This document shows positions 1-36,606 of a DNA stretch of 36,606 bases, piece after piece. The number at the start of each line of letters is the position of its first letter. Position 1 is the first letter of the stretch. Position numbers and translations under genes: made by a program. The stretch comes from Thermoanaerobaculia bacterium (lineage in GTDB: Bacteria > Acidobacteriota > Thermoanaerobaculia > Multivoradales > JAHZIX01), in the NCBI GenBank assembly GCA_027069135.1, contig JALXFE010000578.1:1-36606 (forward strand). Reading direction: 5' to 3'. A model generated the notes under the pieces. It ran no database searches, was not told the DNA's origin, and was given only the letters and a program-made list of their open reading frames with translations.

Positions 1-583
1 GGGCTGGGCACGAGCCCGGCTAAAGCCGGCCGATGCTCCACTTTCCTTCTAGACCCAGGCCGCCTTTAGGCGGGCTCGAAACCAGACCGGGGCTTTAGCC
101 CCGGCGGCCGTTGACCTCGGATCTCGTTGAGGAGACGCCAAAGTCTTGCGCCAAAGTCTCGCCCCACCGGGCATGAATGCCCGGGCTGGGCACAAGCCCG
201 GCTAAAGCCGGCCGAGGCTCCACTTTCCTTCTAGACCCAGGCCGCCTTTAGGCGGGCTCGAAACCAGACCGGGGCTTTAGCCCCGGCGGCCGTTGACCTC
301 GGATCTCGGTGAGGAGGTGCCTAAGATCTGCGCCAAGGTCTTGCGCCAGCCAAACCGGCGATTCGGCCCGGACGTCTCGCCCCACCGGGCATGAATGCCC
401 GGGCTGGGCACAAGCCCGGCTAAAGCCGGCCGAGGCTCCACATTCCTTCTAGACCCAGGCCGCCTTTAGGCGGGCTCGAAACCAGACCGGGGCTTAAGCC
501 CCGGCGGCCGTTGACCTCGGATCTCGTTGAGGAGGTGCCGGAGGTTTGCGGCAGCCAAACCGGCGACTCGGCCTGGACGTCTC
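1..583. repeat. Three tandem copies of a ~218-bp palindrome-rich intergenic repeat
   Basis: Three near-identical units lie at about 1-155 (cut by the window edge), 156-373 and 374-583. Copies 2 and 3 have a 218-bp period; copy 1 lacks a ~30-bp terminal segment and copy 3 a shorter one. Each unit carries a series of small hairpins with a shared CTTTAG/CTAAAG centre. In copy 2 these are CCGGCT-AA-AGCCGG (198-211), CCGCCT-TT-AGGCGG (242-255) and CCGGGGCT-TT-AGCCCCGG (269-286), preceded by CCGGGCT/AGCCCGG (181-201). In copy 3 one base change makes the last hairpin a perfect 18-bp palindrome (CTTAAG centre). The array lies 3' of rho. No ORF in it looks coding. It resembles REP/BIME-type intergenic repeats; whether it ends transcription is unknown. 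Confidence 0.85.
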
Positions 584-599
584 TGCGTAGGGCGACCCT

Positions 600-1892
<1,293 letters not shown>

Positions 1893-1904
1893 CTTTTTCC
1901 TCAT

Positions 1905-2510
1905 TTAGGCCATCCGTTTCTTTGCTGACTGAACATGGAGCTCGATGCAATGCCAGAGCTCCTTCAAACCTGCGCCGGATTTCGCCGACACCGGGATAAC
2001 GGCGGTCTCCTCCCCAAGCTCCAGAGTCTTGCGAATCCCCCGGAGGGCAATTCCACGCCGATTCCCGGAGAGCCGGTCCGTCTTCGTGGCTACGACGACG
2101 AGCTCGCCGCCAAAACCGCTCAAATATTCAAAAGCCTGACAGTCGAGATCTGTAGCCCCGACTTTGGAATCCACCAACAGCACCACCAAGGATTCTTGGA
2201 GGGCCGAAGCACAATAGGCATTGATGAGCTTCGCCCAAGCCTCTCGATCCCGCTTCCCGGCCTTGGCGTAGCCGTATCCAGGAAGATCGACAAAGTAGAC
2301 CCGGCCATTGACCAGGAAGTAGTTGACGGCTCGCGTCCGGCCCGGAGTCTTGGAGATCCGAGCCAACCCTTTCCGGCCCAACAAACGATTCAAAAGGCTG
2401 GACTTGCCTACATTCGACCGTCCCGCGAAGGCGACCTGGGGCTTCCCGTCCTTCAAAAATTGGCGCTGCGACAACGCCGACAAAACAAACTCAGCAGTAT
2501 CAATCTTCAC
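1905..2510 (-). CDS. engB: Ribosome biogenesis GTPase EngB/YsxC (YihA family)
   Basis: This is a small essential GTPase needed for assembly of the large ribosomal subunit. All G motifs are visible: G1 GRSNVGKSS (residues 30-38), a threonine-rich G2 (KTPGRTR, 54-60), G3 DLPG (75-78), G4 TKTD (142-145) and G5 SAK (175-177). The length of 201 residues is normal for the family. The start is GTG at 2510 with no clear Shine-Dalgarno site, so the exact N-terminus is uncertain. The stop abuts the first possible rho ATG, suggesting coupled translation with rho. A 158-bp gap separates it from the end of lon; I see no convincing promoter there. Confidence 0.95.
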   Translation of the reverse strand: MKIDTAEFVLSALSQRQFLKDGKPQVAFAGRSNVGKSSLLNRLLGRKGLARISKTPGRTRAVNYFLVNGRVYFVDLPGYGYAKAGKRDREAWAKLINAYCASALQESLVVLLVDSKVGATDLDCQAFEYLSGFGGELVVVATKTDRLSGNRRGIALRGIRKTLELGEETAVIPVSAKSGAGLKELWHCIELHVQSAKKRMA

Positions 2511-2668
2511 GGGAATTCTGACTCGGCCGCTCCGCCCGCCGTAAAGGCATAGGGTCTGGCCTCAGCCGCCAATGATCAAGGTCTAGGAAAGGGTCCTGGA
2601 CTCCTCTGACTCCGCAGATTTCAATGTTCGCCGAACCCGAAATCTTCGAGTCCGTGCCGCATTCGGAA

Positions 2669-5092
2669 TCAATGGGCCAGGGAATCCGACGCGACTGGAG
2701 CCTTTGCTGGGCTCTTATCGAACCCGCCATCCCCTTTCGCAGGCAAAGAGGACAACTCTCCAGACAACGCCAACCGTAGGACTTCGTCCATCGACTCAAC
2801 GAGATGAGTCTCTAGGACATCTCTCACCTCTGCCGGAATCTCTTCAAGATCTTTCTCGTTTTCTTTCGGGAGGATCACCTCAGTGATACCGGCTCGGTGG
2901 GCTGCCAGTATCTTATCCTTGATTCCACCCACGGGCAAGACTTTTCCTCGGAGGGTGATTTCACCGGTCATTGCGACATCCTTTCGGACCGCCACTTTGG
3001 TCAGCGCCGACATCAAGGCCGTCGCCATGGTAATCCCTGCGGAGGGTCCATCTTTCGGAATCGCTCCCTCCGGAACGTGGATATGCAAGTCGACGCTCTC
3101 GTTGAAGTCCGGGTCGAGTCCCAGAACATCAGCGCGGCTTCTCAGATAGGACACGGCCGCCCGCGCGGACTCCTGCATCACGTCTCCGAGCTTGCCGGTG
3201 AGAGTGAGTTTCCCCTTCCCCTTCATGAGACCGACTTCGGTTTCGAGAATTTCACCCCCCGCCTGGGTCCAAGCGAGACCGGTGCTCACACCGATCTCCG
3301 GAGTCTCGCGAACTTGCCATTGGCGAAATTTGGGCTTTCCGAGAAGCTCCAGCACCAGCTCCGGGTCTACGCTAGCTTCCCCGTCGATGGAACCGCTCAC
3401 CACTCGCCGTACGATCTTGCGACAGATCGATCCGATCTCTCTCTCGAGATTTCGGACGCCGGCTTCGCGGGTGTACTTCCCGATGACGGCCTTGAGGGCT
3501 TCTCCCTCGAACGTGATCTTGTCCTTGTCGAGGCCATGCTCCTTGAGTTGCCGGGGTACCAAGAATTGCTCTGCGATGCACAGCTTTTCCTGCTGGGTAT
3601 AGCCGGAAAGCTGAATCACTTCCATCCGATCCATCAACGGCGCGGGAATGGTGTGCATGACATTGGCCGTCGCGATGAACATCACGTTGGATAGGTTGTA
3701 CTCGACATCCAGGTAGTGGTCGACGAAAGCATCATTTTGTTCCGGATCCAGCACTTCGAGAAGAGCCGAGGACGGATCCCCCCGAAAGTCCGTGGACATC
3801 TTGTCGACCTCATCCAGAAGGAAGACCGGATTGAGCGCCCCGGCCTTTTTCATCATCTGGATAATCTGACCTGGAAATGCGCCGATATAGGTTCGGCGAT
3901 GCCCTCGAATTTCTGCCTCGTCTCGGACTCCGCCCAAAGACAGGCGTACGAACTTGCGGCCCGTGGCCCGGGCGATAGATTTCGCCAGCGAGGACTTTCC
4001 AACGCCGGGGGGGCCGACGAAGCAGATGATGGAGCTACGATTCTGGGCTCCCGCAAGCTGCCGGACAGCCAAGAATTCCAAGATGCGATCCTTGATCTTC
4101 TCGAGGCCGTAGTGGTCTTCGTTGAGCACCTCTTCTGCCTTGTCGAGGCTTCTCTGCTCACGGCTCTTTTTCTTCCAGGGTACGCTGACCAACCAGTCGA
4201 TGTAGTTGCGCGATACCGTCGCCTCGGCGGAGACCGGAGGCATCGCCTCCAGGCGCTTGAGCTCCTGGTCGGCTTTTTCCTTCGCCTCTTTGGTCAGGCC
4301 GCACTTCTCTACCTTCTCCCGGAGCTCGGCGACCTCTTCGGAACGATCGTCTTTGCGGCCCAACTCCTGGTGGATCGCCTTGATCTTCTCGTTGAGGTAG
4401 TACTCCTTCTGCGCCTTCTCCATCTGCTTCTTGACTTTGACGTTGATGCGCTTGTCGATGTTGATCTTCTCGACTTCCACGTCCAACAGATCTTGGAGGG
4501 TTTGGAGGCGCTCGTAAGGATTGACAAGCTCCAGCAGGGCCTGCTTCTCCATCGTGCTCACGACGAGATGGGCCGCCAGGGTATCCGCGAAGCGGTCCGG
4601 ATCGTCGACCTTGAGACTCGACATGAGCCCCTCGAAGGCCAGGTGATGGGACATTTTCGCGTACTGCTCGAACACTTCGAGGACCTTGCTCATGTAGCGC
4701 TTGATTTCGTCGCTGGCCGGATACTCGAGCTCGAAAGCTTCGACCTCCGCGCTCAGGGCTCCGTCCTCTTCATGGACTTTGAGGACCCGTCCACGCTTGA
4801 CCCCCTCCACCATGACCTTGACGTTGCCATTGGGCAGTTTCAGGTTCTGGATGACGGTCGCCACGACACCGAGCTCGAAGATCTCAGCTTGCCCCGGCTC
4901 ATCGACTTTGGGGTCCTTCTGAGCCACCAAGAAGATACGCTTCTCGGCCGTCGCCAGAGTCTTCTCAAGGGCCCGCACGGAGCTCTCCCGACCGACGATG
5001 AAGGGCGCCATCATATGGGGAAAGACCACCATGTCCCTCAGAGGGACGAGCGGTAAAGTTTCATTCTGGGTTTTGACGAAGGTAGAGCCCAT
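2669..5092 (-). CDS. lon: ATP-dependent endopeptidase Lon (La)
   Basis: Lon degrades misfolded and short-lived regulatory proteins in the cytoplasm. The 807-residue product has an N-terminal LON substrate-binding domain (about 10-200), a coiled-coil stretch (about 210-285), an AAA+ module with Walker A GPPGVGKS (360-367) and Walker [10 protein letters not shown], and a C-terminal serine protease domain. The catalytic dyad is Ser684 in GPSAG and Lys727, spaced 43 residues apart as in E. coli. An ATG 117 nt further upstream would add a residue stretch without similarity to Lon. The start at 5092 has AAGGA 7 nt upstream and gives the expected N-terminus ([15 protein letters not shown]). The C-terminal ~35 residues after the protease domain look variable. 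Confidence 0.97.
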
Positions 5093-5113
5093 ACAAAAAT
5101 CCTTAAACAATAG

Positions 5114-5134
5114 GCCCGGCAATTTCGGCCGGGC
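5114..5134 (-). other. Hairpin in the lon leader
   Basis: A perfect 7-bp stem (GCCCGGC/GCCGGGC) with a 7-nt loop lies about 20 nt upstream of the lon start. No T-run follows on the minus strand, so it does not look like a plain intrinsic terminator. It could be an mRNA processing or stability element between clpX and lon; this is inference. Confidence 0.5.
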
Positions 5135-5157
5135 AACACTGACAAGCCGACACAGAC

Positions 5158-5213
5158 AAGCCAACACCGGCGGGCCAGCACCGGCAAACCAACGCTGGCG
5201 GGCCAGCACTGGA
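5158..5213. repeat. Two tandem 28-bp repeats between clpX and lon
   Basis: Positions 5158-5185 and 5186-5213 are two imperfect copies of a 28-bp unit containing CCAACxCxGGCGGGCCAGCAC. The CCAGC and GCTGG segments can also pair with each other, so the RNA may fold. The copies differ at only a few bases, which suggests a recent tandem duplication or slippage. Confidence 0.7.
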
Positions 5214-5249
5214 AGTGAATCCCTCCAGCTGGGTTTCCGAGGAACGCCC

Positions 5250-6488
5250 CTAGCCGGCTTTCTTCAACTCCATCGGATGGCTTCGATTCGCAACAGCGGC
5301 CTCGTCTACGACAAGACTGTCGACGTCTTGTTTCGAGGGAATGGTGTACATCAGGTCCAGCATCATCTCCTCGAGGATGATTCGGAGGCCACGGGCCCCT
5401 ACGCCGCGCTTGATAGCTTCCTCGGCGATCGCCGTAATGGCGCCGTCCGTGAAGCTCAAGTCTACCCCTTCGAACTCGAAAATCGTCTTGTATTGACGGA
5501 TCAGGCTGTTCTTGGGCTCGATGAGAATGCGCTGCAGAGCGTCAGCATCGAGATTCTCGAGGGTGGCCATCACCGGCAGCCTTCCGACGAACTCCGGAAT
5601 CAGGCCGTATTTAATCAGGTCCTCCGGCAGGGCGTGTTCGAGAAGCTCCGCGGCGTCGGTTTCCTTCTTACCGCGAATCTCGGCACCGAAGCCAAGATGT
5701 TTCTCGTTGAGTCGGCGACCGATGAGATCTTCCAACCCGACGAAGGCCCCTCCGCAGATGAACAGGACGTTGAGGGTGTCGATCTGCAAGAACTCCTGAT
5801 GGGGATGCTTGCGTCCCCCTTGAGGAGGAACGTTGCATTGGGTTCCCTCGAGAATCTTCAGGAGGGCTTGCTGGACTCCCTCCCCGGAGACGTCTCGGGT
5901 GATCGACGGATTGTCCCCCTTGCGGCAGATCTTGTCGACCTCGTCGATGTAGACGATCCCGCGCTGGGTCTTTTCTTTGTCGTTCCCCGACGCCTGGTAG
6001 AGCTTGAGGATGATGTTCTCGACATCTTCGCCGACGTAGCCGGCTTCGGTCAGAGTCGTGGCGTCAGCGATGGTGAACGGTACCGATAGCAGCTTGGCCA
6101 ACGTCTGGGCCAAGAGCGTCTTTCCGGTGCCGGTCGGACCGATCAACATGATGTTGGACTTCTGGAGCTCGATGTCGTTGCCGTGACTCTTCTCGGAATA
6201 GTCGATCCGCTTGTAGTGGTTGTACACCGCCACGGCTAGCTTTTTCTTCGCCTGCTCCTGCCCGATGACGTACTCATCCAGCAGAGCTTTTATTTCCATC
6301 GGCTTCGGGAGATTGGTGTCCTGCTGCTGCTCGAGCATACGGTCTTCGGCGATGATGTCGAGACAGATATCGACACATTCGTCGCAGATGAAAACCGTCG
6401 GGCCCGCGATCAATTTCTTGACCTCGCGCTGGCTCTTGTTGCAGAAAGAGCACCTCAGGACTTCATCGCCGTTCTCTTTCTTGGGCAT
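5250..6488 (-). CDS. clpX: ATP-dependent Clp protease ATP-binding subunit ClpX
   Basis: ClpX is the AAA+ unfoldase that recognises substrates and feeds them to ClpP. The 412-residue product has the N-terminal C4 zinc-binding domain (Cys13, Cys16, Cys35, Cys38), Walker A GPTGTGKT (117-124), pore loop GYVG (150-153) and Walker B with Asp182-Glu183. It also has the [13 protein letters not shown]-type loop and an LGF tripeptide at the position of the IGF ClpP-docking loop. The start ATG at 6488 has a strong GGAGG about 5 nt upstream. A near-consensus promoter lies just ahead, so clpX can be transcribed separately from clpP, from which it is separated by 148 bp. Confidence 0.97.
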
Positions 6489-6524
6489 TTTTCCTCCGTG
6501 GCTGATGGGGGAAAGGCTAAAGCG

Positions 6525-6553
6525 ATCGTAGGGGCGATGCCCCCCCCTGTCAA
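6525..6553 (-). promoter_or_regulatory. Candidate sigma70 promoter of clpX
   Basis: On the minus strand TTGACA (6548-6553) and TACGAT (6525-6530) are separated by exactly 17 bp, giving a leader of about 30 nt to the clpX ATG. The -35 box is a perfect consensus match and the -10 box matches 4 of 6. The spacer is itself a small hairpin sequence (GGGGCATCGCCCC). No heat-shock operator is evident. Confidence 0.65.
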
Positions 6554-6636
6554 CCTTCGTTCCCTTGAACAGGGCACAGGCTACGGACTATTCCGCAGCC
6601 GCTAACCAGGCCACTTCCGGGATCACCGGCGGTGGC

Positions 6637-7227
6637 TCAACCTCCGGGCCGACGGTCCATCACCTGGTCCGCCAAGCCGTATTCTACGGCCTCCGGCGCC
6701 GTCAGAATCTTATCGCGCTCCGTATCTCTGTGAACCTCTTCCTGATCTTTGCCGGTGTGGAAGGCCAAAACCTCGTCCAACTTGGCCCGCAGAGCCATCA
6801 TGTCGCGGGCGTGAATCTCCACATCGGTCTGCTGTCCACCGAGATTCTGGATCCACGGCTGGTGGATCAGCACCCGGCTATTGGGCAGCAGGGTCCGCTT
6901 GCCCTTCTGGCCGGCCGCCAAGAGGACCGCAGCCATCGATGCCGCCTGGCCTACACAGTAGGTGGCGACATCTGGCTTGATGTACTGCATCGTGTCGTAG
7001 ATCGCTAACCCCGCGCTGGTGGAACCGCCGGGAGAGTTGATGTAGACAGCGATATCACGCTCGGGATTCTCCGCCTCGAGGAACAACATCTGGGCGATCA
7101 TCAAGCTCGCGACGTCGTCGTCGATAGGGCGAGAAAGAAAAATGATGTTGTCCTTCAGGAGCCGTGAATAGATGTCATAGGCCCGCTCGCCGCGATTCGT
7201 TTGCTCGACCACCATGGGCACCAGCAT
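6637..7227 (-). CDS. clpP: ATP-dependent Clp protease proteolytic subunit ClpP
   Basis: ClpP forms the tetradecameric serine-protease chamber that works with ClpX. With the start at 7227 the protein has 196 residues and begins [20 protein letters not shown], which aligns without gaps to the N-terminus of typical ClpP. The catalytic triad is Ser97 (GQAASMAA), His122 (LIHQP) and Asp172 (ERDK). GAGGAG lies about 9 nt upstream of this ATG. Two upstream ATGs (7296 and 7308) would overlap the end of tig and add residues not typical of the family, though a short propeptide cannot be excluded. It lies 40 bp downstream of tig in the classic tig-clpP-clpX order. Confidence 0.96.
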
Positions 7228-7267
7228 GGATTGTTTCTCCTCTACGATGATGTGTAGACGGTCCGGA

Positions 7268-8566
7268 TCAGGGATGGTCGCCGCTGGCCGGTTCATCGTT
7301 CTCGCCAAGCAGCTGCTTGACGGCCTTCTCCCGATTCAATCGAGTCTTCAGCTCCCCTAGCCGTTCCGCCTGGTCCAGGGCTTGGCGGACCGCTAAGGTC
7401 GATGTCTTCTGGGCCCTGGCGATCTCTGCTAGAGCCGTCTCGAACTCTTCCTCGGTCACCTCGATGGACTTGGCTCGGATGACAGCGTCCAGCACCAGCC
7501 GGCCATGAACCTGTTCCCGTGCCTGGGGCCTTGCCTGTTCCATCAACGCCGCCCAATCGATATCGACTTTGTCCAGATCAACCCCTTGGCCCATCAGATG
7601 TTCCGCATGGCGGGAGAGCATCTCTTCGAGCTCTTTCTCGACGACTCGCTCCGGCAACTCGAAGGGGTGGAGGTCCCGCAATTGGCTCATGAGGCTGTTC
7701 TCCCGCTCCCGGGACCGCTTGCTTTCTTTCCCCTGGCGAATCTGCTGCCGGATTTCCTCCTGTAAATCCTCTAGGTTCTCGAAAGGTCCTACGGAACTGG
7801 CAAACTCGTCGTCCAAGGTCGGTAATTCCCTCTCTTTGACCGCAACGACCTGGAGCTTGAAGCGGCGTTCCTCGCCTTCCTCTTCGCCCTCACCGCCGAC
7901 CCGGCGTGTGAATTCGCCCTTCTGGCCGGCGCCAAGGCCGGTCACGGCCATCGAAAGCTCTTCCCAGACCCGAGAATCCCCGACTTCCACGGAAATCGTC
8001 TGGGGTTCATCTTCAGATTCGTCATCTCCGCCCTCACCGGATGTACTCTGAGAGGAAATCTCGACATTGACGAGATCGCCCTGGGCCGCAGATCTCTCCA
8101 CCGGAACCCAATCGCTGCGGCGTCGGCGGATATCGTCGAGGGCCTCCTCAAGCTCCTCGCTCGTCGGTTCGACCTCCGGATCGGGAAAGATCAGGTCGTC
8201 GATGTTCCCCAACGGGATCTCCGGACGAACCTCTACGGTGGCGTGGAAACGTAGAGGCTCACCGGCCTCGAACTCTACCTTCTCGACCTGCGGTGGCAGG
8301 AGGGGATCGATACCGCTCTCGGCCTGAGCTTGGCGCCAATAGCGGGGCAAGAGGTGCTCCACGACGGTATCTTTGATGTCCTTCTTGAAACGACGCTCGA
8401 CGACTTTCTTGGGCACCTTGCCCTTGCGAAAGCCTGGGAGCGTGATCTGCTGCCCGAGTTCCTGAACCACCCGGCGATGTTCGGCATCCACCGCCGGTGC
8501 CGGTACCTCGATGACCAGCTGCTTTTGGCAGGGTCCGGTATCTTCCTGGGAAATGACGACACTCAT
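7268..8566 (-). CDS. tig: Trigger factor (ribosome-associated chaperone)
   Basis: Trigger factor binds near the ribosomal exit tunnel and assists folding of nascent chains. The 432-residue product has the N-terminal ribosome-binding domain with signature GFRKGKVP (45-52), a diverged FKBP-type PPIase domain (about 155-250) and a C-terminal helical chaperone domain. The PPIase domain carries acidic insertions ([21 protein letters not shown]), which are longer than in enteric homologues. The start at 8566 is chosen because the ORF upstream extension does not resemble the family; GAGGA lies about 10 nt upstream. It heads the tig-clpP-clpX-lon series and follows two tRNA genes that may share its transcript. 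Confidence 0.95.
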
Positions 8567-8707
8567 GGGATACCCGTCCTCGTCAATCGCCGAAGGAATC
8601 CGCTCGGCAGGGGGCGGGAAGAACCCGCCGACTGCCACGGTCTTTCGACTGGTTTGCTCCGGCCTCAGGATTCGAGCCTGCGAAGGTCGTTCTCAAGGGG
8701 TGCCTAT

Positions 8708-8794
8708 TGGTGCGAAAGGGGGGACTCGAACCCCCAACCCGTTTCCGGGACTAGATCCTAAGTCTAGCGCGTATACCAATTCCGCCACTTTCGC
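8708..8794 (-). tRNA. tRNA-Leu (anticodon TAG)
   Basis: An 87-nt class II tRNA with CCA encoded. The acceptor stem is GCGAAAG/CTTTCGC. The anticodon loop CTTAGGA, flanked by CTAGA/TCTAG, gives anticodon TAG, which reads CUA. The long variable arm is CCCG-GAAA-CGGG and the T-loop contains GTTCGAGTC. It lies 141 bp ahead of tig and 65 bp after tRNA-Lys on the same strand. Confidence 0.97.
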
Positions 8795-8859
8795 TGGGAT
8801 GATTGCCACCGCTTCAAGGGCGCCGACCGGGCGCCTTGCGGACATGGAATTCGTTGGGT

Positions 8860-8935
8860 TGGTGAGCCGCCTAGGAATCGAACCTAGAACCTACAGATTA
8901 AGAGTCTGTTGCTCTGCCAATTGAGCTAGCGGCCC
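8860..8935 (-). tRNA. tRNA-Lys (anticodon CTT)
   Basis: A 76-nt class I tRNA with CCA encoded. The acceptor stem GGGCCGC/GCGGCTC contains one G-U pair. The anticodon loop CTCTTAA between ACAGA and TCTGT gives CTT, which reads AAG. The T-arm CTAGG-TTCGATT-CCTAG is perfect. A promoter-like sequence ends 13 nt before the mature 5' end. Confidence 0.97.
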
Positions 8936-8948
8936 AACTCGGAGGGGG

Positions 8949-8978
8949 ACTATACCTCACGATTTCCCCAAAAGACAA
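8949..8978 (-). promoter_or_regulatory. Candidate promoter for the tRNA-Lys/tRNA-Leu transcript
   Basis: On the minus strand TTGTCT (8973-8978) and TATAGT (8949-8954) are spaced by 18 bp. The -10 matches 5 of 6 consensus bases and lies 13 nt before the tRNA-Lys 5' end, leaving room for a 5-7-nt leader. It sits in the thiS-tRNA gap. Confidence 0.6.
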
Positions 8979-8990
8979 CCCGCGAAACGG

Positions 8991-9209
8991 CTAGCCTCCC
9001 TGGACGAAGTGGACGACTTCTACCTGGTCGCCGTTCTCCAGACGGTGGGAACCCAGCCGCGGTCGGCGGATGATCTCCCGGTTCAGCTCCACCGCTACGG
9101 TCCGAGGGTCTCGACCCAACCCATCGAGGAGGGTCAGAAGCGTCGATCCCAGGGCACAACGCCGAAGCTCGCCGTTGAGCTGGATCTCGATCTCTGAAGG
9201 GGTGCTCAT
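8991..9209 (-). CDS. thiS: Sulfur carrier protein ThiS / MoaD-like ubiquitin-fold protein
   Basis: A 72-residue beta-grasp protein ending in VQGG. The C-terminal Gly-Gly is the site that is adenylated and thiocarboxylated in ThiS and MoaD sulfur carriers. The internal pattern (IQLNGELRR, AVELNREII, GDQVEVVHFVQGG) matches ThiS, which donates sulfur for the thiazole ring of thiamine. No thiG, thiF or thiazole synthase gene is nearby, so the pathway is inferred from the family only. It begins 14 nt after the upstream hypothetical gene ends and is probably cotranscribed with it. The start has only a weak AAGAG-type ribosome-binding site. Confidence 0.85.
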   Translation of the reverse strand: MSTPSEIEIQLNGELRRCALGSTLLTLLDGLGRDPRTVAVELNREIIRRPRLGSHRLENGDQVEVVHFVQGG

Positions 9210-9223
9210 GCGCTCTTGAACCG

Positions 9224-9967
9224 TCAGAGGAGGTGCTTGATCTCAGCCGTGCCGATGGTGCTATCGGCAACGATAATCAGGGCCGCGGTGCCCCGTTGCA
9301 GGGCGGGAATCTCGAAGGCCAGCCGGAGGGAACCTTCGCCGTCCGTCTGCCCGCTCACGAGAGTGCAGGGTTCCGCCACCGTGGAAATCATACGTACGGC
9401 GACCTGGGATCCGACCACGGCCATACCGCTCTTGCTGGAGCTCGTCCGGATCGTCAATCCGGCGCGCTCGCCGAGATTGAGATCGCTGTCGCCGTCGACC
9501 ATGAGAAGGAGCTGCTCCTGATCCGCCTCGCTGGTCAGATAGTCGAGGATCACCTGATCGAGGCTGCGATCCCCCTCCACTGCCGGCACCGCGGGAACCG
9601 GGACGACTTCCGAGCTGGGCGTCTTGGTCGACGTCCTGGCCATGGTCTTGGTCGATGTCCGGGTCGCCGTCTTGGCGGTGAGCGGCCTCGAGCCGGCTCT
9701 TTGAGACTCTTCGTATTTGGCGTCTAACTTGCCGGCACGGATCGCAGCGATGATCCGGCGGTGCTGCGTCTCCATCAACTCCACGATGGCCTGCTTGCCT
9801 TTGCCCTCCTCGAGGAGGTCGTCATAGCTTAGGCGGTGAGCAGCGAGCACACGCCCTCCGACATAGACGAGGGTCTCGATCATGGGGTTCCCCTCGCCCT
9901 TGTCTTCCGTCTGGACGTGGAAGGCTGTATCCCGGTGGGGAACGTCGGTGTTGTAGCCCGTAATCAT
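9224..9967 (-). CDS. Hypothetical protein with conserved N-terminal domain and beta-sandwich-like tail
   Basis: A 247-residue soluble protein of unknown function. The N-terminus (MITGYNTDVPHRDTAFHVQ, then QTEDKGEGNPMIETLVYVGG) forms a compact block to about residue 85 that I recognise from uncharacterised acidobacterial proteins. A low-complexity linker follows, rich in Thr/Ser/Lys with short repeats (TRTSTKT, ARTSTKT). The C-terminal ~80 residues alternate hydrophobic strands, with VVGSQVAVRM and SGQTDGEGSLRLAFEIPAL resembling Ig-like or carboxypeptidase-regulatory beta-sandwich segments. No signal peptide or membrane segment is visible. It is followed by thiS at 14 nt. I do not assign a function. 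Confidence 0.75.
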   Translation of the reverse strand: MITGYNTDVPHRDTAFHVQTEDKGEGNPMIETLVYVGGRVLAAHRLSYDDLLEEGKGKQAIVELMETQHRRIIAAIRAGKLDAKYEESQRAGSRPLTAKTATRTSTKTMARTSTKTPSSEVVPVPAVPAVEGDRSLDQVILDYLTSEADQEQLLLMVDGDSDLNLGERAGLTIRTSSSKSGMAVVGSQVAVRMISTVAEPCTLVSGQTDGEGSLRLAFEIPALQRGTAALIIVADSTIGTAEIKHLL

Positions 9968-10185
9968 CGATTGGACCGCATTTGGCGAAAGGCGCCGAGA
10001 CAGATTCTAGAAACTCTACTTCCTAGGGGTCAAGGCCAGGTTCTCCGGGCTCATTCTGACCCGGAGCAATTCCTTGCCCACCCGGAGCCTGACGTGCAAC
10101 AATTCCCCTTGTCAGCCTCTTGACGGGGATCGACCCCGCAAAGACTACCTAAAAATCTCAGCGAGCCAAACCAAGGAGGTGACCA

Positions 10186-11004
10186 ATGTCTGCTGGATCC
10201 TCGGCTGCTGCGGGTACTCTCGTCCACTACGAAGTTCGGGAGGGAGTAGCGTACTTTACCCTGGATGACGCTCCGGCGAACACCTATACGCACGAAATGA
10301 TGGTGCAGTTGGATGCCGCCATCCTTCGAGCCCGCTTCGATGCGGACGTGCACGTCATCGTCCTCATCGGACAAGGAGAGAAATTCTTCTGCGCCGGTGC
10401 CGATATTTCGATGTTGGCGGACTCGGAGCCCAACTTCAAATATTTCTTCTGCCTCCACGCCAACGAGACCCTCAATCGCTTCGAGCACACTCCCAAGATC
10501 GTGATCGCGGCCCTCAATGGGCATACGGTGGGAGGAGGCTTGGAGATTGCTATGGCGGCGGATATCCGGGTTGCCCGGCAGTCCGGCGGCAAGGTCGGCC
10601 TTCCGGAGATCAATCTTGGCGTGCTCCCGGGTACCGGTGGGACGCAACGCCTCGCCCGCCTTGTGGGCAAGAGCAAAGCCATCGAGCTCATGGTCACCGG
10701 CTCCAACTTCTCTTTCGAGGAAGCCAAGGAGCTGGGCCTCGTGAATCAGATCTTCGACGGTGAAGATCGGGCCGCGTTTCTGGACCAGGTTCACACCTAT
10801 GCCCGGCAATTCTGTCCGCCCCATCGGGCCTCCAAGGCTGCCGGTCGTATCAAACGCTCAGTCCAGGCGGGCATCGAGGTGCCCTTCGAATCTAGCCTGA
10901 GCATCGAGAGGGAGCTTCAACAGCAGCTCTTCGAGAGCTCGGACGCCCGCGAGGGACTCGACTCCTACATCGAAAAGCGCAAGCCCTGCTTTCAAGGTTG
11001 TTGA
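10186..11004 (+). CDS. Enoyl-CoA hydratase/isomerase family protein
   Basis: A 272-residue crotonase-superfamily enzyme, first of a CoA-ester cluster. It has the oxyanion-hole segment GEKFFCAGADI (64-74) and both active-site glutamates of hydratases, Glu120 (VGGGLEIA) and Glu141 (GLPEINLG). The PGTGGTQRL stretch that follows is typical. A ~10-residue N-terminal extension precedes the core, and the loop after the first motif (EPNFKYFFCLHANE) differs from standard short-chain hydratases, so the substrate is open. The start is secured by AAGGAGGTGA (10173-10182), an unusually complete anti-16S match. A thiolase gene follows after 31 bp. The 218-bp region upstream has no gene that I can support. 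Confidence 0.88.
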   Translation: MSAGSSAAAGTLVHYEVREGVAYFTLDDAPANTYTHEMMVQLDAAILRARFDADVHVIVLIGQGEKFFCAGADISMLADSEPNFKYFFCLHANETLNRFEHTPKIVIAALNGHTVGGGLEIAMAADIRVARQSGGKVGLPEINLGVLPGTGGTQRLARLVGKSKAIELMVTGSNFSFEEAKELGLVNQIFDGEDRAAFLDQVHTYARQFCPPHRASKAAGRIKRSVQAGIEVPFESSLSIERELQQQLFESSDAREGLDSYIEKRKPCFQGC

Positions 11005-11035
11005 GCTGGCTATCGACTCCCGGCGCCCCCGGCTT

Positions 11036-12199
11036 GTGCTGGCGGCGCCGGTTCGGACCCCCATTGGAAAGTTCGGCGGTGCCTTGGCCGCCCTCTCCGC
11101 GGCAGAATTAGGCACTGCCGCCGCCTCTGCCTGCCTGGAACGCGGGGGCTGCCCCCCGGAAAGCGTAGATCTGGTCGTCTTCGGCCACGGTCGCCAGGCG
11201 GGGGGAGGACCCAACACCGCTCGCCAGATTGCCTATCGCGCCGGTGTGCCCCAGGAAAATCCCGCCTTTACGGTCAATCAGGCCTGCGCCTCCGGCCTCC
11301 AGGCGGTGTTCAGCGCCGCCCGTCACCTCCTCCTGGGTGAGGCTCAGATCGCCCTCGTCGGTGGCACCGAAAGCATGTCGAACACCCCCTACATGTTGCC
11401 GCGGGCCCGCTGGGGGCATCGACTCGGCCATGCGGAGCTCAGCGACGGCATGTATCGGGACGGATTCGATGACCCTCTCTCGAGGCTGGTCATGGGAGCC
11501 ACCGCCGAGGAGCTGGCGGAGCAGGAAGGCATTTCCCGAGAGGACGCGGACGCCTGGGCCGCTTCGAGCCAACAACGCTGCCAACGGGCCCGGGACGCGG
11601 GTTGGTTTGAGGACGAAATCTGCCCGCTCGTGGTCCCTGGCCGTCGAGGCGAAACGCAGATCGATGCGGACGAGCACCCTAGGGACGACGTGACGCCGCA
11701 ACGCCTCGCCAGGCTCACTCCGGTATTTCGACCGGGAGGCACCGTCACCGCCGGCAACGCTTCGGGGATCACCGACGGAGCCGCCGCCCTACTGTTGGCG
11801 ACCGAACAAGCAGCGGCCGACCACCGCCTCGAACCTTGGGGCTACTTGCGGGATTGGCAGGTTGTCGGTGTCGATCCGCGCATCATGGGTATCGGACCGG
11901 TTCCGGCCATGGCAGCCCTCTTGGAGCGCCAGAAACTATCCTGGGACGCCCTGGATCACATCGAGCTCAACGAGGCCTTTGCCAGCCAAGTCCTGGCATG
12001 CCTCGGCCATTGGGACGTCGACCGGGAGCGAGTCAACCCGGCCGGCGGCGCCATCGCCCTGGGGCACCCCATCGGCTGCACCGGCGCTCGCCTCCTCGTG
12101 ACTCTCCTCCATGGGCTACGGCGCGGCGGTGGAAGCCGGGGAGTCGCGACCCTCTGCGTCTCCGGCGGCATGGGGGCCGCCGCCTTGGTGGAGACCTAG
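11036..12199 (+). CDS. Acetyl-CoA acetyltransferase / thiolase family protein
   Basis: A thiolase, cleaving 3-oxoacyl-CoA with CoA or condensing two acyl-CoAs. The nucleophilic cysteine is Cys84 (NQACASG). NEAF is at 312-315, His344 lies in GHPIGCTGAR and the acid/base Cys374 in CVSGGMG. All catalytic groups are therefore present, and the length is normal for the family. The given GTG start begins the protein just at the first strand (MLAAPVRTPIGKF) and has no Shine-Dalgarno site. The frame stays open upstream through RRPRLVL, and a CTG at 11006 has AAGG 8 nt ahead, overlapping the end of the previous gene. The true start may therefore be a rare CTG. It is cotranscribed with the flanking hydratase genes. 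Confidence 0.92.
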   Translation: MLAAPVRTPIGKFGGALAALSAAELGTAAASACLERGGCPPESVDLVVFGHGRQAGGGPNTARQIAYRAGVPQENPAFTVNQACASGLQAVFSAARHLLLGEAQIALVGGTESMSNTPYMLPRARWGHRLGHAELSDGMYRDGFDDPLSRLVMGATAEELAEQEGISREDADAWAASSQQRCQRARDAGWFEDEICPLVVPGRRGETQIDADEHPRDDVTPQRLARLTPVFRPGGTVTAGNASGITDGAAALLLATEQAAADHRLEPWGYLRDWQVVGVDPRIMGIGPVPAMAALLERQKLSWDALDHIELNEAFASQVLACLGHWDVDRERVNPAGGAIALGHPIGCTGARLLVTLLHGLRRGGGSRGVATLCVSGGMGAAALVET

Positions 12200-12202
12200 G
12201 CC

Positions 12203-12958
12203 TTGCCCATTCGGTGCATGCGAGAGGGCCGAAGGGCCCGCCTGGTTCTCGATCGGCCACCGCTCAATATTCTGGACCTTTCCACCATCGAAGAGCTCGC
12301 GGCGAGCCTCGACGCCCTCGACGACTCGCTGCATGTGGTGCTCCTCGAAGGCGAGGGTGCCCGGGCTTTCTGTGCCGGTGTCGCGATCGAAGACCATGTC
12401 CCGGAGAAGCTCGAGAGCATGCTCGCCTCGTTTCACGGCGTGGTGAGGAAGCTGCGAGCCCTCCCCGCGATCACCCTCGCCGTGGTCCACGGCCACTGCC
12501 TTGGCGGCGGCTGCGAGCTGGCCACATCCTGTGACCTCCTGCTCACTGCCGAAGAGGCTGACTTCGGCCTACCGGAAGTGGAATTAGGCTGCTTCCCGCC
12601 GGTAGCAGCGAGTCTCTTCCCTCGGCGTCTGGGAACTTCGCGGACGCTGGAGCTTCTGTTGACCGGCCGACGCTTCGACGGCCGGCAAGCCCTGGACTTG
12701 GGCTTGGCGACCTGGGCGGTACCGCACAACGAGTTGGCCCAGCGTCGAGAGGAGATTCTCGAAGATCTCACATCCAGGAGCGCCGCCGTCGCCCGTTGGA
12801 TCAAGAAAGCGGTTCGCTGTGGAGAAGCCGCGGACTTCGACACGGCCCTCGCGAAAGCGGAGGAAATCTACATCGACGAGCTCGCTACGAGCCAAGACAT
12901 GCGCGAAGGGCTTGCCGCGTTTCTCGAAAAGCGACCGCCTCGCTGGCGGCATCGCTGA
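12203..12958 (+). CDS. Enoyl-CoA hydratase family; resembles cyclohexadienecarbonyl-CoA hydratase
   Basis: A 251-residue crotonase-superfamily protein. Residues RPPLNILD (18-25), the segment FCAGVAIEDHVPEKLESML (56-74) and ELGCFPPVAASLFPR (127-141) are close to what I remember of Dch-type cyclohexa-1,5-diene-1-carbonyl-CoA hydratases of anaerobic benzoyl-CoA degradation. The two catalytic glutamates are present as Glu105 (GGGCELA) and Glu125 (GLPEVELG). No benzoyl-CoA reductase is in the window, so the substrate is inference. The start is TTG at 12203, 3 bp after the thiolase stop, with GGAG about 9 nt upstream; an ATG at 12218 is the alternative. It is an operon member with the thiolase. Confidence 0.85.
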   Translation: MPIRCMREGRRARLVLDRPPLNILDLSTIEELAASLDALDDSLHVVLLEGEGARAFCAGVAIEDHVPEKLESMLASFHGVVRKLRALPAITLAVVHGHCLGGGCELATSCDLLLTAEEADFGLPEVELGCFPPVAASLFPRRLGTSRTLELLLTGRRFDGRQALDLGLATWAVPHNELAQRREEILEDLTSRSAAVARWIKKAVRCGEAADFDTALAKAEEIYIDELATSQDMREGLAAFLEKRPPRWRHR

Positions 12959-13053
12959 GGCATCAAGACTGGTGCCCCGGAACTGGTACACCGAGATTAA
13001 GGCCCCCTCAAGACTCTGCCTCATTCTGAACCCGACTCTGAGGAGATAAGACC

Positions 13054-13830
13054 ATGTCCGAAACCATCCTTGTGGAACATCTCGACAGCATCGCCCTGCT
13101 GACCATCAACCGCCCCGACAAGCTCAACGCTCTCAACAGCCAGGTTCGCGATGAGTTGCTGGCCGAGCTCGAAAAAGTCGAGAACGACGACCGCCTACGG
13201 GTCGTGGTCGTCACCGGCGCCGGCGAGAAATCCTTCATCGCCGGTGCAGATATCGGCGAGTTTGAAGGACGTTCCGCCTTCGACCAACGCAACGCCATGC
13301 GTTTCCCGAGAATCTTCGATGTCATGGCTTCGTTCCCGAAGCCCGTCATCGCGATGATCAACGGCTTTTGTTTGGGCGGCGGCTGTGAGCTCGCCATGTC
13401 CTGCGATCTGCGGATCGCCTCGGACAAGGCGAGATTCGGGCAACCGGAGATCAAATTGGGCCTCATCCCCGGAGGCGGCGGCACCCAGAGAATGCCTCGC
13501 CTGATCGGCCTCGGCCAGGCCATGCGGATGATGCTCACCGGCGACATGATTGGTGCCGATGAGGCCTTGAGGCTCGGCCTGGTGGAACAGGTCCATCCCC
13601 ATGGGGATCTCCGCGAGAAGACCTTGGAGCTGGCCGGCCGCATCGCCAAGATGAGTCCTCTGACCCTACGGGTCGCCAAGGAAGCGGTCCGCGCCTCCGA
13701 GCGCCTGCCTATCGAGGAGGGCATCCTCTACGAACGGGATCTCTTCTGTCTTTGTTTCTCGACGGAAGACAAAAAGGAAGGCGTCGAGGCTTTTCTCGAG
13801 AAACGCGCTGCCCAATGGAAGGGGCGCTAG
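13054..13830 (+). CDS. Short-chain enoyl-CoA hydratase (crotonase)
   Basis: A 258-residue enzyme with all hallmarks of the canonical crotonase, which hydrates trans-2-enoyl-CoA to 3-hydroxyacyl-CoA (typically EC 4.2.1.17). The oxyanion-hole motif is GEKSFIAGADI (57-67). The catalytic glutamates are Glu112 (LGGGCELAMSCD) and Glu132 (FGQPEIKLG), followed by PGGGGTQR. The C-terminal EGVEAFLEKR is also typical. AGGAGA lies about 8 nt before the ATG. It is separated by 95 bp from the previous hydratase gene but in the same direction, so it completes a hydratase-thiolase-hydratase-hydratase cluster. It ends 4 bp from the convergent DUF309 gene, with no visible terminator between them. Confidence 0.95.
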   Translation: MSETILVEHLDSIALLTINRPDKLNALNSQVRDELLAELEKVENDDRLRVVVVTGAGEKSFIAGADIGEFEGRSAFDQRNAMRFPRIFDVMASFPKPVIAMINGFCLGGGCELAMSCDLRIASDKARFGQPEIKLGLIPGGGGTQRMPRLIGLGQAMRMMLTGDMIGADEALRLGLVEQVHPHGDLREKTLELAGRIAKMSPLTLRVAKEAVRASERLPIEEGILYERDLFCLCFSTEDKKEGVEAFLEKRAAQWKGR

Positions 13831-13834
13831 GCGG

Positions 13835-14239
13835 CTAGCGAACCTCTTCCCGATTGCAGATCTGGATGCGCGGTCGCCCGGGCTCGTTGCCTTCGGGCTC
13901 CTCGAGCCAGCGCTCCCAGGCCACGACATTCTCGATCAGGCAGCCCAACGCCAAGCCGAACCGGGTTGGGAGGAAGACCTGGAGCTGCTGCCGCCCCCGG
14001 GCAAGAACCCGTGCGGCGGGCACCGAGCCTTGCCGATCGAAGAAATGATGAAAACCCACGGCCACCTGAGTCAGACCCTGAAAAAACTCTCGGGGCTCCG
14101 GAAGGTCCGAACGCCAAATCCCTTCCCACGCCTCGTGGGCGGCGAAGAATTGGCCTTCGTTGAAAGACTCGATTCCTTCCAAGAAGAGGCTACGACGGGC
14201 GTCCTCGTCCAGGGACGGTTGTACTTGTTGGCGTTCCAT
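13835..14239 (-). CDS. DUF309 domain protein
   Basis: A 134-residue soluble protein of the DUF309 family, whose function is not established. The characteristic helical motif is present: HEAWEGIW (His35, Glu36, Trp38, Glu39), then FFQGLTQVAVGFHHF. The rest is helical and ends in a short polar tail. The long upstream open frame belongs to another gene's shadow; the ATG at 14239 gives the normal family length. It starts 5 bp after the stop of the AAA+ regulator gene and is probably translated from the same mRNA. Confidence 0.85.
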   Translation of the reverse strand: MERQQVQPSLDEDARRSLFLEGIESFNEGQFFAAHEAWEGIWRSDLPEPREFFQGLTQVAVGFHHFFDRQGSVPAARVLARGRQQLQVFLPTRFGLALGCLIENVVAWERWLEEPEGNEPGRPRIQICNREEVR

Positions 14240-14244
14240 TCTTC

Positions 14245-15150
14245 TCAGGGTAACCCGAATCGGCGTCGTTTCTCCCAAAGGGCCTTGCGACTGATCCCCA
14301 AAATCTCGGCGGCGCGGCTCTGATTGCCTCGCGTATAAGCCAATGTTCGCATCAGATGCCCTTTCTCGAGCTCGGCCAAAGATTCGGGAGGTCCTTCCTC
14401 CCGAGGGGCCTGAGGATCGAGAATCCGCCCTTCGGTAAGGACGAGAGCGCGCTCCAGCACATTGCGCAGCTGACGGATATTGCCCGGCCAAGAATAGCGC
14501 ATCATCCAAGCCTCTGCCTCCGACGAGATCTCGAGGCCCGGTCGTTCGAAGCGCTCCCCGAAGTCGACCAGAATCGAAGCGACCAATGCCGGCAGGTCTT
14601 CGATGCGATCCCGAAGCCGGGGAAGCCGAAAGGCTAGCACTTCCAATCGGTAGAACAGATCCTGCCGAAAGGTCCCCTTACGTACCCGCTCCGGCAAATC
14701 TTCGAAGGCGGTGGCGATGAAGCGCACATCCGCTCGCCGCTCTTCGCCACCCAACGGGGTATATCGGTGCTCCGCGATCAGCCGGAGCAACTTCGGCTGC
14801 ACGGCCAAGGGTAGCTCTTCGACATGATCCAAGACCAGGGTACCGCCGTCGGCCCGGGCCATCCGACCGCTGCTGGCCTCGTCCGCCCCCGTGAAGGCTC
14901 CGCTCTCATAGCCGAAGAGATCGCTCTCAAAAAGACTCGTAGGGGTTCCGGCGGTGTCGAGCTCGACCAGCGGCCCATTTCGCCGTGGCGACGAAAGATG
15001 AATCGCCCGAACGAGAGAGGAGCGCCCGGTCCCCGCATCCCCCAGGATCAGGATCGGAGCCTGTGAAGCAGCGGCGCGCTCCACGCCCCGAAGAAGACGA
15101 CGGAGGATCGCGGACGGATGCACCCAGGAGTCGAGAGCTGTGGTGGTCAC
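14245..15150 (-). CDS. Sigma54-dependent-type AAA+ transcriptional regulator, degenerate ATPase motifs
   Basis: A 301-residue protein with a bacterial enhancer-binding AAA+ domain followed by a Fis-type helix-turn-helix (NQSRAAEILGISRKALWEKR). It has no receiver, PAS or GAF sensor domain. The sigma54-contacting GAFTGA loop is intact (84-89), as are FRQDLFYRL and WPGNIRQLRN. However, the P-loop reads GDAGTGRSS (37-45), with Arg43 for the usual Lys. Walker B is LVLDHV, with His109 for the catalytic Glu. The sensor I region reads IATAFEDL instead of IAATNRDL. ATP hydrolysis may therefore be weak or absent. The start is GTG at 15150, overlapping the rsfS stop as GTGA, which implies coupled translation. 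Confidence 0.85.
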   Translation of the reverse strand: MTTTALDSWVHPSAILRRLLRGVERAAASQAPILILGDAGTGRSSLVRAIHLSSPRRNGPLVELDTAGTPTSLFESDLFGYESGAFTGADEASSGRMARADGGTLVLDHVEELPLAVQPKLLRLIAEHRYTPLGGEERRADVRFIATAFEDLPERVRKGTFRQDLFYRLEVLAFRLPRLRDRIEDLPALVASILVDFGERFERPGLEISSEAEAWMMRYSWPGNIRQLRNVLERALVLTEGRILDPQAPREEGPPESLAELEKGHLMRTLAYTRGNQSRAAEILGISRKALWEKRRRFGLP

Positions 15151-15547
15151 GTAGAGAGCTCGGCGGTGACGTCCGCCGCATCCCCCCATAGACGCTCCAG
15201 AGCGTAGAAACCTCGCCGATCTTCGTCGAAGACGTGGATCAGAAAATCTCCGTAGTCGAGCAAGATCCACTGAGCCTGCTTGGAGCCCTCGATGTGGAGG
15301 GGACGGGCCTTCAGATCCCGCAACCTACGCTCGATGCCATCGGCGATGGCCTGCACCTGCCGTTGGTTGCTGCCACTGCACAGGACGAAGTAGTCGGTGA
15401 AATCACTCACCGGCTCGAGGTGGAGAATTTTGAGATCTTTAGCCTTTTTCTCGAGAGCAGATTCTGTCGCGGCCTTCACCAGGCTTTCAGAATCCAACTC
15501 CTGGGGAGCGGTATCCGTACCGTCGGTCTTTTGCATTGTGGAGCTCA

Positions 15548-15548
<1 letters not shown>
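15147..15548 (-). CDS. rsfS: Ribosomal silencing factor RsfS (Iojap/YbeB)
   Basis: A 133-residue protein of the Iojap family, which binds ribosomal protein uL14 and blocks subunit joining when nutrients run low. The diagnostic stretch DYFVLCSGSNQRQVQAIAD is present, followed by WILLDYGDFLIHVFDEDRRGFYALERLW, here cited only as the family's C-terminal signature around residues 95-122. A ~25-residue polar N-terminal extension precedes the domain. Its ATG shares one base with the nadD stop (TGATG). It is part of the obgE-nadD-rsfS unit, an arrangement found in many bacteria. Confidence 0.95.
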
Positions 15549-17205
<1,657 letters not shown>

Positions 17206-17293
17206 CTATCCATCAGCAGATAGCGGCAGGCACGGTGCGGCCCGGGTCGAAAAAGACTCCGGGCCTCCCAATGGCGGGCACCCCGTGACGCAA

Positions 17294-17345
17294 GTCACCG
17301 TCTTGGGTGTCACCGTGTTGGGCGTCACCGTGTTGGGTGTCACTC
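17294..17345. repeat. 15-bp tandem repeat between rpmA and obgE
   Basis: The unit GTCACCGTGTTGGGT occurs at 17294-17308, 17309-17323 and 17324-17338 with one or two changes, and a partial fourth copy runs into the rpmA stop codon (17340-17342). It lies in the 149-bp rpmA-obgE gap. It looks like replication-slippage sequence; a role in the mRNA is not evident. Confidence 0.8.
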
Positions 17346-17597
17346 TGCGGGGATGATGTTGATGAACTTGCCCCGGCGGCCCCGGTCCTGAAATTGGACG
17401 GTACCGTCGATCTTGGCGAAGAGGGTGTCGTCCTTGCCGCGGCCGACGTTCAGGCCCGGAAAGAAACGAGTTCCCCTCTGTCGCACGAGAATCGATCCAC
17501 CGGTGACCCTTTGGCCCCCAAAGCGTTTGACACCAAGATTCTGGGCATTGGAATCGCGGCCATTGCGGCTAGATCCCTGTCCCTTTTTATGAGCCAT
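17340..17597 (-). CDS. rpmA: 50S ribosomal protein L27 (bL27)
   Basis: An 85-residue basic ribosomal protein. The N-terminus [19 protein letters not shown] and [11 protein letters not shown] are typical; the N-terminal tail of L27 reaches the peptidyl-transferase centre. No cleavable pre-sequence of the Firmicutes type is present. GAGGAG lies 7 nt upstream of the ATG. It follows rplU at 29 bp, the standard rplU-rpmA-obgE order. Confidence 0.97.
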
Positions 17598-17626
17598 GAG
17601 CGATCTCCTCGGCTTCTAAGAACGGG

Positions 17627-17944
17627 TCAGGCCTCGATTCCCTCGATCCGGATCCGTAGAAGATCCTGTCGATGGCCTCGAAGGCGACGATACTGCTTGC
17701 GGCGCTTCATCTTGAAGACCAGGACTTTCGGACCACGAATCTCGTTGATCAGCACCCCTTTGACAAGGGCACCTTCGACGACAGGGGCTCCGACTTTGAC
17801 GTCATCTCCGTCCCCCACCGCAAGAACGCGGTCGAATTCGATTCCGTCTCCGCGGGTCTCGACCCCGGAAATCCGCTCTACATCAATCAGGTCGCCGGGC
17901 TGAACCCTATACTGCTTGCCACCTGTCTCTATTACGGCGTACAT
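17627..17944 (-). CDS. rplU: 50S ribosomal protein L21 (bL21)
   Basis: A 105-residue ribosomal protein. The start MYAVIETGGKQYRVQPGD and the C-terminal KMKRRKQYRRLRGHRQ are diagnostic for L21. The ATG at 17944 is chosen over a start 72 nt upstream because it fits the family N-terminus and has AGGAG 8 nt upstream. It is first in the rplU-rpmA-obgE-nadD-rsfS run, with a candidate promoter about 45 bp upstream. Confidence 0.97.
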   Translation of the reverse strand: MYAVIETGGKQYRVQPGDLIDVERISGVETRGDGIEFDRVLAVGDGDDVKVGAPVVEGALVKGVLINEIRGPKVLVFKMKRRKQYRRLRGHRQDLLRIRIEGIEA

Positions 17945-17987
17945 TTGGCACACTCCTACACTGAACCCACGACAGCGTGGAAGGCGG

Positions 17988-18016
17988 AAGCTACCATAAG
18001 CCCAACAGTCGGTCAA
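17988..18016 (-). promoter_or_regulatory. Candidate promoter of the rplU operon
   Basis: On the minus strand TTGACC (18011-18016) and TAGCTT (17988-17993) are spaced 17 bp apart. The -35 matches 5 of 6 consensus bases, but the -10 only 3 of 6. It is placed correctly, about 45 bp ahead of rplU, in the gap shared with the divergent zinc-ribbon gene. Confidence 0.4.
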
Positions 18017-18036
18017 CGATCGGAGGTCAAGAGATC

Positions 18037-18207
18037 ATGGCAGCACCGGAGTATCTAATCTGCCTGGAATGCGAAACTCCCTGCTACAGCTTCGAATGGG
18101 AGAACGACAAGATTACCGAGATCCTCTGCGAGGTTTGCGGCAATGAGGAGTCGGACTCCTTCATCACCGAAGAAGACCTGGAAGCCCTCCATGGCGACCC
18201 TGGCTAG
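18037..18207 (+). CDS. Small zinc-ribbon protein
   Basis: A 56-residue acidic protein starting MAAPEYLICLECETPC. Two CxxC knuckles are visible (Cys9/Cys12 and Cys31/Cys34), with an extra Cys16, so a single zinc ribbon is likely. The C-terminus is acidic (ITEEDLEAL). GGAGG lies 11 nt before the ATG. It is divergent from rplU and converges on the histidine kinase gene. I do not recognise a named family; the compact ribbon could bind nucleic acid or a protein partner, but this is only suggestion. Confidence 0.7.
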   Translation: MAAPEYLICLECETPCYSFEWENDKITEILCEVCGNEESDSFITEEDLEALHGDPG

Positions 18208-18243
18208 CCGGAACCTGCTATAGCTCGTCTCCGGAGCAAGCTC

Positions 18244-19599
18244 TCAAGCGCCGGAGACGCCGGTTTTCGGCAGGAGGAGCCGGACCGTGGTGCCTTCGCC
18301 CGGAGCGCTCTCGACTTCCAGGCGCCCGCCGTGAGCCTGAGCGATCCGCTCGACGATCGCCAAGCCGAGGCCGGTCCCCCCCTTGCGTGTCGAGTAGAAG
18401 AGCTCGAACATCTTGTCTCGCTCCTCCGAAGACATTCCCCGGCCATTGTCGGTGATCTCGAGGGCAACCTCCCCACCGATCACTCGGGCCCTCAGATCGA
18501 CGCGAGCGTCCCCGTCGAGCTCCTGGGTCGCGGCCAGGGCATTATTGAGAAGATTGAGCAATAACTGGCGTAACTGGTCCGGATCGACCGCAACCAGTGC
18601 TCCGCCGGCCTCATCGCTAACCCCGAAGGGGACGTTTTGCGCCTCGAGCTCGCTCCCCATGACACTCGCCGCTTCCTCCAGGAGCCGCCCGGCGGGCACC
18701 GTCTGCATCTCCAGGGGACGATTGCGGGAAAAAGAGAGAAAATCCGTCGCCAAATGCCCGAGTCGCTCGATCTCGCTACGGGTGATGGCCAACAGCCGCC
18801 GACTCGAACGGGCTGGGCCGTCTTCCCCCTCCATCTCCTCTTCCAGCATCTGCATATTCAGATTCAGAGAGTTCAGCGGATTGCGAATCTCGTGAGCCAA
18901 TCCCGCCGCGAGGGTTCCTACGTAGGCCATCCGTTCAGCGCGCTCGGTCTGTTCCTCCAGGCGCTGCGCCCGCTTCAGCAGCAACCACATACCAGCAAAG
19001 GCCGTCAGCAACATGATCAGCGTTGCCGATCCGATGAGCACCGATCGCCGGATCAGGTCATCCCGTAACTCCCCTACGCGGCGCTCCATCTCGACCCGAT
19101 CGAAACGAATACGCAGAAACCCAAGATCTCCGATCCGTTCCTCGATCTCGTAGATCCTCGTGGTCTCCTCCCGTTCCTGATGCAGACGCCCAGGCGAAAG
19201 CTCGCCCGGAACAAAGCCCTCGAGCTCGCCACGGCGCTCGGGGACGACGGTGCGGATCTGCGTCCGGTAGACCACGATCCCCTCGCTATCGGTGACCTCC
19301 ACTTCGTCGACCAGGTCCTGCTGGAGGAGGGTCGAGTCCAAAAAGGTCCGAGTATTTCGGGACACCGCCACCGCAGTGAGCAGATCCTGATCCTTCGTCT
19401 CGGCTGTTTCCGCCAACTCCTCAGCCAGCTCCGAAGCTCCCTGGCGAGCCGTCAGCAGAATGCGATCGACCTCCCTCTGGGACAGCGAGCGCAGAATTAG
19501 CCAAGAGAAAAGACCCAGCTGAAAGAGAACGAAGAGCCCAAAAATCGCCGAGACAATCGGGAACCAACGGCGAATCGGTGAGGTGCGAGAGCTCGGCAT
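18244..19599 (-). CDS. Membrane-bound sensor histidine kinase
   Basis: A 451-residue sensor kinase. TM1 is at about 13-37 and TM2 at about 186-208, flanking a ~150-residue extracytoplasmic region with a PDC/PAS-like pattern (EVTDSEGIVVYRTQ). No clear HAMP domain separates TM2 from the H-box, which is GLAHEIRNPLNSL with phospho-acceptor His236. ATP-binding motifs follow: an N-box near LLNLLNNA (348-355), DNGRG (384-388) and GGTGLGL (407-413). No response regulator gene is adjacent; the AAA+ regulator in the rsfS operon lacks a receiver domain and so is not an obvious partner. The start at 19599 has no good Shine-Dalgarno site; a GTG at 19647 is the alternative. Confidence 0.92.
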   Translation of the reverse strand: MPSSRTSPIRRWFPIVSAIFGLFVLFQLGLFSWLILRSLSQREVDRILLTARQGASELAEELAETAETKDQDLLTAVAVSRNTRTFLDSTLLQQDLVDEVEVTDSEGIVVYRTQIRTVVPERRGELEGFVPGELSPGRLHQEREETTRIYEIEERIGDLGFLRIRFDRVEMERRVGELRDDLIRRSVLIGSATLIMLLTAFAGMWLLLKRAQRLEEQTERAERMAYVGTLAAGLAHEIRNPLNSLNLNMQMLEEEMEGEDGPARSSRRLLAITRSEIERLGHLATDFLSFSRNRPLEMQTVPAGRLLEEAASVMGSELEAQNVPFGVSDEAGGALVAVDPDQLRQLLLNLLNNALAATQELDGDARVDLRARVIGGEVALEITDNGRGMSSEERDKMFELFYSTRKGGTGLGLAIVERIAQAHGGRLEVESAPGEGTTVRLLLPKTGVSGA

Positions 19600-19654
19600 C
19601 TGGAGACGATACCATCGATCCCCGAGAAGAAATCTTCCGCACAACACTAAGATC

Positions 19655-19684
19655 TTGACAAATCTGATGTATTTCGACTAATAT
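19655..19684 (+). promoter_or_regulatory. Candidate sigma70 promoter of hsp20
   Basis: TTGACA (19655-19660, perfect) and TAATAT (19679-19684, 4 of 6) are spaced 18 bp apart in locally AT-rich DNA. It points toward hsp20, with a leader of roughly 135 nt. Confidence 0.55.
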
Positions 19685-19702
19685 CTAGATGTCTCGAGAG
19701 AC
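19683..19702 (+). promoter_or_regulatory. Adjacent palindromes at the hsp20 start-site region
   Basis: ATCTAGAT (19683-19690) is a perfect palindrome, and GTCTC-GA-GAGAC (19691-19702) follows at once. They overlap the end of the -10 box and the likely +1, a normal place for a repressor operator. They do not match the CIRCE element. Confidence 0.35.
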
Positions 19703-19827
19703 CTGCCCATGATTGGAGCGGTCCCTACTCACGGGCGGCCCCCCGCATCAATAGGGCCCGAGGCGAAGATCACCGGCCCGACGGAGGCGTCGAGGCCCAG
19801 TACAAACACCGAAGGAGGATTCACCCC

Positions 19828-20271
19828 ATGACTCTTGGACTTACCCGCTTTAACCCCGCAAGCGACTTCGGCCGCGATCCGATCCACCACTTCTTCAATC
19901 GCTTCTTGGAGGACAACCTCCAAAGCGGTCTCGAAGCCAACAGCAGGACCTGGAATCCCGCTGTCGACATCAAGGAAACGGAAGAGGCCTTGACTCTTCT
20001 GGCAGAGCTACCGGGAATGACCAAGGACGACATCGGTGTCAGTCTCGAGAAGAACGTTCTGACGATCAGTGGAGAGCGGAAGTTCGAAAAGGACACCGAA
20101 AAGGAGAACTTTCACCGCATCGAAAGAAGCTACGGCGCGTTCGCCAGATCCTTCACGCTCCCGAGCAACGTCAAGACCGATTCCGTGGAGGCCTCTTTCG
20201 AAAATGGAGTCCTCTCCATCCAGCTGCCGAAGCTCGAAGAGACCAAGCCCAAGAAAATCGAGATTCGCTAA
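19828..20271 (+). CDS. Small heat-shock protein, Hsp20/alpha-crystallin family
   Basis: A 147-residue ATP-independent holdase that binds unfolding proteins in the cytoplasm. The alpha-crystallin domain spans about residues 45-140, from NPAVDIKETEEAL, through LPGMTKDDIGVSLEKNVLTI, to the ENGVLSIQLPK signature. The C-terminal IEI supplies the I-x-I motif used in oligomerisation. AAGGAGGA (19812-19819) precedes the ATG at a 9-nt spacing. It is monocistronic: its own promoter lies upstream and an intrinsic terminator follows 30 bp after the stop. Confidence 0.95.
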   Translation: MTLGLTRFNPASDFGRDPIHHFFNRFLEDNLQSGLEANSRTWNPAVDIKETEEALTLLAELPGMTKDDIGVSLEKNVLTISGERKFEKDTEKENFHRIERSYGAFARSFTLPSNVKTDSVEASFENGVLSIQLPKLEETKPKKIEIR

Positions 20272-20301
20272 GCAATAAATCTGCTTCTACGTCAAATTCA
20301 A

Positions 20302-20329
20302 GGCTCCGCCGGCCACCGGCGGGGCCTTT
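20302..20329 (+). terminator. Rho-independent terminator after hsp20
   Basis: An 11-bp GC-rich stem (GGCTCCGCCGG/CCGGCGGGGCC, one G-U pair) with a CCA loop is followed by TTT. It is located 30 bp past the hsp20 stop. The T-tract is short. Confidence 0.75.
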
Positions 20330-20337
20330 CCCGTACA

Positions 20338-20366
20338 TTGACCTCCTGACGACCCTAAAGTACGAT
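20338..20366 (+). promoter_or_regulatory. Candidate promoter of the peptide transporter operon
   Basis: TTGACC (20338-20343) and TACGAT (20361-20366) are separated by 17 bp, directly after the hsp20 terminator and 27 bp before the transporter's first ATG. The -10 hexamer is identical to that of the clpX promoter. Confidence 0.6.
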
Positions 20367-20392
20367 GGCGCACACCCCTAGAATATTGTGCA

Positions 20393-22048
20393 ATGCCACT
20401 TAAAACTCCATACCTACGTCTTTTTCAGACGATGGCTTCCCCACTTGCACTCGCTCTGTGCCTGGGCTGCTGGGACTCTTCGGAGCCGGCTTCAGGGCCG
20501 ATCAAGATCCCTTCCCAGCCCATCGCCGGGGGCGAAATCGTGGTCGCCTGTGCCAGCGATATTCCAGGTCTCAACGAGATCGCCACAAGCAGCTCCCAGA
20601 CCTCTACAGAGCTGATCCTCCGAATGTTCGTGAAGCTCCTCGATGAGCTACCGGATTACCAGGATCATCCTCCTACCTTCGAACCACGCCTGGCGACTTC
20701 CTACGAGTGGTCTGAAGATCATCGGACCCTGACATTTCACCTCCGGCGGGATGCGGTCTGGAGCGATGGGGTGCCCATCACCGCGGAGGATGTCCGCTGG
20801 ACCTGGCAGGTTCAAACCAGCGACCAGACCGTCTGGGAAAACGCCAGCATGAAGGAGCACATCACCGACGTCGAGGTGGTCGACGACTACACGGCTCGGT
20901 ACCACTTCACCCACGCTTACCCCGGCCAACTCGTGCAGGCCAACGAAGGCGCGATTCTCCCGAAACATGCCTGGGGCCGACTCCCCCTCGAACAATGGCG
21001 TACGAATCTGCCCTGGTTTACCGACAACCTGGTCGTCAGCGGTCCGTTTACTCTGGACAGCTGGACTCCCCAAGAAGAAATCGTGCTGAAACGGAACGAG
21101 CGCTATTTCGAACCAGGAATTCCGTACCTCGACCGGGTGATCTTTCGAATCACTCCGGATCCGACCAGTCAGCTCACTCAATTGAGGACCGGGGTCATCG
21201 ACTACATCCGCCAGGTTCCTGCGGAGGCCGCCCGGCAGATCGACGCCAGCCCGAAAACCCGGCTTCTCACCTATTGGCCCGCCCAATTCAATCCGATCAT
21301 CTGGAATACCAAGAATCCGCTCTTCTCGGAGCCGTCGACACGACGGGCCCTGGCGCTGGCCATCGACCGCCAGACGATCGTCGATACTCTGTGGTACGGA
21401 TTCGCCAAGCCTGCCAAGTCTCCCGTGATCTCTTCCGTTTGGGCTCACCACAAAGAGATGGCCCCACTACCCTACGATCCGGAAGGCGCCCGCAAGCTGC
21501 TCGCTGAAAATGGTTGGACCGATTCCGACGGAGACGGTATTCTCGATCGAGACGGCGAACGGTTCTCCTTCGAGCTCCTAACCAATATCGGCAACCGCGA
21601 ACGAAACGACGCCGCTGTGATGATTCAGGATCAGCTGAAGAAGATCGGCGTCCAAGTCTCGCCTCGGCCGGTGGAGTGGAATGCGTTGGACGACCGAATG
21701 AGTTCTGGAAACTTCGGTGCCATCATCATGGGATTGGGCCTCGACACCAGCCTCGACATGAGCTCCTTCTTCAAGACGGACCCGGAAGGAAAAGAGCTGA
21801 ACTTCGGTTACTACTCCAACGCCCGGGTGGATGAGATCTTCTCAGAGATTTCCACCGTCCTGGACATAGAAGCGGCTCGTCCGTTGCTCTTCGAGCTGCA
21901 AGAAATTCTTCAACGGGAACAGCCTCACACCTACCTATGGGAATCCCAACGCCTGGTCGGCGCTCGCAGTACCTTACAAGGGGCCACCCCGAGCTCCGTA
22001 GGCACCTACGACCAAATGCGTTATTGGTGGATTTTCCCGCAGGACTGA
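20393..22048 (+). CDS. Peptide ABC transporter substrate-binding protein (SBP family 5)
   Basis: A 551-residue extracytoplasmic solute-binding protein of the DppA/OppA family. The N-terminal hydrophobic stretch (SPLALALCLGC) ends at Cys23/Cys26, where Cys26 is the likelier lipidation site although the lipobox is imperfect. Family landmarks include EPRLATSYEWSEDHRTLTFHL, AVWSDGVPITAEDVRWTW, SGPFTLDSW and RRALALAIDRQTIV. The loop DSDGDGILDRDGE resembles a calcium-binding loop and is common in this family. No good Shine-Dalgarno site precedes the ATG; Met14 (20432) is an alternative. It is first of three transporter genes, with two permeases directly downstream. Confidence 0.94.
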   Translation: MPLKTPYLRLFQTMASPLALALCLGCWDSSEPASGPIKIPSQPIAGGEIVVACASDIPGLNEIATSSSQTSTELILRMFVKLLDELPDYQDHPPTFEPRLATSYEWSEDHRTLTFHLRRDAVWSDGVPITAEDVRWTWQVQTSDQTVWENASMKEHITDVEVVDDYTARYHFTHAYPGQLVQANEGAILPKHAWGRLPLEQWRTNLPWFTDNLVVSGPFTLDSWTPQEEIVLKRNERYFEPGIPYLDRVIFRITPDPTSQLTQLRTGVIDYIRQVPAEAARQIDASPKTRLLTYWPAQFNPIIWNTKNPLFSEPSTRRALALAIDRQTIVDTLWYGFAKPAKSPVISSVWAHHKEMAPLPYDPEGARKLLAENGWTDSDGDGILDRDGERFSFELLTNIGNRERNDAAVMIQDQLKKIGVQVSPRPVEWNALDDRMSSGNFGAIIMGLGLDTSLDMSSFFKTDPEGKELNFGYYSNARVDEIFSEISTVLDIEAARPLLFELQEILQREQPHTYLWESQRLVGARSTLQGATPSSVGTYDQMRYWWIFPQD

Positions 22049-22061
22049 GCTCTTCCTAAAG

Positions 22062-23042
22062 ATGGCTCGCTTTCTGGCCCGCCGCATTGCCTCCGCCTTC
22101 GTTCTGCTCTTGATCGTCTTGAGCGTGGCCTTTTTTTTCACCCGCCTCCTGCCGGGGTCTCCCGCCGCTCGCAGCAGCATGACGTCACGCCTGACGCCGG
22201 AGCAGATCGAGATTCTACGCAGCTCCTATGGCCTGGATCGCCCCGCCGTGGAGCAGTACTTCACGTGGCTGGGCAACATCTTCTTCCGTTGGGATTGGGG
22301 GCCTTCATTCTCCTATCGGCAGCCCGCGGCTCAAGTTCTCCGGCAGGCATTGCCCAACACCTTGCTCCTCGGTCTTGCAACCCTGATCATCCAATACGCG
22401 TTGGGCCTCGTCCTTGGGGTTCTTACCGCCCACACGGCGGGAGGCCGTGTTGACAACGTGCTCCGGGGACTCTCCCTTTCGGTCTTCTCCATTCCAAGCT
22501 TCTGGCTCGCCACCCTGGCTATCTTTCTATTCCATGAGAGATGGCACCTCTTGCCGGCCGGTGGAATGGCCTCCCCCGGCTCCACCCAAGTTCCTCTGGG
22601 CGAACGCTGGCTCGACCTCTTTCACCATCTCATTCTCCCCGCTTCCGTCCTGGGGCTGCTGGGCGGTGTCATGATCGCCCAATACCTTCGCAACAACCTG
22701 GTGGAAGTTCTAGACCAGGACTTCATCCGCACGGCCCGCTCCCTCGGCTTCTCGAAGAAGAGGATTCTGTGGCACCACGCCCTGCGCAACGCCCTATCCC
22801 CCTTGGTCCAGCTCCTGGGCCTCAGCCTTCCGACCTTGCTCAACGGGGTCTTGGTCATCGAAGTCGTCTTTGGCTGGCCCGGAGTCGGACAGGTTCTCTT
22901 CTCTGCCTGCTCGGCCCGCGACTACCCTTTGATCCTCGCAACCACCGCCTACGGCGCGATATTGGTCATCGTCGGCAGCCTTCTCTCCGATCTCCTGCAA
23001 CGGTTCGTGGATCCACGGGTCCGATTGGAGGCCTCCCCATGA
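22062..23042 (+). CDS. Peptide ABC transporter permease, DppB type
   Basis: A 326-residue inner-membrane permease. TM1 (SAFVLLLIVLSVAFFFTRLL) starts immediately after a basic N-terminus, followed by the LPGSPA segment typical of DppB/OppB proteins. Five further hydrophobic segments follow. The EAA-type coupling loop is QDFIRTARSLGFSKKRILWHHALRNAL (residues about 222-248), which docks on the ATPase. It starts 13 bp after the binding-protein gene and its stop overlaps the next start as ATGA. Confidence 0.94.
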   Translation: MARFLARRIASAFVLLLIVLSVAFFFTRLLPGSPAARSSMTSRLTPEQIEILRSSYGLDRPAVEQYFTWLGNIFFRWDWGPSFSYRQPAAQVLRQALPNTLLLGLATLIIQYALGLVLGVLTAHTAGGRVDNVLRGLSLSVFSIPSFWLATLAIFLFHERWHLLPAGGMASPGSTQVPLGERWLDLFHHLILPASVLGLLGGVMIAQYLRNNLVEVLDQDFIRTARSLGFSKKRILWHHALRNALSPLVQLLGLSLPTLLNGVLVIEVVFGWPGVGQVLFSACSARDYPLILATTAYGAILVIVGSLLSDLLQRFVDPRVRLEASP

Positions 23043-24013
23043 ACACGAGCCTGCGGTGGGGGCTGGGAATCTTGAGTCTTCTGGTTCTGATGGCGATCCT
23101 ACCGCCGCCGATCGATCCTGTGGAACAGGTCGATCCCGCGGCAAGTCTGCATCGCCCCCCCGGAACTCTGCTACACCAGCTCGAGCTCGAGGATGGCCGA
23201 GCTCTGCTGGTGGATCGCCTCGTGGTTCGGGGCCGCGATGTCGAGATTCTCCACCGGGGCCAGATCCGGACCCTGCCTCGCGCGTCGATCACGAACCTCA
23301 ACCCCGACGGTTCGACCACCCAAAGCCGGCGCTTCCTCCTCGGTAGCGACCGCTTCGGCCGGGATATCTGGTCCCGGATGATGGTCGGCGCCCGCGTCTC
23401 TTTGCTGATCGCCATCCTCGCCATGGCTTTGGCCTCGACTCTCGGTACCCTGATCGGGGTCATCGCCGGGACTTCCGGACCTCGCCTCGACAACCTCCTG
23501 ATGCGTGGGGTGGACGCAGCGATGGCGTTCCCCAGCCTCTTCCTCGTCCTCGGCCTGGCGGCGATCTTTCAGCCGAGCACGGCCCAGGTCATCCTCCTCC
23601 TGGGGTGTACCGGCTGGATGGGGACCGCCCGCCTGGCCCGGGGAGAGCTCCTCAGCTTGAAAGACCAGGACTTCGTCGTCGCCAGCCGAAGCTTGGGTCA
23701 ACGGCGCTCGATCATCGTCCTCCGCCACATGCTCCCCAACGCTCTCAACCCGCTGATGGTCAACGCGACCCTCATGATCGGTAGCGTGATCCTGGCAGAA
23801 GCCTCCCTCTCCTTCTTCGGGCTCGGGGTCCAGGCACCGACACCGAGCTGGGGGAATATGGTGAGCGAAGGAAGAACGGCGACCCACCTGGTGTGGTGGT
23901 CGGCTTTCTTCCCCGGTCTCGCCATCGCCGTCACCGTCGTCGCCTTCAACCTCCTGGCAGAAGGCCTGCGCCAGAGCCTGGATCCCCGAACCCAGTCCAC
24001 CCGAAGCCCCTAG
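23039..24013 (+). CDS. Peptide ABC transporter permease, DppC type, with enlarged periplasmic loop
   Basis: A 324-residue permease partner. TM1 is GILSLLVLMAILPPP. Between TM1 and the conserved FLLGSDRFGRDIWSRMMVGAR segment there are about 85 residues, compared with the short loop usual in DppC. This insert contains a beta-rich piece (LELEDGRALLVDRLVV, VEILHRGQIRTL). The coupling loop SLKDQDFVVASRSLGQRRSIIVLRHMLPNAL (about 208-238) and the C-terminal GLGVQAPTPSWGNMV are typical. No dppD/dppF ATPase follows; the next gene is queA. The ATG overlaps the dppB-type stop by 4 bp. Confidence 0.93.
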   Translation: MNTSLRWGLGILSLLVLMAILPPPIDPVEQVDPAASLHRPPGTLLHQLELEDGRALLVDRLVVRGRDVEILHRGQIRTLPRASITNLNPDGSTTQSRRFLLGSDRFGRDIWSRMMVGARVSLLIAILAMALASTLGTLIGVIAGTSGPRLDNLLMRGVDAAMAFPSLFLVLGLAAIFQPSTAQVILLLGCTGWMGTARLARGELLSLKDQDFVVASRSLGQRRSIIVLRHMLPNALNPLMVNATLMIGSVILAEASLSFFGLGVQAPTPSWGNMVSEGRTATHLVWWSAFFPGLAIAVTVVAFNLLAEGLRQSLDPRTQSTRSP

Positions 24014-24054
24014 CTCGAGATACGAATCGACGACTTCCCCATCGCGGACGACCT

Positions 24055-25116
24055 ATGCTCACTCAAGACTTCGACTACCACCTTCCAGAAGATCGAATCG
24101 CTCAGCATCCGGCCCCGAGAGGGGAAAGTCGCTTGCTGGTCCTCGATGCCGAGCGGGATCTTCGCCACCGGACGATTCGTGACCTTCCACAGCTCCTGCG
24201 CTCCGGGGACCTCCTCGTCGCCAACGACACCTCGGTCATCCCTGCGCGGCTCTTCGCCGAGCGGGCCGAGACCGGGGGCCAGGTAGAGCTCCTTCTGGTC
24301 GAAAAGTTCACAGACACCGAATGGGACGTCCTGGCAAAGCCGGGCCGGAAAGCGAAGCCGGGAACCCGACTCGAGCTACTGGAAGGAAACCCGCCGGCCT
24401 TGGGCCCCGCTCCCCTGCAGGTGGAGATCCTCACAAAACTTCGGGATGGGCGGCATCGGGTACGATTCGACACGCCCATCGAGGCTCACCTCGACGCTCT
24501 GGGCCACATCCCCCTGCCGCCGTACATCAAACGCCCGGATTCGGCGCAGGACCGCGAGCTCTACCAGACCGTCTTTGCCCGCCAGGAGGGTGCGATCGCG
24601 GCTCCTACGGCCGGTCTCCACTTCTCCCAAGAGCTGCTCGAAGAGCTCTCACAAGCCGGAGTGAGCTCGACCTCGGTCACCCTCCACGTGGGCATCGGTA
24701 CCTTCAAACCCGTCACCGCCGAATTGGCCCACGAACACGAGATGGAGTCCGAGCGTTGGGAAGTCTCCGAAGCGGCAGCGGCGGCCATCTCTCGATGCCG
24801 CCGACAAGGAGGGCGCGTGGTCGCCATCGGGACGACCGTGGTGAGAACCTTGGAGACCGCGGCGCGGCGCGGCAACGGCCGAGTGCTCCCCGGCAAGGGC
24901 CGGAGTCGGCTCTTCATTCGCCCCGGGTTCTCCTTTCAAGCTGTCGACGTCCTGCTCACCAACTTTCATCTCCCCCGCTCCACGCTCCTCATGTTGGTCA
25001 GCGCCCTGGCGGGCCGGGAACGGGTCCTCGACGCCTACCGAGAAGCGATCCGGAACGACTACCGGTTCTATTCCTACGGCGATGCCATGCTCTTGGAGCG
25101 TGCGGGAGCTTCGTAG
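24055..25116 (+). CDS. queA: S-adenosylmethionine:tRNA ribosyltransferase-isomerase QueA
   Basis: QueA transfers and isomerises the ribosyl part of SAM onto preQ1 in tRNA, forming epoxyqueuosine. The 353-residue length is normal. Recognisable stretches are DFDYHLPEDRIAQHP, LVANDTSVIPARLF, TGGQVELLLVE, AAPTAGLHFSQELL, HVGIGTFKPV and the C-terminal FYSYGDAMLL. The ATG at 24055 (42 bp after the permease stop) begins the protein at the usual place, though its ribosome-binding site is weak. No other queuosine genes are nearby. It likely reads through from the transporter operon. Confidence 0.96.
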   Translation: MLTQDFDYHLPEDRIAQHPAPRGESRLLVLDAERDLRHRTIRDLPQLLRSGDLLVANDTSVIPARLFAERAETGGQVELLLVEKFTDTEWDVLAKPGRKAKPGTRLELLEGNPPALGPAPLQVEILTKLRDGRHRVRFDTPIEAHLDALGHIPLPPYIKRPDSAQDRELYQTVFARQEGAIAAPTAGLHFSQELLEELSQAGVSSTSVTLHVGIGTFKPVTAELAHEHEMESERWEVSEAAAAAISRCRRQGGRVVAIGTTVVRTLETAARRGNGRVLPGKGRSRLFIRPGFSFQAVDVLLTNFHLPRSTLLMLVSALAGRERVLDAYREAIRNDYRFYSYGDAMLLERAGAS

Positions 25117-25123
25117 CCAGCAT

Positions 25124-25159
25124 CAGCCCCCTTGCGGAAGGGCCTCGCGGAAAGGGCTG
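25124..25159. terminator. Possible bidirectional terminator between queA and the membrane-protein gene
   Basis: In the 59-bp convergent gap CAGCCC (25124-25129) can pair with GGGCTG (25154-25159), enclosing a smaller CCCTT-GCGG-AAGGG hairpin (25129-25142). No T-run follows in either direction, so this is a weak call. Confidence 0.3.
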
Positions 25160-25175
25160 CTAGCGGAAAGGAGGC

Positions 25176-25547
25176 CTAGCGAGAAGGAAACCGACGCAGG
25201 AGCACCGGGACGAGAAAGAGTACCGCGGAAACGCCGACACCGTAGAGCGGCACGAGGGGTGCTTGTTGTTGGTAGCTTTCAGGAGTCATGGCCCAGAGCA
25301 GGAAAGAGATCCCCGGAGGGCCCAAGAGATACGTGATCAAGAAACGCCCCCGTAGGCTCTTGGGGACCTGAGCGCGGCGCCGTACATAGAGATTGCCGGT
25401 GCACCAACCGGTGACGACGGCAACCATATAGAGAGTCTGGGGCTGCATCACGATCGTGCCGGCGAGGGGGGCACCCACCCCCTGAAGCAAGACCGACAGC
25501 CAACAGGCGAAGAAGAAGGCGAGAAGAATGGGCTCCAGGCGATTCAC
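25176..25547 (-). CDS. Small integral membrane protein of unknown function
   Basis: A 123-residue hydrophobic protein with about four predicted transmembrane segments: ILLAFFFACWLSVLLQGV, TLYMVAVVTGWCTGNLYV, FLITYLLGPPGISFLLWAM and LYGVGVSAVLFLVPVLL. Basic residues lie between segments 2 and 3 (RRRAQVPKSLRGR), pointing to a cytoplasmic loop there. The start is GTG at 25547. It lies 26 bp after gcvPB and probably is transcribed with the gcv operon, but nothing in its sequence links it to glycine metabolism. Confidence 0.7.
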   Translation of the reverse strand: MNRLEPILLAFFFACWLSVLLQGVGAPLAGTIVMQPQTLYMVAVVTGWCTGNLYVRRRAQVPKSLRGRFLITYLLGPPGISFLLWAMTPESYQQQAPLVPLYGVGVSAVLFLVPVLLRRFPSR

Positions 25548-25573
25548 AGCCGTCTCATTCTAGTGGTTCCGTC

Positions 25574-27097
25574 TCAGGAGTCCGCCGCCTCCGGGGGATG
25601 CCACCTCAGAACCGGCTTCCGAGCCGCCAGGGCTTCGTCGCAGCGCCGTACCGGTGTCGTATAGGGCGCACCCTGGACCAACTCCGGGGCTTCCTCCGCC
25701 TCGATGGCAATCGAGCACATCGCCTCGACGAAGCTGTCCAGATCCTCTTTGGCCGCCGTCTCCGTCGGCTCGATCATCAACGCGCCGCTGACGTTGATCG
25801 GAAAGTAGATGGTCGGAGGATGAAAACCGTAGTCCATGAGGCGCTTGGCGATATCCAGGGTCGTGACCCCGGAGGCTGTCTGCCGCTTGTCGGTGAAGAC
25901 GACCTCATGAAGGGTCGGGGTGGTGTAAGGAAGATGGTAGCTACCTTCCAATCCCTTGCGCAGATAGTTGGCGTTAAGGACCGCGTTCTCGGCGATCTTC
26001 GCCAACCCCTCCCCGCCCATTCCGACGATGTAGGCCAATGCACGGACCAACATGCCGAACTGGCCGTGGAACGAGCGAACTCTGCCGATGGAATCCGGCC
26101 GGTCGAAATCCAGGGTGAATCCATCGGCCCCCGAGTTGACCAACGGCGCCGGCAGAAACGGAACCAGCTCCTCACCGACCGCCACCGGACCGGAACCGGG
26201 ACCACCCCCGCCATGGGGCGTGGTGAAGGTCTTATGAAGATTCATATGGAGAACATCCACCCCCATATCGCCGGGCCGGACCTTTCCGATGAAGGCGTTG
26301 AAATTCGCTCCGTCGCAGTAGAGCAACCCTCCTTTGCTATGGACGATGCGGGCAATCTCCAGGATCTGATCCTCGAAGACCCCGAGGGTATTCGGCACCG
26401 TGAGCATCAATGCCGCGACCTCTTCGGTCATGGCCCGCTCCAGATCTTCGAGATCGAGAGTCCCGTGTTCGTTGGAAAGCAGCTCTTTGACCTGGTACCC
26501 GGCGAAGGCGGCGGACGCCGGGTTGGTGCCGTGGGCCGAGTCCGGAATCAATACGTAGCGACGGCCCTCGCCTCTTTTGTCCAGCGCAGCGCGGACCATC
26601 AACATGCCGACGAACTCCCCTTGGGCACCCGCAGCCGGCGAGAGGCTCACTCGGGAAAGACCGGTCAATTGGATGAGAGCCTGCTCCAGGGCCCAGAAGA
26701 GCTCGAGATTGCCTTGCACCGTCGAGATCGGCTGCAAGGGATGACTGTTGGCGAACCCCGGAAGGCGGACCACCTCTTCGTTGAGGCGGGGGTTGTACTT
26801 CATCGTACAGCTACCTAAGGGATAGAGACTCAATTCCGGAGTGTAGTTGCGCCGAGACAGGCGGATGAAGTGGCGGATGACATCCACCTCTGAGACTTCC
26901 GGAAGCCCCGCCAGGTCGGTCCGCCGAACCGACTCCGGAAGCAGCTCTTCGAGCGCCGACTCCGCAACACCCACCGGCGGAAGCTCTACTCCGAGGCGTC
27001 CCTCCCGGCTCAGCTCGAAGAGGAGGGGAGGGTTGCGCCAGGCGATGGCCGGCCGTTGGGAGTGCCCGGTTGCCGAGGACGTCTCTTGTTCACTCAT
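25574..27097 (-). CDS. gcvPB: Glycine dehydrogenase (decarboxylating) subunit 2
   Basis: The catalytic half of the split P-protein, which decarboxylates glycine and passes the aminomethyl group to lipoyl-GcvH. The 507-residue product carries the pyridoxal-phosphate lysine Lys289 in MNLHKTFTTPHGGGGPGSGP. Other conserved stretches are YPLGSCTMKYNPRLNE (92-107), DSAHGTNPASA and YCDGANFNA. The ATG at 27097 overlaps the gcvPA stop by 4 bp (ATGA). A ~20-residue Ser/Thr-rich N-terminal tail precedes the core. Both subunits are needed for activity. Confidence 0.97.
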   Translation of the reverse strand: MSEQETSSATGHSQRPAIAWRNPPLLFELSREGRLGVELPPVGVAESALEELLPESVRRTDLAGLPEVSEVDVIRHFIRLSRRNYTPELSLYPLGSCTMKYNPRLNEEVVRLPGFANSHPLQPISTVQGNLELFWALEQALIQLTGLSRVSLSPAAGAQGEFVGMLMVRAALDKRGEGRRYVLIPDSAHGTNPASAAFAGYQVKELLSNEHGTLDLEDLERAMTEEVAALMLTVPNTLGVFEDQILEIARIVHSKGGLLYCDGANFNAFIGKVRPGDMGVDVLHMNLHKTFTTPHGGGGPGSGPVAVGEELVPFLPAPLVNSGADGFTLDFDRPDSIGRVRSFHGQFGMLVRALAYIVGMGGEGLAKIAENAVLNANYLRKGLEGSYHLPYTTPTLHEVVFTDKRQTASGVTTLDIAKRLMDYGFHPPTIYFPINVSGALMIEPTETAAKEDLDSFVEAMCSIAIEAEEAPELVQGAPYTTPVRRCDEALAARKPVLRWHPPEAADS

Positions 27098-28479
27098 AGC
27101 GCTCCAAGCTCCTCAACCAAACGATCCAATTCCTCCGGTGGGTTGCATTCCGTCACCGCCACGAGAAACGTGTCTTCGAGCTCCGGATAGTCCGGTCCGA
27201 GGGGCACGCCCGCGAGAATGCCCGCCGCCTCCAGCTGCGCGATCACCCCTCCCGCCGGAGAGCTCGCTCGAACGGCGAACTCGTTGAAGCAGGGCTGGGA
27301 GAATCGGGATGAGAAGCCTGGGAACTCTCCGATGCGCCGGCGCAGGGAGGCCGTCCGTTGGAGGTTGAGCTGGGCGAGATCCGCCAACCCCTGGGGCCCA
27401 TGGAGGGCTAGGTACACCGTCGCCGCCAGGGCACAAAGAGCCTGATTGGTGCAGATGTTGGAGGTCGCTTTCTCTCGGCGAATATGCTGCTCCCGGGTCG
27501 CCAGAGTCAGCACGAAGGCCCGCTGGCCGTCCTGGTCGACGGTCTGCCCGACCAGGCGCCCCGGGATCGACCTCTTGAAAGCATCCTTGACGGCCATGAA
27601 GCCCAGCAGCGGCCCACCGAAGGAAACCGACAGGCCGAAGGAATGAGCATCGCCGACGGCGATATCGCACCCTCCCTCACCGGGACTCTGAAGCAAGGCC
27701 AAGCTCAGGGCCTCGGTCACGACCCCGATGGTGAGCGCCCCGGCAGCCTTGGCGGGTGCCGAAAGGCGATCCCAGGGTTCGACGACGCCAAAGTAGTTGG
27801 GGGATTGCAGGGCGATGCAGACGGTATCCGAGCCGAGCTCTCGCTCCAACGCTTCCAGGTCGACACGGCCGCTCTCGTCCCAACCCACCTCGACCACGTC
27901 CAAGTCAAGATTGGTGGCGTAGGTAGCCAACGTCTGCCGGTAGTGGGGATGAATGGATCGGGCGACGATGATCTTGCTCCGCTTCCGTTGGACGCGGCAC
28001 GCCATGAGGATGGCCTCGGCGAAAGCGGAAGCCCCCTCGTAGAGAGAGGCGTTCGCCACCGGCAGACCCGTCAGGATGGAGATGAAGGTCTGGAACTCGA
28101 AAATGGTCTGCAACGTCCCTTGGCTGACCTCCGGCTGATATGGCGTGTACACCGTCAGATACTCCGAACGGGTCGTCACCGAGTCGATGGCCGCCGGGGT
28201 CTCGTGGCGATAGGCTCCACCCCCGAGAAACGAGATCAGATCCCGCCCGGCGACCTGGTTGGCCGCCTGCAGGCGTCCGAAATACCCCCGTAGCTCCTGG
28301 TCCGACAGGGGCCCCTCGATGGGCAGGGGTTCCCGGAGGAGAATCTCCTCCGGAAGGGTTGAGAAGAGAGCTTCCACGGACGGAGCCCCGATGGCCTCGA
28401 GCATTTCTCGCCGGTCCTCGGTCCCGGTGGGCAAGTACCGGTGACCGAACCCTCGGTCCGGGTCAGGCATCTTCGCCAT
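27094..28479 (-). CDS. gcvPA: Glycine dehydrogenase (decarboxylating) subunit 1
   Basis: The N-terminal-type half of the split glycine decarboxylase. Typical features are GHRYLPTGTEDRREMLEAIG near the start, FLGGGAYRHETP, SLYEGASAFAEA and the C-terminal REQHIRREKATSNICTNQ region (in two parts of that stretch). Three in-frame starts overlap the end of gcvH. The farthest, GTG at 28506, lacks a clear site; ATG at 28479 has AAAGAG about 8 nt upstream and is chosen; ATG at 28470 is also possible. The protein is 461 residues with this choice, near the family norm. Confidence 0.95.
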   Translation of the reverse strand: MAKMPDPDRGFGHRYLPTGTEDRREMLEAIGAPSVEALFSTLPEEILLREPLPIEGPLSDQELRGYFGRLQAANQVAGRDLISFLGGGAYRHETPAAIDSVTTRSEYLTVYTPYQPEVSQGTLQTIFEFQTFISILTGLPVANASLYEGASAFAEAILMACRVQRKRSKIIVARSIHPHYRQTLATYATNLDLDVVEVGWDESGRVDLEALERELGSDTVCIALQSPNYFGVVEPWDRLSAPAKAAGALTIGVVTEALSLALLQSPGEGGCDIAVGDAHSFGLSVSFGGPLLGFMAVKDAFKRSIPGRLVGQTVDQDGQRAFVLTLATREQHIRREKATSNICTNQALCALAATVYLALHGPQGLADLAQLNLQRTASLRRRIGEFPGFSSRFSQPCFNEFAVRASSPAGGVIAQLEAAGILAGVPLGPDYPELEDTFLVAVTECNPPEELDRLVEELGAL

Positions 28480-28849
28480 CGATAAACTCTTTGTACTGAT
28501 CCGCACTCATCAGGCCCGAAAGGTCTGCCCCGGCATCGATCTTCATCTTGATCAGCCAACCGTTGTTGTGGGGGTCGCTGTTGAGCACCTCCGGGTCGTC
28601 GACGACGGCCTCGTTGGTTTCCACGACTTCTCCCGCGACGGGAGTGTAGAGCTCCGCGACGGCCTTCACCGACTCGATCGACCCGATTTCATCATCGGCT
28701 TCGAAGGTCTGCCCGACCTCCGGGAGCTCGACGAAAACGACATCGCCCAACTGGTGTTGAGCAAAATCTGTGACGCCGAGAACACACGTCTCGCCCTCCA
28801 CGTGGACCCATTCATGTTCCTTGGAATAGAGATACTCGTCCAGGTACAT
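28463..28849 (-). CDS. gcvH: Glycine cleavage system H protein (lipoyl carrier)
   Basis: A 128-residue lipoate-bearing shuttle protein. The lipoylated lysine is Lys62 in the motif ESVKAVAE. The start SKEHEWVHVEG and the sequence NNGWLIKMKI near the C-terminus are typical. The ATG at 28849 has a strong GGAGGAAGG just upstream, whereas the longer open frame would overlap gcvT. It starts 61 bp after gcvT and its end overlaps gcvPA. Confidence 0.97.
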   Translation of the reverse strand: MYLDEYLYSKEHEWVHVEGETCVLGVTDFAQHQLGDVVFVELPEVGQTFEADDEIGSIESVKAVAELYTPVAGEVVETNEAVVDDPEVLNSDPHNNGWLIKMKIDAGADLSGLMSADQYKEFIDGEDA

Positions 28850-28910
28850 CCTTCCTCCCCGGCCAGTGCCCCTCAGCGAATCGACCCTGAGGGTACTTAA
28901 GCGGCCTGAT

Positions 28911-30014
28911 TTATTTCGAACGCCGATAGAACGGCGTCTCAATAACGGTTGCTGCCAATAATTTGCCTCGTACGTTGAGGGTCACGGTTTGACCCAGCTC
29001 TGCCAGAGCCTTCGGTACGTAGGCGAGACCCAAAGCCTTCTTCAGCGTCGGCGAATACGTTCCGCTGGTGACCCTCCCTACCTCTTCGCCGTCGACGACC
29101 ACGCCATGTCCCTGGCGCGCAATGCCGCGATCGGTAACCTCGAATCCGATCAGGCTGCGCTGGGCGCCTCGGCCGCTCAAGGCCTCGAGGGCGGATCGCC
29201 CCACAAAATCACCCTTCGCCATCTTGATCGTCCAGCCGAGACCCGCTTCCCACGGGGTCGTGGTGTCGTCGATCTCGTGGCCGTAGAGAGCCATGGCGGC
29301 TTCCAGGCGCAAAGTGTCGCGGGCTCCCAGGCCGGCCGGTTGCAGCCCGTCCTCCCCTCCCACCTCGAGGAGCTTGCGCCAGACCTCCGGAGCACCTTGA
29401 GGAGCCATGTAGAGCTCGAAGCCGTCCTCGCCGGTGTAGCCGGTCCGGGAGATCATCGCCCGATGGCCGGCAACCTCCCCCATGGCGAAACGGTAATAGC
29501 GGATGGCTGGCAGGTCGGTCTCGGTCAGACGGGAGAGGATCTCCGGGGCCCGAGGCCCCTGAAGAGCCAAGAGGGCATAGCGATCCGAGGCATTCTCCAA
29601 CTCCACCGCGCCGCTGCGGTGGGACTCAAACCATTGGAAGTCTTTGGCGATATTGGCCGCGTTGACGACCACCAGGAACTCTTCCTTCGCGAGCCGGTAG
29701 ACGAGGAGATCGTCCACGTAGGTACCTTCTTCGGTCAGCAGGGCGCTGTAATGAGCCCGACCGACCCGCAGCTTGGCAACGTCATTTGGGGTCACCCTCT
29801 GCAAAAAGGACTCCGCGTCCGGCCCCCGAACGTGGAACTCTCCCATGTGGGAAACGTCAAAAAGGCCCGCCGCCGTGCGCACGGCCTCATGCTCCGCCAT
29901 GAGACCTCGGTACTGCACCGGCATGATCCAGCCGGCAAAGTCCACAAGGCGGGCACCGGCCTCCTCATGGCAGGCGTGAAGAGGCGTCTTCCGGAGACTC
30001 TCGCTGTCACTCAT
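28911..30014 (-). CDS. gcvT: Glycine cleavage system T protein (aminomethyltransferase)
   Basis: GcvT moves the aminomethyl carbon from GcvH to tetrahydrofolate, giving methylene-THF and ammonia. The 367-residue protein has [21 protein letters not shown], cited as two adjoining blocks (residues 12-22 and 23-32), then [23 protein letters not shown] and [20 protein letters not shown]. All are family hallmarks. It is first in the T-H-P1-P2 operon. The leader of about 200 bp lacks a recognisable glycine riboswitch. The ribosome-binding site is a weak GAAG. Confidence 0.97.
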
Positions 30015-30146
30015 ATTTTCTTCGCTTCGCTAGATTTCAGCCGTCGGCGGAACAGCGGAAAAGCTATCACAAACCTGCCCCCAGGCAAGCCTGCCCCGCC
30101 TCGAAAAGAAACCGTCGTCATCGGCGCCCCGGAGGACGATACAATC

Positions 30147-30188
30147 TTCGTTGCGCCGCCTTCGTGGCGCCGCCTTCGTGGCACCGGA
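30147..30188. repeat. 14-bp tandem repeat in the gcvT upstream region
   Basis: Three copies of TTCGTGGCGCCGCC-like units lie at 30147-30160, 30161-30174 and 30175-30188, with small differences. They sit between divergent gcvT and the beta-lactamase-fold gene, 34 bp before the latter's start. Confidence 0.75.
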
Positions 30189-30221
30189 CCCCCTATTGGG
30201 CGGAGAATCGAAAATCAGAAG

Positions 30222-31280
30222 ATGAAACCAAGACGACCGAAGCCTGTTTCCTCGCTCTTAGTCCTCGGATTTGTTGTCCTGGGTACCCTCCGGGCGGCAG
30301 CTCAGGAGGCAGCCCCGCCGCAGCAACAGCAGCCATCCGGCATCGAAGCTGCCGAAGCGCTTCTGCACACGGCGGTGAGCCAAGACCAAACCCCCGGCGC
30401 GGCGCTCCTGACGATTCGTGCAGGAGAAATCGAGGTCGAGCGCTACCTCGGCCGCTTCCACCGAGGATTGGTGCTGCCCTTCGACGGGGCCTCCGCCTGG
30501 CTGTCGACGGCCTTGGTCCTCACCCTGGTAGACGCCGGTCTCCTCGACCTCGAGGATCCCCTGGTCAAATTTTTTCCCTCGGCGCCGGACGACAAAGCCG
30601 CCGTCACCTTGCGGCGGCTGCTCTCCCACACCTCCGGACTTCCGACCACCCACCCTTGCCTCGCGGATCGCTCCGAGACCCTGGACCAATGCGCCCAGGA
30701 AATCCTTCACACCCCCCGGGCCGGAGCCCCGGGTACCGACTTCCTCTTCGGCGCCGCCAGCCTCCAGGTGGCCGGTCGGGTCGTTGAGATTGCCACGCAG
30801 ATGCCTTGGGAATCGAGTTTTCAACAGCGGATAGTGCAGCCCCTGGGACTGCGCAAGACGACCTATGGATCGGATCCGAACCCCTCCATCGCCTCGGGAG
30901 CCCGGGGCACCGTAGGAGAGTACGGCCGATTTCTTAAAGCTCTTCTGCCTCCCCGCGCGGGTTCCAAGCCCCTGCTCTCGCCCGTCCTCGCCGTCGAGAT
31001 GTTGACCGACCACGCCGCGGGCACGAATCGGAGGTATTGGCCGTCGAAGAACGCCCAAGGTTTTGGCCTCGGCGCCTGGCTCGGTGGCGACGAGAGCTCC
31101 GGGATCTCCGCCGTGGCTCCAGGACGACTGGGCTTCATCCCCTGGCTGTTTCGAGACCGGGACTTCGCCGCCCTCGTCGTCTATTCCACTGAACCGGCGC
31201 TGGCTACCCGGCTACGGGATCGCCTGACTCCTCTCATTCTCGAAGGAGCGAACGGCTCGGGGGCCGGCTCAGGCCTCTAG
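30222..31280 (+). CDS. Secreted beta-lactamase-fold serine hydrolase homologue, probable pseudoenzyme
   Basis: A 352-residue exported protein with a signal peptide (SLLVLGFVVLGTLRAAAQ, cut near AAA-Q) followed by a class C beta-lactamase/EstB-type fold. Fold landmarks are LTLVDAGLLDLEDPLVKFFP, LRRLLSHTSGLPTT, LQVAGRVVEIA, QPLGLRKTTYG and PGRLGFIPW. The catalytic SxxK site reads GASA (89-92) when aligned on the following WL, so both the nucleophilic Ser and the Lys are replaced. With the other alignment (SAWL, 91-94) the Lys is still lost. The tyrosine motif is FGA (176-178) in place of Y-x-N/G. It is likely catalytically dead and perhaps a binding protein. Its last 12 bp overlap the convergent kinase gene. 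Confidence 0.85.
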   Translation: MKPRRPKPVSSLLVLGFVVLGTLRAAAQEAAPPQQQQPSGIEAAEALLHTAVSQDQTPGAALLTIRAGEIEVERYLGRFHRGLVLPFDGASAWLSTALVLTLVDAGLLDLEDPLVKFFPSAPDDKAAVTLRRLLSHTSGLPTTHPCLADRSETLDQCAQEILHTPRAGAPGTDFLFGAASLQVAGRVVEIATQMPWESSFQQRIVQPLGLRKTTYGSDPNPSIASGARGTVGEYGRFLKALLPPRAGSKPLLSPVLAVEMLTDHAAGTNRRYWPSKNAQGFGLGAWLGGDESSGISAVAPGRLGFIPWLFRDRDFAALVVYSTEPALATRLRDRLTPLILEGANGSGAGSGL

Positions 31281-33575
31281 GGTGGCGGAAGGGTCCAACC
31301 CAGGAATCGAGGTCTCGGGGGCCAGGCCCAAGGCCCCCAACAAGGTTTGGAAACGGGGTTCTTCGCGCAGGCTATCGAAGGCCGGCCGAACCCTGAGCCA
31401 GATGAGATCCGCCGCACGCTGCTCCTTCGCCCTCTCTAGCAGATGAAGCGCCCTCCCCGTTCCACCGAGGGCTGCCACCACCTGGGAGAAAAGCACCGGC
31501 GATACATAGCGGCTCTGCACGAGTCCCTCCAACTCGTCCAACTTCGCCTTGGCCAGATCCTCGTTTCCGCTCCGCGCATAGGCAACACCGAGACCCGCGA
31601 TCATCTCCGGGCTCTGGCCGGAGAGCTTCAGGGCCGATTGGAAGGCGCGGATCGCCTCCTGCGTTTCCCCGGTCTCTAAGAGAGCCTGAGCGAGGAAGAA
31701 ATGTCCTAGACCGAATCCGCTATCGATGGTGAGAGCCCTCTCGTACTCCGCGATGGCGGCCCCGTGGCGCCGGGAGAAAAAATAGGCGAGGCCCAGGCTG
31801 ACGTTGACCGGTAACGACAGGGGGTCGAGCTGCTGAGCTCGCTTCATCTGCCGGATCCCTTCCTCGAAACGGCCGAGGGGAAGCAGATAGCTGGTCGCAT
31901 ACCAATGGTAGGCGGTGGCATACCCCGGATCCCGGTCCAGGGCGCGTTGAAAATCCAGGAGGGCCCCGGGAAAGTCCCAATCGTAGACGGCTCGCACAGC
32001 GGCTCGGGAGACATAGACCTCCGCCAGCTCCGGATCCAGCTCGAGGGCCTGGTCGGCAGCTTCCTGGGCCTGGGGCATCACACTCCGGGGATCCTTGGCT
32101 CCGTAGAGGCCGAGCAAGGCCAGGGAATCCGCGAGACCGGCATAGGCCCGGCCGAATTTGCCGTCTCTTCTAAGAGCCTGCTGGAAGAACTCAACGCCGC
32201 GCTCCAGATCCGATTCCGTTCGCTTGTTCCAGAAAAACCGACCCTGGAGATACAGGTTGTAGCTCTCCAGGTCCTGGGGCGGAGCCGGCTGCCTCGGGGC
32301 CTCTACGGTCCCGGTCAGGGTGACGTGCAGAGCCTCCGTCACGTGGGTGGCGATCTCATCCTGAAGGGCGAAGAGGTCCGCCATCTCCCGATCGTAGCGT
32401 TCCGTCCAGAGCTGGTAGCCGTCCTTCGTATCGAGGAGGCGAACCGTGATGCGCAACCGCGCTCCGGCCTTGCGCACACTGCCCTCCAGGAGATGCACGA
32501 CATCGAGCGTTCGACCGATCTCCTGGGGGGTCAGGCCTCGTTCGGCAACCTGCGCCGCGGACGTTCTGGACGCCACCTGCACGCCCGGCACACGGGCCAG
32601 AGAAACCATCAACTCTTCCGCCAGCCCACTACAGAAATACTCCTGATCCCGCTCCTGGCTGAGATCCTCGAAAGGCAAGACCGCGACCGCAGGGTTGAGC
32701 CGAGGGGTGGCCATGGACCTCGTGCCGAGAGCCTCTACCGCCCCCGGCGCAGACGCCCCGACGGTCCCCAGGAAGCCCTCCAGATCCCGAGCCATCTCGC
32801 GGGCATCCTGGTAGCGTTCGCCCGGCTCCTTCTGCAGAGCCCGGAGCACCACCGCCTCGAGAGCTTCCCAGCGCGGATGGTCCTGAGCCGGGATCGGCTT
32901 GAGGGGATCCATCAGAATCGCCAGGATCTGCTCGCTCTGGACGACACCTTCGAAGGGAGGGGTTCCCGTCAAGGCCTCGTAGAGAACGACCCCCAGGGAC
33001 CAGAGGTCACTGCGCTGATCGATCTCCCGCCCCCGGAGGGCCTCCGGCGCCATGTACCGGGTCGTCCCCAACGCCTTGCCGACTTGGGTCAATCCCTGGC
33101 CACCCGCCCATTTCGCCACTCCGAAATCCAGAATCTTGACGACACCGGCCTGCGTGAGCATCAGGTTCTCCGGCTTGATGTCCCGATGGACGATGCTCTG
33201 GCGATGGGCGACCTCGAGGCCGTGGGCGACGCTCAACGCCAACCGTGCTGCCTCCTCACACCCCAGAGGAGCCCGGGAGATACGGTCGCGAAGAGTCTCC
33301 CCTTCATAGAGCGCCATGGCGATGAACATCCGGCCGTCCGGAAGCTCCTCGACGCTGTAAATCGTGCAGATATTCGGATGGTCCAGGCGAGACGCCGCTT
33401 GGGCTTCCTGGCGGAATCGCTGGCGAGCGGCAGATTCATCCAGACGGTCCTCAGGCAAGAATTTCAGCGCAACCGTTCGCTCCAAACGGGTGTCGAGGCC
33501 CTTGTAGACGACCCCCATTCCACCCTTCGCAAGTTTCTTGAGAATTCGGTAGTGGGAAATTTTCTGCTCGTCCAA
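31269..33575 (-). CDS. Ser/Thr protein kinase with TolB-like domain and TPR repeats
   Basis: A 768-residue soluble fusion. The kinase domain (about 8-270) is complete: GGMGVVYKG glycine loop (18-26), Lys38 in VALKFL, catalytic HRDIKPEN with Asp132, DFG (150-152), and MAPEAL. A TolB/FlgO-like N-terminal module follows (about 292-415: AVAVLPFEDLSQERDQEYF, LLEGSVRKAGARLRITVRL, LWTERYDRE). The rest (about 435-745) is TPR repeats. No transmembrane helix is visible, unlike classic PknB receptors. This layout is frequent in acidobacterial genomes. The start is TTG at 33575 with GGGGGAG about 7 nt upstream. It is divergent from the TPR/L,D-transpeptidase pair. Confidence 0.94.
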   Translation of the reverse strand: MDEQKISHYRILKKLAKGGMGVVYKGLDTRLERTVALKFLPEDRLDESAARQRFRQEAQAASRLDHPNICTIYSVEELPDGRMFIAMALYEGETLRDRISRAPLGCEEAARLALSVAHGLEVAHRQSIVHRDIKPENLMLTQAGVVKILDFGVAKWAGGQGLTQVGKALGTTRYMAPEALRGREIDQRSDLWSLGVVLYEALTGTPPFEGVVQSEQILAILMDPLKPIPAQDHPRWEALEAVVLRALQKEPGERYQDAREMARDLEGFLGTVGASAPGAVEALGTRSMATPRLNPAVAVLPFEDLSQERDQEYFCSGLAEELMVSLARVPGVQVASRTSAAQVAERGLTPQEIGRTLDVVHLLEGSVRKAGARLRITVRLLDTKDGYQLWTERYDREMADLFALQDEIATHVTEALHVTLTGTVEAPRQPAPPQDLESYNLYLQGRFFWNKRTESDLERGVEFFQQALRRDGKFGRAYAGLADSLALLGLYGAKDPRSVMPQAQEAADQALELDPELAEVYVSRAAVRAVYDWDFPGALLDFQRALDRDPGYATAYHWYATSYLLPLGRFEEGIRQMKRAQQLDPLSLPVNVSLGLAYFFSRRHGAAIAEYERALTIDSGFGLGHFFLAQALLETGETQEAIRAFQSALKLSGQSPEMIAGLGVAYARSGNEDLAKAKLDELEGLVQSRYVSPVLFSQVVAALGGTGRALHLLERAKEQRAADLIWLRVRPAFDSLREEPRFQTLLGALGLAPETSIPGLDPSATLEA

Positions 33576-33723
33576 GAAATCTCCCCCGCTGGCTCGCGGC
33601 GCTTAATATTCGTCTCGGAAACGACATCCCGGAGTATATCCTCGTACACCACAGCTTCCGGAAAGGCACCCTAAGTTACAGCACCACAAAGACTTAGCTT
33701 CTGCAAGCACATTCCCGAGGCGT

Positions 33724-33915
33724 TGTGGAAAACCTCTTATGGCTCGGTCAGCCCCTGAGACCCTCCCATCAACCGTCGCTTCAAAACACTGAAAACAAAA
33801 GACTTACACCCATGCACAGGTTTCTGTTCAAAATGCTGTTATACCTTGTTCCAAGGGTATTTGGAGGGCTTTTGGAGAGGTTTTCCACAGCGATTTCCAC
33901 AGTAGCTGTGGAGAA
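33724..33915. other. Cluster of DnaA-box-like sites in AT-rich intergenic DNA
   Basis: The divergent gap 33576-34158 holds no gene I can support. Four 9-mers close to the DnaA box (TTATCCACA, or the TTTTCCACA form) occur at 33724-33732 (minus), 33881-33889 (plus), 33893-33901 (plus, ATTTCCACA) and 33907-33915 (minus, TTCTCCACA). The last two form an inverted repeat TCCACAG-TAG-CTGTGGA. The 33776-33870 stretch between the outer boxes is AT-rich compared with the rest of the window. This fits an origin-like or DnaA-binding region but no dnaA or dnaN gene is in view. Confidence 0.4.
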
Positions 33916-34158
33916 CTCCGTAAACCCGCATAAAGACTGGAATCCTCCGCTGCTCGGGGGGCCGGGAATCTATTCCTCGTGCTAGACTTCCTCTGAGTGA
34001 ACCCCAAATTGAGTCCGACTCGTCACCAACATACCCGGCGCTCTGAACGTTGCGTCGCTATCTTCGGTTTCGGGTCGAGATGGCCGGGGAACCACCCAAC
34101 GAGGTTTAACCGCGTGACTCGGACCCGCGGAATCGATCCGCACTTCTCTGGACACCGC

Positions 34159-35154
34159 ATGCGCGTTTCAATTTGGATGATTCTCATCGTCGTGGCCGCA
34201 GCCGTGGTCGCTATGCCCGCTCAATCCCAGGAAGTCTCCCTGGAAACGATCCAAGAAATAGCTCGAGGTGGCCACCAAGCCCAAGCTCTGTCGCAGCTGG
34301 ATGCATTCCTTGCTTCCCGGCCCGACAACTTCGACGCCCTGTTGCTCAAGGGAAACCTATGGGTGGAAATCGGACGTCCCGCCGATGCCGAAGAAATCTT
34401 CTCGAACCTGGTCGAGCGATTCCCCGACCGACCGGAGGCCTACAACAATCTGGCGGTTCTCCAGGCCCAGGCGGGGCGCTTCGAAGAAGCCGCAGAGAGC
34501 CTCCTGGGTGCCTTGGGAACCCATCCGAGCTACCGGGTGGCCTATCAGAATCTCGGCCGGGTCTATGGCCAATTTGCCAGTCAGGCCTATAGCAGGGCCC
34601 TGGGCGTTCAGGATTCCCAGCCCTCCCAAGGGGTGCACCTGACTCTGCTTACAAACCCGGCGGCGCTTACAAACCCGGCGGCGCTTACAAACCCGGCAGC
34701 GCTTTCGGACCCGACGGCGACCCGGCCCCCCGTGCCACGGCAAGAGGATCCTCCACCGACACCGGAACACCACCCGGCGCCCCCTCCCCCGACAGACCGT
34801 GCGGTCCTATCGTCGGAAGACGCCGTCGCATCGACCATTCGTGGATGGGCTCGGGCCTGGTCGGAACAACGGGTCGGGGACTACCTGGCCTTCTATTCCA
34901 CCAGGTTTCGCCCCGCCGACGGCTCCGCGAGGGCGCAGTGGGCCGCCCAACGAAAGACCCGTTTGAGTACACCGAGATTCATCCGGGTGGTCATCGGCAA
35001 CCTCCGGACGCCGATCGCAGACGCTGACCGCGTCGAAGCCTCCTTCCTCCAGACCTACACCTCGGATCGGTTCTCCGACTCTGTCGAAAAGCGCCTGGTG
35101 CTTGAAAAGGAGGGGGTTGGGTGGAAAATCCTAGAAGAGGAAACCCTACCGTGA
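34159..35154 (+). CDS. Exported TPR protein with Cds6-like C-terminal domain
   Basis: A 331-residue protein with a signal peptide (SIWMILIVVAAAVVAMPAQSQ). TPR-like helices follow (about 30-150; DNFDALLLKGNLWVEIGRPADAEEIF, cited as a region near residues 52-77, and EAYNNLAVLQAQAGRFEEAA). A low-complexity linker comes next, with LTNPAA repeats and a Pro-rich segment (about 160-215). The C-terminal ~110 residues (WARAWSEQRVGDYLAFYS, FIRVVIGNL, EKEGVGWKILEEE) resemble the NTF2-like Cds6 C-terminal domain. The next gene, an L,D-transpeptidase, carries a similar domain and overlaps by 34 bp, so both likely act on the cell wall in the periplasm. The start has no clear ribosome-binding site. Confidence 0.8.
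   Translation: MRVSIWMILIVVAAAVVAMPAQSQEVSLETIQEIARGGHQAQALSQLDAFLASRPDNFDALLLKGNLWVEIGRPADAEEIFSNLVERFPDRPEAYNNLAVLQAQAGRFEEAAESLLGALGTHPSYRVAYQNLGRVYGQFASQAYSRALGVQDSQPSQGVHLTLLTNPAALTNPAALTNPAALSDPTATRPPVPRQEDPPPTPEHHPAPPPPTDRAVLSSEDAVASTIRGWARAWSEQRVGDYLAFYSTRFRPADGSARAQWAAQRKTRLSTPRFIRVVIGNLRTPIADADRVEASFLQTYTSDRFSDSVEKRLVLEKEGVGWKILEEETLP
34648..34719 (+). repeat. 18-bp in-frame tandem repeat (LTNPAA)
   Basis: Units CTTACAAACCCGGCGGCG lie at 34648-34665, 34666-34683 and 34684-34701, with a degenerate fourth copy at 34702-34719. They encode LTNPAA three times and then LSDPTA in the linker of the TPR protein. Because the unit is 18 bp, copy-number change would keep the frame. Confidence 0.85.
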
Positions 35155-36356
35155 AGCTCCCAGGCCTCGCCGCCGGGCTGGGCCTTTCGGCCTTGGTTCT
35201 CCTCGCTGCAGATATTCCTCCAGCGAACCGTCCCTCGCCGGATGTCTATCTCCCCCCCGCCCCCACGCCTCAAGAGGGTGGGCTGATCGCCGCCTTGGTA
35301 GAGATCCACCGAGGCGAGCTGGATCGCGCCCTCAAGAATCTCTCCGGCGTCGTCGATCGCCAGCCGAACTTTCGTCTCGCCCAGCTCGTCTATGCGGATC
35401 TGATGGTGGCCCGGGCCGGGAGGCTTTCGGGATTTGGCAATGGCGGTCCCCAGGATTTGGTGGACGGTCTTCGGCAGGAGGCTCAGATGCGTCTGCGGCG
35501 CTATCTGACCCTCCCTCCCGAGGCCTCTGTTCCCGCCAACCTCCTTCAACTTCCGGCGAGTGTATCCAGTGCCCTGCTCTTCGATGTCCAGGACTCTCGC
35601 ATGTACTTGGTGCGCCGCCAGGGGGAGGCGTTGGTCCGGGCCAAGGACTACTACATCTCGATCGGCAAGGGTGGTACCGGCAAACGCTTCGAGGGGGACC
35701 ACAAGACGCCCCTCGGGGTCTACCACGTAGCCTCCTATCTTCCCGGGAGTGAGCTTCCGGACCTCTACGGCACCGGCGCCTTCCCCATCACCTATCCGAA
35801 TCTTTGGGATCGCAGTCTGGGGCGTACCGGTAGCGGCATCTGGATCCACGGCACTGATTTCGAGACCTATAGCCGCCCCCCCTTGTCCAGCGAGGGCTGC
35901 CTGACCCTCAGCAACCAGGACTTCTCCGCTCTGCGCAACGTCGTCGAGATCGGAAGGACCCCCATCATCGTCAGCCGGGGTCTTGACTGGCAGGATGCAG
36001 AAAGCCTGGAACAGCAGCGGCAGACCATCTCGAGCGCCCTTGCAACCTGGGAGCAGGATTGGGAGAGCCTCGACACCGAGCGCTACCTGCGCCATTACTC
36101 GCAAAAGTTTCGCTCCGCCGGCAAGAGCCGCGAAGTCTTCGCCGCCCACAAGCGCCGAGTCAACCGGGCCAAGCGGTTCATTCGGGTAGACCTGCGAGAC
36201 GTCGGCATCTACCGCTATCCCGGGGAAGAAGGCTTGGTCCTCGTGGAGTTCCTACAGGACTACCGCAGCTCAAATCTGAACAGCCAGCGGCGAAAGCAAC
36301 AATTCTGGCGGCAGGAAGGCGAGGCTTGGAAGATCGTCTTCGAAGGTGGGGCCTAG
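35121..36356 (+). CDS. L,D-transpeptidase (YkuD) with Cds6-like C-terminal domain
   Basis: A 411-residue exported peptidoglycan enzyme. After a signal anchor (LPGLAAGLGLSALVLLAA) and a Pro-rich stretch comes a short helical TPR-like region (55-100). The YkuD domain (about 150-287) contains the catalytic histidine His243 (IWIHGTDFE) and the nucleophile Cys260 in SSEGCLTL, matching the HG-x-SxGC signature. The C-terminus (300-411; LATWEQDWESLDTERYLRHY, RFIRVDLRDV, EGEAWKIVFEG) resembles that of the upstream TPR protein. GTG at 35121 has a near-perfect AAGGAGG 7 nt upstream and is chosen. GTG at 35151, overlapping the previous stop as GTGA, is the alternative. It may cross-link or trim peptidoglycan, as Csd6-type enzymes do. 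Confidence 0.9.
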   Translation: MENPRRGNPTVKLPGLAAGLGLSALVLLAADIPPANRPSPDVYLPPAPTPQEGGLIAALVEIHRGELDRALKNLSGVVDRQPNFRLAQLVYADLMVARAGRLSGFGNGGPQDLVDGLRQEAQMRLRRYLTLPPEASVPANLLQLPASVSSALLFDVQDSRMYLVRRQGEALVRAKDYYISIGKGGTGKRFEGDHKTPLGVYHVASYLPGSELPDLYGTGAFPITYPNLWDRSLGRTGSGIWIHGTDFETYSRPPLSSEGCLTLSNQDFSALRNVVEIGRTPIIVSRGLDWQDAESLEQQRQTISSALATWEQDWESLDTERYLRHYSQKFRSAGKSREVFAAHKRRVNRAKRFIRVDLRDVGIYRYPGEEGLVLVEFLQDYRSSNLNSQRRKQQFWRQEGEAWKIVFEGGA

Positions 36357-36401
36357 CGGGCCACCCTCGGCGTCGGCAATTGCAGCCGCTTCTACCTCCC
36401 A

Positions 36402-36461
36402 ATATTCGGCTGCCCCTTCCAGAAACACACCAATTTCCCCGGATATTCGGCTGCCCCTTCC
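36402..36461. repeat. Direct repeat downstream of the L,D-transpeptidase gene
   Basis: ATATTCGGCTGCCCCTTCC occurs at 36402-36420 and again at 36443-36461, followed in both cases by a GAAA-like run, giving a 41-bp period. The 190-bp tail after the transpeptidase stop otherwise shows nothing recognisable. Confidence 0.7.
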
Positions 36462-36546
36462 GGAAATATCCCGAATTCCGCCGTTTCCCCCAAATTCTCC
36501 CCCCGGATCTGCAAGATCCTGCTCCTACCTTCCGTCCTTAAGGAGT

Positions 36547-36606
36547 ATGAAGCACTTACCTAGGTATCTTCCGCCCGGCACCTTCCTTGCCGAAATCACC
36601 CAACGC
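36547..36606 (+). CDS. Partial CDS at window edge, possibly REP-associated (Y1) transposase
   Basis: An open frame begins at ATG 36547 and runs 20 codons to the window end. AAGGAG (36540-36545) lies only 1 nt before the ATG, tighter than usual. The start MKHLPRYLPPGTFLAEITQR is reminiscent of the N-terminus of IS200-like/REP-associated tyrosine transposases (RY-PPG-TQR pattern), but twenty residues are too few to be sure. No catalytic residue is in view. Confidence 0.35.
   Translation, partial: MKHLPRYLPPGTFLAEITQR

Follow-up and report, generated by a model that had tools for sequence, protein, structure and literature searches.

The first 583 bases of the window (the whole stretch of DNA that was analysed, 36,606 nucleotides from a Thermoanaerobaculia bacterium) are occupied by palindromic repeats that lie against the 3' end of rho, and the question raised by this locus is whether the array is a feature of rho and of transcription termination, as the first-pass annotation suggested, or belongs to something that extends through the genome. 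Because the window is an entire contig (C578 of the 626 in a 7.17-Mb assembly), the array (1-583, no strand assigned) is truncated by the contig end at base 1. The array has three copies in register (1-166, 183-348 and 401-566), the second and third being 93% and 87% identical to the first, and the spacings of 182 and 218 nt bear out both the tandem arrangement and the length variation between copies that had been noticed from the letters; the TRF entry for the array covers 1-348 with a period of 182. The repeats stop at 583, 16 nt beyond the stop codon of rho (600-1904, minus strand, domains PF07498, PF07497 and PF00006), so that this gene, a neighbour only, points its 3' end toward the array, as had been described. 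The first 600-nt bin of the window contains 14 hairpins, compared with 0-7 in the 60 other bins. A search of 1-1200 against Rfam returned seven matches, all to eukaryotic families and far under their gathering scores, which we took as chance. Two further stretches of the window are also tandemly repeated, a 15-bp unit in 3.3 copies at 17294-17343 (GTCACCGTGTTGGGT) and an 18-bp unit in 4.1 copies at 34647-34719 (GCTTACAAACCCGGCGGC).

Each full array unit contains four perfect stems with a two-base loop, CCGGGCATGAATGCCCGG, CCGGCTAAAGCCGG, CCGCCTTTAGGCGG and CCGGGGCTTTAGCCCCGG. The CTTTAG/CTAAAG core that had been ascribed to every stem is common to three of the four and is absent from CATGAATG, and CTTTAG is one loop variant only; the last array copy has CTTAAG at 487-504. 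The ~218-bp period was likewise mistaken for the basic unit, which is a 47-nt module that is paired as a dimer of ~120 nt. From left to right, the array comprises a truncated module end on the minus strand (1-29, linker plus the short hairpin CCGGCTAAAGCCGG at 16-29, below the completeness required by the module search), a double-hairpin module on the plus strand found by the consensus search (58-104, CCAG at 82-85 and long hairpin at 87-104), a complete inverted heterodimer (167-286, minus module at 167-213, 26-nt spacer, plus module at 240-286), a second complete inverted heterodimer (385-504, minus module at 385-431 with CTGG at 404-407, plus module at 458-504 with CCAG at 482-485) and, outside the modules, a 38-nt plus-strand repeat (546-583) that matches 341-378 at 92%. 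An alternative hairpin with a 7-nt loop can be drawn at 181-201.

The first-pass annotation had called for a genome-wide search and held that a sequence occurring nowhere else would be only a local duplication. A BLAST search of the own genome with 434 nt of the array gave at least 81 matches on many contigs (40 of the 65 candidate places were scored, so 81 is perhaps a lower bound), and that objection therefore fails. To define the repeated unit, we used a 1.01-Mb sample of the genome, consisting of the window and 80 stretches, 40 chosen for repeats or Y1 genes and 40 arbitrary (293,951 bases). Among palindromes of 7 bp or more, the excess over a first-order Markov control falls chiefly at a two-base loop (156 vs 74), and 67 pairs of these palindromes have centres exactly 29 nt apart, the next-best spacing accounting for 3. 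The 47-nt module was defined from this 29-nt pairing (one of the 67 pairs, L088, is off the consensus) and consists of GG and a 6-bp hairpin, then a linker that closes with CCAG and a hairpin of 8-10 bp, the loops being mostly TTYA on the same strand. The consensus search of the sample found 87 modules in 31 clusters and none in the 40 arbitrary stretches. The loops of the 153 family hairpins in the sample are TTCA (99), TTTA (45) and TTAA (9), and the guide slot of the 87 modules holds CCAG in 73, CTAG in 5, TTAG in 3, CCTG in 2, and ATAG, ACCA, TCAG and ACAG in one each. Since GTAG or GTGG stands at the hairpin foot in 0 of the 87 modules, we did not file the family under the canonical GTAG REPs; in the broad sense of REP/REPIN it is a family of short palindromic repeats, dispersed and mostly intergenic, with 25 of the 31 clusters overlapping no called ORF by more than 30 nt, six doing so and three lying at a contig end. 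A search with the CCAG linker that allowed one mismatch gave 61 matches in the own genome vs 1 in the other 147 genomes of the class.

The first-pass annotation had read different stems with a common loop as a sign of selection for structure, and the modules support this. The stems of the 61 distinct modules covary. Of their 854 stem cells, 791 hold a Watson-Crick pair, whereas shuffles average 696 and never exceed 718; pair 36:41 is Watson-Crick in 51 modules and takes four pair types (32 or fewer in shuffles), pair 35:42 is paired in 48 (shuffle maximum 38), and pair 6:13 is C-G or G-C in all 61 (shuffles at most 43). Pair 6:13 may nevertheless reflect one old change, because its two states match the two module types of the dimers, and the wobble counts (12 G-T, 6 A-C) do not tell RNA from DNA. 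Fifty-four of the 87 modules lie within minus-plus dimers, the inverted doublets of REPs and REPINs. The 27 minus-plus neighbours are separated by spacers of 14-29 nt, 24 of them 22-29 nt, and the 19 plus-minus neighbours by gaps of 4-98 nt. The partners of a dimer differ in their short stems in 27 of 27 cases (random pairing predicts 0.49 per dimer), and identical long hairpins occur within none of the 27. The dimers are confined to 12 of the 31 clusters and so do not amount to 27 independent events; copies inside one array are near-identical, spacers included, and therefore arrays grow locally. Folded as single-stranded DNA, each window dimer is predicted to place its two long hairpins on the outside and to join the inner arms in a central stem, where CTGG is paired with the partner module's CCAG (186-189 with 264-267 in the dimer at 167-286), with folding z-scores of -5.8 and -5.1; the RNA folds are similar (z of -5.0 and -6.1).

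The first-pass annotation had also raised the possibility of a REP-associated transposase, and a candidate was found. The own genome has 17 Y1_Tnp matches, of which two score highly, a fragment on C74 and an intact 133-aa protein on C158. The predicted C158 tnpA lies between modules, eight upstream and four downstream, as expected of a Y1 gene flanked by REPs, and would be the cognate enzyme of the family; the link between tnpA and repeat in the own genome rests on this single locus. The protein carries DHVH, WQ and YVERQKEHH with its HUH, Y and Q residues intact, and thus has the motifs DH[IV]H, WQ and Y---Q--HH given for TnpA-Y1 subclass 1.2 in the relevant part of Quentin et al. 2018 (PMC6006769). 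A specific C-terminal domain of ~30 aa is also ascribed to that subclass; in the alignment, most relatives have a similar C-terminal extension and our TnpA is short there. The Y---Q--HH motif itself is present in 29 of 30 loci of the class and in 106 of 110 loci overall, one duplicate included. The C158 protein is not a known REP-class transposase, as it lacks the Y---NP motif of class 2 TnpA-REP (RAYT) and reaches 20.9 bits against the NCBIfam REP model (cut-off 80); it scores 69 bits against the IS200 model (cut-off 55). A profile built from 13 proteins of this type matches solved IS200/IS605-type transposases (eight distinct sequences, E from 6e-20 to 1e-14).

Fifteen other, mostly longer Y1_Tnp frames of the genome (L033-L047, on C445, C248, C323, C539 and others) have NH-H and mostly YLLSQ or YVLEQ, and six of them share a palindrome, CACCGGGA[AT]TCCCGGTG, within the reading frame and resemble recent amplified copies. 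When the 15 served as a control, a palindrome was found within 900 nt in eight, which in six is the one shared in-frame palindrome, and a simple linker search gave one match, at L033. On C74, at ~11845-12115, a 68-aa remnant of an IS200-like transposase (L058) is followed by GC-rich hairpins centred on CTTCAG and looks like a decayed insertion sequence.

To see how far the association of tnpA and palindrome extends, we turned to relatives of the C158 TnpA. A search of the class found a relative at E ≤ 1e-12 in 25 of 148 genomes. The closest, in G055 of the same family, is 49% identical and has an equivalent module upstream of its tnpA with GTAG, the canonical REP foot, replacing CCAG. Of the 18 distinct palindrome pairs of G055, 14 have a centre-to-centre distance of 32 nt, and the DNA upstream of its tnpA has 54 BLAST matches within G055; modules are seen upstream of tnpA only, the gene being near a contig start. 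In an Anaerolineales MAG (L216, Chloroflexota), the TnpA is 48% identical to that of C158, nearly the value of the same-family G055 copy, and a GTAG-footed palindrome lies upstream, which suggests horizontal transfer.

We then compared the flanks of 109 loci, comprising 30 from the class search (our own included) and 79 from the best 80 of at least 583 relatives in a scan of a genome collection (L253, a duplicate of L133, was excluded); the 110 loci were chosen by similarity to the C158 TnpA and are a non-random sample of the subclass. Markov shuffles, distant flanks and the longer Y1 genes of the own genome served as controls. Within 400 nt, 86 of the 109 loci have a palindrome of at least 8 bp, NTAG-footed in 61, and on both sides in 48; the other 23 have no such palindrome and 48 no NTAG-footed one within that distance. 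At 0-300 nt a palindrome is present in 63 of 104 upstream and 59 of 97 downstream flanks (NTAG-footed 40 and 45), compared with 6 of 97 and 5 of 90 at 1000-1300 nt (0 and 2) and with means of 4.6 and 4.7 (0.5 and 0.15) in Markov shuffles of the near flanks. Palindromes thin out with distance, with a density of 4.09 per kb within 0-150 nt and of 0.18 within 1500-1900 nt, and NTAG feet are found on 137 of 214 near palindromes vs 12 of the 41 that lie 900-1900 nt out. A string of at least 15 nt is common to both flanks in 67 of 92 loci vs 2 of 78 for flanks at 1-1.4 kb, and an identical palindrome stands on both sides in just 23 of 92. By phylum label (taken from record titles for the 79 loci), NTAG-footed loci number 18 of 30 in the own class, 5 of 10 among other Acidobacteriota records, 10 of 22 in Bacteroidota, 9 of 13 in Planctomycetota, 5 of 11 in Verrucomicrobiota/Kiritimatiellota, 6 of 7 in Desulfobacterota and other 'Deltaproteobacteria', 2 of 4 in Chloroflexota, 1 of 3 in Cyanobacteriota, 0 of 2 in Armatimonadota and 5 of 7 elsewhere.

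Copy number gives a narrower view. A looser generic pattern, which requires a GGC end and a TTYA loop not found in many families, exceeds its control in 7 of 24 genomes (G088, 67 vs 14; G151, 76 vs 31; G156, 74 vs 15; G021, 23 vs 3; G089, 25 vs 11; G091, 26 vs 11; G161, 6 vs 2) and does not in 17, G055 included. Targeted patterns at 2-3 mismatches found 24 copies in Flavobacterium chungbukense, 17 and 3 in two other genomes of that genus, 9 in one of Bacteroidales and, with one pattern for three Planctomycetota genomes, 6, 2 and 0, all controls being 0. Copies elsewhere in the genome are thus established in G055, G088, G021, two 'Deltaproteobacteria' genomes and two Flavobacterium genomes, and in the remaining hosts the patterns used picked up few copies or none (2, 3, 6, 9 or nil); for this reason the wider claim leans more heavily on the flanks than on copy number. 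Co-divergence of repeat and TnpA is at best weak: the Mantel correlation of their similarities is 0.134 (shuffles up to 0.158), and long shared strings occur in all three pairs whose TnpA identity exceeds 80%, in 20% of the 25 pairs at 60-80% and in at most 2% below.

Could the array nonetheless have to do with termination? The hairpins might be transcription terminators, or stabilisers of mRNA 3' ends, that are retained at gene ends for that job. The placement of the clusters agrees with this idea: using gene calls from a simple script, the 22 clusters with non-overlapping genes called on both sides include 11 in convergent, 11 in tandem and none in divergent gaps, compared with 59, 165 and 78 of the 302 background gaps that measure 100 nt or more (Fisher p = 0.002 for the convergent and 0.003 for the divergent class), and the window dimers fold stably as RNA. 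However, avoidance of promoters predicts the same placement, the modules occur in both orientations, also in the 30 other clusters, and mostly as inverted dimers, and a simple scan of 1-600 found no terminator-like site (a hairpin followed by a T run). Moreover, rho is present in 70 of the 72 genomes of the order, our own included, and in 11 of 11 relatives checked the array is absent within 500 nt downstream of it, two having one unrelated palindrome each. One of these comparisons illuminates the neighbourhood of the window. The start of C249 has an array 96% identical to ours over 373 nt (L066, 25-363), adjoining the 3' end of an aldehyde dehydrogenase gene, beyond which comes a diguanylate cyclase gene. 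In G056, a genome of the same genus, a single contig carries rho together with relatives of both C249 proteins (82% and 78%); there the dehydrogenase gene and rho converge at a distance of 3.3 kb, and the 500 nt downstream of that rho showed no array. As these counterparts sit together on one rho-bearing contig, C249 and C578 are probably neighbours across an assembly gap. Given the missing T-tract and the 11 relatives, neither a termination role of the array nor the suggested tie to rho is supported, and we consider retention for termination or stabilisation unlikely. The array is part of a dispersed family and not a feature of rho.

The two other explanations concern how the repeats spread. 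They could be the termini of an ordinary IS200/IS605 insertion sequence, or derivatives of one that retain its ends only, given that the transposase scores as IS200/IS605 and resembles the solved enzymes of that type. The ends of IS200/IS605 elements are recognised on one strand, whereas the dimers here are inverted heterodimers; many modules lie in arrays that lack the transposase gene, and there is one gene of the type against at least 81 repeat matches. A multi-copy insertion sequence can be set aside, the C158 tnpA being the one own-genome match to its protein at E ≤ 1e-12, and we hold the ends-only explanation to be rather improbable. Alternatively, the array could have arisen by local duplication without mobility, its family being near a transposase by chance. 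Local growth does occur, as the near-identical copies and spacers testify, and a single locus carries the link in the own genome, but local duplication alone is contradicted by the BLAST matches and the 31 clusters over many contigs, by the equivalent module beside tnpA in G055 and by the excess of palindromes in the flanks of the 109 loci over shuffles and distant flanks, leaving it with a very small probability.

We therefore regard it as likely that the array is made up of clustered, non-autonomous mobile elements resembling REPINs and BIMEs and served by a Y---Q--HH Y1 transposase, a lineage that most likely serves a REP/REPIN-type element and had no earlier tie to REPs. The element would be the ~120-nt inverted heterodimer of two 47-nt double-hairpin modules. 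Its long hairpins would fold when the DNA is single-stranded, and the Y1 (HUH, one-tyrosine) transposase from C158 would recognise a hairpin together with the CCAG guide, cut near the hairpin, at a CT site predicted from the conserved AG of the guide, and join the cut element at another place. Insertions would persist mainly at gene 3' ends, and some would expand into tandem arrays. We infer binding, cleavage, movement and the identity of the cognate enzyme from sequence.

The family resembles several known systems in part. Like the REPINs and RAYTs in the part of Bertels & Rainey 2011 used here (PMC3116915), it forms inverted doublets with a short spacer, dispersed between genes, clusters beside a Y1 transposase and makes tandem arrays of near-identical units; it differs in having two hairpins per partner, partners that always differ, a CCAG guide and a Y---Q--HH transposase. 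The REPtrons of E. coli, Stenotrophomonas and Marinomonas, as presented in sections of Corneloup et al. 2021 (PMC8266576), also combine a hairpin with a 5' tetranucleotide, but have transposases of groups 2 and 3 (class 2) and GTAG guides. In the Marinomonas Mb system described there, a TTTA loop, shared with our family, matters, and the last two guide bases are enriched with the CT site; the guide here retains these two bases, AG. The GTAG/CGTC palindromic repeats in the portion of Di Nocera et al. 2013 consulted (PMC3733652) have short stems, dimers and heterodimers and, in many families, two-base TY loops, but a single hairpin per element and a GTAG or CGTC tag. In the subclass descriptions of Quentin et al. 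2018 (PMC6006769), REP-like hairpins accompany five class 2 subclasses, with 2.6 and class 3 added by manual inspection. Class 3 (Solibacter, for example) also has high-copy atypical hairpins beside an Acidobacteria Y1 gene, but with a Y----Q motif, NHVH, a CnGA foot and a median of 178 aa. Subclass 1.2 shares the motifs and the low copy number of our transposase and is listed there as 'REP: no' and mostly from Cyanobacteria and Bacteroidetes, whereas we find NTAG-footed palindromes flanking its genes in several more phyla. Among the titles and abstracts listed by searches of open-licence PMC articles, a scope that mostly leaves out subscription journals, none linked Y---Q--HH enzymes to REPs, and the novelty of the tie is provisional.

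With somewhat less confidence than we place in the reading of the array itself, we propose that Y---Q--HH Y1 transposases are a REP-carrying lineage in at least seven phylum-level groups, outside class 2, with a hairpin foot that is mostly NTAG and has changed to CCAG here. The genome studied and G055 would then be a natural guide-swap pair, and in the former the element would have turned into an obligate heterodimer of double-hairpin modules. The proposal bears on how REPs spread and on how REP transposases arose from IS200-type ones: a REP-bearing lineage with an IS200-type motif (Y---Q) would, if true, put dependence on REPs outside class 2 and supply many new enzyme-hairpin pairs. The difference between GTAG and CCAG inside one bacterial family would make guide recognition directly testable, and the mobile-element reading would account for arrays liable to be misread as terminators or RNA elements.
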